A stretch of DNA of 64,000 bases. It comes from Natranaerofaba carboxydovora. GTDB taxonomy: Bacteria; Bacillota; Natranaerobiia; Natranaerobiales; Natranaerofabaceae. Below are positions 1 through 64,000 of this stretch, one piece after another. The position numbers and the translations under genes are program-made. The stretch covers positions 3,159,833 to 3,223,832 of the forward strand of contig NZ_CP054394.1 of NCBI RefSeq assembly GCF_022539405.1, read 5' to 3'. Positions within the stretch are counted from its first letter, which is position 1; every line of letters starts with the position of its first letter. A model generated the notes under the pieces. It was not told where the DNA came from. It searched no databases and saw nothing but the letters and a program-made list of their open reading frames with translations.

Positions 1-78
1 ACCTTTGAAGGCCTTGGATTTGTAGGTAGAAAAGAAGGTATAATGGCTCAAGCTACGGTTCTTTTGTATAAAAAGTAA
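1..78 (+). CDS. ispF: 2-C-methyl-D-erythritol 2,4-cyclodiphosphate synthase, C-terminal end (partial)
   Basis: Only the last 25 codons are in the window; the reading frame is open from base 1 and stops with TAA at 76-78. The tail (LGFVGRKEGIMAQA, then VLLYKK) matches the conserved C-terminus of IspF, which makes the cyclic diphosphate intermediate of the non-mevalonate isoprenoid pathway. In many Firmicutes ispF precedes gltX, as it does here, which supports the call. The call rests on a short segment plus context. Confidence 0.8.
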   Translation, partial: TFEGLGFVGRKEGIMAQATVLLYKK

Positions 79-93
79 ACGGGATCTGATAGC

Positions 94-122
94 TTGTTAA
101 CAAATAATTGGTTTGTTATAAT
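94..122 (+). promoter_or_regulatory. Promoter for gltX
   Basis: TTGTTA at 94-99 and TATAAT at 117-122 are separated by 17 bases, a good sigma-A arrangement. It lies between the ispF stop and the gltX ribosome site. The TTG of the -35 box is also the first in-frame start codon of the longest gltX reading frame, which argues against that longer start. Confidence 0.65.
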
Positions 123-165
123 CATTTTTATGATTAAACATCTAAATAACCGGGGAGGAATTAAG

Positions 166-1644
166 TTGACAAAGGAAAACAAGCCTGAAAATGTTAGATT
201 AAGATTTGCTCCAAGTCCAACGGGTTCAATACATATTGGTAATATTAGGACGGCTTTATTTAATTGGTTGTATGCTAGAAATATTAATGGGACATATATT
301 TTGCGGATAGAAGATACAGATGTTTCTAGATCAAAAATGGAACATGAAAATACTATATATAAGGAGCTAAAATGGTTAGGGCTTGATTGGGATGAAGGCC
401 CGGAGATTGGTGGAGAACATGGCCCTTATAGACAAAGTGAAAGAAAAGAAATATATATAGAAAATGCAGAAAAATTATTGACTGAGGGAAAAGCTTATGA
501 ATGTATTTGCACAGAAGAGGAATTAGAAGAGCTAAGAGAGGCTCAAAGAAATAGAGGGGAAGTGCCTCGTTATAATGGTAGATGTAAAGAGTTGTCTGAT
601 GAAGAACTAATCGAGTATAAAGAAGAAGGAAGAAAAAGTGTAATTAGATTTGATGTTCCTTCTGGTAAAAAGCTAATTGTTAACGATCTAATTAAGGGTG
701 AAGTTGAATTTGAAAGTGATGGAATAGGTGACTTTATTTTAATAAAAAGCGATGGTATGCCAGCTTATAATTTTGCCTGTGTCATAGATGACTTTTTGAT
801 GAAAATAACTCATGTACTCAGAGGGGAAGACCATCTCTCTAATACACCTCGCCAGGTAATGATTTATGATGCTCTTGGTTTAGAAGCTCCAAACTTTGGT
901 CACCTTTCGTTGATTTTAGGACCTGACAAGTCGAAACTAAGTAAACGTCACGGTGAAACTTTTATTGGTGAATATAGAGAAAAAGGTTTTTTACCAGAAG
1001 CAATGGTAAATTTTCTGGCTTTACTTGGGTGGTCGCCTACGGGGGAAGAAGAACTGTTTAAGCCTGAAGAGATTGTCGAGATTTTTGATATAAATAGAGT
1101 AGCAAAAAGTGCGGCCGTGTTTGATATAGAAAAATTAAAATGGATGAATTCTCATTATATTAAGGAAGCTGACAACAAAAGGCTTTTTGAGTTAGTAAAG
1201 CCTTTTGTTACAAGGGCAGGTATTATGGATGAAAACACAATGGATGATAATTTTGATTGGTTCATAGAAATTATCGAGATTACCAAAGACCAACTCAATC
1301 AACTCTCGGACTTTCCAGAAAAAATAACTATATTTGTGGGAGATGAAGTTGATCTGGAAGAGAACATAAAAGAAGAATTTTTGCAAGATGAAAATAATAT
1401 TAACCTGGTTAGAGAACTAAAAGAAGGTTTTGGTGATTTAGATGAGTGGAGTAGAGAAAACATATCTTCTGTTATAAAATCTGCTGGCAAAAAATTAAAA
1501 CTTAAAGGCAAAAAGCTTTTTATGCCAACACGAATAGCGGTGAGCGGTGAGAAACAAGGCCCTGAACTTGACAGCTTAATATATCTTTTAGGAAAAGAAA
1601 AGGCTTTAAATCGTTTAGAAAGTGTATTAAGCCAGGTGTCATAG
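166..1644 (+). CDS. gltX: Glutamyl-tRNA synthetase
   Basis: Class I aminoacyl-tRNA synthetase that charges tRNA-Glu in the cytoplasm; 492 residues, normal for bacterial GluRS. The HIGH-type motif reads HIGN at residues 23-26, after FAPSPTG, and the KMSKS-type motif reads KLSKR at 257-261. A Cys-x-Cys-x24-Cys set in the first third resembles the zinc site of E. coli GluRS. The start chosen is TTG at 166, seven bases after GGGGAGGAA. The frame continues upstream to 94, but that part overlaps the promoter. It follows ispF and precedes cysS; the serine acetyltransferase gene cysE, often between gltX and cysS, is absent. It could be a non-discriminating enzyme that also charges tRNA-Gln; the sequence does not decide this. 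Confidence 0.96.
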   Translation: MTKENKPENVRLRFAPSPTGSIHIGNIRTALFNWLYARNINGTYILRIEDTDVSRSKMEHENTIYKELKWLGLDWDEGPEIGGEHGPYRQSERKEIYIENAEKLLTEGKAYECICTEEELEELREAQRNRGEVPRYNGRCKELSDEELIEYKEEGRKSVIRFDVPSGKKLIVNDLIKGEVEFESDGIGDFILIKSDGMPAYNFACVIDDFLMKITHVLRGEDHLSNTPRQVMIYDALGLEAPNFGHLSLILGPDKSKLSKRHGETFIGEYREKGFLPEAMVNFLALLGWSPTGEEELFKPEEIVEIFDINRVAKSAAVFDIEKLKWMNSHYIKEADNKRLFELVKPFVTRAGIMDENTMDDNFDWFIEIIEITKDQLNQLSDFPEKITIFVGDEVDLEENIKEEFLQDENNINLVRELKEGFGDLDEWSRENISSVIKSAGKKLKLKGKKLFMPTRIAVSGEKQGPELDSLIYLLGKEKALNRLESVLSQVS

Positions 1645-1653
1645 GGCAAAGAG

Positions 1654-1683
1654 TTGACATGTGATAAATAGTCCGGGTATAAT
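1654..1683 (+). promoter_or_regulatory. Promoter for cysS
   Basis: A perfect -35 TTGACA (1654-1659) and a perfect -10 TATAAT (1678-1683) have an 18-base spacer. About 95 bases follow before the cysS start. That is too short for a T-box leader, and no T-box-like sequence is visible. Confidence 0.75.
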
Positions 1684-1782
1684 GAAAAAAACTTTAAGAG
1701 TCCTGAAAAAAATTCAAATAGATAACTTTAATGCCATAACATTTGATAGAGCTTGGAAGTTTTAAAAGAGGTGAGGGTTTAG

Positions 1783-3207
1783 ATGACAATTAGGCTATTT
1801 AATAGTTTGAAAAGAGAAAAAGAAGTTTTCCAGCCAGTCGAAAAGGATCAAGTGAAAATGTATGTTTGTGGTCCTACAGTGTATGACTATTTTCACGTAG
1901 GTAATGCTAGAGCATTTTTGATTTTTGATGTTATTAGAAGGTATTTTGAATATAAAGGATATAATGTGACCTATGTTCAAAACTTTACAGATATTGAAGA
2001 TAAAATGATAAACCGAGCGAACGAGCTTTCTGTTACTGTTGAAGAATTAGCTGATAAATTTATCGAAGCTTATATTGAGGATGCTAGGGCGATAGGCATT
2101 AAAGATGCGGATTATCAGCCAAGGGCTACATATCACATAGAAGAAATAATTGATTTAATAAACAAGCTGATTGAGAAGGGTTATGCCTATGAATCTAGCG
2201 GGGACGTGTTTTTTGATATTTCAAACTATAAAGAGTATGGAAAGCTGTGTAAGCAGGACCTTGAAGAACTTGAGAGTGGTGCAAGATTATCGGAAGAAGA
2301 AAAAGAAAAAAAGAAAAACTCTCTTGATTTTGTTTTGTGGAAGGCTAATAAGCCTGGAGAGCCTCACTGGGATAGCCCCTGGGGAAAGGGAAGACCGGGA
2401 TGGCACATTGAATGTTCTGCTATGAGTATGAAATATTTGGGAGCTCCTTTTGATATTCATGCTGGCGGTTCTGATTTGACTTTTCCTCACCATGAAAATG
2501 AGATCGCCCAAAGTGAAGGTGCAACGGGCAAAACGTTCTGTAACTATTGGATGCATGTGGGTTATTTGAAGTTTGATGACAAAAAAATGTCTAAGTCATT
2601 AGGAAATTTTATGACTGTGAGAGAATTTAGGAAAAATTATGATCCGAGGATTTTGAGACTATTTCTATTAAGTGCTCATTACAGAAGCCCTCTTAATTAT
2701 ACTGAGGAGCTTTTGGAACAGTCAAAAAGCAGTGTTGAAAGGCTAAATAATTTCTATAATAACTTATTACATGCTAATAAAACTGCTAAAGAGGCAGACA
2801 TAAATGAAGAGGACGAAAAAATAATAAAGCTTATAGATGAGAAAGAAAAAGAGTTTGAAAATGTTATGGATGATGACTTTAATACAGCCGATGCTCTTGC
2901 TTCAGTTTTTACTATTGTTAGAGAAGTAAATTCATATATTACAGGTAAAACACCTAATAAAGTTGTGTTGGATAAAGTTTTAAATAGATTACAAAAGATG
3001 GACCAAGTTTTGGGGTTATTACCTGAGGTGTCGGCCAATGAAGAGATTTTAGATGAAGAGATATGGGAAATGATAGAAAAGCGCCAGACAGCTCGTAAAG
3101 AAAAGGACTTTGCTACTGCTGATGCTATAAGAGATGAATTAAAAGAAAAAGGAATTTTAATAGAAGACACTCCACAGGGAGTGCGCTGGAAGAGGGATAG
3201 CGGTTAA
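1783..3207 (+). CDS. cysS: Cysteinyl-tRNA synthetase
   Basis: Charges tRNA-Cys; 474 residues, typical length. The zinc-binding Cys29 lies in CGPTVYD, the HIGH motif reads HVGN at 38-41, and KMSKS is at 268-272. The other zinc ligands are in WHIECSAM and in the HHENE segment. The C-terminal anticodon-binding region ends in the usual ADAIRDEL motif. The ATG start has GAGGTGAGGG upstream. Its TAA stop shares a base with the ATG of mrnC, so the two are translationally coupled. Confidence 0.97.
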
Positions 3208-3611
3208 TGCTAAAAAATATGACTTTTTTAGATGAGAAAAAGGCTGGCCAACTTCCGGTATTAAACCTCGCCTATATTGGTGACGCAGTGTACGAGCTTT
3301 TGATAAGAGAATATCTGCTAAAAAAAGAAAATGTAAAAGTTAAAAACATGCATCAAAAAACTGTTGAGATAGTTAGGGCAGAGGCTCAAGCAAAGGCTTT
3401 AAATGAGATAGACTCACATTTAGATAAAAGTGAGTCTTCGATCGTAAGGCGTGCAAGAAATACTAAAATAAACAACCCTCCAAAAAGTGTTGAATTAGCA
3501 GACTATAGGAGAGCTACGGCTTTAGAAGCTCTTTTTGGTTACTTGTATCTTTCAAATAATTTTGAGAGGCTTTTAGAATTATTTGATTTGATCAAAATTA
3601 AACAAAATTAA
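3207..3611 (+). CDS. mrnC: Mini-ribonuclease III
   Basis: Small RNase III catalytic domain without the double-stranded RNA-binding domain; 134 residues, the usual MrnC length. In Bacillus the enzyme trims the 23S rRNA precursor ends. The NLAYIGDAVYELLIREYL segment near the N-terminus is the catalytic signature with acidic metal ligands, and DYRRATALEALFGYLYL carries the second acidic cluster. The gene overlaps the cysS stop by one base. MrnC between cysS and the rlmB (SpoU) methyltransferase gene is the common Firmicutes order; here thyX and a repeat element are inserted. Confidence 0.92.
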   Translation: MLKNMTFLDEKKAGQLPVLNLAYIGDAVYELLIREYLLKKENVKVKNMHQKTVEIVRAEAQAKALNEIDSHLDKSESSIVRRARNTKINNPPKSVELADYRRATALEALFGYLYLSNNFERLLELFDLIKIKQN

Positions 3612-3621
3612 ATAATAAAAA

Positions 3622-3754
3622 TTGATTCTGGTGCAAAAAGTCATATGAGCAAAGCTTTGTTTTTATTTATAATTACATCTTGACGAGTTTTAGATGTATC
3701 AATTAAAAACACTTTACTTATGTGATGTGAATAGACTTTTTGCACCAGAATCAA
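3622..3754. repeat. Palindromic repeat element, copy 1 (MITE-like)
   Basis: A 21-base perfect inverted repeat (3622-3642 and 3734-3754; inner part GGTGCAAAAAGTC) bounds about 133 bases of AT-rich sequence. The interior is also imperfectly palindromic, pairing around 3677-3700 through ACATCT and AGATGT with a short loop. If the ends are set at GATTCTGG and CCAGAATC (3624-3752), the element is flanked by AAAATT on both sides (3618-3623, 3753-3758), a possible 6-base target duplication, though chance is likely in such AT-rich DNA. The reverse complement matches the outer parts of the element at 44638-44853. There is no coding sequence. It sits between mrnC and thyX, two genes in the same direction. 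Confidence 0.8.
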
Positions 3755-3812
3755 AATTTAGTTTAGCATGAAATTATTTTGACAAAATAATATTTAAGGG
3801 AGAGATTATTTT

Positions 3813-4490
3813 ATGGAAGTTTCGCTAATTAAACATACACCCGATCCTGATCGGACTGTAGCTGCCGGGGCGCGTCTTTGTTATTCTAGTAGCAATGTTG
3901 ATGAAATATATAATGATATGGATGAACAAGAGGTAAAAAAATTAATTAATATGTTAAAAAAAGTTGGCCACACTTCACCTATAGAGCACATAAGCTTTAC
4001 TTTTGGAATTGAAGGCATAAGCAGAGCTCTTTCACATCAACTTGTAAGACATCGGATTGCAAGTTATACACAAAAGTCACAGAGATATGTCTCTGAAGAA
4101 GGCTTCTGCTACATAACCCCTCCTACAATAAATGAAAGTGATGAAGCTAAAAAGATCTACGAAGAAACTATGCAAATGCTACAGGAAAACTATAACAAAC
4201 TTTGTGAAAAAGTACCTAAAGAGGATGCCAGATATATACTTCCAAACTCCTGTGAAACAAAACTAGTAGCTACCTTTAATGCTAGGAGTTTAATCAACTT
4301 TTTCCAGCTTAGATGCTGCTTTAGGGCACAATGGGAAATTAGAGAACTTGCATGGAGAATGCTTGAAAAAGTTAAAGAGGTAAGCCCGTATGTATTTGAG
4401 GATGTTGGGGCTGAGTGTGATATGACTAAACGATGTACTGAAGGTAAGAAAAGCTGTGGCCGTTATAAAATTTTAGTAGAAAAAGATTAA
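3813..4490 (+). CDS. thyX: FAD-dependent thymidylate synthase
   Basis: Makes dTMP from dUMP with methylene-tetrahydrofolate and reduced flavin; an alternative to ThyA. 225 residues, normal. The ThyX signature RHRx7S is present at residues 79-89 (RHR 79-81, Ser89) followed by Gln-Arg. No thyA is seen in the window. The ATG follows AAGGGAGAGA. The gene sits inside the usual mrnC-rlmB interval, downstream of the palindromic repeat. The C-terminus carries two extra cysteines near KRCTEGKKSCGRY, common in clostridial ThyX. Confidence 0.96.
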   Translation: MEVSLIKHTPDPDRTVAAGARLCYSSSNVDEIYNDMDEQEVKKLINMLKKVGHTSPIEHISFTFGIEGISRALSHQLVRHRIASYTQKSQRYVSEEGFCYITPPTINESDEAKKIYEETMQMLQENYNKLCEKVPKEDARYILPNSCETKLVATFNARSLINFFQLRCCFRAQWEIRELAWRMLEKVKEVSPYVFEDVGAECDMTKRCTEGKKSCGRYKILVEKD

Positions 4491-4507
4491 AACGGAGGAA
4501 ATGTGTA

Positions 4508-5242
4508 GTGTCACAAACTATAATATATGGTAAAAATCCTGTTGTAGAAGCAATTAAAGCTGGAAGAAAAATACATAAAATAGAAATAGTTGGAACTGAA
4601 AAAGGAAAGTTTTTTGAAGAAGTAAGTGGTTTAGCAAAAGAAAATAAAATTCCTTTGGAAACAATTGATAAAAAAACCCTGGTAAAGAAAGTAGACACTA
4701 ATGAGCATCAGGGTGTTGTTGCTTTTGTGGAACCATATAACTTTGTATCTGTAAATGAAATTTTGGAGTATGCAAAAGGAAAGAGCGAACAGCCCTTAAT
4801 AATAATATTAGATCATGTGAAAGACCCTCAAAACCTTGGCGGAATAATTAGGACTGCTGAAGCTGTAGGTGCTCATGGTATTATAATACCAAAAGACCGG
4901 GCTGCTGGTATTACTCCTGCAGTATTTAAGGCTTCTAGTGGCGCTTTAGAGCATGTAAAAGTAGCAAAGGTTAGTAATATTTCTAGAACTATAAATGAAC
5001 TGCAAAAAAAGTGGATTTGGGTAATTGGTTGTGAAAGTGAAGGAGCAGAAAATTATTTTGATGTAAAATATGATACGCCTCTCACTATGGTATTAGGTAG
5101 TGAAGGAGAAGGCCTAAGTAATTTGGTCAAGAAAAACTGCGATTTTTTAGTGAAAATACCAATGTATGGAAATGTAAACTCGCTAAACGTATCTACTGCT
5201 GGTAGTATTATACTATACGAAATAGTAAAACAAAGAATGTGA
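4508..5242 (+). CDS. rlmB: 23S rRNA (guanosine-2'-O-)-methyltransferase, SpoU family
   Basis: SpoU/TrmH-type methyltransferase, 244 residues. An N-terminal substrate-binding domain (about 1-75, starting IIYGKNPVVEAIKAG) is followed by the knotted catalytic domain. The three SpoU motifs are visible: DPQNLGGIIRTAEA, VLGSEGEGLS and NVSTAGSIILYE. In Firmicutes this gene (yacO) follows mrnC and precedes yacP. The start is GTG at 4508, eight bases after GGAGGAAATG. Substrate assignment to G2251 of 23S rRNA is by family, not shown here. Confidence 0.9.
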   Translation: MSQTIIYGKNPVVEAIKAGRKIHKIEIVGTEKGKFFEEVSGLAKENKIPLETIDKKTLVKKVDTNEHQGVVAFVEPYNFVSVNEILEYAKGKSEQPLIIILDHVKDPQNLGGIIRTAEAVGAHGIIIPKDRAAGITPAVFKASSGALEHVKVAKVSNISRTINELQKKWIWVIGCESEGAENYFDVKYDTPLTMVLGSEGEGLSNLVKKNCDFLVKIPMYGNVNSLNVSTAGSIILYEIVKQRM

Positions 5243-5282
5243 TATAAAGGAACAAACGTAGGTTTTGATCGGAGTGTTGGTT

Positions 5283-5807
5283 TTGGGTAAATACTTGATA
5301 GTGGACGGCTATAATATTATAAATGCCTGGCAGGATTTAAAGTCAATGGCTAAAGATAATCTAGAATTTAGCCGACAGTCGCTAATAGAAACCCTTTCCG
5401 AGTGTAAGAAAGTATTATGGGAAGAAATAATTGTAGTTTTTGATGCTTACCATCAAAAAGATAGCAAAGGAAGTAAAGAAAAAATTGATGGAATTGTGGT
5501 TATTTATACAAAAGAAGGTGTAACTGCTGATAGGGTTATCGAATCACTTGTCTATGATCTCGACAAAGAGAATAAAGTAGAAGTTGCAACTTCCGACTGG
5601 CAGGAACAGAGGATTGTTCTTGGTAAGGGTGCTATAAGATTATCTGCAAGAGAGTTACTAAATCACATAGAACATTACAAAAAAAACTTAAGAAAAGATT
5701 TTCTAGAAAAGGAAAAGTTAAAAAAAAATAAAAATACCCTGGGCAATACTGTTAACTGCGATATACTTGAAAAATTAGAAAAATTAAGAAAAAGAAAGGA
5801 GGGTTAG
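5283..5807 (+). CDS. yacP: NYN-domain endoribonuclease, YacP/Rae1 family
   Basis: PIN-like NYN domain protein of 174 residues. The Bacillus subtilis homologue Rae1 cleaves mRNA in the ribosomal A site. The diagnostic start YLIVDGYNIINAW holds the first catalytic Asp; further acidic residues are in VVFDAYH and in the TADRVIE and VATSD segments. The C-terminus is lysine-rich. The frame extends up to a TTG at 5265, but the TTG at 5283 lies eight bases after CGGAG and gives the family N-terminus, so it was chosen. The order rlmB-yacP-sigH is conserved in Firmicutes. Confidence 0.88.
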   Translation: MGKYLIVDGYNIINAWQDLKSMAKDNLEFSRQSLIETLSECKKVLWEEIIVVFDAYHQKDSKGSKEKIDGIVVIYTKEGVTADRVIESLVYDLDKENKVEVATSDWQEQRIVLGKGAIRLSARELLNHIEHYKKNLRKDFLEKEKLKKNKNTLGNTVNCDILEKLEKLRKRKEG

Positions 5808-5864
5808 AATTCAAAAAAAAGTATAATATGGGTTGTTTTACTTTAATTAAAGTTTTTCCTTTCC

Positions 5865-5894
5865 TTGACTGTTAATTTGATATTAAGGTATAAT
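5865..5894 (+). promoter_or_regulatory. Promoter for sigH
   Basis: TTGACT (5865-5870), an 18-base spacer and TATAAT (5889-5894), about 70 bases before the sigH start. It is a sigma-A type promoter; no AbrB site or sigma-H autoregulatory site could be recognised. Confidence 0.65.
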
Positions 5895-5964
5895 TACGTT
5901 GTGGTGGGACGGGGATTTACGTTTTTTTATTTGCTCCTAAAATTATAGGGTGGAGGCGATGCTT

Positions 5965-6603
5965 GTGAGTCAAAGCGCCCAAGAATTATATGACAAGTAT
6001 GATCTTATGGACGATGAGGAAATTGCTTGGGAGGCCAGGGAAGGTAACTATGAAGCGTTAGAATTTTTGATCGGCAAGTACAAAAACTTTGTTAGAGCTA
6101 AAGCAAGATCATACTTTTTAATTGGTGCTGATAGGGAAGATATTATTCAAGAAGGCATGATTGGGCTTTATAAGGCCATTAGGGATTTTCGTGGGGACAA
6201 GCTATCGTCTTTTAAAGCTTTTGCGGAACTATGTATAACTCGTCAAATTATAACAGCAATTAAGACAGCAACAAGACAAAAGCATATTCCCCTAAATTCA
6301 TACGTATCTTTAGATAAACCAATTTATGATGAAGATTCCGACAGAACTTTATTGGACGTTATCTCTGGAATAAGAATTACAGATCCCGAAGACTTAATGG
6401 TTAACCGAGAAGAGTACAGTGATATAGAACTCAAAATGAGTGAAATACTAAGTTCTCTTGAATGGAAAGTATTAATGCTATATCTAGAAGGGAAAAGTTA
6501 CCAAGAAATAGCTGTTGAGTTAAATAGGCATATAAAGTCCATTGACAACGCACTCCAGAGAGTAAAAAGAAAACTAGAAAGGTATTTGAAAAAAAGAGAA
6601 TAA
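5965..6603 (+). CDS. sigH: RNA polymerase sigma factor, SigH (sigma-30) type
   Basis: Sigma-70 family factor of 212 residues. Region 2 is seen as AREGNYEALEFLIGKYKNFVRAKARSY... with the GADREDIIQEGMIGLYKAIRDF core; region 4 is the C-terminal helix-turn-helix ending in YQEIAVELNRHIKSIDNAL. The AREG...IGKYK start and its position after yacP match SigH of spore-forming and related Firmicutes, where it directs post-exponential and early sporulation genes. The GTG at 5965 is eight bases after GGTGGAGG; ATG at 5959 and GTG at 5950 are in frame but too close to that site. Presence of sigH does not prove sporulation. Confidence 0.92.
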   Translation: MSQSAQELYDKYDLMDDEEIAWEAREGNYEALEFLIGKYKNFVRAKARSYFLIGADREDIIQEGMIGLYKAIRDFRGDKLSSFKAFAELCITRQIITAIKTATRQKHIPLNSYVSLDKPIYDEDSDRTLLDVISGIRITDPEDLMVNREEYSDIELKMSEILSSLEWKVLMLYLEGKSYQEIAVELNRHIKSIDNALQRVKRKLERYLKKRE

Positions 6604-6684
6604 ATAGAATAACAAAGTCCTTTGCACTAAATAATAATTAATAAGTTTGTAAAAAAGTATCGGGAAATTTATTAAATTAATATG

Positions 6685-6713
6685 TTGACTTTTTTCTAAT
6701 TAAGAGGTATAAT
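6685..6713 (+). promoter_or_regulatory. Promoter of the tRNA cluster
   Basis: TTGACT (6685-6690), 17-base spacer, TATAAT (6708-6713), 21 bases before the first tRNA. All four intact tRNAs and the degenerate one follow without another clear promoter. Confidence 0.7.
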
Positions 6714-6734
6714 GACACCTGCTCCTAGAGCAAT

Positions 6735-6822
6735 GGAGAGGTACCCGAGTCTGGTCAAAGGGGGCAGACTGTAAATCTGCTGGCGTAAGCCTTCGAAGGT
6801 TCGAATCCTTCCCTCTCCACCA
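6735..6822 (+). tRNA. tRNA-Tyr (GTA)
   Basis: Class II tRNA of 88 bases with encoded CCA. The acceptor arms GGAGAGG and CCTCTCC pair fully. The anticodon GTA is at 6771-6773 within GACTGTAAATC, followed by a long variable arm and the T-arm GGTTCGAATCC. Confidence 0.96.
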
Positions 6823-6825
6823 GGA

Positions 6826-6899
6826 TGCAGTATAGCTAGGTAGTAGAGCCCTGGCCTTCCAAGCCAATCGTGTGGGTTCGATTCTCATCGACCGATCTG
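6826..6899 (+). pseudogene. Degenerate tRNA-Gly (TCC), probable tRNA pseudogene
   Basis: The interior is clearly a tRNA-Gly: the D-arm AGCTAGGTAGTAGAGC, an anticodon loop CTTCCAA with TCC at 6858-6860, and a T-arm GTGGGTTCGATTCTCAT. However, the acceptor arms do not pair (5' TGCAGTA against 3' CGACCGA), the anticodon stem loses its outermost pair, and the 3' end reads CTG where the four intact neighbours encode CCA. It lies three bases after tRNA-Tyr. It could be a recombined 5' end or a dead copy; a functional glycine tRNA elsewhere is expected. Confidence 0.75.
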
Positions 6900-6932
6900 G
6901 GCTTTGCAGAGGAATAAAAGCATTAGATATGA

Positions 6933-7010
<78 letters not shown>

Positions 7011-7013
7011 CAT

Positions 7014-7091
7014 GCTCACGTAGCTCAGCTAGGTTAGAGCGCATCCTTGGTAAGGATGAGGCCACCGGTTCAAATCCGGTCGTGAGCTCCA
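7014..7091 (+). tRNA. tRNA-Thr (GGT)
   Basis: 78 bases with encoded CCA. The acceptor arms GCTCACG and CGTGAGC pair fully; the anticodon GGT is at 7049-7051 in a TTGGTAA loop closed by CATCC/GGATG. Confidence 0.95.
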
Positions 7092-7103
7092 GCTCTAACA
7101 ATT

Positions 7104-7180
7104 GGCGGCGTAGCTCAGGTGGCTAGAGCATGCGGTTCATACCCGCAGTGTCCGGGGTTCGACTCCCTGCGCCGCCACCA
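7104..7180 (+). tRNA. tRNA-Met, elongator (CAT)
   Basis: 77 bases with encoded CCA. The acceptor arms GGCGGCG and CGCCGCC pair fully; anticodon CAT is at 7138-7140. The full C1 pairing and body sequence fit elongator Met. A CAT tRNA could instead be a lysidine-modified Ile tRNA, but the sequence looks like Met. Confidence 0.92.
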
Positions 7181-7188
7181 TTTACATA

Positions 7189-7226
7189 GAAATAATATAA
7201 CTAAATCGAAATAATATAACTAAATC
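7189..7226 (+). repeat. Two tandem copies of a 19-base repeat
   Basis: GAAATAATATAACTAAATC occurs at 7189-7207 and again at 7208-7226 without mismatch, just after the last tRNA. The rest of the gap to tuf (7227-7424) is AT-rich. It holds a T8 run near 7245 and a possible leader hairpin (ACAAGC / GCTTGT around 7337-7360), but no clear terminator or gene. Confidence 0.8.
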
Positions 7227-7424
7227 ATAGTAGTATAGCATAAATTTTTTTTGTTTTTAAAGGCCTTTATGCCATTTGTTTAGAAATATAGGGTATATGG
7301 AAAAGGCAGGTTGAGCAAAATACATATTTATACGAAACAAGCTTCTCCTGCATCGGCTTGTAGTATTGTAATTTTATGAAGTGCTTTTTAGTCAAATAAA
7401 TTTAATAATAGGGAGGTTAGGAGC

Positions 7425-8627
7425 ATGGCGAAGCAAAAATTTGAAAGGACAAAACCGCACGTAAATATAGGTACAATAGGTCACGTAGACCACGGAAAGA
7501 CGACATTGACGGCAGCGATAACCAAGGTTTTATCATCCGCAGGAAGTACAGAGGTAAAAGCCTTTGATGAGATCGATAGGGCGCCAGAGGAGAAAGAAAG
7601 AGGAATAACCATAAGTACAGCTCACGTGGAGTATGAATCAGACAATCGTCACTATGCCCACGTAGACTGTCCAGGTCACGCGGACTATGTAAAGAACATG
7701 ATCACAGGTGCAGCACAGATGGACGGTTCAGTAATGGTGGTAAGTGCGGCAGACGGTCCGATGCCTCAGACAAGAGAGCATATTCTACTATCCCGTCAGG
7801 TAGGGGTACCATATATAGTAGTATTCTTGAACAAGGCAGACATGGTAGATGACGAAGAACTACTAGAACTAGTAGAGATGGAAGTAAGAGACCTACTAAG
7901 CGAGTATGACTTTGATGGAGACGAGGCTCCTGTGATAACAGGCTCAGCACTTCAGGCATTAGAATGTGGATGCGGTAGCCGTGACTGTGAAGCATGCGGT
8001 CCTATACTAGAACTGATAGATGCAATAGACGAGTATATTCCTACGCCAGAGCGTGACACAGATAAGCCATTCTTGATGCCAATAGAGGATATATTCAGCA
8101 TAACTGGACGTGGCACAGTGGCTACAGGCAGAGTAGAAAGAGGCAAAGTAAACGTAGGAGATGAGATAGAGATAGTAGGAATGTCAGACCGTCCAAAGAA
8201 GACGGTAGCAACTGGAGTAGAGATGTTTAGGAAGCAGATGGACTATGCAGAAGCAGGAGACAACATTGGGGCACTGATGAGAGGTATAGATAAAGAACAA
8301 GTAGAGCGTGGTCAGGTATTAGCGAAGCCAGGAAGCATTAAGCCACATACACACTTTAAGGCAGAGGTTTATGTCTTGAAGAAAGAAGAGGGAGGTCGTC
8401 ATACGCCGTTTTTCACGGGTTATCGTCCTCAGTTCTACTTCAGGACGACAGACGTTACCGGAGTAGTGGACCTGCCAGAGGGTGTAGAGATGGTGATGCC
8501 TGGAGACAACGTAGAGATGGAGATAAAGCTAATAACTCCAATAGCTATCGAAGAGGGGCTGAGATTTGCTATTCGTGAAGGTGGCCGCACAGTTGGTGCA
8601 GGAGTAGTTGCTAGTATTATAGAGTAA
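7425..8627 (+). CDS. tuf: Elongation factor Tu, copy 1
   Basis: GTPase that delivers aminoacyl-tRNA to the ribosome; 400 residues. G1 is GHVDHGKTT near residues 19-27, G3 is DCPGHADY, G4 is NKADM; domains 2 and 3 follow and end in [10 protein letters not shown]. An insert in domain 1 around residues 180-195 reads [13 protein letters not shown], giving four closely spaced cysteines. The protein is identical to copy 2 at 23547-24749, and the DNA differs at about ten silent positions. The ATG follows GGGAGGTTAGGAGC. This copy lies upstream of rpmG-secE-nusG, separate from the str-type group that holds copy 2. Confidence 0.98.
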
Positions 8628-8657
8628 AAACTACTTGTTAATTATTAAGAAATAACT

Positions 8658-8684
8658 GGCCAGGGCATATGTCCTGGCTTTTAT
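8658..8684 (+). terminator. Terminator after tuf copy 1
   Basis: Stem GCCAGG(G) / (G)TCCTGGC around a short AT loop, followed by TTTT. It separates tuf from the rpmG promoter. Confidence 0.75.
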
Positions 8685-8726
8685 GTTGATTTTCTAGATT
8701 TTTTATACATGATATTAGAATAAATA

Positions 8727-8755
8727 TTGACATATATGATTTATTATGATAGATT
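8727..8755 (+). promoter_or_regulatory. Promoter for rpmG-secE-nusG
   Basis: Perfect TTGACA (8727-8732) and TAGATT (8750-8755) with a 17-base spacer, about 70 bases before rpmG. The -10 box matches four of six positions. Confidence 0.5.
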
Positions 8756-8824
8756 TTCTTAAGTGATTATGGACAAATTAAGAAAGACATATTTGCTTGA
8801 TATAGGAGTAGGGGGTGCAAACAA

Positions 8825-8974
8825 ATGCGGGATAAAATAACCCTTGAATGTGCAGAATGTAAACAAAGGAATTACATGACTACAAAAAATAAGCAAACAA
8901 ACAAAGAGCGTATTGAGTTAAAAAAGTATTGTAGATTTTGCATGAAACATACTTCTCATAAAGAAACGAAGTAA
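8825..8974 (+). CDS. rpmG: Ribosomal protein L33 (zinc-binding form)
   Basis: A 49-residue frame. It starts [13 protein letters not shown] and ends KHTSHKETK. Two CxxC pairs (CAEC near residue 10 and CRFC near residue 37) make it the zinc-ribbon (C+) form of L33, a 50S protein near the E site. The ATG lies nine bases after AGGGGGTG. The order rpmG-secE-nusG is standard in bacteria. Confidence 0.93.
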
Positions 8975-8994
8975 GAGCAAAGGATGTGAGTATT

Positions 8995-9189
8995 ATGCTC
9001 AAAAAAAAGTTTAATAGGCTGAAAAAGTTTTTAAGCGAAACGAAAAGTGAGCTTAAAAAAGTAAACTGGCCTAAAAGAGAACAACTTACTGTATATACCG
9101 GAGTGGTACTTGTGACAGTTGCTATTGTTGGTATATATTTTTGGATACTTGACACAGGGTTCTTAGCAATTATTCAGTTGATTATATAG
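8995..9189 (+). CDS. secE: Preprotein translocase subunit SecE
   Basis: Single-span SecE of 64 residues, the short Gram-positive form that clamps SecY in the membrane. The family motif ELKKVNWPKREQL lies just before one hydrophobic segment (about residues 34-60). The ATG at 8995 was chosen; a GTG at 8986 is in frame but has no spaced ribosome site. Followed by nusG. Confidence 0.93.
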   Translation: MLKKKFNRLKKFLSETKSELKKVNWPKREQLTVYTGVVLVTVAIVGIYFWILDTGFLAIIQLII

Positions 9190-9210
9190 TTAAATAATTA
9201 AAGTTTTAGA

Positions 9211-9245
9211 GAGGAGGGACAGGACAGTTTTGTCCCTGGTGATTT
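9211..9245 (+). promoter_or_regulatory. Hairpin between the nusG Shine-Dalgarno-like sequence and its start
   Basis: GAGGAGG at 9211-9217 is 28 bases from the nusG ATG, too far for direct use. In between, GGGACA (9216-9221) and TGTCCC (9231-9236) can pair, leaving nine bases to the ATG. The only other ribosome site candidate is the weak GGTG at 9238-9241. The hairpin may bring the strong site near the start or may block it. Confidence 0.4.
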
Positions 9246-9776
9246 ATGACTGAAAGACATTGGTATGTAGTGCACACATATTCCGGATATGAGAACAAAG
9301 TAAAGACAAATTTAGAAAAAAGAGTAGACTCTATGCAGATGGACGATAAAATATTTAGAGTAATAGTACCTACTGAGTCACATGTTGAGTACAAGGATGG
9401 CAAGAAAAAATCCCAAGAAAAGAAGATATTTCCGGGGTATGTTTTAGTTGAAATGGTTATGCAGGATGATTCCTGGTATGTTGTTAGAAATACACCAGGT
9501 GTAACAGGTTTTGTTGGTTCTGGTACCAAACCCGTTCCCCTCAGCGAACCAGAAGTAGCTGGTATAATGAAAGACATGGGAATAAAAGATGAACAGGTGA
9601 AAGTTGATTTTGAAAAAGACCAAAAAGTAAAAATTTTAGAAGGGCCTTTTGAGAATTTTGAAGGGGTTATTGAAGAGATATACCCGGAGAAAGAAAAACT
9701 TAAGGTCTTAGTGTCTATGTTTGGACGAGAAACTCCTGTAGAATTAGAATTTGACCAGGTTGAAAAGCTTGGTTAG
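9246..9776 (+). CDS. nusG: Transcription antitermination factor NusG
   Basis: 176 residues. The NGN domain (about 1-115) starts HWYVVHTYSGYENKVKTNLE and contains the PGYVLVEM core that binds the RNA polymerase clamp. A C-terminal KOW domain (about 125-175) has VKILEGPFENFEGVIEEI. It travels with RNA polymerase and links to S10 or Rho. It lies between secE and rplK, as in most bacteria. The ribosome site is unusual (see the hairpin entry just upstream). Confidence 0.97.
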   Translation: MTERHWYVVHTYSGYENKVKTNLEKRVDSMQMDDKIFRVIVPTESHVEYKDGKKKSQEKKIFPGYVLVEMVMQDDSWYVVRNTPGVTGFVGSGTKPVPLSEPEVAGIMKDMGIKDEQVKVDFEKDQKVKILEGPFENFEGVIEEIYPEKEKLKVLVSMFGRETPVELEFDQVEKLG

Positions 9777-9817
9777 TAAACATATTTGTTAAGCTGTACA
9801 ATGGGAGGTGAGCTAGA

Positions 9818-10243
9818 ATGGCTAAAAAGATAGAGCAGGTAATAAAGTTGCAGATACCAGCCGGTAAAGCAGACCCATCGCCACCGGTAGGTCCTGCATT
9901 AGGTCAGCATGGAGTTAATATCATGGCATTTTGTAAAGAGTTTAACGAGAAGACATCTGATCAGGCAGGAATGATTATCCCGGTGGAAATTTCTGTCTAT
10001 GAAGATAAATCTTTTACTTTTGAGACAAAAACCCCACCTGCTTCTGTGTTGATTAAAGAAGCTGCCGGAGTAGATAAAGCGAGTGGCGAAGCAGGGAAGG
10101 AAACTGTTGCAAGTGTCAAAAGAGATAAGCTTAAGGAAATAGCTGAACTTAAGATGAAAGACCTAAATACAACCGATGTTGAAGCTGCTACAAAGATGGT
10201 AGAAGGGACGGCTAGAAGTATGGGTATCAAGGTAGAAAGTTAA
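9818..10243 (+). CDS. rplK: Ribosomal protein L11
   Basis: 141 residues, standard. It binds the GTPase-associated centre of 23S rRNA. The N-terminal domain begins [20 protein letters not shown] with the usual [12 protein letters not shown]; the C-terminal RNA-binding domain ends [12 protein letters not shown]. The ATG follows GGGAGGTGAG. It is co-directional with nusG and rplA. Confidence 0.97.
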
Positions 10244-10322
10244 AAAAGAATTTAAAGTTAATTAAGTTTATTTTTAAAAATGTGGGAGAATTATTTCGCT
10301 TGAACCACAAGGAGGTCAGAGA

Positions 10323-11018
10323 ATGCAAAAAACAAAAAGTAAAAGGTATAAAGAAATTGTAGAAAAGATTGATAAACACGAAGCTTATGAAGCAGAAGAA
10401 GCGATGAAATTAGTTAAAGAAGTTTCAAATGCTAGCTTTGATGAAACTGTTGAACTAGCAGTTAGGTTAGGAGTAAACCCCAAATATAATGATCAGCAGG
10501 TAAGGGGTAGCGTTGTACTGCCACATGGTACAGGTAAGACAGTAAAGGTTGCTGTATTTGCGAAAGGTGAAAAAGCAAAAGAAGCAGAAGAAGCAGGTGC
10601 TGATTTAGTAGGAGATGAAGATTTAGTAGCTAAAATAGAAGGTGGATTTTTGGATTTTGATGTGGCAATAGCAACACCTGATATGATGGGCATGGTTGGT
10701 AAGCTAGGTAAAACCTTAGGCCCAAAAGGGCTTATGCCTAATCCAAAATCGGGTACTGTGACTCAGGATGTAGGAAAAGCTGTGCAAGAATCAAAAGCAG
10801 GGAAAGTAGAGTTTAAAGTCGAAAAAGCGGGCAATATACATGTTCCAATCGGAAAAGTATCTTTTGAAATTGATCGGTTGGTTGAGAACTTTAATACGGT
10901 AATGGATGCTCTAGTAAAAGCTAAACCTGCAGCAGCGAAAGGACAGTATATTAGGAATGTTTCTGTTTCACCTACTATGGGGCCAGCAGTTAAGGTAGAT
11001 TATAGATATATAAAATAA
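10323..11018 (+). CDS. rplA: Ribosomal protein L1
   Basis: 231 residues, standard. It forms the L1 stalk near the E site and in many bacteria represses its own operon. Conserved segments include [25 protein letters not shown]-type sequence, [16 protein letters not shown] and the C-terminal [13 protein letters not shown]. The ATG follows AAGGAGGTCAGAGA. A 79-base gap separates it from rplK with no clear promoter. Confidence 0.97.
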
Positions 11019-11054
11019 ACAGTAACAAAGCTTAAAATTAAATAATACTAACTC

Positions 11055-11127
11055 GAAAACCGTAGACAGCAGGTACCCTTCTTGTGAGGTTTAAATATGC
11101 CTGCCGAGGTTGAAGCTGCCTACACTA
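11055..11127 (+). ncRNA. L10 leader (ribosomal protein L10/L12 autoregulatory RNA)
   Basis: The segment from AACCGTAGACAGCAGG to GCCGAGGTTGAAGCTGCC has the conserved form of the L10 leader, with the kink-turn type bulges that bind the L10(L12) complex. It lies in the 333-base gap before rplJ, the expected place, and is followed by an attenuator-type terminator at 11253. The two together suggest control of rplJL by transcription attenuation. Confidence 0.85.
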
Positions 11128-11252
11128 TCAGTTATACGTAGCCAATATATATCAAGGCTATGTTATAAGTCAGTTTAGTATCTGCTATTCTAGACTACTT
11201 ATTGGTAAGTGTGTTGACTACTGTAATTTGTTAATTATCGTAGGATGCTTAG

Positions 11253-11287
11253 GCCTTCACCTGTTGTTTAGGGGGAAGGCTTTTTTT
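11253..11287 (+). terminator. Attenuator terminator in the rplJ leader
   Basis: GCCTTC (11253-11258) pairs with GAAGGC (11275-11280), with inner ACC/GGG pairing, followed by a T7 run. It lies between the L10 leader and the rplJ start, so it likely reports free L10-L12 levels. Confidence 0.8.
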
Positions 11288-11351
11288 GGTTAAAAAGGTT
11301 TTGTAGAAAATTATGATAAAAAATCAGAAATAACCAGAAGGGGGTGAAAAA

Positions 11352-11891
11352 GTGCCCAAAAAAAGACATGAAAAAGAAGAGATAGTTGGCGAATTAAAAG
11401 ATAAATTTTCAAAGATAGAAGGAGCAGCTTTAGCAGATTATCGTGGATTAGATGTTGAACAGATAGGTGAACTACGTGACAAACTAAGAGAAAATGGTCT
11501 AGAATTCAAAGTTGTTAAAAACAACCTTGCTAAAATTGCTGCTGATGAGGTAAATATTAAAGGCTTAGATGAGTACCTGGTAGGCCCTGTAGGTATTGCT
11601 CTTGGCTATGATGATCCTGTTTCTCCGGCAAAATTACTAAAAGAATTTGCTAAAGAAAACCAAGAATTAGAGCTTAAGGCAGGTATATTGGAAAATACAG
11701 CTATTGGGGAAGAGAAAGTCAAAGAGTTGGCAGACTTACCAAGTAAAGAAGAACTTATAGCCAAGTTAGTAGGGGTATTTCAGGCTCCGATCTCAAACTT
11801 TGTTAATGTTTGTCAAGGTAATATCAGAAATTTTGCTTATGCAGTCGAAGCTGTTAGGAAAAAGAAAGAAGAAGAGGAAGGCGAAAGTTAA
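11352..11891 (+). CDS. rplJ: Ribosomal protein L10
   Basis: 179 residues. It anchors the L12 dimers at the stalk base. Conserved features are ALADYRGLDVEQIGELR at the N-terminus, FKVVKNNLAKIA, and an acidic/lysine-rich C-terminal helix that binds L12. The start is GTG at 11352 after GAAGGGGGTGAAAA. Regulated, by context, through the L10 leader and attenuator upstream. Confidence 0.96.
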   Translation: MPKKRHEKEEIVGELKDKFSKIEGAALADYRGLDVEQIGELRDKLRENGLEFKVVKNNLAKIAADEVNIKGLDEYLVGPVGIALGYDDPVSPAKLLKEFAKENQELELKAGILENTAIGEEKVKELADLPSKEELIAKLVGVFQAPISNFVNVCQGNIRNFAYAVEAVRKKKEEEEGES

Positions 11892-11923
11892 ATTAAAACC
11901 AAAATTTGAGGAGGTATTTTATA

Positions 11924-12313
11924 ATGTCAAAAGTACAAGAAGTTTTAGATATTGTTAAAGAGATGAGTGTGTTGGAACTATCTGAATTAGTAAAGGAAAT
12001 GGAAGAAGAATTTGGGGTAAGCGCACAAGCGCCTGTAGCAATGGCGGGTGCACCAGCTGCAGGAGCCGGGGAAGCTGAAGCAGGTGGCGGCGAAGCAGAG
12101 CAAACTGAATTTGATGTTGTATTGACTGACCCAGGTCAAAAGAAAATACAGGTTATTAAAACTATTAAAGAGGCAACTGGTGTTGGCCTAAAAGACGCTA
12201 AAGCTATGGCAGATGACCTGCCAAAAGCTGTTAAAGAAAAAGCAAGTAAAGAAGAAGCAGAAGAACTAAAGGAAAAGATAGAAGAAGCGGGTGGATCAGC
12301 AGAAGTCAAGTAA
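11924..12313 (+). CDS. rplL: Ribosomal protein L7/L12
   Basis: 129 residues. N-terminal dimerisation domain ([29 protein letters not shown]), an alanine/glycine-rich hinge (about 40-58), and the C-terminal domain that recruits GTPase factors ([21 protein letters not shown]). The ATG at 11924 follows GAGGAGGTATTTTATA; the in-frame extension to 11906 overlaps that ribosome site and was rejected. The hinge is rich in Glu, fitting the acidic bias of the genome. Confidence 0.97.
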
Positions 12314-12329
12314 CAAAAAACACTAATAT

Positions 12330-12364
12330 AACACCCCGCCTATTAAGCGGGGTGTTATATTTTT
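12330..12364 (+). terminator. Terminator after rplL
   Basis: ACACCCCGC / GCGGGGTGT stem with a seven-base loop, then TATATTTTT. Strong intrinsic terminator that separates rplJL from rpoBC. Confidence 0.9.
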
Positions 12365-12386
12365 CATAAAAATTTTCGTACATTTC

Positions 12387-12415
12387 TTGACTTTGAATAT
12401 AATTTGTGCTAGTAT
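12387..12415 (+). promoter_or_regulatory. Promoter for rpoBC
   Basis: TTGACT (12387-12392) and TAGTAT (12410-12415) with a 17-base spacer. It starts a leader of about 270 bases. A second TTGACA at 12575-12580 lacks a convincing -10 box. Confidence 0.5.
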
Positions 12416-12477
12416 CATATAATGCCGTTACTGATTTTTATTTCTAAAAAATTTTATATATGAATAGTAATATACAA

Positions 12478-12547
12478 CCAGTATAACAGTATAATTTTTT
12501 TACAGTTGGGGAGAATTATATAGATGTAGGCGTACTGGCTTTTTTTA
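12478..12547 (+). terminator. Possible attenuator in the rpoB leader
   Basis: CCAGTA (12478-12483) can pair with TACTGG (12533-12538), directly followed by CTTTTTTTATTT. The stem is only six base pairs and the loop is long (about 49 bases), so it needs further pairing or a partner to work. The remainder of the 376-base gap between rplL and rpoB is AT-rich with no gene. Confidence 0.35.
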
Positions 12548-12689
12548 TTTGATAATATAGCAAGATAATTTTTTTTGACAATAATTTTAGGATACATAAA
12601 CATACTATGATGTAAACATTTATTAGTTAGTTATTTAATTTACTTTTAATATACAGGTAAAAAATGGTTTCTGAGGGGTGAGCTGGTTA

Positions 12690-15600
12690 ATGCCAAAAAC
12701 CGTGAAATGTGGGAGAAGAGAAAGGCTAACTTTTTCGCAAATTGAAGAGGTTCGAGAACTACCTAACTTAATTGAGATCCAAAGGAGATCTTATGAATGG
12801 TTTTTAGAAAAAGGTATACACGAAATGTTCGATGATATTTCGCCGATACAGGATTTTACTGGAGGTCTTGTATTAGAATTTGTAGACTATTCTTTAGGTG
12901 AACCAAAATATTCGGTTGAAGAATGTAAAGAGAGGGATGTGACCTATTCTGTTCCGTTACGAGTCAAAGTAAGGCTTATTAACAAAGAAACTGGTGAAGT
13001 AAAAGAGCAGGAAGTATTTATGGGAGATTTCCCATTAATGACTGAGAATGGGACCTTTATAATTAATGGTGCAGAGAGGGTTATTGTAAGTCAGTTAGTC
13101 AGGTCCCCGGGTGTTTATTATAAGAATGAGTGGGATACTAGCGGAAGAGAATTGTTTTCAGCGACAATAATACCAAACCGTGGTGCCTGGTTAGAATTTG
13201 AAATGAACGCCCAGAATGTTATATTCGTAAGGGTTGATAGAACGAGAAAGTTACCTGTGACGGTTCTATTAAGAGCCCTTGGGTATGGCACAGATGAAGA
13301 TATTTTAAGGGTTTTTGGAGAAGATGCCAGAATTAAAGCAACCTTAGAAAAAGATCATACTGATTCATATGAATCTGGAGTTTTAGAAATATACAAAAGG
13401 CTTCGCCCGGGGGAACCACTTAATGTTGAAAATGCTAAAAGCTTATTCGAGTCTTTATTCTTTGATCCAAAGAGATATGACTTTGCTAAAGTCGGAAGGT
13501 ATAAAGTAAATGTTAAGCTGGACTTTTATAGGGCACTTGGATACAAGGCTGCACAAAGAATTGTTAAAGAAGATACAGGCGAAATATTAATAAATGAAGA
13601 CGAAAAAATTGAAAAAGAACATTTTGATATATTGAATGAAGCCGGGATTAACCGTCTTGTTGTAAAGAATAAGAATGATGAAGATAGTGTTATTTTAGCC
13701 AATGGTTATGTTGATGAAAACGTGAAAAATCTTACTAAAGAGGATATCGTAGCTTCAATTAATTATTTGCTGAACTTACTAGACGGCATTGGTTCTGTAG
13801 ATGATATAGATCATTTAGGAAACCGTAGGCTTCGTTGTGTAGGGGAGCTGCTGCAGAACCAGTTCAGAATTGGGCTATCAAGAATGGAGAGAGTTATCAG
13901 AGAAAGAATGACAATTCAGGACGTTGATACTATTACTCCATCAGCACTAATTAATATACGGCCCGTTATAGCTTCAATAAAAGAATTTTTTGGCAGCAGT
14001 CAGCTTTCACAGTTTATGGATCAGACTAACCCTTTAGCCGAACTAACCCATAAGCGTCGTTTGAGTGCCCTTGGCCCTGGTGGCCTTAGCCGTGAAAGAG
14101 CTGGCTTCGAAGTAAGAGACGTTCATCATTCTCACTATGGAAGAATGTGTCCGATAGAGACTCCGGAGGGACCGAATATTGGTCTGATCAATTCTCTTAG
14201 TACTTATGGTAGAGTTAATGAGTTAGGATTTATTGAAACACCATATAGAAAAGTGGACAAAGAAAACGGAAGAGTTACAGAAGAAATTGAATATTTAACT
14301 GCCCATGAAGAAGATAAGTATGTAATTGTTCAGGCAAACTCTCCTTTAGATGAGGATGGATATTTTCAAAATGACAGAGTTATTGCCCGTTACAGACATG
14401 AGACCTTAACTAGATCACCATATGAAGTTGATTATATGGACGTATCACCAAAGCAGCTTGTTAGCCTTGCAACTGCACTTATTCCATTTTTGGAAAATGA
14501 TGATGCTAATAGGGCTTTGATGGGTAGTAACATGCAGCGTCAGGGGGTACCACTGCTACAGAGTGAGGCGCCTCTAGTTGGAACAGGCGTTGAACACAGA
14601 GCTGCGTATGACTCTGGAGCAATTGTCAAGACCCTTGCTTCAGGGGTGGTTGATTATGTTAGTGCAAAAGAAATTTGGATCCGTCGTGATGAAGGCGGTG
14701 AAGGCAGAGTAATTAATGGTAGAACGGGTGAAGTTTTTAAGAGTGACAGAGTAAATGTAAGAGATGGATTTGATATATACAAATTTCAAAAATTTGATCG
14801 GTCTAATCAGGGCACATGCATGAACCAAAAGCCCGTTGCAAGAAAAGGAGATAGAGTAGAAGAGGGTGAGATTATTGCTGACGGCTCTTCTACAGAAGAA
14901 GGAGAGCTAGCCCTAGGGAAAAATGTATTGGCAGCGTTTATGCCATGGGAAGGATATAACTATGAGGATGCAATTTTGATTAGTGAAAAGCTAGTAAAAG
15001 ATGATACATTTTCATCAATCCACATAGAAGAATACGAAGCAGAAGCAAGGGATGCTAAGTTAGGACCAGAAGAGATCACAAGAGACATTCCAAATGTTGG
15101 CAAGGATTCGTTAAAAAACCTAGATGAGAGGGGAATAATTAGGTCAGGTGCGGAGGTTAAGGCCGGTGATATCCTGGTAGGTAAGGTTACCCCTAAAGGA
15201 GAAACCGAACTTACCGCTGAGGAAAGGTTGTTAAGAGCTATTTTTGGTGAGAAAGCACGTGAAGTAAGAGATACATCACTAAAAGTGCCTCACGGCGAGT
15301 CAGGTATCGTGGTTGATGTAAAAGTCTTTGATCGTGAAGATGGAGATGAGCTTCCTCCTGGAATAAACAAATTAGTACGTGTGTATGTTGCACAGAAACG
15401 GAAAATATCTGTAGGTGACAAAATGGCAGGACGCCATGGGAATAAAGGTGTTATAGCAAAAATTTTGCCAGAGGAAGATATGCCTTTCTTACCTGATGGA
15501 ACACCCGTTGAAATAGTTTTAAGTCCCCTTGGAGTTCCATCAAGAATGAACATGGGACAGGTGCTTGAGACTCATCTTGGTTGGGCGGCAAAAGCACTAG

Positions 15601-16187
15601 GAATGCACATGTCTACCCCTGTCTTTGATGGGGCTAATGAACAGCAGATCTTTGAAAAACTTGAGGAGGCCGGAATGCCCAAAACTGGGAAAACACCTCT
15701 TCATGATGGAAGAACAGGAAAGCAGTTTGATAACAGGGTTACAGTTGGTTATATTTATATGCTTAAGCTGGCTCACCTGGTAGATGACAAAATCCATGCT
15801 CGTTCTACTGGACCTTATTCCCTTGTTACCCAACAGCCCCTTGGTGGAAAGGCACAGTTTGGTGGACAGCGTTTTGGTGAGATGGAAGTTTGGGCCCTTG
15901 AGGCATATGGCGCCTCTTACACGCTGCAGGAGTTGTTGACGGTTAAAAGTGATGATGTCGTAGGGCGTGTTAAGACTTATGAAGCCATTGTAAAGGGCGA
16001 TAATGTGCCAGAACCTGGGATACCAGAATCGTTTAAAGTCTTAATTAAAGAGCTTTCAAGTCTGGGTATGGACGTGAAGGTGATTAATGAAGAAGAGGGA
16101 GTAGTTCAGGTTAAGGATACAGAAGGCAATGAACGTGTCGTGAGTTTAGATGATATGGATATTGATATAAAAGGTCGTGAGGACTAA
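12690..16187 (+). CDS. rpoB: DNA-directed RNA polymerase subunit beta
   Basis: 1165 residues. Core enzyme subunit that forms half of the active-site cleft. The rifampicin region reads [20 protein letters not shown] followed by [18 protein letters not shown], i.e. wild-type residues at the usual resistance sites. [13 protein letters not shown] and the C-terminal [16 protein letters not shown]-like segment (here [16 protein letters not shown]) are intact. The ATG at 12690 lies seven bases after GAGGGGTGAG; the frame extends four codons to GTG at 12678, inside that ribosome site. Followed by rpoC after 65 bases. Confidence 0.98.
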
Positions 16188-16252
16188 ATTGTTTTACATT
16201 AATGTTTTTAATTATAATGTTTCATTAATTAAAGGGAAGGGAGAGATGGCCC

Positions 16253-19200
16253 TTGATGGATGTGAATAATTTTGATGCGCTTAAAATTGGGCTTGCTTCA
16301 CCCGAGCAGGTCAGGGGTTGGTCAAGAGGAGAAGTTAAAAAGCCCGAAACCATCAATTACCGGACCCTAAAGCCTGAGAAAGAAGGGTTGTTCTGTGAAA
16401 AGATTTTCGGGCCTCAAAAAGATTGGGAATGTCATTGTGGTAAGTATAAAAGAGTCCGTTATAAAGGTATTGTATGTGACCGGTGCGGAGTAGAGGTAAC
16501 TCAATCTAAAGTTAGACGTGAAAGAATGGGGCATATAGAGCTTGCTGCACCTGTGAGTCATATATGGTATTTCAAAGGCATTCCAAGTCGGATGGGACTT
16601 ATATTAGACCTTTCGCCGAGGATTCTGGAAAAAATATTATACTTCGCCTCTTACATCGTAATTGACCCTGGTGAAACATCCCTGGCCAAAAAACAGCTTT
16701 TAACAGAAACTGAATACAGAGAGTACAGAGATAAGTATTCAGATCTTTTTAAGCAGGGAAAAGGTTTTAAAGCAAAGATGGGTGCAGAGGCTATAAAGGA
16801 CCTGCTTGGGGAGCTAGACCTTGAGAAGATGGCGAAAGACTTACGTGATGAATTAAAAACTGCAAAGGGCCAGAAAAAAGTTAGAGCAGTTAGGCGTTTG
16901 GAAGTGGTGGAATCATTTAGGAAATCCGGGAATAATCCTCAATGTATGATTCTAGATGTAATTCCAGTAATACCACCGGATCTTCGTCCAATGGTTCAAT
17001 TAGATGGGGGAAGATTTGCCACTTCTGACCTAAACGATTTATACAGACGAGTTATAAATAGGAATAACCGCTTAAAACGTTTGTTAGACCTTGGAGCTCC
17101 TGAGATAATAGTTAGAAATGAAAAAAGAATGCTACAAGAAGCTGTAGATGCCCTGATTGATAACGGCAGAAGAGGTAGAGCTGTTACGGGGCCTGGTAAT
17201 AGACCGTTAAAATCACTCAGTGATATGCTAAAAGGAAAGCAGGGACGTTTTCGTCAAAACCTCCTAGGTAAACGTGTTGACTACTCAGGTCGTTCTGTTA
17301 TTGTTGTTGGCCCAGAGCTAAAAATTCATCAGTGCGGTCTGCCAAAGGAGATGGCCCTTGAACTCTTTAAGCCATTTGTTATGAAGCGTTTGGTAGAAGA
17401 GGAAAAAACTCATAATATCAAGAGTGCAAAACGAATGGTGGAAAAAGTAAGGCCTGAGGTATGGGATGTTTTAGAAGAAGTTATAAAAGACCATCCTGTA
17501 CTTTTAAATAGAGCGCCCACTCTTCACAGACTAGGTATTCAGGCTTTTGAGCCGATACTGGTAGAAGGAAGGGCCATTCAAATACATCCTTTAGTTTGCC
17601 CTGCTTATAATGCAGACTTTGATGGTGACCAAATGGCTGTTCACGTACCGTTGTCTGCTGAAGCTCAGGCAGAGGCAAGGGTTTTAATGTTATCAGCACA
17701 GAATATACTAAACCCTAAAGACGGAGCACCTGTTGCCATACCCACTCAGGATATGGTGCTTGGTAGCTATTATCTAACCTTAGAAGAAAAAGGTGCCAAA
17801 GGCGAAGGTAGTTACTTCTTGTCGCCAGATGAAGCGATAATGGCTTATCAAAGAGATGATATTGAGCTGCATTCAATAGTAGGCGTCAGGGTTGATAATT
17901 ATACTAAAAAAGACTTTACAAACTTATCTGATCAAATTCCAGAAAATGCAATCCTATTAATAACAACGGTAGGGAAAATTTTATTCAACGAGATTTTGCC
18001 TAAAGACTTTCCTTTCATTAATGATTCTAAAGACATGAATGTTAAAGAAGATGACTGGTTGAAGAAAGGTGAAAACTTAAAAGAGGTAATATCTAAGCGT
18101 GATCAAAGAGAAGCACTGCAAAAGAATGACTTAGGTGAATTAGTTGCAGCTAGTTATCGTCGCTATGGAAGCTCTGAAACAGCTAAGATATTAGATGAGA
18201 TGAAGCGGCTTGGTTACAAATACGCAACTGAAGCTGGAATAACCATTGGAGTAGAAGATATAGTTATTCCGGGAGAAAAGCAGTCAATAATGGAAGAAGC
18301 TGAACAAAGCGTTGAAACTACAGAAAAGCAGTTCAAGAGGGGTCTAATAACAGAGCAAGAAAGATATGGCAGAGTTATAGATACCTGGAGTAATGCAAAA
18401 GACGAAGTGACTGATGCAGTAATGGATAACTTGGAGATATTTAATCCTGTGTATATGATGGCAAATTCGGGAGCAAGAGGTAATATATCACAGATTACAC
18501 AGCTTGCAGGTATGAGAGGGTTAATGGCAGACCCAACAGGAAGGATAATTGACCTTCCTATCAAGGCAAACTTTAGAGAGGGACTAACAGTTCTTGAATA
18601 TTTTATTTCAACACACGGTGCAAGAAAGGGATTAGCTGATACTGCTCTAAAGACTGCCGACTCAGGGTATCTAACAAGAAGACTTGTTGATGTGAGTCAG
18701 GATGTAATTGTGAGAGAAGATGATTGTGGTACTAAAGATGGCATTAATGTTGAAGAGATCAAGAATGGAAATGAAGAAATAGAAAATCTACACGATAGAA
18801 TTGTAGGAAGATTTGCATCTGAAGATATTACTGGAGAGAATAATGAAGTATTAGTAGGGCGAAATGAGCTTATTACAGAGGATAAAGCTAAAGAGATAGT
18901 AAATATCGGGTACAAAAAAGTGCCTATTCGTTCAGTTCTTACATGTAAAACACGTCACGGTGTATGCGTAAGCTGCTACGGCCGCGACATGGCTACTGGT
19001 AAAATAGCTAATGTTGGAGAATCAGTTGGTATTATAGCGGCACAATCAATTGGAGAACCAGGGACGCAGCTTACTATGCGTACTTTCCATACAGGTGGGG
19101 TTGCAGGAGATGACATAACTCAAGGTCTGCCGAGGATCGAGGAGTTATTTGAAGCTAGAAGACCAAAAGGGCTTGCAGTTATAAGTGAAGTAGCTGGCCG

Positions 19201-19951
19201 CGTCTCAATAAAGGAAGGCCAAACAAAACGAAAAGTTATAGTTACGCCTTCAAAAGGTGAAGAAAAAACATATAATATACCTTTTGGTGCTAGACTAAAA
19301 GTTGAAGATGGTGGAGAAATTGAAGCAGGTCAAGAGCTAACTGAAGGTTCTGTTAATCCTCATGACTTATTGAAGGTAAAAGGTGTGGCAGGGGTGCAAC
19401 TTTATATACTTCAGGAAGTGCAGAAAGTTTATAGACTACAGGGTGTGGACATTAGTGACAAACATATAGAGATAATTATCAGACAGATGCTTAGGAAGAT
19501 AAAAATTGAGGAGCCTGGTGATACAGAACTTCTTCCTGGAGGACTTGTTGACTTTTTTGAATTTGAAAGTATAAATGAAGAAGCGAGACAAAATGGGCTT
19601 GAGCCTGCTAAAGGGAGACCAGCTCTACTAGGAATAACAAAAGCTTCCCTTGCGACTGATAGTTTCTTATCAGCCGCATCATTCCAGGAAACTACAAGAG
19701 TGTTAACGGAAGCTGCAATCAAAGGAAAAACAGATCCTTTAATAGGCCTGAAGGAAAATGTTATTATAGGAAAACTGGTGCCAGCTGGAACAGGAATGTC
19801 AAGATACAGGAAAGTGAAGGTAGACCCGCAAGATTATGGTGGCTCAGGCCAAGAGGGAGCCGATATAAAAGCTGAACCTAACTCTATAAAAAATGAAGAT
19901 GGTGATGAAATTGAAAAAGAAGAAAAAATCACTGTTGACACCGGTGAATAA
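16253..19951 (+). CDS. rpoC: DNA-directed RNA polymerase subunit beta'
   Basis: 1232 residues. The N-terminal zinc finger is C-x-C-x13-C-x2-C in ECHCGKYKR...CDRCGVEV (about 60-80). The catalytic Mg loop [12 protein letters not shown] is intact, as are the bridge-helix region and the second zinc site ([15 protein letters not shown]). The C-terminal tail is acidic. The start is TTG at 16253, which gives [10 protein letters not shown], in register with the usual [13 protein letters not shown] at 16256 is the alternative. It forms an operon with rpoB. Confidence 0.98.
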
Positions 19952-20016
19952 TGGTGCTAGAATTTCTAAGTGTGTGTGTAAGAGAAAGTTCTCTGTTAAC
20001 GGAGAGGAGGCGTAAA

Positions 20017-20265
20017 ATGGCTGTTTTGGACATAAAGAAGGCTAACAAACGTTGTGTCGGGCTTAGAGAAACTGAAAAAGCAATTGAGAGCGAGAAAGCT
20101 AGAAAGGTTTTTATAGCCAGAGATGCTGAGGATAAGATTAAAAAACCAGTAGAAAATAAATGTAAAAATAAAGGAATTAAATTTGAGTATGTAGATACAA
20201 TGCAGGAGATAGGAGAAGCATGTGACATTTATAGAGGGGCTTCAACTGCAGCTATTTTGAAATAG
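20017..20265 (+). CDS. rplGB: L7Ae-family ribosomal protein (YbxF type)
   Basis: 82 residues, one L7Ae/L30e domain, a kink-turn RNA-binding fold. Seen are KRCVGLRETEKAIESEKARKVFIARDAE and the GACDIYRGAS-like C-terminal segment (EACDIYRGASTAAILK). In Bacillus the gene between rpoC and rpsL (ybxF/rplGB) encodes a K-turn binder associated with ribosomes, and the place here is the same. The ATG at 20017 follows GAGAGGAGGCG; the frame continues upstream to 19951, overlapping the rpoC stop, but without a ribosome site. Confidence 0.9.
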   Translation: MAVLDIKKANKRCVGLRETEKAIESEKARKVFIARDAEDKIKKPVENKCKNKGIKFEYVDTMQEIGEACDIYRGASTAAILK

Positions 20266-20278
20266 TTTTAAAAATAAA

Positions 20279-20312
20279 CTAGACCTCTATATAAATAGAT
20301 ATAGAGGTCTAG
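20279..20312. repeat. Perfect 13-bp hairpin between the L7Ae gene and rpsL
   Basis: CTAGACCTCTATA pairs with TATAGAGGTCTAG around an eight-base loop. No T run follows, so it is not a normal intrinsic terminator on the + strand. It could be an RNA-processing site or a leader element for rpsL. Confidence 0.7.
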
Positions 20313-20391
20313 GAGATTTTCAATCTGTTTAGATTTAAACGCATTTAAATAAGTTAGCATTAGTGTTGTGCGACAAAAAGGAGGTGGAGGC

Positions 20392-20763
20392 ATGCCAACA
20401 ATAAACCAGATGGTCAAAAAGGGAAGAAAAAAGATGGAAAAGCAGTCTAACTCTCCAGCATTAAATGACTGTCCTCAAAGAAGAGGTGTTTGTACCAGGG
20501 TCTCTACAACCACACCCAAAAAACCTAACTCAGCTTTGAGGAAAATAGCAAGGGTTAGACTTACTAACGGTGTAGAAGTAACTGCTTATATCCCTGGAAT
20601 TGGCCATAATTTGCAGGAACACTCAGTAGTTCTTGTAAGAGGAGGACGTGTTAAGGATCTTCCTGGTGTTAGGTATCAGGTAGTAAGAGGCTCTCTTGAT
20701 ACGGCTGGCGTAGAAAATAGAGGGCAAGGTAGATCAAAATATGGTACTAAGAAAAAAGAATAG
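20392..20763 (+). CDS. rpsL: Ribosomal protein S12
   Basis: 123 residues. Decoding-centre protein. [11 protein letters not shown] at the start, [12 protein letters not shown] and [12 protein letters not shown] are wild type at the residues linked to streptomycin resistance. The ATG at 20392 follows AAAGGAGGTGGAGG; the longer frame from 20368 includes the ribosome site and was rejected. Confidence 0.97.
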
Positions 20764-20897
20764 TTACTAATTAGTATTGAGAGTCAATGTATATATTAAA
20801 GTATATTAGTACTCTTTACAGAAAATGATTAAATAATGTAATTGACATAAAGAAGGTTTATTTTTTTGGGCATATTTTGAAAGGAGGGTGATGAGAA

Positions 20898-21368
20898 GTG
20901 CCAAGAAAAGGTCCGGTACCAAAAAGAGAAGCTACCCCAGATCCTGTTTTTAATAGTAGGTGGGTATCAAAATTTATTAATAAAATAATGCTTGATGGAA
21001 AGAAAAGCCTTTCACAAAGGATCTTTTATAATGCTATGGATAGGGTGAGAGAAAAAACTGGCGAGGACCCACTTGAGGTTTTCGAAACAGCGATTAAAAA
21101 TGTGATGCCAGTATTAGAAGTTAAACCCAGGCGAGTTGGTGGAGCAACCTACCAGGTGCCAATTGAGGTTAGCCCTGATAGAAAACAAGTACTTGCTATT
21201 CGCTGGCTAGCGAATTATGCTAAAGAGCGCAGCGAGAAGACTATGGAAGAAAGGCTTGCAGGTGAGATAATAGATGCATATAATGAAGCTGGTGGAGCTA
21301 TCAAAAAGAAAGAAGATACACACAAAATGGCAGATGCAAACAAAGCGTTCGCACACTACCGCTGGTAA
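20898..21368 (+). CDS. rpsG: Ribosomal protein S7
   Basis: 156 residues. It nucleates the 30S head and contacts E-site t[22 protein letters not shown] start, [17 protein letters not shown] in the middle, and the FAHYRW C-terminus are typical. GTG start after AAGGAGGGTGATG. A 134-base AT-rich gap with no clear promoter precedes it. Confidence 0.97.
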
Positions 21369-21398
21369 ATTTTTTAGAGCAAATGAGGGGGGATACTA

Positions 21399-23486
21399 AT
21401 GGGCAGACAATTTTCCCTAAAGAAAACACGTAACATCGGTTTGATGGCTCATATAGATGCAGGGAAAACAACTGTTACAGAGAGAATTTTATTTTATTCT
21501 GGTAGAGTTCATAAATTAGGTGAGACCCATGATGGTGCTGCTACCATGGATTGGATGGACCAGGAGCAGGAAAGAGGTATTACCATTACCTCTGCGGCTA
21601 CTACATGTCAATGGCGAAATCATCGAGTGAATATCATTGATACGCCAGGGCACGTTGATTTCACTGTAGAGGTTGAAAGGTCCTTGCGCGTTCTAGACGG
21701 TGCTATTGGAGTCTTTTGCGCTAAAGGGGGCGTTGAGCCCCAGTCTGAAACTGTATGGAGACAGGCTGACAAATATGGTGTGCCAAGACTGGCCTTTATA
21801 AATAAGATGGATATTGTTGGTGCCGACTTTTACAACGTAGTAGAGATGATGAAAGAACGTCTTCAAGCAAATGCAGTACCGATTCAACTACCCATAGGAA
21901 AAGAAGATCATTTCACTGGAGTTATAGACCTGGTTACAATGAAAGCTTACGCTTATAAAGATAAGCTTGGAATGGAAAGAGAAGAAATTGATATTCCAGA
22001 AGACATGCAGGATAAAGCTGAAGAATATAGAGAAAGCCTAGTAGAATCAGTTTCAGAAGTTGACGATGAATTGATGGATAAGTATCTAGAAGGTGAAGAA
22101 GTTACAGAAGATGAGATCAGAAAAGCCCTAAGAGAAGGGTGCATCTCAAATGATATAACTCCAGTCTTGTGTGGTTCAGGCTATAAAAACAAAGGAGTTC
22201 AGCTTTTAATAGATGCAGTTATTGATTACTTGCCTTCCCCGGTGGATGTGCCACCAATTGAAGGTATTATTCCTTCAAAAGATGTAGTAGAAGGTGAAGA
22301 GGAAAAGGACAAAAGGATCAGTAGTGATGACGAACCATTTAGCGCTCTTGCTTTTAAGATAATGACAGATCCTTATGTAGGAAAGTTGTGCTTTTTCAGA
22401 GTATATTCGGGCACTATTAAATCAGGGTCTTATGTCTTTAATCCAGTCAAAGGTAAAAAAGAAAGAGTTGGCAGGATACTACAGATGCATGCTAACCACA
22501 GAGAAGAAAGAGACGTTGTTTACACTGGAGACATCGCAGCGGCTGTAGGATTCAAGGATACTGCCACAGGTGATACTCTTTGCGATGAAAAGAACCAAAT
22601 TATCCTAGAATCAATGCAGTTCCCTGAGCCTGTTATATCTGTTGCAATTGAACCTAAAACAAAAGCTGACCAAGAGAAAATGTCAACTTCACTGTACAAA
22701 TTGTCTGAAGAGGACCCAACATTCAAAACTTATACTGACGAGGAAACCGGTCAGACAATCATATCAGGTATGGGAGAGCTACACCTTGAGGTTATCACAG
22801 ATAGGCTTCTTAGAGAATTTAAAGTAGAAGCAAATGTGGGTAAACCTCAGGTAGCATACAAAGAGACAATCAAAAAACCTGCCAAGGCAGAAGGTAAATT
22901 TATCCGCCAGTCTGGTGGTAGAGGACAATATGGTCATGTTTATATCGAAATTGAGCCACGAGAAAGAGGCGAAGGATATCAATTTGAAGATCAAATTGTA
23001 GGTGGAGTCATACCAAAAGAGTATATACCTTCTGTAGATCTTGGTATTAGAGAAGCTTTGGAAAATGGTGTTTTAGCTGGATACCCAATAATGGATGTTA
23101 AGGTCAGGCTGTATGATGGATCTTACCACGAAGTTGACTCTTCAGAAGGGGCATTCAAAATTGCAGGTTCTATGGCCCTTAAGGATGCAGTAAAAAAAGC
23201 TGATCCATGCTTACTAGAACCTATTATGAAAGTTGAAGTTATTTGCCCTGAAGAGTATATGGGGGATGTAATGGGAGATATAAACTCCCGTAGAGGTCAG
23301 ATCGAAGGAATGGAAGACAGAGCTGGTGCCAAAGTCATTACGGCTTATGTTCCACTTGCTGAAATGTTTGGTTATGCCACTGAACTTAGATCAAGAACTC
23401 AAGGAAGAGGAACCTATTCTATGGAATTCTCACATTATGATGAGCTTCCAAATAGTGTTGCATCTGAACTTATAGGCCAAAAATAA
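21399..23486 (+). CDS. fusA: Elongation factor G
   Basis: 695 residues. GTPase that drives translocation. G1 AHIDAGKTT is at residues 17-25, G3 is DTPGHVDF, and G4 is NKMD. Domain IV includes the loop [16 protein letters not shown] and the C-terminal Leu/Ser-rich end. The ATG follows GAGGGGGGATACTA. It stands in the str-type order rpsL-rpsG-fusA-tuf. Confidence 0.97.
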
Positions 23487-23546
23487 AAGGAAAGTGCGAA
23501 ATTAACAAACTAACAAAAAACTATATTGTGTAAGGAGGTAATATTT

Positions 23547-24749
23547 ATGGCGAAGCAAAAATTTGAAAGGACAAAACCGCACGTAAATATAGGTACAATA
23601 GGTCACGTAGACCACGGAAAGACGACATTGACGGCAGCGATAACCAAGGTTTTATCATCCGCAGGAAGCACAGAGGTAAAAGCCTTTGATGAGATCGATA
23701 GGGCGCCAGAGGAGAAAGAAAGAGGAATAACCATAAGTACAGCTCACGTGGAGTATGAATCAGACAATCGTCACTATGCCCACGTAGACTGTCCAGGTCA
23801 CGCGGACTATGTAAAGAACATGATCACAGGTGCAGCACAGATGGACGGTTCAGTAATGGTGGTAAGTGCGGCAGACGGTCCGATGCCTCAGACAAGAGAG
23901 CATATTCTACTATCCCGTCAGGTAGGGGTACCATATATAGTAGTATTCTTGAACAAGGCAGACATGGTAGATGACGAAGAACTACTAGAACTAGTAGAGA
24001 TGGAAGTAAGAGACCTACTAAGCGAGTATGACTTTGATGGAGACGAGGCTCCTGTGATAACGGGCTCAGCACTTCAGGCATTAGAATGTGGATGCGGTAG
24101 CCGTGACTGTGAAGCATGCGGTCCTATACTAGAACTGATAGATGCAATAGACGAGTATATTCCTACGCCAGAGCGTGACACAGATAAGCCATTCTTGATG
24201 CCAATAGAGGATATATTCAGCATAACTGGACGTGGCACAGTGGCTACAGGCAGAGTAGAAAGAGGCAAAGTAAACGTAGGAGATGAGATAGAGATAGTAG
24301 GAATGTCAGACCGTCCAAAGAAGACGGTAGCAACTGGAGTAGAGATGTTTAGGAAGCAGATGGACTATGCAGAAGCAGGAGACAACATTGGGGCACTGAT
24401 GAGAGGTATAGATAAAGAACAAGTAGAGCGTGGTCAGGTATTAGCTAAGCCAGGGAGCATAAAGCCTCATACCCACTTTAAGGCAGAGGTTTATGTCTTG
24501 AAGAAAGAAGAGGGAGGTCGTCATACGCCGTTTTTCACGGGTTATCGTCCTCAGTTCTACTTCAGGACGACAGACGTTACCGGAGTAGTAGACCTGCCAG
24601 AGGGTGTAGAGATGGTAATGCCTGGAGATAACGTAGAGATGGAGATAAAGCTAATAACTCCAATAGCTATCGAAGAGGGGCTGAGATTTGCTATTCGTGA
24701 AGGTGGCCGCACAGTTGGTGCAGGAGTAGTTGCTAGTATTATAGAGTAA
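23547..24749 (+). CDS. tuf: Elongation factor Tu, copy 2
   Basis: Same 400-residue protein as at 7425-8627, including the [13 protein letters not shown] insert. About ten silent base differences were counted by eye; five of them are clustered around 24443-24474. The near-identity begins exactly at the ATG and ends a few bases after the stop, so flanks are unrelated. ATG at 23547 after TAAGGAGGTAATATTT; seven in-frame upstream codons to 23526 overlap the ribosome site. Confidence 0.98.
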
Positions 24750-24776
24750 AAACTCATACTGTTTAAGATATAAAGA

Positions 24777-24817
24777 ATGAGGAGTTTAGGTTATTACCTG
24801 CTTCTCCTCATTTTTTT
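24777..24817 (+). terminator. Terminator after tuf copy 2
   Basis: ATGAGGAG (24777-24784) pairs with CTCCTCAT (24804-24811), followed by a T7 run. It ends the str-type transcription unit before rpsJ. Confidence 0.85.
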
Positions 24818-24865
24818 GTCTTATTGGTTAATGGAATATGGAAGTATAAGGAGGGAAAGGTTTAG

Positions 24866-25174
24866 ATGGCCAAACAAAAGATTCGAATTAGGCTTAAAGC
24901 TTTTGATCATGTGGTTTTAGATCAATCTTCAGAAAAGATTGTAGAGACTGCTAAGAGAACTGGAGCCAACGTAAGTGGCCCCGTACCGCTGCCAACTGAC
25001 AAAAGTGTGTATACTGTTATTCGAGCACCCCATAAATTTAAGGATTCTAGAGAACAATTTGAGATGAGAACGCACAAAAGATTGGTAGATATATTAGATC
25101 CCACATCAAAAACTGTTGATGCACTAATGAGATTAGACCTTCCATCTGGTGTGGATATCGAAATCAAACTGTAA
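24866..25174 (+). CDS. rpsJ: Ribosomal protein S10 (NusE)
   Basis: 102 residues. 30S head protein and partner of NusB in antitermination. [15 protein letters not shown] start and the [21 protein letters not shown] segment are characteristic. The ATG follows AGGAGGGAAAGG. First gene of the S10 cluster; no clear promoter was found in the 48 bases after the tuf terminator. Confidence 0.97.
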
Positions 25175-25223
25175 ATTAACGCTGGTTATAACTAGCGCTT
25201 TGGATTGTTAGGAGGTGTAAAGG

Positions 25224-25859
25224 ATGAAGAAGGCAATTATGGGTGAGAAGCTTGGGATGACCCAAATATTCAAAGAGGACGGAGAACTAGTTTCGGTAAC
25301 AGTTATTCAAGCGGGTCCATGCCCGGTAGTTCAGAAGAAAACTGAAGAATATGATGGCTATAAAGCTGTTCAGCTTGGATATAAAAAAACCAAAAATCAT
25401 AGAGTGAACAAACCAACTAAGGGACATTTCGATAAAGCAGGTGTGGACTATATGAAGCACTTGGCTGAGTTTAGGCTAGAAGATGCAGATGAATATGAAA
25501 TAGGGCAAGAGCTTAAAGTAGATCAATTTAAAGCAGGGGATATAGTCGATGTTACAGGAACTTCAAAGAGTAAGGGCTATCAAGGAACTGTGAAAAGATT
25601 TGGACAGTCAACAGGACCCAAGACACATGGTTCAAGACACTATAGAAAACCTGGCTCTATAGGAGCAATGGGTGATTTTAGAGTTTATAAGAATCAAAAA
25701 ATGCCAGGAAGAATGGGCGGCGACACAGTTACCGTACAAAATCTAGAAATAGTAGACATTGACCCAGAAAAGAATGTAATACTAGTTAAAGGTGCCCTGC
25801 CTGGACCAAAAAGAAGCCTGGTAAAAATAGTTGACGGCGTTAAAGCAGAAACATCATAA
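25224..25859 (+). CDS. rplC: Ribosomal protein L3
   Basis: 211 residues. It reaches the peptidyl-transferase centre. KKAIMGEKLGMTQIF start and the loop region RKPGSIGAMGDFRVYKNQKMPGRMGG-type sequence are present; the Gln that is methylated in some bacteria lies in this loop area. ATG after TAGGAGGTGTAAAGG. A small palindrome (CGCTGGTTATAACTAGCG, 25181-25198) lies just upstream. Confidence 0.97.
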   Translation: MKKAIMGEKLGMTQIFKEDGELVSVTVIQAGPCPVVQKKTEEYDGYKAVQLGYKKTKNHRVNKPTKGHFDKAGVDYMKHLAEFRLEDADEYEIGQELKVDQFKAGDIVDVTGTSKSKGYQGTVKRFGQSTGPKTHGSRHYRKPGSIGAMGDFRVYKNQKMPGRMGGDTVTVQNLEIVDIDPEKNVILVKGALPGPKRSLVKIVDGVKAETS

Positions 25860-25911
25860 GTTAAGTTCATTAGGGTAGTTACTGACAGTGAAGTCAGAAA
25901 GGAGGAATAGC

Positions 25912-26535
25912 ATGCCTAAAGTGGCTCTTTATAATAAAGAAGGCGAAGAAGTCGGAGACATTAACCTTGTCGATGAAATCTTTGCTGCTGAGATAAAAGA
26001 AGATGTGATGCACGATGTAGTTAATATGCAGCTTGCATCAAAAAGAAGAGGGACAGCTTCTGCCAAAAAAAGAGGAGAAGTTAGAGGCGGAGGCCGTAAG
26101 CCATACCGTCAAAAAGGTACTGGCAGAGCACGTGCTGGTACAACAAGATCACCTTTATGGGTAGGGGGGTCAGTAATCTTTGGCCCAAAGCCTAGAGATT
26201 ATTCATATAAGCTGCCCAAAAAAGTTAAGAGAAAAGCATTAAAGTCTGCTTTAAGTGCTAAACTTAGAGACGGGGAACTTGTAGTAGTAGACAGCTTTGA
26301 ACTAGATCAGCCAAAAACTAAAGAGGTAGTAGGTCTACTAGAAAATCTAAAGGTTAACAAAAAGGCAATGCTTGTAACAAAAGGTTCTGACAAAAATGTA
26401 TATAAATCCTCAAGGAATATACCTGGAGTTAGATCAATAGAAGCAGACAATATTAATGTCTATGACATTTTAAAGTATGATCACTTAATTTTAACTAAAG
26501 ATGCAGTTAACCGTATCGAGGAGGTGTTTTGCTAA
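25912..26535 (+). CDS. rplD: Ribosomal protein L4
   Basis: 207 residues. Lines the exit tunnel; in some bacteria represses the S10 operon. GEVRGGGRKPYRQKGTGRAR is the tunnel loop, in wild-type form at the usual macrolide-resistance site. The ATG at 25912 follows AAAGGAGGAATAG; the frame extends to 25888 without support. Its TAA shares a base with the rplW ATG. Confidence 0.96.
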   Translation: MPKVALYNKEGEEVGDINLVDEIFAAEIKEDVMHDVVNMQLASKRRGTASAKKRGEVRGGGRKPYRQKGTGRARAGTTRSPLWVGGSVIFGPKPRDYSYKLPKKVKRKALKSALSAKLRDGELVVVDSFELDQPKTKEVVGLLENLKVNKKAMLVTKGSDKNVYKSSRNIPGVRSIEADNINVYDILKYDHLILTKDAVNRIEEVFC

Positions 26536-26816
26536 TGGATCCTCGAGATGTAATTATAAGACCTTGGATTACTGAGAAAAGTACTGAGGAGATTGAAGAC
26601 AACAAATATACTTTTGTAGTTGACAAGAAAGCTAATAAAACACAGATAAAACAGGCCGTTGAGAAATTGTTCGAGGCTGATGTCAAAAAGGTAAGAACAA
26701 TGAATATGACAGGAAAGCCAAAGCGCCTTGGTAGGTATGAAGGTAGAAGGCCAGATTGGAAAAAAGCAATTGTAGTTCTAAAAGAAGACTCTAAACCAAT
26801 TAAGATATTTGAATAG
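26535..26816 (+). CDS. rplW: Ribosomal protein L23
   Basis: 93 residues. Sits at the tunnel exit and docks trigger factor and SRP. DVIIRPWITEKSTEE start and YTFVVDKKANKTQIKQAVE are typical. ATG at 26535 overlaps the rplD stop by one base (TAATG); ribosome site GAGGAGGTG lies in the rplD end. Confidence 0.96.
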   Translation: MDPRDVIIRPWITEKSTEEIEDNKYTFVVDKKANKTQIKQAVEKLFEADVKKVRTMNMTGKPKRLGRYEGRRPDWKKAIVVLKEDSKPIKIFE

Positions 26817-26850
26817 AATTTTGGAGAGTCGTTAAGGAGGGAATAGGAAG

Positions 26851-27690
26851 ATGGCTTTAAAAAGATTTAAACCCACCTCTCCCGGTAGACGTTTTATGAC
26901 AGTAGTAGAAAAGCCAGAGACTGCCAAAAAAGAACCGGAAAAGTCTTTACTTGAACCGCTTAAAGAAAAAGCGGGAAGAAATAGTAGAGGCACAATATCT
27001 GTAAGGCATCAGGGTGGAGGACATAAAAGAAAATATAGAATTATTGATTTCAAAAGAGATAAAGAACAAGTTCCTGCAAAGGTGGCAGCAATTGAATATG
27101 ACCCCAATCGTTCTGCATATATTGCACTTCTAAACTATCTTGATGGTGAGAAAAGATATATATTAGCACCGCTAGGATTAAAAGTGGGAGATCAAGTGGT
27201 TAGTGGACCGAGTGCTGACATTAAGCCTGGAAATGCCAAGAAACTAAAAGATATTCCTACTGGTGTATTAATTCATAACGTCGAGCTAAAACCTGGAAAA
27301 GGTGGACAATTAGCTAGATCAGCTGGTACAGCGTGTCAACTGGCTGCAAAAGAAGGTAAATATGCTCACGTAAAATTACCTTCAGAAGAAGTGAGATTAG
27401 TGCTTTTAGAATGTAAAGCTACTATAGGTCAAGTAGGGAATGTAGAACACGAAAACCAAAGCATAGGTAAAGCTGGTAGAAGTCGCTGGCTAGGTAGAAG
27501 GCCAACGGTACGCGGGGTAGTAATGAATGCAGTTGACCACCCGCATGGTGGAGGAGAAGGGAAAACTCCAGTTGGACGTGTAAGCCCAATGACACCATGG
27601 GGACAAAAATCAAAAGGTTATAAAACCAGAAGAAAAGCAAAGCCTAGTGATAAATACATTGTTCGCAGTCGCCATAAGAAGAAAAAATAA
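26851..27690 (+). CDS. rplB: Ribosomal protein L2
   Basis: 279 residues, standard. Needed for subunit joining and peptidyl transfer. The conserved His lies in [13 protein letters not shown] near residue 230. [12 protein letters not shown] and the lysine-rich C-terminus are present. ATG after AAGGAGGGAATAGGAAG. Confidence 0.97.
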
Positions 27691-27741
27691 GTTTGTCTTA
27701 TTAGAGGCTATTTAATACAAGAAGGGAAGGGAGGTAAAATT

Positions 27742-28026
27742 ATGGGTCGCTCCTTAAAAAAAGGTCCTTTTATAGATGACCATTTGCTAAAAAAAGTTAG
27801 GAAAATGCAGAAGGAGAAAAAGAAACAGGTTATTAAAACCTGGTCAAGACGTTCGATTATTTTGCCCGAAATGGTAGGGTTTACAATAGCTGTCCATGAT
27901 GGCAGAAAACACGTGCCTATATATATATCTGAAGATATGGTAGGCCATAAGCTAGGTGAGTTTGCGCCAACCCGTACTTTCAGGGGACACGGTGACCATA
28001 CAGAAAGATCCACTGCCCTTAAATAA
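27742..28026 (+). CDS. rpsS: Ribosomal protein S19
   Basis: 94 residues. 30S head protein contacting S13. [13 protein letters not shown] start and the [15 protein letters not shown] motif are typical. ATG after GGGAAGGGAGGTAAAATT. Confidence 0.97.
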
Positions 28027-28055
28027 ACATGTGAAAGATAAGGAGGGAATTGAGA

Positions 28056-28397
28056 ATGGAAGCTAAAGCAAAAGCCAGGTATGTGCGGGTTGCTCCAAGA
28101 AAAGCCAGGGAAGTTATGGATTTAGTTAGAAATAAAAATGCAGAAGAAGCAAAAGGTCTTTTGAAGCTTTCTACTAAAAAATCAGCACGGATTTTGGAGA
28201 AACTTCTAGACTCCGCATGTGCTAATGCGGAAAATAATTTTGAAATGGATCCTGATAATTTATATATAGCAAAAGGTTGGGTCGACGAAGGACCAACTCT
28301 AAAAAGATTTCGTCCCCGTGCTATGGGTAGAGCAACTCCGATAAATAAGAAAACAAGTCATATAACTATGGTTGTAAAAGAAAAAAAGGAGGGATAA
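28056..28397 (+). CDS. rplV: Ribosomal protein L22
   Basis: 113 residues. Its beta hairpin ([18 protein letters not shown], near residues 88-105) lines the exit tunnel and is wild type in form. ATG at 28056 after AAGGAGGGAATTGAGA; the frame starts at a TTG at 28050 in that ribosome-site region, which was rejected. Confidence 0.96.
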
Positions 28398-28401
28398 AAA
28401 C

Positions 28402-29079
28402 TTGGGAAATAAAGTAAGCCCAATAGGACTGCGTCTGGGAATTATACGTGACTGGGATGCTAACTGGTTTGCAGATAAAGATTACCAAGAACTTCTTCAT
28501 GAGGATTTAAAAATAAGAGACTATATTGAAAACAATTTAGAAAACTCAGGTGTAAGCAAAGTGAAAATTGAACGTGCTGCGAATAGAGTTCGGATTACAG
28601 TCCACACTGCTAAACCTGGTATGGTAATCGGTAAAGGTGGAAGTGGTGTTGAGAAGCTAAGACATGATTTAGAAAGTTTGACAGAGAAAAAAGTACACAT
28701 TAATGTCATGGAAATTAAAAGTCAAGAACTAGATGCTAACCTGGTAGCAAGTAATATTGCTCAAGCTCTAACCAGACGTGTTGCTTTTAGAAGGGCCATG
28801 AAACAGGCAGTTGGACGTGCGATGAGAGCCGGAGCTGAGGGAATAAAAGTTATGTGTAGCGGCCGCTTGGGTGGTTCTGACATGGCAAGAAAAGAATGGT
28901 ATACAGAAGGGACCGTTCCTCTTCATACTTTAAGAGCAGACATTGACTACGGCATGGCAGAAGCCCATACAACTTATGGAAGAATAGGTGTTAAATGCTG
29001 GATTTATAAAGGAGAAGTATTACCTGAACTAGAGACAGAGGCTACTGAAAAAGCGAGTGAAAAAGAAGGAGGCAGATAA
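28402..29079 (+). CDS. rpsC: Ribosomal protein S3
   Basis: 225 residues. mRNA-entry protein with an N-terminal KH domain; the [15 protein letters not shown] loop is the KH GXXG motif. [18 protein letters not shown] start is typical. Start is TTG at 28402 after AAGGAGGGATAAAAAC. The C-terminus is a short acidic/lysine tail. Confidence 0.97.
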
Positions 29080-29081
29080 CA

Positions 29082-29516
29082 ATGCTAATGCCTAAACGTA
29101 CAAAGTTTCGCCGTTATCAAAGAGGCAGAATGAAAGGCAAAGCAAAAGGTGGAAAAGAAGTTGCCTTTGGTGAATATGGTCTACAAGCCCTAGAACCTGC
29201 ATGGATAACAAGCAGGCAAATTGAGGCTGCCAGGGTTGCAATGACTAGATATATAAAACGCGGAGGAAAAGTTTGGATTAAGGTTTTTCCAGACAAACCA
29301 TATACAATGAAACCAGCCGAAACAAGAATGGGTGGTGGAAAAGGTACACCGGAAGAGTGGGTTGCAGTTGTAAAACCAGGTAGAATTATGTTTGAGCTTG
29401 CCGGTGTTGGTGATGAAGTTGCAAGGGAGGCTATGAGATTAGCATCCCATAAACTGCCAATCAAAACTAAGTTTGTAAAAAGAGAAACCTTTGGTGGTGA
29501 TGATGATGAAAGCTAA
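29082..29516 (+). CDS. rplP: Ribosomal protein L16
   Basis: 144 residues. Contacts A-site t[19 protein letters not shown] start and [12 protein letters not shown] are typical. ATG at 29082 is nine bases after AGGAGG; the ATG at 29088 would be fifteen bases away. Its 3' end overlaps rpmC by eleven bases. Confidence 0.96.
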
Positions 29517-29703
29517 AGAAATAAGAGAACTAACAAACCAAGAATTAGATAAAAAGTTAGACGAATTGAAAGATGAATTATTTAACCTTAGATTCCAATC
29601 TGCTACTGGCCAAGTTGAAAACCCGATGCGAATTAGGCAGGTTAAAAAAGAAATAGCTAGAGTAAAAACAATTATCAGAGAAAGGGAATTAAACACAGGT
29701 TAA
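29506..29703 (+). CDS. rpmC: Ribosomal protein L29
   Basis: 65 residues. Small helical protein at the tunnel exit. [17 protein letters not shown] start and the [16 protein letters not shown] helix are typical. Three ATGs occur in a row (29500, 29503, 29506); only 29506 is in frame with the usual MKAKEIRE start and it lies six bases after GGTGGTG within rplP. Confidence 0.93.
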
Positions 29704-29717
29704 AGGAGGGATAATGT

Positions 29718-29975
29718 TTGGAAAGAAGCAATCGCAAAGTTAGAGTAGGTAAAGTTGTAAGTGATAAGATGGATAAAACTAGGGTAGTTGCAGTAGAAGG
29801 TTTTATAAAACACCCTTTATATAAAAAACGAATAAAAAGAACCAAAAAGATGAAAGTTCATGATGAGAATAATGAAACAAGACAGGGCGATACGGTAAGA
29901 ATTATGGAAACTAGACCAATCTCAAAAGATAAAAGATGGCGCTTGGTCAATGTAGTTGAAAAAGCCAAACTATAA
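29718..29975 (+). CDS. rpsQ: Ribosomal protein S17
   Basis: 85 residues, OB-fold 16S rRNA binder. [20 protein letters not shown] start and the [11 protein letters not shown]-like end ([14 protein letters not shown]) are typical. Start is TTG at 29718 after AAAGGAGGGATAATG. Confidence 0.95.
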
Positions 29976-30028
29976 CGTCCTGTTTATCCTCGCCGAAGTT
30001 TACATGAGTGAAGAAAGGGGGAACTAAT

Positions 30029-30397
30029 ATGATCCAACAGGAGTCTACACTAAAAGTTGTTGATAACTCCGGGGCAAGAAAAGTTAAATGTATAAAAGTC
30101 CCCGAGGACTCAATGAAAAAATATGCCAATATTGGCGACGTAATAGTGGCTTCTGTTAAAGAAGCTACACCGGGTGGAACAGTTAAAAAAGGTGAAATAG
30201 TACGTACAGTGATAGTCAGAACAAAATCAGGGATTAGAAGAAAAGATGGTTCATATATAAAATTTGACGAAAACGCGTGTGTATTAATTAATAATGAAAA
30301 AGATCCAAGAGGGACCAGAATATTTGGTCCGGTGACCAGGGAACTAAGAGAGAATAACTATATGAAAATAATATCTCTTGCTCCTGAGGTACTGTAG
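30029..30397 (+). CDS. rplN: Ribosomal protein L14
   Basis: 122 residues. Forms an intersubunit bridge. [18 protein letters not shown] start is invariant-like. ATG at 30029 after AAGGGGGAACTAAT; the upstream in-frame TTG/ATG extension to 30008 covers the ribosome site and was rejected. Confidence 0.97.
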
Positions 30398-30416
30398 GAA
30401 GAGGGAGGTGTAACAG

Positions 30417-30740
30417 ATGGGCAAAGCCAAAATTCATGTTAGAGAAGGTGACACGGTAGTAGTCCTTTCAGGTAAAGACAAAGGCAAAAAAGGAAAAGTG
30501 CTTAGAGGGTTCCCTTCAGAAGAGAAAGTGCTTATAGAGGGTGTTAACATGATAAAAAAACATACCCGTCCTAGTCAACAAAACCCTCAGGGGGGTATTG
30601 TGGAGCAAGAAGCTCCTATATATGCGGACAAAGTAATGTTGTTTTGTTCAAAATGCGATCGCCCGGTTAGAACTGGAAAGAAAGTGACGGATGCGGGTGA
30701 AAAAGAAAGAATATGCAAGAAGTGTGGCAAGTCACTGTGA
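30417..30740 (+). CDS. rplX: Ribosomal protein L24
   Basis: 107 residues. Assembly-initiating 50S protein with a KOW segment (GDTVVVLSGKDKGKKGKVL). Its C-terminus has two CxxC pairs (CSKC and CKKC), a zinc-ribbon-like tail. ATG after GAGGGAGGTGTAACAG. Confidence 0.96.
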   Translation: MGKAKIHVREGDTVVVLSGKDKGKKGKVLRGFPSEEKVLIEGVNMIKKHTRPSQQNPQGGIVEQEAPIYADKVMLFCSKCDRPVRTGKKVTDAGEKERICKKCGKSL

Positions 30741-30770
30741 TAAGTAGTCATAGGAAAGGAGGCGAGTTTT

Positions 30771-31310
30771 TTGTCCCAATTAAAAGAAATGTACACTGAT
30801 ACCTTAAAAGAAAAAATGATGGAGAAATTTGAGTACGAGAATGTAATGCAGGTGCCCAAAATAGAAAAAGTTATAGTTCATATGGGTGTTGGAGAAGCAA
30901 AAGAAAATCCAAAACTGCTTGACTCAGCCTTTGAAGATATGAAGAAAATAACAGGGCAACAGCCTGTTATTCTTAGGGCAAAGAGATCCGTTGCTGGATT
31001 TAAGATAAAAGAAGGTATGCCAATTGGATGCAAGGTGACTTTGAGAAGAGAAAAAATGTATCACTTTTTAGAGAAGTTAATTAATGTTGCTCTTCCAAGG
31101 GTTAGAGACTTCAAAGGAGTTTCCCCAAAATCTTTTGATGGAAGAGGAAACTACAGCTTGGGTGTTAGGGAGCAGCTGATTTTTCCGGAAATTGAATATG
31201 ATGATGTAGAGAAAGTTCAGGGTATGGATATAATAATTAACACAACAGCTGAGACTGACGAAGAAGCAAAAGAATTGTTAAGTTTATTCGGTATGCCTTT
31301 TGCAGACTAA
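30771..31310 (+). CDS. rplE: Ribosomal protein L5
   Basis: 179 residues. Binds 5S rRNA and contacts the P-site t[23 protein letters not shown] and [18 protein letters not shown] are typical. Start is TTG at 30771 after AAAGGAGGCGAG. Confidence 0.97.
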
Positions 31311-31342
31311 ATTACTAACAACTACCGTTAGGAGGGAAATAG

Positions 31343-31528
31343 ATGGCCAGAAAAGCTTTAAAAGAAAAAGCTAATAAGAGGCCTAAATTTAAAACAAGAG
31401 CATATACACGTTGCAATGTATGTGGGCGCTCTAGAGGTTATCTTAGAAAGTTTGGACTGTGTCGAATTTGTTTTAGAAAGCTTGCAAGCGAAGGGAAAAT
31501 TCCCGGAATTAAGAAAGCAAGCTGGTAA
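31343..31528 (+). CDS. rpsN: Ribosomal protein S14, zinc-binding type (type Z)
   Basis: 61 residues with CNVC and CRIC pairs, the zinc-binding short form. [16 protein letters not shown] start and the usual C-terminal KKASW. ATG after TTAGGAGGGAAATAG. It is the constitutive (C+) form rather than the zinc-starvation paralogue. Confidence 0.96.
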
Positions 31529-31564
31529 TTACTATCATATGAAAGGAAGGGGGTCTTACCTGAG

Positions 31565-31963
31565 ATGTCAATGAGTGATCCTATTGCTGATTTTTTGACC
31601 CAGATAAGAAACGCAAATGACGTTTATCATGAAAAAGTTGAAATACCAGCATCTAATTTGAAAACAGAAATAGCGAGGATTATGAAAGAAGAAGGTTTCA
31701 TTTCTGATTACAAATATATAGAAGATAACAAACAAGGTAAACTAAGGGTATATATGAAATACGGACCTAATAAAGAAAAAGTTGTATCAGGACTAAAGAG
31801 GATAAGCAAACCAGGCCTAAGAGTCTATGCAAATAAAGACGAACTGCCTAAAGTTTTAGGTGGTATAGGAGTTGCTGTTATTTCGTCCTCCAGAGGTCTA
31901 GTGACTGACAAAGAAGCAAGGAAAGAAGGAATTGGTGGCGAAGTTCTCTGTTATATTTGGTAA
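31565..31963 (+). CDS. rpsH: Ribosomal protein S8
   Basis: 132 residues. Central 30S domain binder, repressor of the spc operon in E. coli. [14 protein letters not shown] start and the C-terminal [27 protein letters not shown] are typical. ATG at 31565 lies eleven bases after GGGGG; the next ATG at 31571 is further away. Confidence 0.96.
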
Positions 31964-32009
31964 TAATCGCTGCCAGTGGAAAAGCAAAGGAATGGAGGTG
32001 TATGTATTA

Positions 32010-32546
32010 ATGTCCAGGATTGGCGTTTTGCCGATAAAAATTCCTGATAATGTGGAGTTTACACTAGATAAAAATAAAGTTAAAGTAAAAGGACCTAAAG
32101 GTGAACTTGAAAGAACTATACCAAGCGCTATGATAATAAAAGAAGAAGAAGGCCAGGTAGTAGTTGAAAGGCCAACTAACAGTAAAAAGCATAAATCGCT
32201 TCATGGACTGACAAGAAGTTTGATTAATAACCTGGTTGAAGGTGTAGTTAACGGATACGAAAAGACTCTGGAAATACATGGTGTTGGATATCGTGCAAAA
32301 AAGGAAGGGAACAATCTAGTACTAAATGTAGGATATTCTCACCCGGTGACTTTGGAACCACCTGAAGGAATTGAAATAGATGTTCCAAAAGCTAATATTA
32401 TTACCGTTAAAGGAATTGATAAAGAAAAAGTCGGCCAGATCACTGCACAGATAAGAGATATCAGACCGCCGGAGCCATATAAAGGAAAAGGTATAAGATA
32501 TCAGGACGAGAAAGTTATTAGCAAAGTTGGTAAAGCTGGTGGCTAA
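32010..32546 (+). CDS. rplF: Ribosomal protein L6
   Basis: 178 residues. Two related domains near the sarcin-ricin loop. [16 protein letters not shown] start and the [14 protein letters not shown]-terminus are typical. ATG at 32010 after AATGGAGGTGTATGTATTA; the open frame reaches back to 31932 over the rpsH end, with no homology. Confidence 0.96.
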
Positions 32547-32574
32547 TGGGTCTTTTTAGAAAGGAGGGAGTTTA

Positions 32575-32937
32575 ATGGCAAAAATTAATAGAAATTTAGC
32601 TAGAAAAAAACGTCACAAAAGAGTTAGGAAAAAGGTGTATGGAACAACTGAAAAGCCCAGGCTTAATGTGTTTAGAAGCCTTAATAATATTTATGCTCAA
32701 ATAATAGATGACAATGAAGGACACACTCTGGTTTCTGCCTCTACAGTAGAGCCAGATCTAAAAGAATATAAGGGGAAACCTGATATAGAAGCCAGTAAAA
32801 AGGTAGGAGAAAAACTGGCGAAGAAAGCCCAGGAAAAGGGTGTTGAAGAAGTTATATTTGACCGAGGTGGATATAAATTCCATGGTAGAGTCAAAGCACT
32901 AGCGGATTCTGCTCGTGAAAATGGCCTAAAATTTTAA
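32575..32937 (+). CDS. rplR: Ribosomal protein L18
   Basis: 120 residues. 5S rRNA binder. [23 protein letters not shown]-type start and [26 protein letters not shown]-type end are typical. ATG after AAAGGAGGGAGTTTA. Confidence 0.96.
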
Positions 32938-32955
32938 AAGGGAGGGAATTTGATT

Positions 32956-33468
32956 TTGCTTAAAAAGCACAGTATGATAGATGCTGAACAGCTTGAATTA
33001 GAAGAAAACGTAGTTGCCATAAACCGGGTTACTAAAGTTGTTAAAGGTGGTAGAAGATTTAGCTTTAGTGCAGTGGTTGTTGTAGGCGATAAAAATGGTC
33101 ATGTTGGTGTCGGCCTTGGAAAAGCTGTCGAAGTACCAGAAGCTATCAAAAAAGGAGTCGACGATGCCAAAAAGAGTCTTATAAAGGTTCCTATCGTGAA
33201 TACCACTATTCCTCACGAAATAACAGGAGTGTTTGGTGGGGGAAGAGTATTTTTAAAACCGGCTAGCGAAGGTACTGGTGTTATTGCAGGCGGGCCTGTT
33301 AGAGCCGTGCTTGAACTGGCAGGAATCAGGGATGTTTTGACCAAGTCTATAGGTTCTAATAACCCGCTAAATATGGTTAAAGCTACAATGACCGGCCTAT
33401 CTGAATTAAAGCGTGCTGAGGAAGTGGCGAAGCTACGCGGCAAGTCAGTAGATGAATTACTAAACTAA
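32956..33468 (+). CDS. rpsE: Ribosomal protein S5
   Basis: 170 residues. Decoding-fidelity protein with a double-stranded RNA-binding N-terminal domain. [18 protein letters not shown] and [20 protein letters not shown] are typical. The frame opens at TTG 32950, only three bases after GGAGGG; TTG at 32956, nine bases after it, was chosen. There is no ATG in a suitable place. Confidence 0.94.
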
Positions 33469-33480
33469 GGAGGTAGCAGT

Positions 33481-33687
33481 ATGGGCCAAAAAAAATTGAA
33501 TGTTACCTTAAGACGAAGTGTTATTGGGTGCGCTCCTGTACAGCGTAAGACTATAAAAGCTCTAGGGCTTGGGAAAATAGATTCTAGCGTTGTAAAAGAC
33601 GATACCCCAGAGATCAGAGGTATGTTAAAAAAAGTAAACCACCTTGTTGAAGTGGAAGAAATCGACGAGGAGAAAGTTTCTAGTTAA
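33481..33687 (+). CDS. rpmD: Ribosomal protein L30
   Basis: 68 residues, slightly longer than the common 58-60 because of an acidic C-terminal tail ([11 protein letters not shown]). [25 protein letters not shown] is typical. ATG after AGGAGGTAGCAGT. Confidence 0.95.
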
Positions 33688-33705
33688 TTAGAGGAGGTGT
33701 GTACC

Positions 33706-34143
33706 TTGAAGCTTAATGACCTTAGACCAAATGAAACAAGAAAAAACAGGAAAAGAAAAGGCAGAGGACAGGGCTCTGGTCTTGGAAAAACTGCCGGAAA
33801 AGGTCATAAAGGACAAAATGCTCGTTCTGGTGGGAGGGTATCCCCCGGTTTTGAGGGTGGTCAACTGCCATTACAGAGAAGACTACCTAAAAGAGGATTT
33901 AATAATCCGATGAAAAAAGAGTGGAGTATAGTTAACGTTAGTGATTTAAATATATTTGACGAAAATGAAGAAGTGACTCCAGACGCTTTGATTGAGCAGG
34001 GTCTAATTAAAAAAGTAAAAGACGGAGTAAAGATTCTAGGAGATGGTAAGCTAGAGAAAAAGCTGACAGTCAAAGCAAATAAATTTAGTAAAAATGCAGT
34101 AGAAAGAATTGAAGAAGCCGGCGGAAAAGCTGAGGTGATTTAG
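33706..34143 (+). CDS. rplO: Ribosomal protein L15
   Basis: 145 residues. [20 protein letters not shown] start and the glycine-rich [21 protein letters not shown]-type loop region are typical; globular C-terminal half. Start is TTG at 33706 after GAGGAGGTGTGTACC; a three-codon extension to 33697 overlaps that site. secY follows after three bases. Confidence 0.95.
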
Positions 34144-34146
34144 AAC

Positions 34147-35406
34147 ATGCTAGGGACACTTAAAAATGCATGGCGAATACCCGATCTAAGAAAAAAATTG
34201 ACCTTTACCCTTGCTATGTTTATTGTATTTAGGCTGGGTTCACATATTCCGGTTCCAGGAATAGATGCCGCGCAGCTTCAAGAGTTATTTGAAGGAGAAA
34301 CTCTTTTTGGGTTTATGAATATAATTGCTGGTGGTGCCCTTAGCATGCTTTCAATCTTTGCTATGGGTATTATGCCGTATATAAATGCTTCGATTATCAT
34401 GCAGCTTTTGACGGTTGTTATACCAAAGTTTGAACAATGGTCTAAAGAAGGAGCAGAAGGGCGTAAAAAACTGGCTCAATACACTAGATATGGTACAGTT
34501 ATATTAGCATTTTTACAGGCGACGGGTATGACTTTTGGACTGCTTAGACCTGCTATGGATCAGCACTCCTTTGCAGCATACATGGTAGTAATTATAACAT
34601 TAACAGCTGGAACGGCGTTTTTGATGTGGCTTGGAGAGCAAATAACAGATAAAGGTATAGGAAACGGGATATCTTTATTGATATTTGCAGGAATCGTTTC
34701 AAGGATACCTCAAGGATTGACACAACTATACACACTAGTAGTCGAAGGACAGTTAAACATTCTTGTTGTAGTTCTTCTTGCTGTTATTATACTAGGTGTA
34801 ATAATGGGAATAGTTGCCCTTCAGGAAGGGCAGAGAAAAATTCCAGTACAGTATGCAAAAAAAGTTGTTGGGAGAAAAATGTACGGTGGTCAATCAACTC
34901 ATATACCTTTAAAAGTTAATCAAGCAGGAGTTATTCCGGTAATCTTTGCATCGTCTATATTAATGTTCCCAGAAACTATCGTACAGTTTATTCAGCACCC
35001 CTGGGCTATCTGGATTGCTGAAAGGATTGGATTTGGTACACTGCCAAACACAATATTGTACGTAATTTTAATAATCTTTTTCACTTACTTTTATACGGCT
35101 ATTCAATTTAACCCCCAGGATATGGCCGAGAATATGAAAAAGTACGGCGGCTTTATTCCCGGTATAAGGCCGGGCAAACCCACAGCTGATTATCTTAGCC
35201 GTGTTATGGACCGGATTACTTTGGCGGGCTCTCTTGCCCTTGCTGGTATAGTTGTACTACCAATTGCCCTTCAAGGTGTAATTGACCTGAATATTATGTT
35301 CGGTGGTACGGCTATGATAATTATGGTAGGTGTGGCCCTTGAAACAATGAAGCAGATTGAAAGTCAAATGCTTATGAGACATTATGAAGGATTTATGAAA
35401 AAGTAA
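34147..35406 (+). CDS. secY: Protein translocase subunit SecY
   Basis: 419 residues, ten predicted membrane spans, the channel of the Sec translocon. FTLAMFIVFRLGSHIPVPGID start, the plug region after it, and the cytosolic loops with GGFIPGIRPGKPT are typical. ATG six bases after GAGGTGATT in the rplO end, suggesting coupling. It would partner with SecE at 8995-9189. Confidence 0.97.
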   Translation: MLGTLKNAWRIPDLRKKLTFTLAMFIVFRLGSHIPVPGIDAAQLQELFEGETLFGFMNIIAGGALSMLSIFAMGIMPYINASIIMQLLTVVIPKFEQWSKEGAEGRKKLAQYTRYGTVILAFLQATGMTFGLLRPAMDQHSFAAYMVVIITLTAGTAFLMWLGEQITDKGIGNGISLLIFAGIVSRIPQGLTQLYTLVVEGQLNILVVVLLAVIILGVIMGIVALQEGQRKIPVQYAKKVVGRKMYGGQSTHIPLKVNQAGVIPVIFASSILMFPETIVQFIQHPWAIWIAERIGFGTLPNTILYVILIIFFTYFYTAIQFNPQDMAENMKKYGGFIPGIRPGKPTADYLSRVMDRITLAGSLALAGIVVLPIALQGVIDLNIMFGGTAMIIMVGVALETMKQIESQMLMRHYEGFMKK

Positions 35407-35503
35407 AAGAATATGAAGGTTAATAGGCTTTTTATAAATTTTAATTTAAATTTGTCGGACGCCGGGTAATGATTGAAGGTGTTTTGGTACAGGTAGCTGG
35501 TAG

Positions 35504-36196
<693 letters not shown>

Positions 36197-36200
36197 TAAA

Positions 36201-36959
36201 ATGGTAGTTTTAAAAAGCGATAAAGAACTAGATATTATGAAAGATGCTGGTAAAATAGTTGCTGAAACACATGCACTATTAAAAGAAAACATTAAGCCTG
36301 GGATAACTACATTAGAGCTAGACCATATAGCAGAAAAAAATATTAAAAAAAATGGTGCAGAACCTTCATTTAAGGGATATAGAGGGTTTCCTGCTAGCAT
36401 TTGTGCTTCGATAAATGAGCAGGTAGTACACGGGATTCCTGGAATAAAAAGGATAGAAAACGGGGACATTATTAGTATTGACATAGGAGCTTACTATAAA
36501 GGCTACCACGGAGATGCTGCCAAGACCTACCCGGTAGGGGATGTTGATGAAGAGCTGATCAGGCTTATAAAGATAACGGAAGAATCGCTCCACAAAGGAA
36601 TAGAAAAGGCACTTGTAGGAAACAGGTTAAGTGACATATCAAATGCTGTTCAAATCCATGCCGAGGAAAATGGATTTTCAGTGGTGAAAAATTTTGTTGG
36701 TCATGGCATAGGCAGTGAAATGCATGAAGAACCCCAGGTACCAAACTTTGGGCCACCAGGGCGTGGCCCGAGGCTCAAACAAGGAATGGCTTTAGCAATA
36801 GAGCCGATGGTAAATATGGGCACATGGGAAGTAAAAACTTTAGAAGATGAATGGACTGTGGTTACAAAAGATCACAAACCATCAGCACATTTTGAGCATT
36901 CTATAGCAATTACTGAGGATGGTCCAATAATTTTAACTGTAGGTGAGGAAGGAGGGTAA
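36201..36959 (+). CDS. map: Methionine aminopeptidase, type I
   Basis: 252 residues. Removes the initiator Met. Metal ligands are recognisable: DIGAYYKGYHGDAAKTY (two Asp), GHGIG (His), EEPQVPN (Glu) and the C-terminal FEHSIAIT (Glu). ATG at 36201 after AGGAAGGATAATAAA; the extension to 36180 is inside adk. The order adk-map-infA is conserved. Confidence 0.97.
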   Translation: MVVLKSDKELDIMKDAGKIVAETHALLKENIKPGITTLELDHIAEKNIKKNGAEPSFKGYRGFPASICASINEQVVHGIPGIKRIENGDIISIDIGAYYKGYHGDAAKTYPVGDVDEELIRLIKITEESLHKGIEKALVGNRLSDISNAVQIHAEENGFSVVKNFVGHGIGSEMHEEPQVPNFGPPGRGPRLKQGMALAIEPMVNMGTWEVKTLEDEWTVVTKDHKPSAHFEHSIAITEDGPIILTVGEEGG

Positions 36960-36968
36960 CTTTTTAAT

Positions 36969-37187
36969 ATGTCCAAGGAAGACGTAATAGAAGTTGAAGG
37001 TACGGTAATAGAACCCCTTCCGAATGCTATGTTTAGAGTAGAACTAGATAACGGGCATAAGATACTTGCTCATGTATCTGGAAAAATTAGAATGAATTAT
37101 ATCCGAATATTAGCTGGAGATAAAGTAAAAGTGGAGCTATCACCTTATGATTTAAGCAGAGGTCGGATCACTTATCGCTACAAATAA
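36969..37187 (+). CDS. infA: Translation initiation factor IF-1
   Basis: 72 residues, single OB fold. [19 protein letters not shown] start and the [15 protein letters not shown] end are nearly invariant in bacteria. ATG after GAAGGAGGGTAACTTTTTAAT. No KOW-domain gene is present between map and infA, unlike in Bacillus. Confidence 0.97.
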
Positions 37188-37228
37188 TCGAACTAATGGG
37201 GCTTTTTAGAAAAAGGAGGTTTATGAAG

Positions 37229-37342
37229 ATGAAAACCAGAGCTTCAGTAAAACCAATATGTGAAAAGTGTAAACTTATCAGAAGAAAAGGTAAGATAATG
37301 ATAATTTGTCAAAATCCTAAGCATAAGCAAAAGCAAGGCTAA
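37229..37342 (+). CDS. rpmJ: Ribosomal protein L36 (zinc-binding form)
   Basis: A 37-residue frame. [15 protein letters not shown] start, then a further Cys and His ([13 protein letters not shown]) form the C-x2-C-x12-C-x4-H zinc site. ATG at 37229 is nine bases after AAAGGAGG; ATG at 37223 is too close. Lies between infA and rpsM as usual. Confidence 0.95.
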
Positions 37343-37379
37343 TTGAGCAGATTAATTTGTTTGGAGGTGAATAAATCAA

Positions 37380-37745
37380 ATGGCAAGAATAGCAGGTGTG
37401 GACTTACCAAGGGACAAAAGAGTGAAAATATCTCTGACATATATTTATGGTATTGGTCATTCAATTGCAAAAAGAATTCTCGAAGAAACAGGTGTTGATG
37501 AATCTACTCGAGTTAGGGATTTAACAGAAGATGAAATAAGTAGATTAAGAGATTATATAGATAAAGAATGTACCGTTGAAGGGGATCTTCGAAGAGAGAC
37601 TACAATGAATGTAAGAAGGCTAATGGAAATAGGCTGCTACAGAGGTCTAAGGCATAGAAGAGGACTGCCGGCAAGAGGGCAGAGCACCAAAAATAATGCT
37701 AGAACGAGAAAAGGTAAGAAAAGAACTGTTGGTGCGAAAAGATAA
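37380..37745 (+). CDS. rpsM: Ribosomal protein S13
   Basis: 121 residues. Head protein contacting P-site t[24 protein letters not shown] start, [13 protein letters not shown] and the lysine-rich C-terminal tail are typical. ATG after TTGGAGGTGAATAAATCAA. Confidence 0.97.
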
Positions 37746-37783
37746 GTTAGGATAATTTATGATTTAAGGAGGGAAGTTTTTTA

Positions 37784-38179
37784 ATGGCTAAGAAAAAAGC
37801 TGCAACAAGGACAAAAAAGAAGGTTAAAAAGAATATTGAAAATGGCATAGCCCATATTAATTCAACATTCAACAATACTGTTGTAAATATAACCGATAAT
37901 ACTGGAGGAACTATTGCCTGGTCTAGTGCAGGCGGTTGTGGATTTAAAGGGTCTAGAAAAGGAACTCCCTTTGCGGCTCAGGTAGCTGCTGAAACGGCTG
38001 CCAAAAGTGCAATGGAACACGGTCTTAAAGGCATTGAGGTCAGAGTTAAAGGTCCAGGATCAGGTAGAGAAGCAGCTATCAGATCACTACAGGCTGCTGG
38101 GCTGGAAATTAATGCAATTAGAGATGTGACTCCAATTCCGCATAATGGTTGCAGACCACCAAAAAGACGTAGAGTCTAA
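37784..38179 (+). CDS. rpsK: Ribosomal protein S11
   Basis: 131 residues. 30S platform protein. [39 protein letters not shown] and the [13 protein letters not shown] end are typical. ATG after AAGGAGGGAAGTTTTTTA. Confidence 0.97.
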
Positions 38180-38238
38180 CAAATACTAAAATACTTTATA
38201 TATTTGAAGGAATATTATTCAGGAGGTGTTAATTAAGG

Positions 38239-38868
38239 ATGGCGCGTTATAGAGGTTCGGTGTGTCGTTTGTGCAGAAGAGAAGCAACAAAGCTCTTCCT
38301 AAAAGGTGAGCGTTGCTACACTGATAAATGCTCAGTTGATAAAAGAAATTATGTTCCAGGACAGCATGGTCAGAGCAGAAGAGGAAAACAGAGTCAGTAC
38401 GGAATACAGTTAAGGGAAAAGCAAAAAGCAAGAAGAATGTACGGCATTATGGAGAACCAGTTTAGACGCTATTTTAGAAAAGCAGAGAAAATTAAAGGGA
38501 TTACAGGAGAGAATCTTCTTAGGCTTTTGGAGATGCGTCTTGATAATGTTGTGTATAGATTAGGTTTTGCTTCAAGTAGACCTGAAGCACGTCAACTTGT
38601 TAATCATGGTCACTTCTTGGTAAATGGTAGAAAAGTTGATATTGCTTCATTCAGTGTTAGCGCAGGAGACGAAATTGAACTTAAAGAGAAAAGCAAAAAG
38701 AGCCCACGCCTTAAAGAATTGGCTGAACTGGCTGAAGGACATAAGGCGCCCGAGTGGTTAGAAAGAGACATTGAAAACTTTAAAGGGAAAGTACTAAGAA
38801 ATCCTGACAGAGAAGAAATAGATGCTCCTGTGGAAGAACATTTAATAGTTGAGTTTTACTCAAGATAA
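38239..38868 (+). CDS. rpsD: Ribosomal protein S4 (zinc-binding form)
   Basis: 209 residues. Nucleates 30S assembly. The N-terminal CRLCRRE ... CYTDKC set gives four cysteines for zinc. The S4 domain lies near residues 95-160 ([21 protein letters not shown]). ATG after CAGGAGGTGTTAATTAAGG. Confidence 0.97.
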
Positions 38869-38974
38869 AATTACAACCCGAAGAATGCTGTGTAATGATA
38901 TATTGTCATTTAAGTAGTACCCTTACAGATTCAGGCAAGCTTGAATTTGTTAGGAAAAAGGGGGCAAGTTTTTT

Positions 38975-39925
38975 ATGATAGAAATTGAAAAGCCAAAAAT
39001 TGAATATGTCGACCAACCCGATGAGGAATTTCACGGTAAATTTGTGATTGAGCCTCTTGAAAGGGGTTATGGGACCACCCTGGGCAACTCTCTTCGAAGA
39101 ATTCTTTTATCATCTTTACCAGGAGCTGCTGTAACCACTGTAAAAATAGATGGAGTTTTACATGAATTTTCATCAATACCCGGGGTAGTTGAAGACACGA
39201 CAGAGATTATTCTAAACTTAAAAAATCTAGTTTTAAAAATCCACACGGAAGAAAAACAGGTGCTAACACTAGAAAAAGAAGGTGAAGGCCCGGTAACAGC
39301 TGGAGACATTCAGGCTGGCGCAGATGTGGAAATTATTAATCCTGATCTTCATATTGCTACACTATCAGGTGATTCAAGACTCTACATGGAGATTACAGCC
39401 GAGACTGGTAGAGGTTATGTTAAAGCCGAGAGAAATAAAGAAGAAGAACAGCCAATCGGTATTATTCCTGTAGATTCAATATTTAGCCCAATTAGACGAG
39501 TGAACTTTAATGTAGAAGATACAAGGGTTGGACAGATTACGGACTTTGATAGATTAACCATGGAAGTGATTACAGATGGAAGTGTAAAGCCAGAAGAAGC
39601 TATCAGTCTTGCAGCAAGGATAATGCAAGAACATCTTAATTTATTTGTTAACCTAACAGAAAAAGCAAGTGATGTTGAAGTCATGGTAGAAAAAGAAGAT
39701 GAAGATAAAGAGAAAATAATGGAGATGACCATTGATGAACTTGATCTATCTGTCCGTTCGTATAACTGCCTAAAAAGAGCAGGAATTAACACAATTCACG
39801 AGTTAACCCAAAAAACGCCGGAAGACATGATGAAAGTAAGGAATCTAGGGAAAAAGTCACTTGTAGAAGTTAAAAATAAATTATCAGAACTAGGACTTTC
39901 ACTTAAAAATGCAGATGACAGCTAA
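38975..39925 (+). CDS. rpoA: DNA-directed RNA polymerase subunit alpha
   Basis: 316 residues. The N-terminal domain (about 1-230) drives assembly: [24 protein letters not shown]. The C-terminal domain (about 245-316) binds UP elements and activators: [19 protein letters not shown] and [19 protein letters not shown] after GGGGGCAAGTTTTTT. The 106-base gap after rpsD shows no clear terminator. Confidence 0.97.
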
Positions 39926-39950
39926 ATGGATAGATTAAGGAGGGTGGAAA

Positions 39951-40298
39951 ATGCCACAAAGAAAACTAAGCAGAGAATCAGGGCACAAGAAGGCTTTGCT
40001 GAGAAATCTTACTACCTCTTTACTCAAAGAGGAAAGGATTGAAACAACAGAGCCAAAAGCAAAAGAGGTAAAGAGCATAGCTGAAAAGATTATAACTCTT
40101 GGTAAAAAGAATGATTTAGCTGCTAAAAGAAGAGCTCTTTCATATATTTATGATGAAGATGTAGTAACCAAAGTTTTTGAAGAGATTGCTCCCAGATATA
40201 AAGAACGTCAGGGTGGTTATACAAGGATGCTTAAAAAAGGCCCAAGAAGAGGAGACGGCGCGCCAATAGCGATCTTGGAATTGGTTGAAGAAGAGTAG
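39951..40298 (+). CDS. rplQ: Ribosomal protein L17
   Basis: 115 residues. [24 protein letters not shown] start and the [24 protein letters not shown] end are typical. ATG after AAGGAGGGTGGAAA. Last ribosomal gene of the alpha-type group; the ECF genes follow. Confidence 0.97.
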
Positions 40299-40332
40299 GC
40301 GCGTTGCTAGACGACAGGAGGATGAGTCTGTC

Positions 40333-41163
40333 ATGGTAGCGGTGCTAAGGGCTAAAGACCTAAATTTTTATTATAATAAAGATAAAGAGAATGAAGAAAA
40401 AGCACTTGACAATATTAACTTAGATATACACAGGGGCGAATTTGTAACAATAATAGGCCATAATGGGTCTGGTAAGTCAACGTTTGCCAGGCACTTTAAT
40501 GGGCTGCTTTTGCCATTTGAAGGTAAAATAGTTATAGACGGATTAGACACCGTGGTAGAAGAAAACATTTGGAAGGTCAGGCAGAAAGTCGGGATGGTAT
40601 TTCAAAATCCCGACAACCAAATTGTAGCAACAACTGTAGAAGAAGATATAGCTTTTGGTCCAGAGAATCTGGGCATACCTCCAAATGAGATAAAAGCAAG
40701 AATTAATGAAGCCACCAAGATGGTAGGATTAGAAGGACAGCTAGGACATGCACCACATCTTCTTAGTGGGGGACAAAAGCAAAGGTTAGCAATAGCAGGG
40801 GTAATTGCTATGCGGCCAGAGATTTTGGTTTTGGATGAACCGACTGCTATGCTAGATCCTAGAGGCAAAAGAGAAGTTTTAAATACTTTAAAACAGTTAA
40901 ACGAAAATGAAAATATCACTATTGTGAACATTACCCACTTTATGGATGAGGCTTTGGAAAGTGATAGAGTTATTGTAATGAATGAAGGAAGAATAGAATT
41001 AGACGACACACCAGGTGGAATATTTTCTCAGATAAATAATATTAAAAGACTTGGCCTTGAAGTTCCACAAATAGTTGAGCTCGCTCATTCTCTAAGAGAA
41101 GAGGGCGTGAAATTGTCTGAGAATGTCTTTAACATTAAAAAATTGGTGGAAGAGATATGTTGA
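40333..41163 (+). CDS. ecfA1: Energy-coupling factor transporter ATPase, EcfA1
   Basis: 276 residues. ABC ATPase of the ECF module that powers vitamin uptake through exchangeable S components. Walker A GHNGSGKSTF, Q-loop VFQNPDNQIV, signature LSGGQKQRLAIAG and Walker B ILVLDEPTAMLDP are intact. The frame is open from 40285 inside rplQ; ATG at 40333 after ACAGGAGGATGAG gives the family N-terminus. The last codons overlap ecfA2. Confidence 0.95.
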   Translation: MVAVLRAKDLNFYYNKDKENEEKALDNINLDIHRGEFVTIIGHNGSGKSTFARHFNGLLLPFEGKIVIDGLDTVVEENIWKVRQKVGMVFQNPDNQIVATTVEEDIAFGPENLGIPPNEIKARINEATKMVGLEGQLGHAPHLLSGGQKQRLAIAGVIAMRPEILVLDEPTAMLDPRGKREVLNTLKQLNENENITIVNITHFMDEALESDRVIVMNEGRIELDDTPGGIFSQINNIKRLGLEVPQIVELAHSLREEGVKLSENVFNIKKLVEEIC

Positions 41164-42017
41164 TTGAGTGCAAAAATTTATCGCATGTTTATGTGCCGGG
41201 CTCGCCAATGAGTCATAAAGCCCTTGATGATATTAATCTTAGTATAGAAAAGGGAGAATTCATTGGTGTAATTGGTCAAACGGGAAGTGGGAAATCAACT
41301 TTAGTTCAACATTTCAATGGACTTTTACTACCAACATCAGGCAAGGTTCTAATAGAAGGAAAAGATATTTCAAGTGACAAGAAAAGCCTTAAAGAGATAA
41401 GAAAAAGAGTAGGTCTTGTGTTTCAATATCCTGAACATCAACTTTTTGAGGAAACAGTAGCTAAAGATATTGGCTTTGGCCCCACAAATCTAGGGTTTAG
41501 TAAGGATGAAGTAGAAGAAAGAAGTAGGTATGCCTTAGAGAAAGTGGGACTTTCTTATGACGAATTAAAAGATAGATCGCCTTTTGAGCTTAGTGGAGGC
41601 CAAAAACGAAGGGTAGCAATTGCTGGTGTTTTGGCTATGATGCCAGAGGTGTTGATTTTGGATGAACCAACAGCCGGGCTTGATCCTCAGGGCAAAAAAG
41701 ACATATTTGAAAAGATAACTGAGCTTTACAAGGAATTAAATATCACTATAATATTGGTAAGCCATAGCATGGAAGATATAGCCGAATTAGTAAACCGGTT
41801 GTTTGTTATGCATGAGGGGAAAATAAAGATCAGTGGAAAACCAAGAGAAGTCTTTGGCGAATCAGATATTCTTGAAGAGCTGGGGTTAGGTGTTCCACAG
41901 ATAACTTTATTGATGAATGAGTTGAGACAAAAAGGCTTAGAAGTACCTTCAGATGTCTTTACTGTAGAAAGTGCTAAAAAAATTTTGCTACCATACCTTA
42001 AGGATAAGCGGAAGTGA
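41157..42017 (+). CDS. ecfA2: Energy-coupling factor transporter ATPase, EcfA2
   Basis: 286 residues. Second ATPase of the ECF heterodimer. Walker A GQTGSGKSTL, signature LSGGQKRRVAIAG and Walker B VLILDEPTAGLDP are intact; the Q-loop reads VFQYPEHQLFEETV, typical of the EcfA2 partner. ATG at 41157 overlaps the ecfA1 end by seven bases. Confidence 0.95.
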   Translation: MLIECKNLSHVYVPGSPMSHKALDDINLSIEKGEFIGVIGQTGSGKSTLVQHFNGLLLPTSGKVLIEGKDISSDKKSLKEIRKRVGLVFQYPEHQLFEETVAKDIGFGPTNLGFSKDEVEERSRYALEKVGLSYDELKDRSPFELSGGQKRRVAIAGVLAMMPEVLILDEPTAGLDPQGKKDIFEKITELYKELNITIILVSHSMEDIAELVNRLFVMHEGKIKISGKPREVFGESDILEELGLGVPQITLLMNELRQKGLEVPSDVFTVESAKKILLPYLKDKRK

Positions 42018-42023
42018 TACTAA

Positions 42024-42833
42024 ATGTTTAAAGGCTTAACAATAGGCCAACACTTGCCAGGGAACTCAATATTACACGTAATGGATCCTAGAATGAAAAT
42101 AATGTTACTTCTACTTACAGTTGTAGTTTTATTTTTGCTAAACACTTTTACAGGCTATTTTTTACTTGGCTTATTTTTCTTTTCAGTTATAACTATTAGC
42201 AAATTGCCTATGAAAATGATTCTTAGAGGGATAAAGCCGCTTTTCTTCATAATAGCTTTTACATTTGTTTTACATTCTTTTTTAACAGAAGGTGGAGAAA
42301 AGCTCTTAGAATTAAACACATGGGCAGGTTCATTGACAGTTGAATCCGAAGGGATTTTCAGAGGTAGTTTTATGGCACTAAGACTAATTTTTCTTGTGAT
42401 AATCGCTTCTGTACTCACCTTGACTACATCACCAATAGCATTAACAGATGCAATAGAACACTTGCTCTCACCTTTTAAGAGAATAGGTGTCCCGGCCCAC
42501 GAAATAGCGATGATGATGTCAATTGCCCTTAGGTTTATTCCTACTCTTACTGAAGAAACAGAAAAAATAATGAAAGCCCAAAAAGCTAGAGGGGCTGATT
42601 TTGAAACAGGGAATATAATACAAAGGGCTAAAAACTTGGTCCCTTTATTAGTACCTCTTTTTGTAAGTGCTTTTAGAAGGGCAGATGAGCTAGCAGTTGC
42701 TATGGAAGCTAGATGTTATAGGGGTGGAGAAGGAAGAACAAGGCTAAATGAGTTAAACCTTGAAAGAAGAGACTACCTAGCTTTTGTTACTCTTATCTTT
42801 TTTGCAGCTATCTTAATAATTTTTGGCTTTTAA
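42024..42833 (+). CDS. ecfT: Energy-coupling factor transporter transmembrane protein EcfT
   Basis: 269 residues with five or more hydrophobic spans. The coupling helices carry AQKARGADFETG and the second Ala-Arg motif near MEARCYRGGEGRTRL. It links the two ATPases to S components, none of which is encoded nearby, so this is the group II (shared module) arrangement usual beside ribosomal genes in Firmicutes. Confidence 0.94.
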   Translation: MFKGLTIGQHLPGNSILHVMDPRMKIMLLLLTVVVLFLLNTFTGYFLLGLFFFSVITISKLPMKMILRGIKPLFFIIAFTFVLHSFLTEGGEKLLELNTWAGSLTVESEGIFRGSFMALRLIFLVIIASVLTLTTSPIALTDAIEHLLSPFKRIGVPAHEIAMMMSIALRFIPTLTEETEKIMKAQKARGADFETGNIIQRAKNLVPLLVPLFVSAFRRADELAVAMEARCYRGGEGRTRLNELNLERRDYLAFVTLIFFAAILIIFGF

Positions 42834-42864
42834 TTTATATTTTTAGGCCCTCGGAGTGGTAACA

Positions 42865-43611
42865 GTGGAAAAAAATAATATAAAAATGACTATAGCTTAT
42901 GACGGTACTAATTACTTTGGGTTTCAGCGTCAAAAAAATGTATTGACTATACAAGAAGTGCTAGAAGAAGCATTAGAAAAATTATATGGCCATGAAATAA
43001 AAATTTTGGCTGCAGGAAGGACAGATTCAGGAGTCCATGCCAGAGGACAGGTAATTAATTTTAGAACCATTAATGACAGGATTCCTATCCATAAACTGCC
43101 CCTTGCTCTAAACTCAGTTTTGCCAGATGATGTGGTAGTCAAAGAAGCAACCAGGGTACCGTTAGAATTTAACTCAAGAAAACACGCTAAAAAGAAAAAG
43201 TACAGATATTATTGTTATAAATCATATTATAGAGATCCTTTTTTAAGAAACTATGCTTACCAATTGAAAGAAGGGAATTTAAATTATGACAAGATGAACG
43301 AAGCTTGTAGAGAATTTATTGGTAAACATGACTTTACAGCATTTTCTGCGTCTGGAACTGAAGTGGAGAATAAAGTAAGAGAGATATATGATCTAAACAT
43401 GAGTAATACTAAGAATAGTTTAACATTTGAGTTCTTAGGTGATGGCTTTTTATATAAAATGGTCCGAATAATTGTAGGGACAATTATAATAATAGGTAAT
43501 GGAAAGATTTGTCCTTCTAAAGTCAAGGATATAATTAAGCAAAAGGACAGGTCGCTAACTGGTCCAACAATCGCACCCCATGGACTGTATTTAGAGAAAG
43601 TTTACTATTAG
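42865..43611 (+). CDS. truA: tRNA pseudouridine synthase A
   Basis: 248 residues. Modifies U38-40 in the anticodon arm. The catalytic Asp is in AAGRTDSGVHARGQV; IAYDGTNYFGFQRQ is the N-terminal motif. GTG at 42865 was chosen, eight bases after CGGAG; the frame opens at 42856 within it. It follows ecfT as in Bacillus. Confidence 0.95.
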   Translation: MEKNNIKMTIAYDGTNYFGFQRQKNVLTIQEVLEEALEKLYGHEIKILAAGRTDSGVHARGQVINFRTINDRIPIHKLPLALNSVLPDDVVVKEATRVPLEFNSRKHAKKKKYRYYCYKSYYRDPFLRNYAYQLKEGNLNYDKMNEACREFIGKHDFTAFSASGTEVENKVREIYDLNMSNTKNSLTFEFLGDGFLYKMVRIIVGTIIIIGNGKICPSKVKDIIKQKDRSLTGPTIAPHGLYLEKVYY

Positions 43612-43645
43612 AGAAGTATTGAAAAAGATAAATTCGCAAAGGAAT

Positions 43646-43675
43646 TTGACATGTCAGCAGTAGTTGTATTAAAAT
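43646..43675 (+). promoter_or_regulatory. Promoter for rplM-rpsI
   Basis: TTGACA (43646-43651), 18-base spacer, TAAAAT (43670-43675), about 45 bases before rplM. It gives rplM-rpsI a start independent of the upstream ECF-truA genes. Confidence 0.65.
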
Positions 43676-43719
43676 ACACTTCGTAGATTTTAAAGTGTAA
43701 ATGTGAAGGAGGGAAAGCG

Positions 43720-44151
43720 ATGAAATCAACTTATATGGCTAAGCCAGGTGAAGTGGAGAAAAAATGGTATGTGATAGATGCAGCAGGGAAGCCTCTTGGT
43801 AGGCTGGCAGTTGAAATAAGTAAGGTTTTGATGGGAAAGCACAAGCCAGAATATACTCCCCATGTAGATACAGGAGATTATGTGATAGTAGTTAATTCTC
43901 AAGATGTGCTTTTGACCGGTAAGAAAAAGAAGCAAAAATTCTTATACAAACACTCTGGTTTCCCAGGTGGCCTAAAAGCAACCAGCTACGAAGTGCTACT
44001 TAGAGATAACCCTGAAAGAGCTGTATTTGAAGCAGTCAAGGGGATGATCCCTAAGAATAGACTAGGCCGTCAGATGATTAAAAAATTAAAAGTATACAGA
44101 GATTCTGAGCATCCACACCAAGCGCAACAGCCAGAAAGCTGGGATTGGTAA
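43720..44151 (+). CDS. rplM: Ribosomal protein L13
   Basis: 143 residues. Early 50S assembly protein. [26 protein letters not shown] and [30 protein letters not shown]-type segments are typical. ATG after GAAGGAGGGAAAGCG. Confidence 0.97.
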
Positions 44152-44200
44152 ATAATTAAGAAGGTAAGACATATCAAAGCAACTAGAAAGGAGGAAGATG

Positions 44201-44593
44201 ATGGAGCAGGTAAAATATTACGGTACCGGAAGAAGAAAAACTTCTGTTGCCCGTGTTAGATTAGTTCCGGGTTCCGGGGATTTTGTTATTAATAAGAAGC
44301 CAATTAATGAATATTTCGGAATTGATACTTTAGAAACAATAGTAAAGCAACCCTTAAGAGAAACCGAATTAGAAGGCAAATTTGATGTTTTGGTAAACGT
44401 TAGAGGTGGTGGCTTTACTGGTCAGGCAGAAGCAATAAGACATGGTCTAGCAAGAGCATTACTTAAAGCAGACAATGAATTTCGTCCGGTGCTAAAAAAG
44501 AATGGATTTTTGACTAGAGATGAAAGGAAAAAAGAAAGGAAGAAATACGGCAGAAAGAAAGCTCGTAAATCTCCACAGTTTTCAAAGAGGTAA
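44201..44593 (+). CDS. rpsI: Ribosomal protein S9
   Basis: 130 residues. Its C-terminal tail (ending QFSKR) reaches the P-site t[19 protein letters not shown] start and [20 protein letters not shown] are typical. ATG at 44201 is six bases after GGAGG; the ATG at 44198 is only three away. Confidence 0.96.
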
Positions 44594-44604
44594 TCAGTGG
44601 TCTG

Positions 44605-44638
44605 CCTCCAAACAAAAGGGTTTGGAGGTTTTGTTTTG
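44605..44638 (+). terminator. Terminator after rpsI
   Basis: CCTCCAAAC / GGTTTGGAGG stem, five-base loop, followed by TTTTGTTTT. The T tract runs straight into copy 2 of the palindromic repeat. Confidence 0.9.
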
Positions 44639-44853
44639 TGCAAAAAGTCTATTCACATAAGTGATAGTGTTTTTAATTGATACATCTAAGACTCGGCAGC
44701 AGTCTAAATAAGGTTTCCTAATCAAAGAACTCATCGGCGAGTTCGATTAGCTAATGACTTGGCGTCATTAGACCTTATTTCGACTGCTTTCTCATCAAGA
44801 TGTATTACAATTAAAAACAAAACTTTGTTCATATGACTTTTTGCACTAGAATT
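44638..44853. repeat. Palindromic repeat element, copy 2, with a 99-base structured insert
   Basis: The outer parts match the reverse complement of copy 1 (3622-3754): left arm GTGCAAAAAGTCTATTCACA and on to ACATCTAAGACTCG, right arm TCAAGATGT to GACTTTTTGCACTAGAATT. Between them, at the point of copy 1's apical loop, lie 99 extra bases (44696-44794). These have a closing stem of 17 bases (44698-44714 with 44772-44788, one mismatch), a hairpin at 44718-44750 (CTAATC/GATTAG and GAACTC/GAGTTC) and a hairpin at 44751-44771 (CTAATGAC/GTCATTAG). Together they make a three-way junction. The left end lacks the ATTCTG of copy 1. It sits between the convergent rpsI and chromate-transporter genes. The 267-base gap is almost entirely this element. 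Confidence 0.85.
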
Positions 44854-44860
44854 ATAAATG

Positions 44861-45379
44861 TTAATATATGATAACTCCAGCTACAGCTGATAATAGGATT
44901 AGAAGAAGGGGATGCCAGTTTTTAATTAGCATCAATAGACATGTGCCAACTCCTATTATTATTCCCCCAATATCATCGACTGCCCTAAAACCGATGAAAA
45001 CTGCAGCTGATAAAATCAACCCTAAAATAGCTGGCCTAAGTCCATCAAAAAATACCTTGACTTTATCCTTAGATAGATATTTATTTAGTATAAAAGCTAT
45101 TAGTAATATCAATATTAAAGAAGGAGTGATGACTCCAATAGTTGCGATAATACTGCCGGTAACACCATCGATCTTGTAGCCAACAAAGGTGGCAAAATTT
45201 ATTGCAAGGGGACCAGGTGTCATCTCTGCGATAGCCATTATATCAAGAAATTCATCTAAATCCAGCCAGCCTCTAGATTCAATAATTTCTCTTTGGATAA
45301 GCGGTATCATTACATAACCGCCGCCAAAACTAAACAGCCCTAATTTAATAAATACCCACAGCAATTCAAGACCATGCAT
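44861..45379 (-). CDS. chrA: Chromate transporter family (half-size ChrA), second gene
   Basis: 172 residues, one CHR domain with about five membrane spans. The family motifs are FSFGGGYVMIPLIQREI near the N-terminus and EMTPGPLAINFATFVGYKIDG. Half-size CHR proteins usually come in pairs that form a heterodimer, matching the neighbour upstream on the same strand (25-base gap). Characterised members export chromate; the natural substrate here is unknown. The ATG is thirteen bases from AGGAGG, a long spacing. Confidence 0.88.
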   Translation of the reverse strand: MHGLELLWVFIKLGLFSFGGGYVMIPLIQREIIESRGWLDLDEFLDIMAIAEMTPGPLAINFATFVGYKIDGVTGSIIATIGVITPSLILILLIAFILNKYLSKDKVKVFFDGLRPAILGLILSAAVFIGFRAVDDIGGIIIGVGTCLLMLIKNWHPLLLILLSAVAGVIIY

Positions 45380-45404
45380 TTTTTTATTTAGTCCTCCTCT
45401 TTAA

Positions 45405-46016
45405 TTAATCATCATTGTTCTTTTCTTTATCTTCTTTAACATCTTCATCTTCTTTGTCTTCTTTATGTTTTTTTTCTCCTTTATTTAAGATAAAAGCCAG
45501 TACTCCAAAAGCAACTATAACTCCTATAGGATGTAAACCAATAACAGCAAGAAAAAAAGCTGCCAGGAAAATTATGATTGATTTCTTTTGTGTTAATATG
45601 GGCTTTCCTATGCTAATGACAGCGGCAAAAATCAGTCCCACAACGCCAGGTCTTATTCCCATGAAGGCCTTATTTACTATGCCTACTTCTTGAAATCTAA
45701 GAAAATACATTGCTATCAACAAGATGATAGTAAAAGATGGTATTATTACCCCGAGAAGACAGACAAAGGCTCCAGGAGTTCCTTTTATTTTATAGCCTGT
45801 GTAGATGGCTGTATTTATAGCGACCGCCCCAGGTACAGATTGAGATATTGTAAGGGCATCCAAAAATTCACCTTCATCTAACCAATTTTCTTTTTCTACA
45901 ATATCTCTCTTTATTAAAGGCAGCATGGCATACCCTCCTCCAAAGGTAAAAGCACCAAGCCTCAAAAAAGTTATAAATAGTTTTAAACAGGTATTCTGTA
46001 ATAATCTGCTTTTCAA
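45405..46016 (-). CDS. chrA: Chromate transporter family (half-size ChrA), first gene
   Basis: 203 residues, one CHR domain: LGAFTFGGGYAMLPLIKRDIVE and SQSVPGAVAINTAIYTGYKIKG. The C-terminal 25 residues are a highly charged Lys/Asp/Glu tail after the last membrane span. The start is TTG at 46016 (reading leftwards), six bases after AGAGGTG; the longer frame to 46058 has no ribosome site. It is divergent from cwlD, whose start is only 66 bases away. Confidence 0.87.
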   Translation of the reverse strand: MKSRLLQNTCLKLFITFLRLGAFTFGGGYAMLPLIKRDIVEKENWLDEGEFLDALTISQSVPGAVAINTAIYTGYKIKGTPGAFVCLLGVIIPSFTIILLIAMYFLRFQEVGIVNKAFMGIRPGVVGLIFAAVISIGKPILTQKKSIIIFLAAFFLAVIGLHPIGVIVAFGVLAFILNKGEKKHKEDKEDEDVKEDKEKNNDD

Positions 46017-46081
46017 TTTATTCACCTCTTTTGATTCTATTTTTTTCCCAAATACCATAACTTATATTGAGGAGGGTTATA

Positions 46082-46819
46082 ATGAAAGCAAAGTTTGCTG
46101 TAATAAAATTAACTAAAAAGTTTATTTTTAAAATATTGATTGTACTATTTATATTAATATTAATAGTAGCTGCCTGGTTTTTCAATAACCTTTATATGTT
46201 TAACATATTTTCTTCTCCAGAACTATATACCAACTTAGATAATAAGGTTGTTGGAATTGATCCGGGACATGGCGGGTATGACCCTGGGTTTTTCAAGGGT
46301 GAAGTAAGAGAGTGCGATGTAGTGTTAGATATTTCTCTCAAATTAAGAAGGCTGCTAGAACAGGGGGGAGCCCAGGTTGTAATGACAAGAGAAGAAGATA
46401 GTGATATGTGGGATTACTATGATGATAACAACAATAATAATACTCATCCTGACTTAGGCAGCAGGGCAAGACTGATGGAAGAACATGATGTCGATCTATT
46501 TGTAAGTGTCCATGCAAATAGTATACCATCAAGTGTCTGGAGTGGAGCACAAACTTTTTATCAAGAAGGTGATGAAGAAAGTGAGATTCTTGCCCATAAT
46601 ATACAAGACCAATTGATTGAAACCTTAAAAAATACTGATAGAACACCTCTATCAGCTGATTATTATATATTAAATAATACGGCCGCTCCGGGGGTAATTG
46701 TGGAGGTAGGATTTTTATCTAACCCAACGGAACGTGAACTGCTAGTAAATGATGAATACCAAGAAAGAGTTGCGTGGGCAATGTATTTAGGTTTGATAGA
46801 ATTTATGTCCCAATACTAA
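46082..46819 (+). CDS. cwlD: N-acetylmuramoyl-L-alanine amidase, CwlD type
   Basis: 245 residues: one membrane anchor (about 14-38) and an Amidase_3 zinc domain (about 55-245). The zinc His63 lies in DPGHGGYDPG, a second His is in SVHAN, and the catalytic Glu is in VEVGFLSNPTE. In spore formers CwlD helps make muramic lactam in cortex; in other bacteria it is a general cell-wall amidase. ATG at 46082 after TTGAGGAGGGTTATA; the frame's upstream part to 46067 is the ribosome site. Confidence 0.9.
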   Translation: MKAKFAVIKLTKKFIFKILIVLFILILIVAAWFFNNLYMFNIFSSPELYTNLDNKVVGIDPGHGGYDPGFFKGEVRECDVVLDISLKLRRLLEQGGAQVVMTREEDSDMWDYYDDNNNNNTHPDLGSRARLMEEHDVDLFVSVHANSIPSSVWSGAQTFYQEGDEESEILAHNIQDQLIETLKNTDRTPLSADYYILNNTAAPGVIVEVGFLSNPTERELLVNDEYQERVAWAMYLGLIEFMSQY

Positions 46820-46934
46820 AACACTCATCTTTATGGTTCAAAAACATGGTTAGATTGTAGTAAAATATAGATTAAAGGCTTGCAAAATGTAAATAATAAT
46901 TATGTTAGCCTGTATGAATCAAGGAGGGTTTAAT

Positions 46935-47783
46935 ATGGCTTTAAAATGGGCAGTTCTTACTCCACATCCGCCTTTACTCGTGCCGGAGATAGGAAAAGAT
47001 GCACTGAATCAGGTCATAGATACTAAAAAATCAATGGAAAAAACATTTGAGGAGCTAAAAAATGATAATGTAGATACATTGCTTATTATAACACCACATG
47101 GTCCTTACCTTTCTGATGAGATTTCAATTTGGGACAAGGACATTTTGGAAGGGTCTTTGGCTAGATTTGGTGGCAGAGAAAAGTTAAAGTTTGATTGTGA
47201 TAGGGATCTTGTCAAAGAGATTGCGGACGAATGGGAAAAGCATAGAATGCCTTATAGTAGTCTTGGAGAAGATGAGTCTGCAAGACTAGGGGAAGAGCTA
47301 GATCATGGAGCTTTTGTCCCTTTGTACTATCTTAATCAAAGTTTTGACAATAAAGTTAACCTTGTATCTATTACTCCTGGAGGGGCAGATTATGATCTTT
47401 TATGGAAGTCGGGAGAATTACTTGGGCAAGTAATAAATGATGAAGACAAGAATATAGGAGTTATTGTAAGTGGAGACTTATCTCACCGGCTTACAAGGAA
47501 TGCGCCTGCAGGATATCATCCTGAAGCTCATAAGTTTGATCAAAAACTAAAAGAGATTTTAAATCAGGGTAATTTTTCTTTACTAAAAGAAATTCCAGAA
47601 AAATTATTGATACAAACTGGAGAATGTGGATACAGGCCAATGCTTATTGCGGGAGGACTTTTGGAAAATCTTCATCCAAATAGTGAAGTTTTTTCATATG
47701 AAGGTCCTTTTGGGGTAGGTTATATGGTAGCTTTATTATACAGGGCATTAAACGAAAGCGATAAGGAAGGTGAGAAGGCTTGA
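46935..47783 (+). CDS. Memo-like / LigB-fold protein (AmmeMemoRadiSam system)
   Basis: 282 residues of the MEMO1 / class III extradiol dioxygenase fold. Seen are ALKWAVLTPHPPLLVPEIG near the start, ITPHGPY, DHGAFVPLYYL and VIVSGDLSHRL, the His/Asp sites that bind metal in dioxygenase relatives. Next come AMMECR1 and radical-SAM genes, the trio named AmmeMemoRadiSam; its biochemical job is not settled. ATG at 46935 after AAGGAGGGTTTAAT; the upstream frame to 46902 has no support. Its stop overlaps the next start (TTGA). Confidence 0.85.
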   Translation: MALKWAVLTPHPPLLVPEIGKDALNQVIDTKKSMEKTFEELKNDNVDTLLIITPHGPYLSDEISIWDKDILEGSLARFGGREKLKFDCDRDLVKEIADEWEKHRMPYSSLGEDESARLGEELDHGAFVPLYYLNQSFDNKVNLVSITPGGADYDLLWKSGELLGQVINDEDKNIGVIVSGDLSHRLTRNAPAGYHPEAHKFDQKLKEILNQGNFSLLKEIPEKLLIQTGECGYRPMLIAGGLLENLHPNSEVFSYEGPFGVGYMVALLYRALNESDKEGEKA

Positions 47784-48304
47784 GCAATAACAAAGAGATA
47801 GCAATTAAGCTTGCGAGGGATAGTCTAAAGACATATTTGAAAGAAAATAAGATACTTTCTTTGCTGCCGGATATGCCTGAAGACTTTTTGAAAAGGGCTG
47901 GATGTTTTGTTTCCTTGAAAAAAGAAGATGGTTCTTTAAGGGGGTGTATTGGCACAATTGAGCCAGTTTATGATACATTGGCAGAAGAGATAATAAGGAA
48001 TTCTATTAGTGCTGGTACAAAAGACCCCAGGTTTCCAAAGGTAGAAATCATAGAGCTAGATAGCTTAGTTTTTGCCGTTGATGTACTGCATCCTAAAGAG
48101 GAAATAACGGATTTTGACTATTTGGACCCATATAAATATGGAGTAGTTGTTGAAAAAGGAAGACAAAAAGGGGTTTTGTTACCTGACCTAGAAGGGATTG
48201 ACACAGCACAAAAACAGGTGGAAATTGCAATGACTAAAGCTTCGATAAATGATATTAATGGGACAAAAATTTATAGATTTAAGGTGGAGAGATACAATGA
48301 GTAA
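47780..48304 (+). CDS. AMMECR1 domain protein (AmmeMemoRadiSam system)
   Basis: 174 residues. The AMMECR1 core motif LRGCIGTIEP and the following DPRFPKVE are clear. Function is unknown; the link to the flanking Memo-like and radical-SAM genes is conserved in many anaerobes and archaea. Start TTG at 47780 overlaps the preceding TGA, and the end overlaps the next ATG by eight bases, so all three are coupled. Confidence 0.88.
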   Translation: MSNNKEIAIKLARDSLKTYLKENKILSLLPDMPEDFLKRAGCFVSLKKEDGSLRGCIGTIEPVYDTLAEEIIRNSISAGTKDPRFPKVEIIELDSLVFAVDVLHPKEEITDFDYLDPYKYGVVVEKGRQKGVLLPDLEGIDTAQKQVEIAMTKASINDINGTKIYRFKVERYNE

Positions 48305-49322
48305 CAAATCAATTGAATCAATGTTCTATCAAAAAGAAAATGAAAAGATTAGATGTCTTCTATGCCCTCATAAATGTATACTTACTGAAGGGGAGTTTGG
48401 CAGGTGCAAACTCAGAAAAGTTGAGGAAAGCACCGGCGAATTAAAACTACATTCCCCGTATCAGTCAAGGGTAGCAGCTATATGCTTGGATCCAATTGAA
48501 AAAAAGCCTTTGTATCATTTTCATCCGGGTTCTCAAGTACTGTCTGTAGGAATGATTGGCTGTAATTTGGCATGTCCTTTTTGTCAGAACTGGGAGATAT
48601 CCCACAGTAGAGACCAGGATAAAGGCAGAAAAATTACACCCCAAGACTTAACTAATATATTAAAAGAATATAGTGAGAGTGAGCCTGATAATATCCTGGG
48701 TCTGGCATTTACTTACTCCGAGCCAACGAGCTGGTATGAATATGTCTTTGAAGCTTCAAAATTATCATCAGAAGAAGGATTTAAAAATGTTATAGTTAGT
48801 AATGGTTTTATCAATAAAACACCGCTTAAAAACCTGATGCCATATATCCATGGTGCTAATATAGACGTTAAAGGTTTTCGGGAGAGCACATATAAACATG
48901 TGGGTGGTCAACTGCAGCCAGTAATGGATACTGTTGAACTTTTATTAGAGAGTAAGCATGTAGAACTTACCTATCTTGTAATCCCGGAAGTAAATGATCA
49001 CAAAGACGAATTAAATGACTTTATCAATTGGGTTTCAGAATTAAATCCTGATATACCAGTACATTTTAGTAGATATTTCCCCCAGTACAAATATGAAAGA
49101 AACGCCACACCAGTATCCACATTAAGATGGATATATGAAAAAGCCAAGGAAAAACTTACTTACGTATACCTGGGAAATGTAGGCGAACAAGAAAGCCAAA
49201 CCACATGGTGTCCAAAATGTAAAAAACCTATAATAGAACGGGTTGGTTTTGGGGTTATAACCAATTTAGTGGAAAGAAACCAATGTAAGTTCTGTAATCA
49301 TAAGATAGCCGGGGAGTTTTAA
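48297..49322 (+). CDS. amrS: AmmeMemoRadiSam system radical SAM enzyme
   Basis: 341 residues. The radical-SAM cluster motif C-x3-C-x2-C is at Cys89, Cys93 and Cys96 (GCNLACPFCQNW), inside a PflA-like barrel. An N-terminal pair of Cys (CLLCPHKC) and C-terminal pairs (CPKC, CKFC) could hold more metal. ATG at 48297 after AAGGTGGAGAGATACA; the frame from 48249 lies inside the AMMECR1 gene. The substrate is unknown. Confidence 0.9.
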   Translation: MSNKSIESMFYQKENEKIRCLLCPHKCILTEGEFGRCKLRKVEESTGELKLHSPYQSRVAAICLDPIEKKPLYHFHPGSQVLSVGMIGCNLACPFCQNWEISHSRDQDKGRKITPQDLTNILKEYSESEPDNILGLAFTYSEPTSWYEYVFEASKLSSEEGFKNVIVSNGFINKTPLKNLMPYIHGANIDVKGFRESTYKHVGGQLQPVMDTVELLLESKHVELTYLVIPEVNDHKDELNDFINWVSELNPDIPVHFSRYFPQYKYERNATPVSTLRWIYEKAKEKLTYVYLGNVGEQESQTTWCPKCKKPIIERVGFGVITNLVERNQCKFCNHKIAGEF

Positions 49323-49402
49323 AGGAGTTTAGGGTCTTTTGTAGAATTGTAATTATAATATAAGGTTTAATTAAAACTAAGCAGTGGTGGGAGTGGCGTT
49401 TA

Positions 49403-50230
49403 ATGAATGAGTTAGTCCAGGAGTTTTTTGCTCAATTTTCCTGGAGGGATTTAATTGATCTTTTAATCGTTGCTTTTTTGTTTTACAAAATTGTCATGAT
49501 AATTCGTGGTACAAGAGCAGTTCAACTACTTAAGGGTCTTTTGGTTTTGGTGGTTGCTATGGTTGTCAGTGACTGGTTAGGCTTTAGGGCTATTAATTGG
49601 CTTTTGACCCAGCTAATAACAGTTGGTGTAATTGCTATCCCCATTGTATTTCAGCCTGAACTGCGCCGTGCATTAGAAAAACTAGGGAGAGGCCAATTTT
49701 TTACTGATACTTTTTCAATTACGTCTTCTAAAGAAAAGCATGGAGAAGTAATAACAGAAATAGTTAAAACATGCAGTGTATTAAAGAAAAGGGGGCTTGG
49801 TGGTTTAATTGTAATTGAAAGAAAAACAGGTTTAAGAGACTTTGTGGAAACGGGAATAATGATAGATGGTAAAATAAGTGCAGAGTTTTTAATTAATATA
49901 TTTATGCCAAGAAGCCCACTTCACGACGGGGCGGTAGTAATTAAAGATGATGTAGTTAGAGCTGCTGGTTGTTATCTTCCTTTAACAGAAAAAGAAGGTC
50001 TAAGCAAGGACCTTGGAACCAGGCACCGGGCTGCGATAGGAATAACAGAACACTCAGATGCAATAAGTATTGTAGTAAGCGAAGAAAATGGGAAGATCTC
50101 TATTTCGGTAAATGGTAAAATTATACGGGATATTAAGGAACAAGACCTTGAGAAAAAATTAAAAGAACTTTGGGAACCAGGTGAGAGTTCCTTTGTAAAT
50201 CTTTGGCATTGGAAGTTTGGGAATGGATGA
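49403..50230 (+). CDS. cdaA: Diadenylate cyclase CdaA
   Basis: 275 residues. Three N-terminal membrane spans (about 12-85) followed by the DAC domain. The catalytic motifs are PLHDGAVVI (DGA) and GTRHRAAIG (RHR). It makes cyclic di-AMP, which controls potassium and osmolyte uptake and cell-wall balance. In most Firmicutes the order is cdaA-cdaR-glmM; here glmM starts only 36 bases after the stop and cdaR is absent. ATG after GGTGGGAGTGGCGTTTA. Confidence 0.94.
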   Translation: MNELVQEFFAQFSWRDLIDLLIVAFLFYKIVMIIRGTRAVQLLKGLLVLVVAMVVSDWLGFRAINWLLTQLITVGVIAIPIVFQPELRRALEKLGRGQFFTDTFSITSSKEKHGEVITEIVKTCSVLKKRGLGGLIVIERKTGLRDFVETGIMIDGKISAEFLINIFMPRSPLHDGAVVIKDDVVRAAGCYLPLTEKEGLSKDLGTRHRAAIGITEHSDAISIVVSEENGKISISVNGKIIRDIKEQDLEKKLKELWEPGESSFVNLWHWKFGNG

Positions 50231-50265
50231 ATTCCCTTATTTTTTTGAAAAAGGAGTGTAAAATA

Positions 50266-51615
50266 TTGACGGAACTGTTTGGTACTGATGGAGTTAGAGG
50301 AGTTGCAAATAGTGATCTGACTCCAGAACTTTGCTTTAAGATAGGAAGAGCAGGAGCATGGTTTTTAAGAAAAAACTATAATATTGATAAAATTCTTATA
50401 GGTAGAGATACCCGGGTATCTGGTCCAATGCTTGAAGGAGCAATAGTAGCAGGTATAACATCTGTGGGTGTGGATGTAATACGTTTAGGGGTAGTTACCA
50501 CACCTGCAGTTGCTTTACTTACTCGCGAAGAGGAAGATGCGTGTGGGGTTATGATATCGGCTTCACACAATCCTGTCCCAGACAACGGGATAAAGTTTTT
50601 TAACAATGAGGGTATCAAGCTGACAGAGCAAGAAGAAAAAGAAATAGAATCTTTAGTTAAAGCAGATGAAGATACTCTTCCAAGACCTACTGGAGAAGAA
50701 GTTGGTAATGTTAGCTACTTAGAAGAAGCGGGATGGAAATATATCAACCATGTTTTAGAAAGGTTAAAGCCATTAGATTTGTCGGGATTAAAGATAGTAT
50801 TAGACTGTGGGTATGGGGCTTCTTATGAAATAGCTCCTCTAATATTTGAAAAGCTAGGTGCCATGGTTATAGCTATTAATAGTGAGCCAAATGGAGAAAA
50901 AATCAATGTAGACTGTGGTTCAACCCATCCAGATAAAGCAGGTGATATAGTGATTGATCATAATGCGGATGTAGGATTTTCCTTTGACGGGGATGGGGAT
51001 AGAGTGATAGCTTTGGATAAGCAGGGCAAAGTCCTTGATGGTGACAAAATATTGGCAGTACTCGCAATGTATTTGAATTCTAAAAAAGAACTTCCTGAAA
51101 GCACCTTTGTTGCTACAGTAATGAGTAATTTGGGGCTTGAACTTGCCATGGAAAAAGAAGGGATTAATGTTGAGAAGACAAAAGTAGGTGATAGGTCAGT
51201 ACTATATCATATGAAGAAGAATGGTTATATACTGGGTGGAGAGCAGTCTGGACATATAATCAATCTTAGAGAAAATGTTACAGGTGATGGAGTTATTACA
51301 GCACTTAATTTGATGAAAGCTGTAAAAGATCAAGGTAAAGAACTAGGAGAGCTTGCTAGTGTGGTAAAACCTCTACCCCAGGTCCTTGTAAATGTTAATG
51401 TTGATGATAAGGAAGGACTTTGGACAGATTCAGAAATTGATGAACAAAAAAGAAAAGCTGAAAAAGAACTAGGGGATACAGGAAGAGTATTAATTAGGCC
51501 ATCTGGTACAGAACCAAAAATTAGGGTTATGGTAGAGGGTCAAGATGAAGAGTTTTTGCATAAGATAGCTAATGAACTGGTTGGTGTTATAAAGAAAAAA
51601 TTAAACAAAAAATGA
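50266..51615 (+). CDS. glmM: Phosphoglucosamine mutase
   Basis: 449 residues. Converts GlcN-6-P to GlcN-1-P for UDP-GlcNAc. The phosphorylated serine is Ser100 in MISASHNP; the Mg loop FDGDGDR has Asp241, 243 and 245; the C-terminal phosphate loop is RPSGTEPKIRVM. In Firmicutes GlmM binds and restrains CdaA, which fits the direct neighbourhood. The start is TTG at 50266 after AAAGGAGTGTAAAATA; the frame reaches back to 50203 within cdaA. Confidence 0.96.
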   Translation: MTELFGTDGVRGVANSDLTPELCFKIGRAGAWFLRKNYNIDKILIGRDTRVSGPMLEGAIVAGITSVGVDVIRLGVVTTPAVALLTREEEDACGVMISASHNPVPDNGIKFFNNEGIKLTEQEEKEIESLVKADEDTLPRPTGEEVGNVSYLEEAGWKYINHVLERLKPLDLSGLKIVLDCGYGASYEIAPLIFEKLGAMVIAINSEPNGEKINVDCGSTHPDKAGDIVIDHNADVGFSFDGDGDRVIALDKQGKVLDGDKILAVLAMYLNSKKELPESTFVATVMSNLGLELAMEKEGINVEKTKVGDRSVLYHMKKNGYILGGEQSGHIINLRENVTGDGVITALNLMKAVKDQGKELGELASVVKPLPQVLVNVNVDDKEGLWTDSEIDEQKRKAEKELGDTGRVLIRPSGTEPKIRVMVEGQDEEFLHKIANELVGVIKKKLNKK

Positions 51616-51678
51616 ATAGCAGCCTTAAAACAAGCGATTATTTGAAGGGAGGTAGATAACAAATATTTTTTAATAAAA

Positions 51679-51830
51679 GCGCCAGGGCATACCCGTTATT
51701 AATATAGTGGGTATGTTGACGAGGTAGAGGGTTTATCGAGTTATCGGCGGATGCCCTCCGGTGCTCCACCACCGTCAAAGGTACAGAACAAAACCTGAAA
51801 GTAATTTCAGGGACAAAAAGTGCCAAGTGG
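51679..51830 (+). ncRNA. glmS ribozyme (glucosamine-6-phosphate-activated self-cleaving RNA)
   Basis: The 5' end AAAAGCGCCAGGGC, the core TTGACGAGGTAGAGGG, TTATCGAGTTATCGGCGGAT and CCTCCGGTGCTCCACCACCGTC match the glmS ribozyme. Cleavage would fall just before G51679. A GlcN-6-P bound state would cut the glmS mRNA and lower expression. It fills most of the 297-base gap between glmM and glmS. The 3' limit is approximate. Confidence 0.93.
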
Positions 51831-51912
51831 AGGACAACTGAATAAAGTTTAACGTAGAAGGAAAATTGTAACTTTAGCTTATATTATTTGACTGTATGGA
51901 GGTATGAAGACA

Positions 51913-53742
51913 ATGTGTGGAATAGTTGGATATATAGGGAAAGAGGACGCTTTGGATGTATTAATTAATGGACTCGAAAAACTTGAGTATAGAGGATATG
52001 ATTCTGCTGGAGTTTCATTTATAGATGATGGAGAAATAAAAATTACAAAAACAAAAGGAAGAATTGATGATCTAAAAAAACAAATAAATGGCTACAAAAA
52101 TGGTGCTAGTATTGGTCTTGGCCATACCCGTTGGGCAACTCACGGAAAGCCTTCGGATGAAAATAGTCACCCTCATTGTGATTGCTCAGGTAAAATATCT
52201 TTGGTGCACAATGGAATTATCGAAAATTATAAAGTGTTAAAACAAATGTTAAAAGAAAAAGGTCATAATTTTATTTCTGAAACGGATACAGAAGTAATAA
52301 GCCACCTTATAGAAGAATATCATGAGGGTGATCTAATTGAGGCAGTAAAAAAAGCTGGCAAAGAATTAAAAGGGTCATTTGCCCTTGCAGTTATGGAAGA
52401 AAACGGGGAAGACAAAATAATTTGTCTAAGGAAAGATAGCCCACTCGTTATAGGAGTTGGTGATGGAGAAAACATTATAGCATCTGATATACCCGCTATA
52501 CTAAATCATACAGATGAAGTATTAATCTTAGAAGATGGGGATCTAGCGGTAGTCGATGATAAAGAGGTGACAGTTTATGATATTGAGGGACAAAAATTAG
52601 AAAAACAAACTTATAAAGTCGATTGGGATGCAGAGGAAGCCGAAAAAGGCGGCTATGAACACTTTATGCTTAAGGAAATACATGAGCAACCGCAAGCTCT
52701 TAAAAACACCCTCAGAGGAAGATTTGATGATAACAGAAACTTAGTAGAACTTGATGAATTATCATTAACTAAAGAAGAGATAAATAGCTTTGATAAAATA
52801 TATATGGTAGCCTGCGGCACAGCGTATCATGCAGGGTTAGTAGGAAAAGCTGTTTTTGAAAACATGGTAAAATGCCCGGTGGAAGTGGATATAGCTTCTG
52901 AATACAGGTATAGAGAACCACTTATTACTGATAATACTCTGGTAATAGTGATAAGCCAATCAGGGGAAACAGCAGATACCCTGGCAGCTTTAAGAGAATC
53001 AAAAAAATGGGGAGCTAAAGTAATTGCAATAACTAATGTAGTAGGAAGTACTGTATCTAGAGAAGCAGATGAAGTTATGTACACTTGGGCAGGACCAGAG
53101 ATAGCTGTTGCATCCACGAAAGCCTACTTAACGCAGTTATTAGCACTAAACTTGCTTGGGATATATTTTGCCCGCATAAGAAACAGTGCACCTGAAAAAA
53201 GATTAAATCAATTGTCGTTAGACCTAAGCAGGATGCCAGAACTACTTGAAAAGGTTTATGAACAAGAAGATGACTTAAAAGAGATGGCGGGAAAAATAGC
53301 AAAATGGGAAAGCACCTTCTTTATCGGTAGAGCACTAGATTGGGCTGTGTGTGAAGAAGGAGCACTAAAACTAAAAGAGATATCATATATTCAGGCAGAA
53401 GCTTATGCCGCAGGAGAACTAAAACACGGAACACTTGCTCTAATAACAGAAGGGGTGCCAGTCATAACCCTAGTGACGCAACCGCATGTGTATGAAAAAA
53501 CTATCTCGAATTTACAAGAGGTTAAAGCTAGAGGGGCTAACGGTTTTGCCCTGGCCTTTGAAGATGATGAAACGATTCACCAAGAAGCAGACAATGTAAT
53601 GACTATACCAAGAGTTGATACGCTTTTAACACCTATTTTAAGTGTTGTACCTTTGCAGTTGATTTCGTATTATGCTGCTACTGCAAGAGGATCAGACGTT
53701 GATAAGCCAAGGAATTTGGCAAAAAGCGTAACTGTGGAATAA
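51913..53742 (+). CDS. glmS: Glutamine-fructose-6-phosphate aminotransferase
   Basis: 609 residues. First step of amino-sugar synthesis. Cys2 is the N-terminal nucleophile after Met removal (MCGIVGYIG). The glutaminase domain (about 1-230) is followed by two SIS domains (VACGTAYHAGLVGK, SQSGETADTLAALRESK) and ends DKPRNLAKSVTVE. ATG at 51913 after GGAGGTATGAAGACA; the ATG at 51904 is within the ribosome site. Controlled by the ribozyme upstream. Confidence 0.97.
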   Translation: MCGIVGYIGKEDALDVLINGLEKLEYRGYDSAGVSFIDDGEIKITKTKGRIDDLKKQINGYKNGASIGLGHTRWATHGKPSDENSHPHCDCSGKISLVHNGIIENYKVLKQMLKEKGHNFISETDTEVISHLIEEYHEGDLIEAVKKAGKELKGSFALAVMEENGEDKIICLRKDSPLVIGVGDGENIIASDIPAILNHTDEVLILEDGDLAVVDDKEVTVYDIEGQKLEKQTYKVDWDAEEAEKGGYEHFMLKEIHEQPQALKNTLRGRFDDNRNLVELDELSLTKEEINSFDKIYMVACGTAYHAGLVGKAVFENMVKCPVEVDIASEYRYREPLITDNTLVIVISQSGETADTLAALRESKKWGAKVIAITNVVGSTVSREADEVMYTWAGPEIAVASTKAYLTQLLALNLLGIYFARIRNSAPEKRLNQLSLDLSRMPELLEKVYEQEDDLKEMAGKIAKWESTFFIGRALDWAVCEEGALKLKEISYIQAEAYAAGELKHGTLALITEGVPVITLVTQPHVYEKTISNLQEVKARGANGFALAFEDDETIHQEADNVMTIPRVDTLLTPILSVVPLQLISYYAATARGSDVDKPRNLAKSVTVE

Positions 53743-53839
53743 ATTGGAAATAATTATTGTTAAGTTGTCCCCCAATAAAAAAAGCGGTAAAAAATTCTAG
53801 TAAATTCTGCAAGAAAAAATTAGGACACAAGAGTGTAAA

Positions 53840-53925
53840 TCCACCCCCTTTAGATGACGGATAAATAACGAAAGTGATCTTTGGTGATCATGAAATGTCA
53901 CTACTGGGGGTGGACTTTTTTGTTT
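53840..53925 (+). terminator. Terminator after glmS with a long structured loop
   Basis: TCCACCCCC (53840-53848) pairs with GGGGGTGGA (53906-53914), followed by a T-rich tract. The 57-base loop can fold further (GTGA/TCAC and TGATC/GATCA). The rest of the 303-base gap (53743-54045) has GTCCCCC at 53768-53774, which could pair with the same GGGGG stretch, but no gene was seen. Confidence 0.7.
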
Positions 53926-54045
53926 TTGAGTGTGTTGATAAGAGGATTATTTTTTAATTGGCTATGTACAAAATAAAAGTAGCCAGCGATAAAGTACCAA
54001 AGGCTGTTAACGAGTATCAATATATTCATGGTTGATTTTTTAAAA

Positions 54046-55335
54046 TTAATAAAAGAATAAACTGTTAATTTTATCAGGGTCATCAATTGGTATACGATGA
54101 TCATCTTGAATTGTTCTAAATATACTTACAATTCTAGCAAGACTTTGTTCATGCCATCTAGCAGGTAACATTTCATCTCCGTATATACTTCTATTTCTAT
54201 ATTGTGGATGCCTACGCATTTTATAAAAGAATTCCTCTCTATAATATTCATTTTCTTCCATTGCTTCTTCTGGAAAATAATATTCTAGAGTTCTTTCGCA
54301 ATCTACTTCTTTTATAGGTAAATTGTCATCTTCTATAATTTCAAAATGTATGATTTCATTTACTTTGTGACCAATTTTATAAACTTCGCCAAATTTTAAA
54401 TCTTTTTCTTCCATTTTTTCAAATTGCTTATCTCTAGGTATGGGTTCTATATATAAATATATAGGTACTTTATAAGCATTTTCATCGGCAGGTATATCAA
54501 ATTGGTTGTCTTCATCTGTTGTTTTAATAATTAAAAAACCTATCATGCTAGTTAAATCTGGTGACCCTGAAGCATTTTCTATAAAATTGATTAAATCAGG
54601 AGAAGAAACAAATTCTGCTTGTGTTTTATCATCATTAAATTTGTGATAAACACTATTATTAAAATTATTAAAAGACATGTTTAATCTATTAATTCTAGAG
54701 TCAATTTCGTCATTTCCTTTACTAGCATATAAAAATTCAGTACTAGGATTTATCAGTCTATCACTTAATTCTTCACCATCATTGTATTGTAGTTTATCTT
54801 TTTTGAAATCATCTGGTAGATTATTTTTTAGATGTTGAAATTCTTCATAATCTATTCCTGGAACTACAGTGTCATATTCTGGCTGAGGTAACTTTGTTTG
54901 TAAGTTTAATAAATCCATAATAAATAAATTTTTACGCATTGTTTCATCATCAGGTACATATTTTGCTCCATAATCTCTTGCTCTTAATAGTTGCTTGTAA
55001 AGATATTCTCTGTTATTAAACTGTTCATCTTCATAAGCTCGTGTCTCAAGGTTTGTTTCTAGTCCCTTATAGTCATCTTTTCTAGTTAGTTCTAACAAAT
55101 CATAATCACTATATTCTTCTGCTTTTTCTTCTGCAATTTCGTTTATTTCTTCGGTTGCTAGGAATTTTTCCTCCTCACTTCTTTTCTCAGTAGCATCTTC
55201 TTGATTATGACTATCACTAGCATGTTGCTCTTCACTGTCAGCTTCGCTTTTTTCTTCATCAGGTATAACAAGTCCAGTAATCAGTAGTAATAAAATAAAA
55301 CCTAAAAGAATCATAGGTTTTTTCATGCTTTGCAT
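54046..55335 (-). CDS. Unknown acidic, membrane-anchored or exported protein
   Basis: 429 residues; no family was recognised. Residues 5-24 form one hydrophobic segment after MQSMKKP, a signal peptide or anchor without lipobox cysteine. Residues 25-75 are a low-complexity stretch rich in Glu, Asp, Ser and His. The remainder is mostly soluble, acidic and rich in Asn and Tyr, with no catalytic motif visible; a segment near the end (MLPARWHEQSLARIVSIF) is the least acidic part. ATG seven bases after GGAGGGG. It is alone on the minus strand between glmS and the QueG-like gene. The 288-base gap upstream (55336-55623) is AT-rich, and no convincing promoter or gene was found. Confidence 0.75.
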   Translation of the reverse strand: MQSMKKPMILLGFILLLLITGLVIPDEEKSEADSEEQHASDSHNQEDATEKRSEEEKFLATEEINEIAEEKAEEYSDYDLLELTRKDDYKGLETNLETRAYEDEQFNNREYLYKQLLRARDYGAKYVPDDETMRKNLFIMDLLNLQTKLPQPEYDTVVPGIDYEEFQHLKNNLPDDFKKDKLQYNDGEELSDRLINPSTEFLYASKGNDEIDSRINRLNMSFNNFNNSVYHKFNDDKTQAEFVSSPDLINFIENASGSPDLTSMIGFLIIKTTDEDNQFDIPADENAYKVPIYLYIEPIPRDKQFEKMEEKDLKFGEVYKIGHKVNEIIHFEIIEDDNLPIKEVDCERTLEYYFPEEAMEENEYYREEFFYKMRRHPQYRNRSIYGDEMLPARWHEQSLARIVSIFRTIQDDHRIPIDDPDKINSLFFY

Positions 55336-55623
55336 ATATCATCCCCTCCAAAGTATCGGATAGATGTTAATATTACTTCAAAGTTTAAGTCAAAATTCTT
55401 CTTATTACGTCTAAAATCCTGCTTTTTTTATATTAGGACTATTGCTACTGTCAATTTCAAATAAAATACTCCCATTTATCCCAAGAGGACTTGAAGATAA
55501 AGTGATGAACAAATGGAATTATCAACCGCTTGTCTACTTTTTAAATTAGCGTAATAATAGCGTAAAGAAGAAATTTTATGAATTGGCTTTAGGGTGATAT
55601 TTCAGTAGAAAGGATGATTAAAA

Positions 55624-56316
55624 GTGGGTTTAACCGAGCGGATAAAGGAACTGTCACTACAGAATGGTGTTAATTATTTTGGTGTAGCGGATCTATCAAA
55701 AGCGAAGCAAGCCATTCTTAGTCAAGGTGGTTCGGAGATTGCGGATTTTCCCTATTCTATTTCTTTAGGTATTTCGCTAATAAATCATATTGTTGACCAG
55801 TTACCAAGAAGGTCTGAACGATCTGCAGCACTTAACTACAGGCACCATGCTTATGATATTATTAATCAGCGGTTAGACACGGTTGCATCAATAGTAAGTG
55901 GATTCATACAGCGACAGGGATATACTGTACTTCCTATTCCAGCGTCAAAACGAATTGATGACGAAAGAATTAGTGCCTCTTTTTCCCATAAGATGGGAGC
56001 AAGTTTATCAGGGCTCGGATGGATAGGTAAAAGCTGCTTATTAATTACCCCTGATAGTGGACCTCGAGTAAGGTGGGTATCAATTTTGACGGATGCTCCA
56101 ATTGAACCAACAGGAGAACTCATGGAAGAGCAGTGTGGTGATTGTTCTGCTTGTGTAGATGTATGTCCGGTGAAAGCATTTACTGGTAAGCCATTTAATA
56201 AAGAAGAGCCTAGAGAAGTAAGATATGACGCTAGAAAGTGTAATAAATATTTTGAAAAAATGAAGGAAAGAGGCAAGATAGAAGCTTGTGGAATGTGTTT
56301 ATATGTGACTTTTTAG
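55624..56316 (+). CDS. QueG-like 4Fe-4S double-cluster protein
   Basis: 230 residues, related to epoxyqueuosine reductase but about a third shorter, without the C-terminal HEAT repeats. SGLGWIGKSCLLITP is the conserved cofactor-domain motif. One cluster is bound by Cys171, 174, 177 and 181 (CGDCSACVDVCP); a second by Cys206, Cys222 and Cys225. Such short forms are common in clostridia and their reaction is not defined. Start is GTG at 55624 after AGAAAGGATGA. Confidence 0.82.
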   Translation: MGLTERIKELSLQNGVNYFGVADLSKAKQAILSQGGSEIADFPYSISLGISLINHIVDQLPRRSERSAALNYRHHAYDIINQRLDTVASIVSGFIQRQGYTVLPIPASKRIDDERISASFSHKMGASLSGLGWIGKSCLLITPDSGPRVRWVSILTDAPIEPTGELMEEQCGDCSACVDVCPVKAFTGKPFNKEEPREVRYDARKCNKYFEKMKERGKIEACGMCLYVTF

Positions 56317-56429
56317 GTCAAAAAGCTGGCTATAGGGGGTAGATATTTTTATATCTGTTTCTCCAGAGAAAAGCACGTCATTTTCAGCAGCTATAATTAA
56401 GGTGGATGCAAATAAGGTGGGAGCTAAAC

Positions 56430-56457
56430 TTGACAGGAAAAGTTGCTAGCATATAGA
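56430..56457 (+). promoter_or_regulatory. Promoter for the DUF1848 gene
   Basis: TTGACA (56430-56435), 16-base spacer, TATAGA (56452-56457), thirty bases before the ATG. Confidence 0.45.
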
Positions 56458-56486
56458 AAATATCTTTAGAAAGGTTGGGTGTTCTA

Positions 56487-57449
56487 ATGAAAAAAAGACA
56501 AATAATTTCTGCTAGTCGCAGGACAGATATACCTGCTTTATATGGTAAATGGTTTATGAATAGAATAGAAGAAGGCTGGGGAATAAAATACAATCCATAT
56601 AACAAAAAAGCAAAAATAATATCTTTAAAGCCAAAAGATGTGGACCTAATAGTTTTTTGGTCTAAAAATTATCGCCCATTTTTAGAATGTATAGAAGACT
56701 TGAATAAGAAAGGCTACAATTTATTTTTTCATTACACAATTACGGGAGTTAATAGAAAGCTTGAAACGAATATACCTATGCACAAAGAAACTATAGAAAC
56801 ATTTAAAATAATTTCAAATAAGTTTTCTCCGAAACATATATTTTGGCGTTATGATCCCATCATATTTACGCGTTATGATAGTTTTAATACATATTTAGAA
56901 ACTTTCAATAACATATGTCAAGAATTAGAAGGTTATACGGAAAGGTGTTATATTAGTTTTGCAAATATTTATGGTAAGGTTTTTAAGAGATTAAAAGATA
57001 ATAGAATTAGCTTGAATGAAGCAAATGAAGAGATAAAAAAGAAATTAGCTAATCAATTAGTTGAAATTGCAGAAAAATATAATATTCAATTATACAGCTG
57101 TTGCAATGAATTTTTAATAAATGACAAAATTCAAAAAGCAAGTTGTATAGATGTTAATTTATACAAAGAAATATTTGACATTGAAGCGGATAAATATAAA
57201 AAGGCCCCAAGTCGAAAGGGCTGTGGTTGTTTTGAAAGCATAGATATAGGTTTATATGATACTTGTTCTTATCAATGTTTGTATTGCTATGCAAATAATA
57301 GTAAAAATAAAATCATGAAAAATATAGATCTTCATGATCCATTTTATCCTGCTTTGCATAAAGGTATAGATGTAAATGCAAAAGAAATGTTAAAAGATAT
57401 ACCTAAAGAGTTTAATGAGCAGCTTTCTATATTTGATATAATTCAATAA
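56487..57449 (+). CDS. DUF1848 family radical-SAM-like protein
   Basis: 320 residues. ISASRRTDIPALYGKWFMNR at the start and GCGCFESIDIGLYDTC near the end are DUF1848 hallmarks. A C-x3-C-x2-C set is at Cys260, 264 and 267 (CSYQCLYC), close to the C-terminus rather than the N-terminus as in normal radical SAM enzymes. Other cysteines lie at SCC and CIDV. Function unknown. ATG at 56487; the TTG at 56475 is too close to the ribosome site AAAGG. It ends 41 bases from the convergent antiporter gene. Confidence 0.86.
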   Translation: MKKRQIISASRRTDIPALYGKWFMNRIEEGWGIKYNPYNKKAKIISLKPKDVDLIVFWSKNYRPFLECIEDLNKKGYNLFFHYTITGVNRKLETNIPMHKETIETFKIISNKFSPKHIFWRYDPIIFTRYDSFNTYLETFNNICQELEGYTERCYISFANIYGKVFKRLKDNRISLNEANEEIKKKLANQLVEIAEKYNIQLYSCCNEFLINDKIQKASCIDVNLYKEIFDIEADKYKKAPSRKGCGCFESIDIGLYDTCSYQCLYCYANNSKNKIMKNIDLHDPFYPALHKGIDVNAKEMLKDIPKEFNEQLSIFDIIQ

Positions 57450-57490
57450 TTAGCTAAAATGATATAAGAGCTAAACCATCAAATATACTA

Positions 57491-58693
57491 TTATTCTTTT
57501 GAGGAAAGCTCGGCAGTTTCATCACTTTTACTTGAAAGAAGTTTATCGGCAAAAAAGTTTATTCCAAGTGCACCTAAAGGAGCTGTATAGATTACCGACA
57601 AGACAGCCAGTGCTAGTATTAGTTCTCCTCCGGGTAGCCCCATTGACAAAGGGACTCCACCCATTGCAGCTTGAACAGTAGCCTTAGGGCTGTATGCAAT
57701 TCCGCAGAAAAGGCGCTCTTTGGAGTTTAAATTTGAGCCTAAAGTTGAAATATAGACCCCTGCCATTCTTATCATTACTCCTGCTGTAATTATCAAAATA
57801 CCCAGTGGTCCAGCACTAATTGCTACAGATACATCTACAATGGAGCCGATTAAGACAAATAAGAATATCTCTCCAAAAGACCATACTCCCTTTAACTTCT
57901 CGGAAAACTCTTCTGCAAACAATTTATGCTTTTCTAAAAGATAAGCCCCAGCTATCATGATGGCAAGTAGGCCGGCGACTTGTAGATAAGAGCTTGCAGT
58001 ATAGGCAAAAAGAGCTCCCACTGCTAGCACTACCATTCTATCAGTATCGGCCATATCTAATTTTTGATAGATTTTGGTAAGGATAAAACCTACAAGGAGG
58101 CCAAATAAGATACCACCTATTATTTCTCTTGGAATAGCTAGTAGGCTAAGTAAGGAACCATCAGTGCCTCCGCCTACAAGCCCAAGAAAAATAGAAATTA
58201 GAGTTATGGCAAATACATCATCAATAGAAGCTCCTGCCAAAATCATTACAGGGACTCCTTTATCGTTGCCAACGCCTCTATCCTTTAACTTCAGCATTGA
58301 GGGTACTATTACTGCAGGGCTAACAGCAGCTATGATAAAACCCAATATACCCGCTTCGACAAACCCAAGCCCAAACAGATAATGAGCTAACAAAAGTACA
58401 GTGAATCCTTCCAATAAACATGGTAGCGAGCCTAACTTAAGGGAGAGCACTCCTACCTTATTTAAAGTTTCACGTCTTAATCCAAGACCTGCTCTAAGCA
58501 AGATTAAAATCAATGCAAGCAACCTAATGTCATCAGAGATAGCCAAAATTTCACTTGAAATCAAATCATAATAATTTGGTCCTAACAAAATACCCGTAAG
58601 AAGCATTCCTAACAAACCCGGAAGATTTAACTTTTCAAAAACCTTTCCCATTATGAAGCCAGCAACCAGTATAATCAAGATACTTTCGATCAT
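57491..58693 (-). CDS. Cation/proton antiporter (CPA family), fluoride-riboswitch controlled
   Basis: 400 residues, about twelve membrane spans; no cytosolic regulatory domain. The N-terminal LNLPGLLGMLLTGILLGPNYYD motif and the paired Asp in ASIDDVFAITL (transport site) mark the CPA2/Kef-NhaP group. The gene is read leftwards behind a fluoride riboswitch (58717-58812). Antiporters under this riboswitch are known from several bacteria and are thought to help cells survive fluoride. ATG nine bases after AAAGGATGATATTACA. Confidence 0.9.
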   Translation of the reverse strand: MIESILIILVAGFIMGKVFEKLNLPGLLGMLLTGILLGPNYYDLISSEILAISDDIRLLALILILLRAGLGLRRETLNKVGVLSLKLGSLPCLLEGFTVLLLAHYLFGLGFVEAGILGFIIAAVSPAVIVPSMLKLKDRGVGNDKGVPVMILAGASIDDVFAITLISIFLGLVGGGTDGSLLSLLAIPREIIGGILFGLLVGFILTKIYQKLDMADTDRMVVLAVGALFAYTASSYLQVAGLLAIMIAGAYLLEKHKLFAEEFSEKLKGVWSFGEIFLFVLIGSIVDVSVAISAGPLGILIITAGVMIRMAGVYISTLGSNLNSKERLFCGIAYSPKATVQAAMGGVPLSMGLPGGELILALAVLSVIYTAPLGALGINFFADKLLSSKSDETAELSSKE

Positions 58694-58716
58694 TGTAATA
58701 TCATCCTTTCTTAAAA

Positions 58717-58812
58717 AAATAGACTCCTATCCTAATTAAGGATAGGAGCCATTAGCTTCTTAAGAAAGCAGTTTGGAAAATAATCCTGGCGAGCTCCATC
58801 GCCGTCAAATTA
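58717..58812 (-). ncRNA. Fluoride (crcB-type) riboswitch
   Basis: Read on the minus strand: GGCGATGGAGCTCGCC (58803 down to 58788), then AAACTGC, AAGCTAATGGCTCC, and a stem TCCTATCC/GGATAGGA with a T7 run (58722-58750, tail 58713-58719). This is the fluoride riboswitch order: a GGCGAUGG hairpin, the conserved GCUAAUG, and a terminator that shares the CUCC segment of the pseudoknot. Fluoride should disrupt the terminator and turn on the antiporter. Confidence 0.93.
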
Positions 58813-58819
58813 TTTACTT

Positions 58820-58852
58820 TAGTTTATAGTATACACTTCTAACAGTCAAAAT
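58820..58852 (-). promoter_or_regulatory. Promoter for the fluoride-riboswitch transcript
   Basis: On the minus strand TTGACT is followed by a 17-base spacer and TAAACT, or by a 15-base spacer and TATAAA, ending about 20 bases before the riboswitch. It lies in the gap between the antiporter and the coiled-coil gene. Confidence 0.4.
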
Positions 58853-59326
58853 TTATTTTTCAGTAACAATTTGTTTTAATAGCTTAATGTCTGTATCATG
58901 TTTTTTGACTAGACTTTGCATCTGAGCTTGGAATTCCGTAAGTCCTGCTGTATGTTCATATACATTATCAACTTTGCGGTTTAACTTTTTTAATTCAGAA
59001 GATATATTATCCATCCTAATATCGACTTGCTCAAACCTTTTGTCAACTTGCTCGAACCTCTTATCAATGTGTTCAAACCTCTTGTCAACTTGCTCAAACC
59101 TCTTATCTATTTGTTCAAACTTCTTGTCTATTTGCTCGAATCTTTCATCAACTTGCTCAAACCTCTTATCTATTTGTTCAAATTTCTTGTCTATTTGCTC
59201 GAATCTTTCATCAATCTGTTTAAATCTATTATCAACTTGCTTAAATCTATTATCAACTTTTTCAAAGCCATCCTTCATTTCAGAATATATATTGTTTAAT
59301 AGATCAAAGAGTCTATCATTCTCCAC
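58853..59326 (-). CDS. Heptad-repeat coiled-coil protein
   Basis: 157 residues. About eleven seven-residue repeats of the type RFEQIDK or RFEQVDE (about residues 22-100) make an almost perfect coiled coil with F and I/V in the core. The ends are less regular (MENDRLFDLLNNIYSEMKDG; LLKQIVTEK). There is no signal peptide. In the DNA a 63-base unit (three heptads) is duplicated in tandem, 59087-59149 and 59150-59212, with one mismatch seen. Start is GTG after GGGAGGGGTACATA. Similar heptad proteins occur as phage-like or surface-linked coiled coils; no function can be given. Confidence 0.85.
   Translation of the reverse strand: MENDRLFDLLNNIYSEMKDGFEKVDNRFKQVDNRFKQIDERFEQIDKKFEQIDKRFEQVDERFEQIDKKFEQIDKRFEQVDKRFEHIDKRFEQVDKRFEQVDIRMDNISSELKKLNRKVDNVYEHTAGLTEFQAQMQSLVKKHDTDIKLLKQIVTEK
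59087..59212 (-). repeat. Tandem 63-base duplication inside the coiled-coil gene
   Basis: Bases 59087-59149 and 59150-59212 differ at one position. The unit is three 21-base heptad codons. The recent copy suggests the repeat number changes by slippage or unequal recombination. Confidence 0.85.
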
Positions 59327-59569
59327 TATGTACCCCTCCCAACTACCTTCCCTATCAGTTAACTACTTTCCTTTTATTATTATATCTTTAAATTAATTGC
59401 TGAGCAATGTTTACAGGGAATAAAAGTTTAAAATTTTATTGGAGTTATATTGGTTGTAATTGGATTTGCGGGATATAGAAGAAGAGATATACAAGGATAA
59501 CAGTTAATCACTTTTTCTAGTAATTATATGTAGTTTTATTTTTTGGCCTCTCTTAAGCTTCTTATAGTT

Positions 59570-59575
59570 TATAAT
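59570..59575 (+). promoter_or_regulatory. Possible -10 box for the SH3-amidase gene
   Basis: A perfect TATAAT lies 43 bases before the start, but no good -35 box is visible at 16-18 bases. The rest of the 291-base gap (59327-59617) between the two divergent genes is AT-rich with no gene. Confidence 0.3.
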
Positions 59576-59617
59576 AGTACTCGGTTATTAAACAAAATAG
59601 GGAGGGGCTAAATTTAC

Positions 59618-60502
59618 ATGAAATCTGTCAAAGCCATTGTTTTATTAATGTTTTTTTTACTGGTTCTAAGTTCCCTAGGCACAGCTATAGTTAATGCAGC
59701 AGATGAGGGACAAGATCAAGGAGAAGCCTTTATATCTGCTAGTACACTAAACGTTAGAAGTGGACCTGGTACCGACTATTCAAAGTTAGGTGAAGTGCAC
59801 GTTGGAGAAAGTTATCATATAGTGGACGAGCATACGGATAGTTCTAAGGAATACAGTGAATGGGTAAAAATCAGTTTGCCAGAAAATTTTGATTACAGTG
59901 AAGGCTGGGTTAGTGCTGATTATGTTAATAGCTATGCACCTCTTCAAGGTATTAGTATAGCATTAGACCCTGGTCATGGCGGACCCTGGGATCCGGGTGC
60001 AGTAGGGCCTACTGGATTAACAGAGAAAGAAGTTGCATTAGATGTGTCCTTAAGATTGGAGAATTTACTTGAGGACTTAGGTGCAGAAGTTTATATGACT
60101 AGAGAAACTGATATTGATGTGCCGCTTTGGAGTAGAGTTAATACAGCGACATGGACCGGAGCAGATATGTTTATAAGTATACATGCTAATGGATCTTACA
60201 ACAGGGGGTCCCAAGGTACAGAAACCTATTATTCAAACTTCTTTGGTTATCAAGACTATTATTTGGCAGCAAGTTTACAAAATAGCTTAGTAAATCATTT
60301 AGGTAGAATGGACAGAGGAGTGCTAAACGGCAATCACTTGTATATTCTTAATCGTTCTACTATGCCTTCTGCTTTAGTTGAATTAGCTTTTATGACAAAT
60401 TATGATGAAGAGTATCTATTAAGCACCGATTACTTTAGGCAAAGTGCTGCCCAGGGTTTGACTGAAGGTATCGTAAGCTACGTATATAATTATCATTATT
60501 AG
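59618..60502 (+). CDS. Secreted N-acetylmuramoyl-L-alanine amidase with SH3 domain
   Basis: 294 residues. Signal peptide 1-28 (VLLMFFLLVLSSLGTAIVNA). An SH3 cell-wall-binding domain (about 35-112) has the STLNVRSGPGTDYSKLG motif. The Amidase_3 domain (about 115-290) has zinc His120 in DPGHGGPWDPG, His in SIHANGS and the catalytic Glu in VELAFMTN. It is a cell-wall hydrolase. ATG at 59618 after AGGGAGGGGCTAAATTTAC. Confidence 0.92.
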   Translation: MKSVKAIVLLMFFLLVLSSLGTAIVNAADEGQDQGEAFISASTLNVRSGPGTDYSKLGEVHVGESYHIVDEHTDSSKEYSEWVKISLPENFDYSEGWVSADYVNSYAPLQGISIALDPGHGGPWDPGAVGPTGLTEKEVALDVSLRLENLLEDLGAEVYMTRETDIDVPLWSRVNTATWTGADMFISIHANGSYNRGSQGTETYYSNFFGYQDYYLAASLQNSLVNHLGRMDRGVLNGNHLYILNRSTMPSALVELAFMTNYDEEYLLSTDYFRQSAAQGLTEGIVSYVYNYHY

Positions 60503-60542
60503 AATCCTAATTCTGGTACAAGAAGTATGTATTGACTTATAA

Positions 60543-60571
60543 TTGATGTACAAAATTATATGTGGTATAAT
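60543..60571 (+). promoter_or_regulatory. Promoter for the yibE/F gene
   Basis: TTGATG (60543-60548), 17-base spacer, perfect TATAAT (60566-60571). The -10 box lies inside the left arm of the GC-rich hairpin that follows. Confidence 0.6.
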
Positions 60572-60609
60572 ATGGCCGTGCCCCGGTGCCCCGGGGCACG
60601 GGCATATTA
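60568..60609. repeat. Very stable GC-rich hairpin at the yibE/F transcription start
   Basis: Arms 60568-60586 and 60591-60609 pair with 18 of 19 bases around the loop TGCC. The core CGTGCCCCGG/CCGGGGCACG is unusually GC-rich for this genome. The arms start in the -10 box TATAAT, so the transcript would begin inside the stem. No T run follows, so it is not an intrinsic terminator. Confidence 0.8.
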
Positions 60610-60700
60610 TGTACTGGTGACAATGTATTAGTTAAATATTATAATTTTAAAAGAGGTTAATGAATATATTTTTGTAAAATATAAGACGGGAGGGTTAGCC

Positions 60701-61873
60701 TTGTCTACTAAAGTACATAAAAGACTAATTGTTGGGTTTTTATTGATATTTGCTATATTTTCTTTTGGAGTAATGACATTTGGTGAGATAACAGCGACTT
60801 TTGCTTATGAAGGACCTGATGAATTTGATAAAAGCGTTGAAATGAAAGAAGAAGATCAAGCAGATACCTATAGGGCAAGAGTTTTAAATGTTAGTGAACA
60901 AGATCCTCCGGCAAGCCAACAAAGCTTCACGGAGAAAATACAGATGTTAGAAATAGAAATACTAAATGGCCCGTACGAAGGCGAAGTTTATGAAATAGAA
61001 AACCCGATCTCTGGAAATGAATTTTATGATTTTAATGTCTCTGAAAATGACAGAATATTGATTAGGGCAGAAACCGTTGGAGAAGATATAAGTAACTTAT
61101 ATATACAAGATTTTTTGAGGGAGACATATATTTACTACGCTGTAGGAGCTTTTGCCCTGGCTTTATTATTGGTTGGAGGGTTAAAAGGTCTTAAAACCAT
61201 ATTTACATTGTCTCTAACCCTATTTATTATATTTAGATTTATGATACCATTAGTAGCAGAAGGATATAATCCTCTATGGCTTAGTGTAATGCTTGCCTCT
61301 TTAGTGGCACTTATAAGCTTGTGTGTTATCGGAGGCCTGAATAAAAAGACCGTTATTGCAATTATTGGTACTGTAGGTGGAGTGTTAGTAGCTGGTGTAT
61401 TAGCTTTGATAGTGGGTGAAGCAGCTACCCTGACCGGCTTTTCTAATCAGGAGGCACAGCTTCTTCAATATACTGATATTGGAGAGATTGATGTTCAGGG
61501 GCTTTTATTTGCAGGGATAATTATTGGTGCCTTAGGTGCTGTGATGGATATTGGAATGAGTATTGCTTCTGCCTGCTATGAGATGAAAGATATAAATCCC
61601 GAAATTGAAGGGCAAGACATTTTTAAAGCTGGTTTGAATGTAGGCCGGGACATAATGGGTACAATGTCAAACACACTGGTACTAGCTTATACAGGGACTG
61701 CTATGCCGCTTTTATTATTGTTTTTGGCCCAGGACATGGGTTATTCGGAAATAATAAATATGGATATTATAGCAACAGAAGTTGTAAGAGCTATTGCTGG
61801 GTCAATGGGTCTTTTGGTTGCCATACCTATTACTGCTATAACTTCAGGATTCTTGTTAGGAAACAAAAAATAG
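60701..61873 (+). CDS. YibE/F family membrane protein
   Basis: 390 residues. An N-terminal signal/anchor (about 8-35), an extracytoplasmic domain (about 40-140), and about seven membrane spans from 145 on. QEAQLLQYTDIGEIDVQGLLFAGIIIGALGAVMD and the SIASACYEM segment match YibE/F. The family is thought to be a transporter or channel; function is unproven. TTG start at 60701 after ACGGGAGGGTTAGCC. Expressed behind the GC-rich hairpin. Confidence 0.88.
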   Translation: MSTKVHKRLIVGFLLIFAIFSFGVMTFGEITATFAYEGPDEFDKSVEMKEEDQADTYRARVLNVSEQDPPASQQSFTEKIQMLEIEILNGPYEGEVYEIENPISGNEFYDFNVSENDRILIRAETVGEDISNLYIQDFLRETYIYYAVGAFALALLLVGGLKGLKTIFTLSLTLFIIFRFMIPLVAEGYNPLWLSVMLASLVALISLCVIGGLNKKTVIAIIGTVGGVLVAGVLALIVGEAATLTGFSNQEAQLLQYTDIGEIDVQGLLFAGIIIGALGAVMDIGMSIASACYEMKDINPEIEGQDIFKAGLNVGRDIMGTMSNTLVLAYTGTAMPLLLLFLAQDMGYSEIINMDIIATEVVRAIAGSMGLLVAIPITAITSGFLLGNKK

Positions 61874-61893
61874 TTATTCGAAGGGGTAATAAT

Positions 61894-62676
61894 ATGAAGT
61901 ATAGAAATAATGATTTTAAAATAGGATGTGGGATTTTTTATGAACGTTTTAAAGAAGACCCTGACTTTTATCTGGAATATTTTGATCATTTAGAAATTCA
62001 GGATTTTGTTTTGCCCATTAATTTAGATGAGCGTGCAAGCAAAATAATAAGATTTTATAAAAAACATCTTAAAAATTTTAAAGGAACACTGTCTATTCAT
62101 GGACCTTTTAAGGAACTGTTTCCAAGTAGTATGGATAAACAAGTGCGTAAATTAGCGTATGAACGTTTCAATAAAGGGTTAAGTATAGGGAAAGAGTTGG
62201 GCTGTGATTTGATGGTTGTTCATTCCTGTTACAACCCACTTATGAATTATACCGGGTATCGGGATAACTGGCTAGAAAATAGTTCGATCTTTTGGGAAGA
62301 ATTTTTAAACAAGTGCAACAAAAACGATATGACGATAGCTATTGAAAACATATGGGATAGGACTCCGGATCATCTAATTATGCTTATGAAAAACTTTAAT
62401 ACGCCCAACCTCAAAATTTGTTTTGATACAGGCCATGCAAATCTATTTTCTTATTTAAGTCAAAAGGAATGGTATGATAATTTGGGTGAGTATTTAGGAC
62501 ATTTGCATATACATGATAATAATGGCGAAGAAGATGAACACCTGCCACCAGGACAAGGAAATATTGATTTTACCCCGTTATTTTCACTTGAAGAATGTAA
62601 AGAGATTGCTTTTGTAGGTGAAGTCCAGGGATACACTAAAGAAGGAGAAAGTTTTATTAAATTTTTTTCTCAGTAA
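61894..62676 (+). CDS. Sugar phosphate isomerase/epimerase-like TIM-barrel protein
   Basis: 260 residues of the xylose-isomerase-like / AP endonuclease 2 TIM-barrel superfamily. The metal-site pieces are visible: LSIHGPFKEL, LMVVHSCYNP, IAIENIWDR, CFDTGHANLF, LHIHDNNGEEDEHLPPGQGNIDF and FVGEVQ. The reaction is unknown. ATG after CGAAGGGGTAATA. It ends in the terminator just downstream. Confidence 0.85.
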   Translation: MKYRNNDFKIGCGIFYERFKEDPDFYLEYFDHLEIQDFVLPINLDERASKIIRFYKKHLKNFKGTLSIHGPFKELFPSSMDKQVRKLAYERFNKGLSIGKELGCDLMVVHSCYNPLMNYTGYRDNWLENSSIFWEEFLNKCNKNDMTIAIENIWDRTPDHLIMLMKNFNTPNLKICFDTGHANLFSYLSQKEWYDNLGEYLGHLHIHDNNGEEDEHLPPGQGNIDFTPLFSLEECKEIAFVGEVQGYTKEGESFIKFFSQ

Positions 62677-62700
62677 AAAGCGCCATATGGCGCTTTTTTA
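62676..62700 (+). terminator. Terminator after the TIM-barrel gene
   Basis: GCGCCATATGGCGC palindrome (62680-62693), with A-rich 5' flank and T6 3' flank; bidirectional in form. Confidence 0.85.
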
Positions 62701-62723
62701 TAATATTTTATTTTTTGTAAAAG

Positions 62724-62752
62724 TTGCACTCACCCTTCAAGCCTGTTATAAT
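62724..62752 (+). promoter_or_regulatory. Promoter for the Mrp/NADH-dehydrogenase-like gene
   Basis: TTGCAC (62724-62729), 17-base spacer, perfect TATAAT (62747-62752), about 110 bases before the start. Confidence 0.6.
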
Positions 62753-62863
62753 ATAACAAAACAAAAAACAATTGGCTGTTGTATTACATTTTTGTTTTAC
62801 TGTATGAAATATTGGTAATATTCACACTATTGCAAAAATTATTCGTCAGATGGGGTGGTTTGG

Positions 62864-64000
62864 GTGTATCTTTTTGTTATATTGGGGATTTTACTTCCCG
62901 TATTGGTTTCACCATTGATGTTAATACTATCGGATAAAAAACGTAAAAGGCTAATGCTCACTATAATTGGTTCGTATGTGTTCTTGGCAATTTATAACTT
63001 TTTAGGTGGTTTTCTTGGTGAGGCGGTACTGTTAAGTGAAATAGGATTTTTTGAAGGGTTTCATTTTCAGGAGCACGCTTATAGTAGAATTGCCTTAATT
63101 GGCTTTACCTTTGTTGGTGCTTTTGCTTTGTTATTTGGTTTACAAACCCAAACAAAAAGAGAAATGACCATATCTCTTTGGGCATTAGTTGGAGCAGTTG
63201 GTGTTTCTTTAGCCGGAGATTTCTTAACAATGTTTTTATTCTGGGAGATTTTGACCTTTTCAGTAGCAGGCTTAATTTTGATAGGAGCTGTTGATAGAGG
63301 CAAGATAACATCAGGGATAAAGTTTTTATACTTGCACGTAACAGGAGGGTTATTTCTACTTCTTGGAATATTGCTGCATTATAGTGAGGCTGGCTCTTTT
63401 GCTATAGACCAACCTGAAGCGGGAGCAATATTTTTCCTTTTAGGTTTTGGCTTTAAAGCTGCATTTTTGCCTCTTCATGTGTGGGTCAACTGGGGTTATC
63501 CAACGGCTTCACTATCTACAAGTGTATTATTGTCAGGTTTGACTACAAAAATTGGAGTTTATGCCATAGCTAGGGTTTTACCTTCGCATGAAGGTATAGT
63601 ATTGATGGGGGCATTAATGGCAGTAGTAGGTATTACCTGTGCACTATTTCAGAATAATCTTAGAAGTATACTGTCGTATTCTATTGTTAGTAAAATAGGG
63701 TATATGTTAGCTGCCATCGGTCTTGGTAGCAGTTTGTCTGTTGATGCGGGGATGCTTCACCTGATTAATCACATGCTTTACAAAGCCTTGTTATTTATGA
63801 GTGTGGGAGCATTGTTATATTCTACAGGAAGTGAAGATATAAGAGAGCTTAACCATGGGGAAGATAAATCTAACTTTGATAATGAGCTTAGTCCAGCTTT
63901 CAAAATAGTTCCAATAGCATTTGTGGGGGCAGTGATAGGATCATTATCAATATCAGGAGTTCCTCTATTTAATGGATATATTAGTAATTATCTAATAAAA
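62864..64000 (+). CDS. Proton-translocating NADH dehydrogenase / Mrp antiporter-like membrane subunit (partial)
   Basis: The frame starts at GTG 62864 after GGGGTGG and is open to the end of the window, 379 codons. Many hydrophobic spans. The proton-channel family motifs are present: FLTMFLFWEILTFS, FLLGFGFKAAFLPLHVWV, SGLTTKIGVYAIARVLP, SILSYSIVSKIGYMLAAIGLG and LINHMLYKALLFMSVGALLY. This places it with NuoL/M/N, MrpA/D and hydrogenase membrane subunits. Which complex it belongs to depends on genes beyond the window. GTG at 62855 is a possible earlier start. Confidence 0.9.
   Translation, partial: MYLFVILGILLPVLVSPLMLILSDKKRKRLMLTIIGSYVFLAIYNFLGGFLGEAVLLSEIGFFEGFHFQEHAYSRIALIGFTFVGAFALLFGLQTQTKREMTISLWALVGAVGVSLAGDFLTMFLFWEILTFSVAGLILIGAVDRGKITSGIKFLYLHVTGGLFLLLGILLHYSEAGSFAIDQPEAGAIFFLLGFGFKAAFLPLHVWVNWGYPTASLSTSVLLSGLTTKIGVYAIARVLPSHEGIVLMGALMAVVGITCALFQNNLRSILSYSIVSKIGYMLAAIGLGSSLSVDAGMLHLINHMLYKALLFMSVGALLYSTGSEDIRELNHGEDKSNFDNELSPAFKIVPIAFVGAVIGSLSISGVPLFNGYISNYLIK

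Follow-up and report, generated by a model that had tools for sequence, protein, structure and literature searches.

The conserved, branched core of a MITE family in Natranaerofaba carboxydovora, and its occurrence in other Bacillota

The element at positions 44638-44853 of the window, by which we mean the whole 64,000-nucleotide stretch of the Natranaerofaba carboxydovora genome that was analysed, is a copy of a MITE family, non-autonomous and ~225 bp long. At least seven Bacillota genomes, its own included, have the branched core of this family in conserved form, framed by at least three kinds of transposon end. The explanation that we consider probable is a MITE with a conserved branched core, mobilised in trans, of which the shorter relative in the same window (copy 1) is a deletion derivative, and whose palindrome has been kept at the DNA level by template switching together with selection.

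Structure and copies in the source genome

The window copy forms a long imperfect palindrome, with two arms around ~97 bases of core. The closing stem of the core (44698-44714 / 44772-44788) has 17 positions with one mismatch, and the three-way junction that it closes leaves almost no unpaired bases. The predicted minimum free energy was -81.7 kcal/mol (z = -11.6 relative to 200 dinucleotide-shuffled sequences), and no ORF of at least 100 aa was found within the element. Sequence and fold thus bear out the geometry described in an earlier, sequence-only reading of this DNA (arms, a 17-base stem with one mismatch, two hairpins, a tight junction), as well as its statement that no reading frame is present. 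The features are as follows.

44638..44853, plus strand: full-length MITE copy, its left terminal GATTCTG partly degenerate
44638..44649, plus strand: left terminal inverted repeat GTGCAAAAAGTC, matching the family end (from sequence)
44835..44846, plus strand: right terminal inverted repeat GACTTTTTGCAC, likewise matching the family end
44682..44687, plus strand: 5' side of the stem closing the conserved core, ACATCT
44798..44803, plus strand: 3' side of the stem closing the conserved core, AGATGT
44698..44714, plus strand: 5' strand of the closing stem of what the earlier reading called the insert (sequence and fold)
44772..44788, plus strand: 3' strand of the same closing stem
44718..44750, plus strand: inner hairpin 1, CTAATC...GATTAG with GAACTC...GAGTTC (fold and covariation)
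44751..44771, plus strand: inner hairpin 2, CTAATGAC...GTCATTAG (fold and covariation)
44602..44636, plus strand: hairpin with T-run, resembling an intrinsic terminator, directly before the element and behind a 131-aa ORF (44198-44593)
3624..3752, minus strand: copy 1, a deletion derivative of the same MITE, with a single CTCGTCA, whereas several full copies have one on each side of the core
3618..3623, plus strand: target-site duplication AAAATT, left of copy 1
3753..3758, plus strand: target-site duplication AAAATT, right of copy 1

The window copy has GGCG instead of CTG in the loops of its two hairpins (44733-44738 and 44759-44763), and several other copies (e1559340, e1837807, e2336227 and e2873905) show the hairpin 2 change.

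A search of the whole genome for arms and insert, as the earlier reading had proposed, yielded many copies. The 3.26 Mb genome holds ~41 near full-length copies (~225 bp) and ~150 loci, a few low-scoring ones of which may be chance matches, where the element is whole, shortened or reduced to one end; ~40 further copies share 79-91% identity with the window copy, far above chance. The family ends are GATTCTGGTGCAAAAAGTC, and the elements have terminal inverted repeats, are short, lack coding capacity and occur in many dispersed copies, as is characteristic of MITEs. With boundaries set at GATTCNNN and both-ended copies only, flanking direct repeats of 6-7 bp agreed at 5/6 bases or more in 27/69 copies (7.2 expected; maximum 14 in 300 shuffles), the 6-bp repeat being exact in 10/69 copies versus 1.1 expected and 7-bp repeats exact in five copies versus 0.3 expected. 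Mobility of the MITE by a DDE-type transposase is well supported. Target duplications also flank short forms without the core, and transposition may therefore not require it.

According to the sequence-only reading, the two copies match along their arms in opposite orientation, which was confirmed for both arms, copy 1 lacking the insert, and the ~99 extra bases of the longer copy are an insert in a repeat element, a reading which we reverse: all ~41 full-length copies carry the core, at the same place, and copy 1 is the derived form because the full-length form is the common one. In e182804 and other copies CTCGTCA lies on both sides of the core, and joining the two repeats removes 98 bp and produces the apex of copy 1, ACATCTAAAACTCGTCAAGATGT; the core of copy 1 was lost by deletion between the CTCGTCA direct repeats. 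The breakpoints of the other short forms are many and varied, and their mean microhomology is 1.59 versus 0.76 for random breaks; these forms, like copy 1, are internal deletion derivatives. One junction is common to three short forms, so some of these may have spread as such. It is extremely unlikely that the 99 bp are instead a separate element that entered a shorter hairpin and duplicated CTCGTCA as its target: the CTCGTCA flanks in several copies would fit such an event, but the constant place of the core in ~41/~41 full-length copies, the many and different breakpoints of the short forms, and the failure to see the core outside the element among the best 40 BLAST candidates scored in its own genome all speak against it.

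Transposon ends and the core in other Bacillota

The MITE ends recur in other Bacillota genomes. Two ~1.94 kb elements in genome G152 have MITE-type ends, GATTCTGGTGTAAAAAGTC, each pair around a transposase, and in G070 a similar end adjoins a similar transposase; these proteins match PF13751 above cut-off, and their best NCBIfam match is IS1182 (NF033551) at 136-161 bits, below the cut-off of 270. Neither a PF13751 protein nor a transposase with matching ends was found in the element's own genome. An IS of 1.29 kb, coding for a 349-aa IS1182/IS5-like transposase, is present there in two copies (G000:C1:1969942-1970988 and 1974565-1975611; 99% identical, ORF intact) and was rejected as the partner of the MITE since its ends differ. 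Widely spaced inverted-repeat pairs were considered as autonomous copies, and no transposase-like gene was recognised between those examined by eye. We infer the mobiliser, because the genome lacks a PF13751 protein and its 349-aa transposases have other ends: a transposase acting in trans, which is no longer found in this genome, would have moved the MITE.

A different MITE, at L238:2675-2905 and at similar loci in G263, shares the IS1182-like end (GATTCTGCTGCAAAAAGTA; G263 has 56 such ends). Its interior, too, is closed by a long stem and holds hairpins, which are unrelated in sequence; L236 resembles a shortened form of that MITE without the inner stem. Elsewhere (L241:3098-3281, G016) a cobalamin riboswitch adjoins a MITE-like element end.

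A covariance model of the core was searched in 399 Bacillota genomes (398 plus its own) and matched 6/398 other genomes with best E values of 1e-7 to 7e-21, namely G002, which we take to belong to the same order as the source genome, G150, G040, G081, G202 and G342. Most of the six hold multiple core copies, the numbers being lower bounds with at most ten candidates scored per genome, and the nested fold plan is the same in them. An element-wide BLAST search in 60 relatives had found none of the relatives that the covariance model later found. The ends around the core were of the types GATTC..TGCAAAAAG and GG..CACAAAAAGG, with 6-7 bp duplications, in the source genome (G000) and G040, with the same kind of end in G081-A; they were GGCT.. 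in G002, and CAGGAGTTTCCCC with 8-9 bp duplications in G081-B. The G081-B copies (L293-L299) are almost identical, which points to recent activity of the CAGGAGTTTCCCC subfamily. No curated model in Rfam 15 matched the element or the core, plasmid, phage and viral collections gave nothing relevant, one 20-mer searched against genome contigs gave unrelated single matches only, and a description of the element or core was not found in the literature searched, coverage of which was incomplete.

Pairing, position and possible role of the core

Among 36 copies aligned within the genome, 15/82 pairs had changed on both sides (7.9 in shuffles; 5-8 in slid controls), and within the core alone 8/35 (3.9 in shuffles). 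Eight double changes were private to single copies and 8/8 of them gave Watson-Crick pairs (0.78, that is ~0.8, expected; 0-2 in slid controls). Between genomes (45 distinct rows), 24/35 pairs had changed on both sides, with 264 double-change cells versus 79 in shuffled and 22-43 in slid alignments and a score of 0.414 versus 0.136, pair counts that are inflated by the fitting of this alignment (A4) to the structure; several pair positions showed three or four Watson-Crick types. Pair-preserving changes, which the earlier reading had named as support for a selected structure, were therefore seen when copies were compared and were far stronger in the comparison of genomes; the covariance-model check on relatives that it had proposed returned the six genomes with co-varying stems. 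Its view that simple decay does not explain the build also held, given the many copies, the pair-preserving changes and the presence of the core between different outer arms.

Part of this pairing bears signs of its origin. The window copy reads TTTCGACTGC in the closing stem's 3' strand, private to it among the 36 aligned, where the consensus is TTTCTCCTGC; these two neighbouring private changes make the strand the complement of the family's 5' strand and restore pairing. In copy e2039011 one arm duplicates a piece of the other, and the changes in both copies are template-switch-like. Template switching is a known cause of compensatory double changes arising in one event (PMC8794818). Template-switch repair between the arms may keep the palindromic shape at the DNA level, with added selection for a cruciform or a folded single strand that would promote the spread or persistence of the element. 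That the element is instead a purely selfish palindromic MITE with a functionless core, its pairing kept by template switching only, seems to us rather unlikely: the private double compensations and the local arm copying (window copy, e2039011), the pair-breaking changes carried by many copies and the documented mechanism (PMC8794818) fit it well, but template switching leaves unexplained both the strong conservation of CTAATC/GATTAG and the CCTG loops between genomes, across orders, and the recurrence of the same core between different ends.

The stems also bear on the question of RNA. Ordinary structured RNAs have more G-U pairs than A-C mismatches in their stems. Here no excess of G-U over A-C was found, either within the genome (26 vs 31 pair types) or across genomes (31 vs 43 cells). 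Because the two are equally common and the private double changes restore pairing, we favour a DNA-level fold, maintained by template switching, selection or both, rather than RNA selection of the classical kind, an RNA role being the main rival.

Genomic position was assessed with our own ORF predictions in place of annotation. Only 14/128 copies overlapped an ORF of at least 70 aa, versus 90% of 100-bp stretches chosen at random. For copies in tandem gene contexts, the upstream stop codon was a median of 9 bp away, 74/94 copies were nearer the stop than the next start, and 68/94 lay in gene orientation (P = 2e-5), a bias in which gene and replication direction are inseparable because most of the tested genes lie on the leading strand. 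In other genomes, read by eye, 8/10 copies within ~30 bp of a stop shared the gene orientation, and many copies did not lie near a stop. That copies behind stop codons mostly share the gene orientation hints at a role tied to one strand, which is more RNA-like. The core might accordingly be a functional structured RNA, transcribed behind genes (a 3'-UTR stabiliser, a processing site or a regulatory RNA) that the MITE ends only disperse. This we regard as doubtful: the strong cross-genome covariation, the conserved CTAATC/GATTAG stretches and CCTG loops, and the short distance and shared orientation behind stops argue for it, and the G-U count, the lack of an Rfam match, the confounding with replication direction and the many copies in other genomes that do not lie near a stop argue against it. 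The sequence-only reading had offered a structured RNA or a recombinase-recognised DNA fold; its modular build stood, the wobble test did not support the structured RNA, which may still apply given the orientation bias, and a folded DNA is a candidate.

A recombination site folded from single-stranded DNA, in the manner of integron attC or HUH/REP hairpins, would account for a structure conserved while its stem sequence changes, for the strand bias and for the position behind stop codons. It is nevertheless very improbable, since the 6-9 bp target duplications fit DDE insertion and not attC or HUH/REP systems, the ends are IS1182-like and no cassette arrays were present at the loci examined.

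What the core does we infer. Tentatively, the branched fold could be a portable functional passenger that small transposons with unrelated ends have handed on in several Bacillota lineages, and selection might act on it, in the form of single-stranded DNA or of RNA, through a benefit to the element or to the host gene that precedes the element.

Relation to known systems

MITEs are usually regarded as empty transposon ends. A covarying branched core in at least seven genomes with at least three kinds of end would be cargo without a gene. Like MITEs derived from IS1182-family insertion sequences, the element is short, non-coding and multi-copy, with target duplications and with ends resembling those of IS1182-type IS in other Bacillota; unlike them, it has no transposase with matching ends found in its own genome, and its branched, covarying core also occurs inside elements with other ends. 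BOX, ERIC, NEMIS/Correia and REP/BIME are modular palindromic repeats of intergenic DNA that come in several sizes and often lie close to the ends of genes. The element shares with them its intergenic place, palindromic build, closeness to gene ends and size variants, but is longer than most and has a three-way junction and a core that recurs across orders.

The related and hairpin-forming ends and some insertions near gene ends recall IS1272 of the IS1182 family (PMC5678879). IS1272 replaces inverted repeats and makes no target duplication (PMC5678879), in contrast to the 6-7 bp duplications of our element, for which stem-loop targets or loop duplication were rejected because its flanks show no inverted-repeat excess or excess complementarity. 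With hairpins maintained by template switching (PMC8794818) it has in common the one-event compensatory changes and an arm copied from the other arm; those hairpins were described in RNA genes, whereas this is a mobile DNA repeat. The element also offers a natural test case for telling RNA selection from template-switch symmetry, since a functional RNA is often considered proven once covariation is seen.
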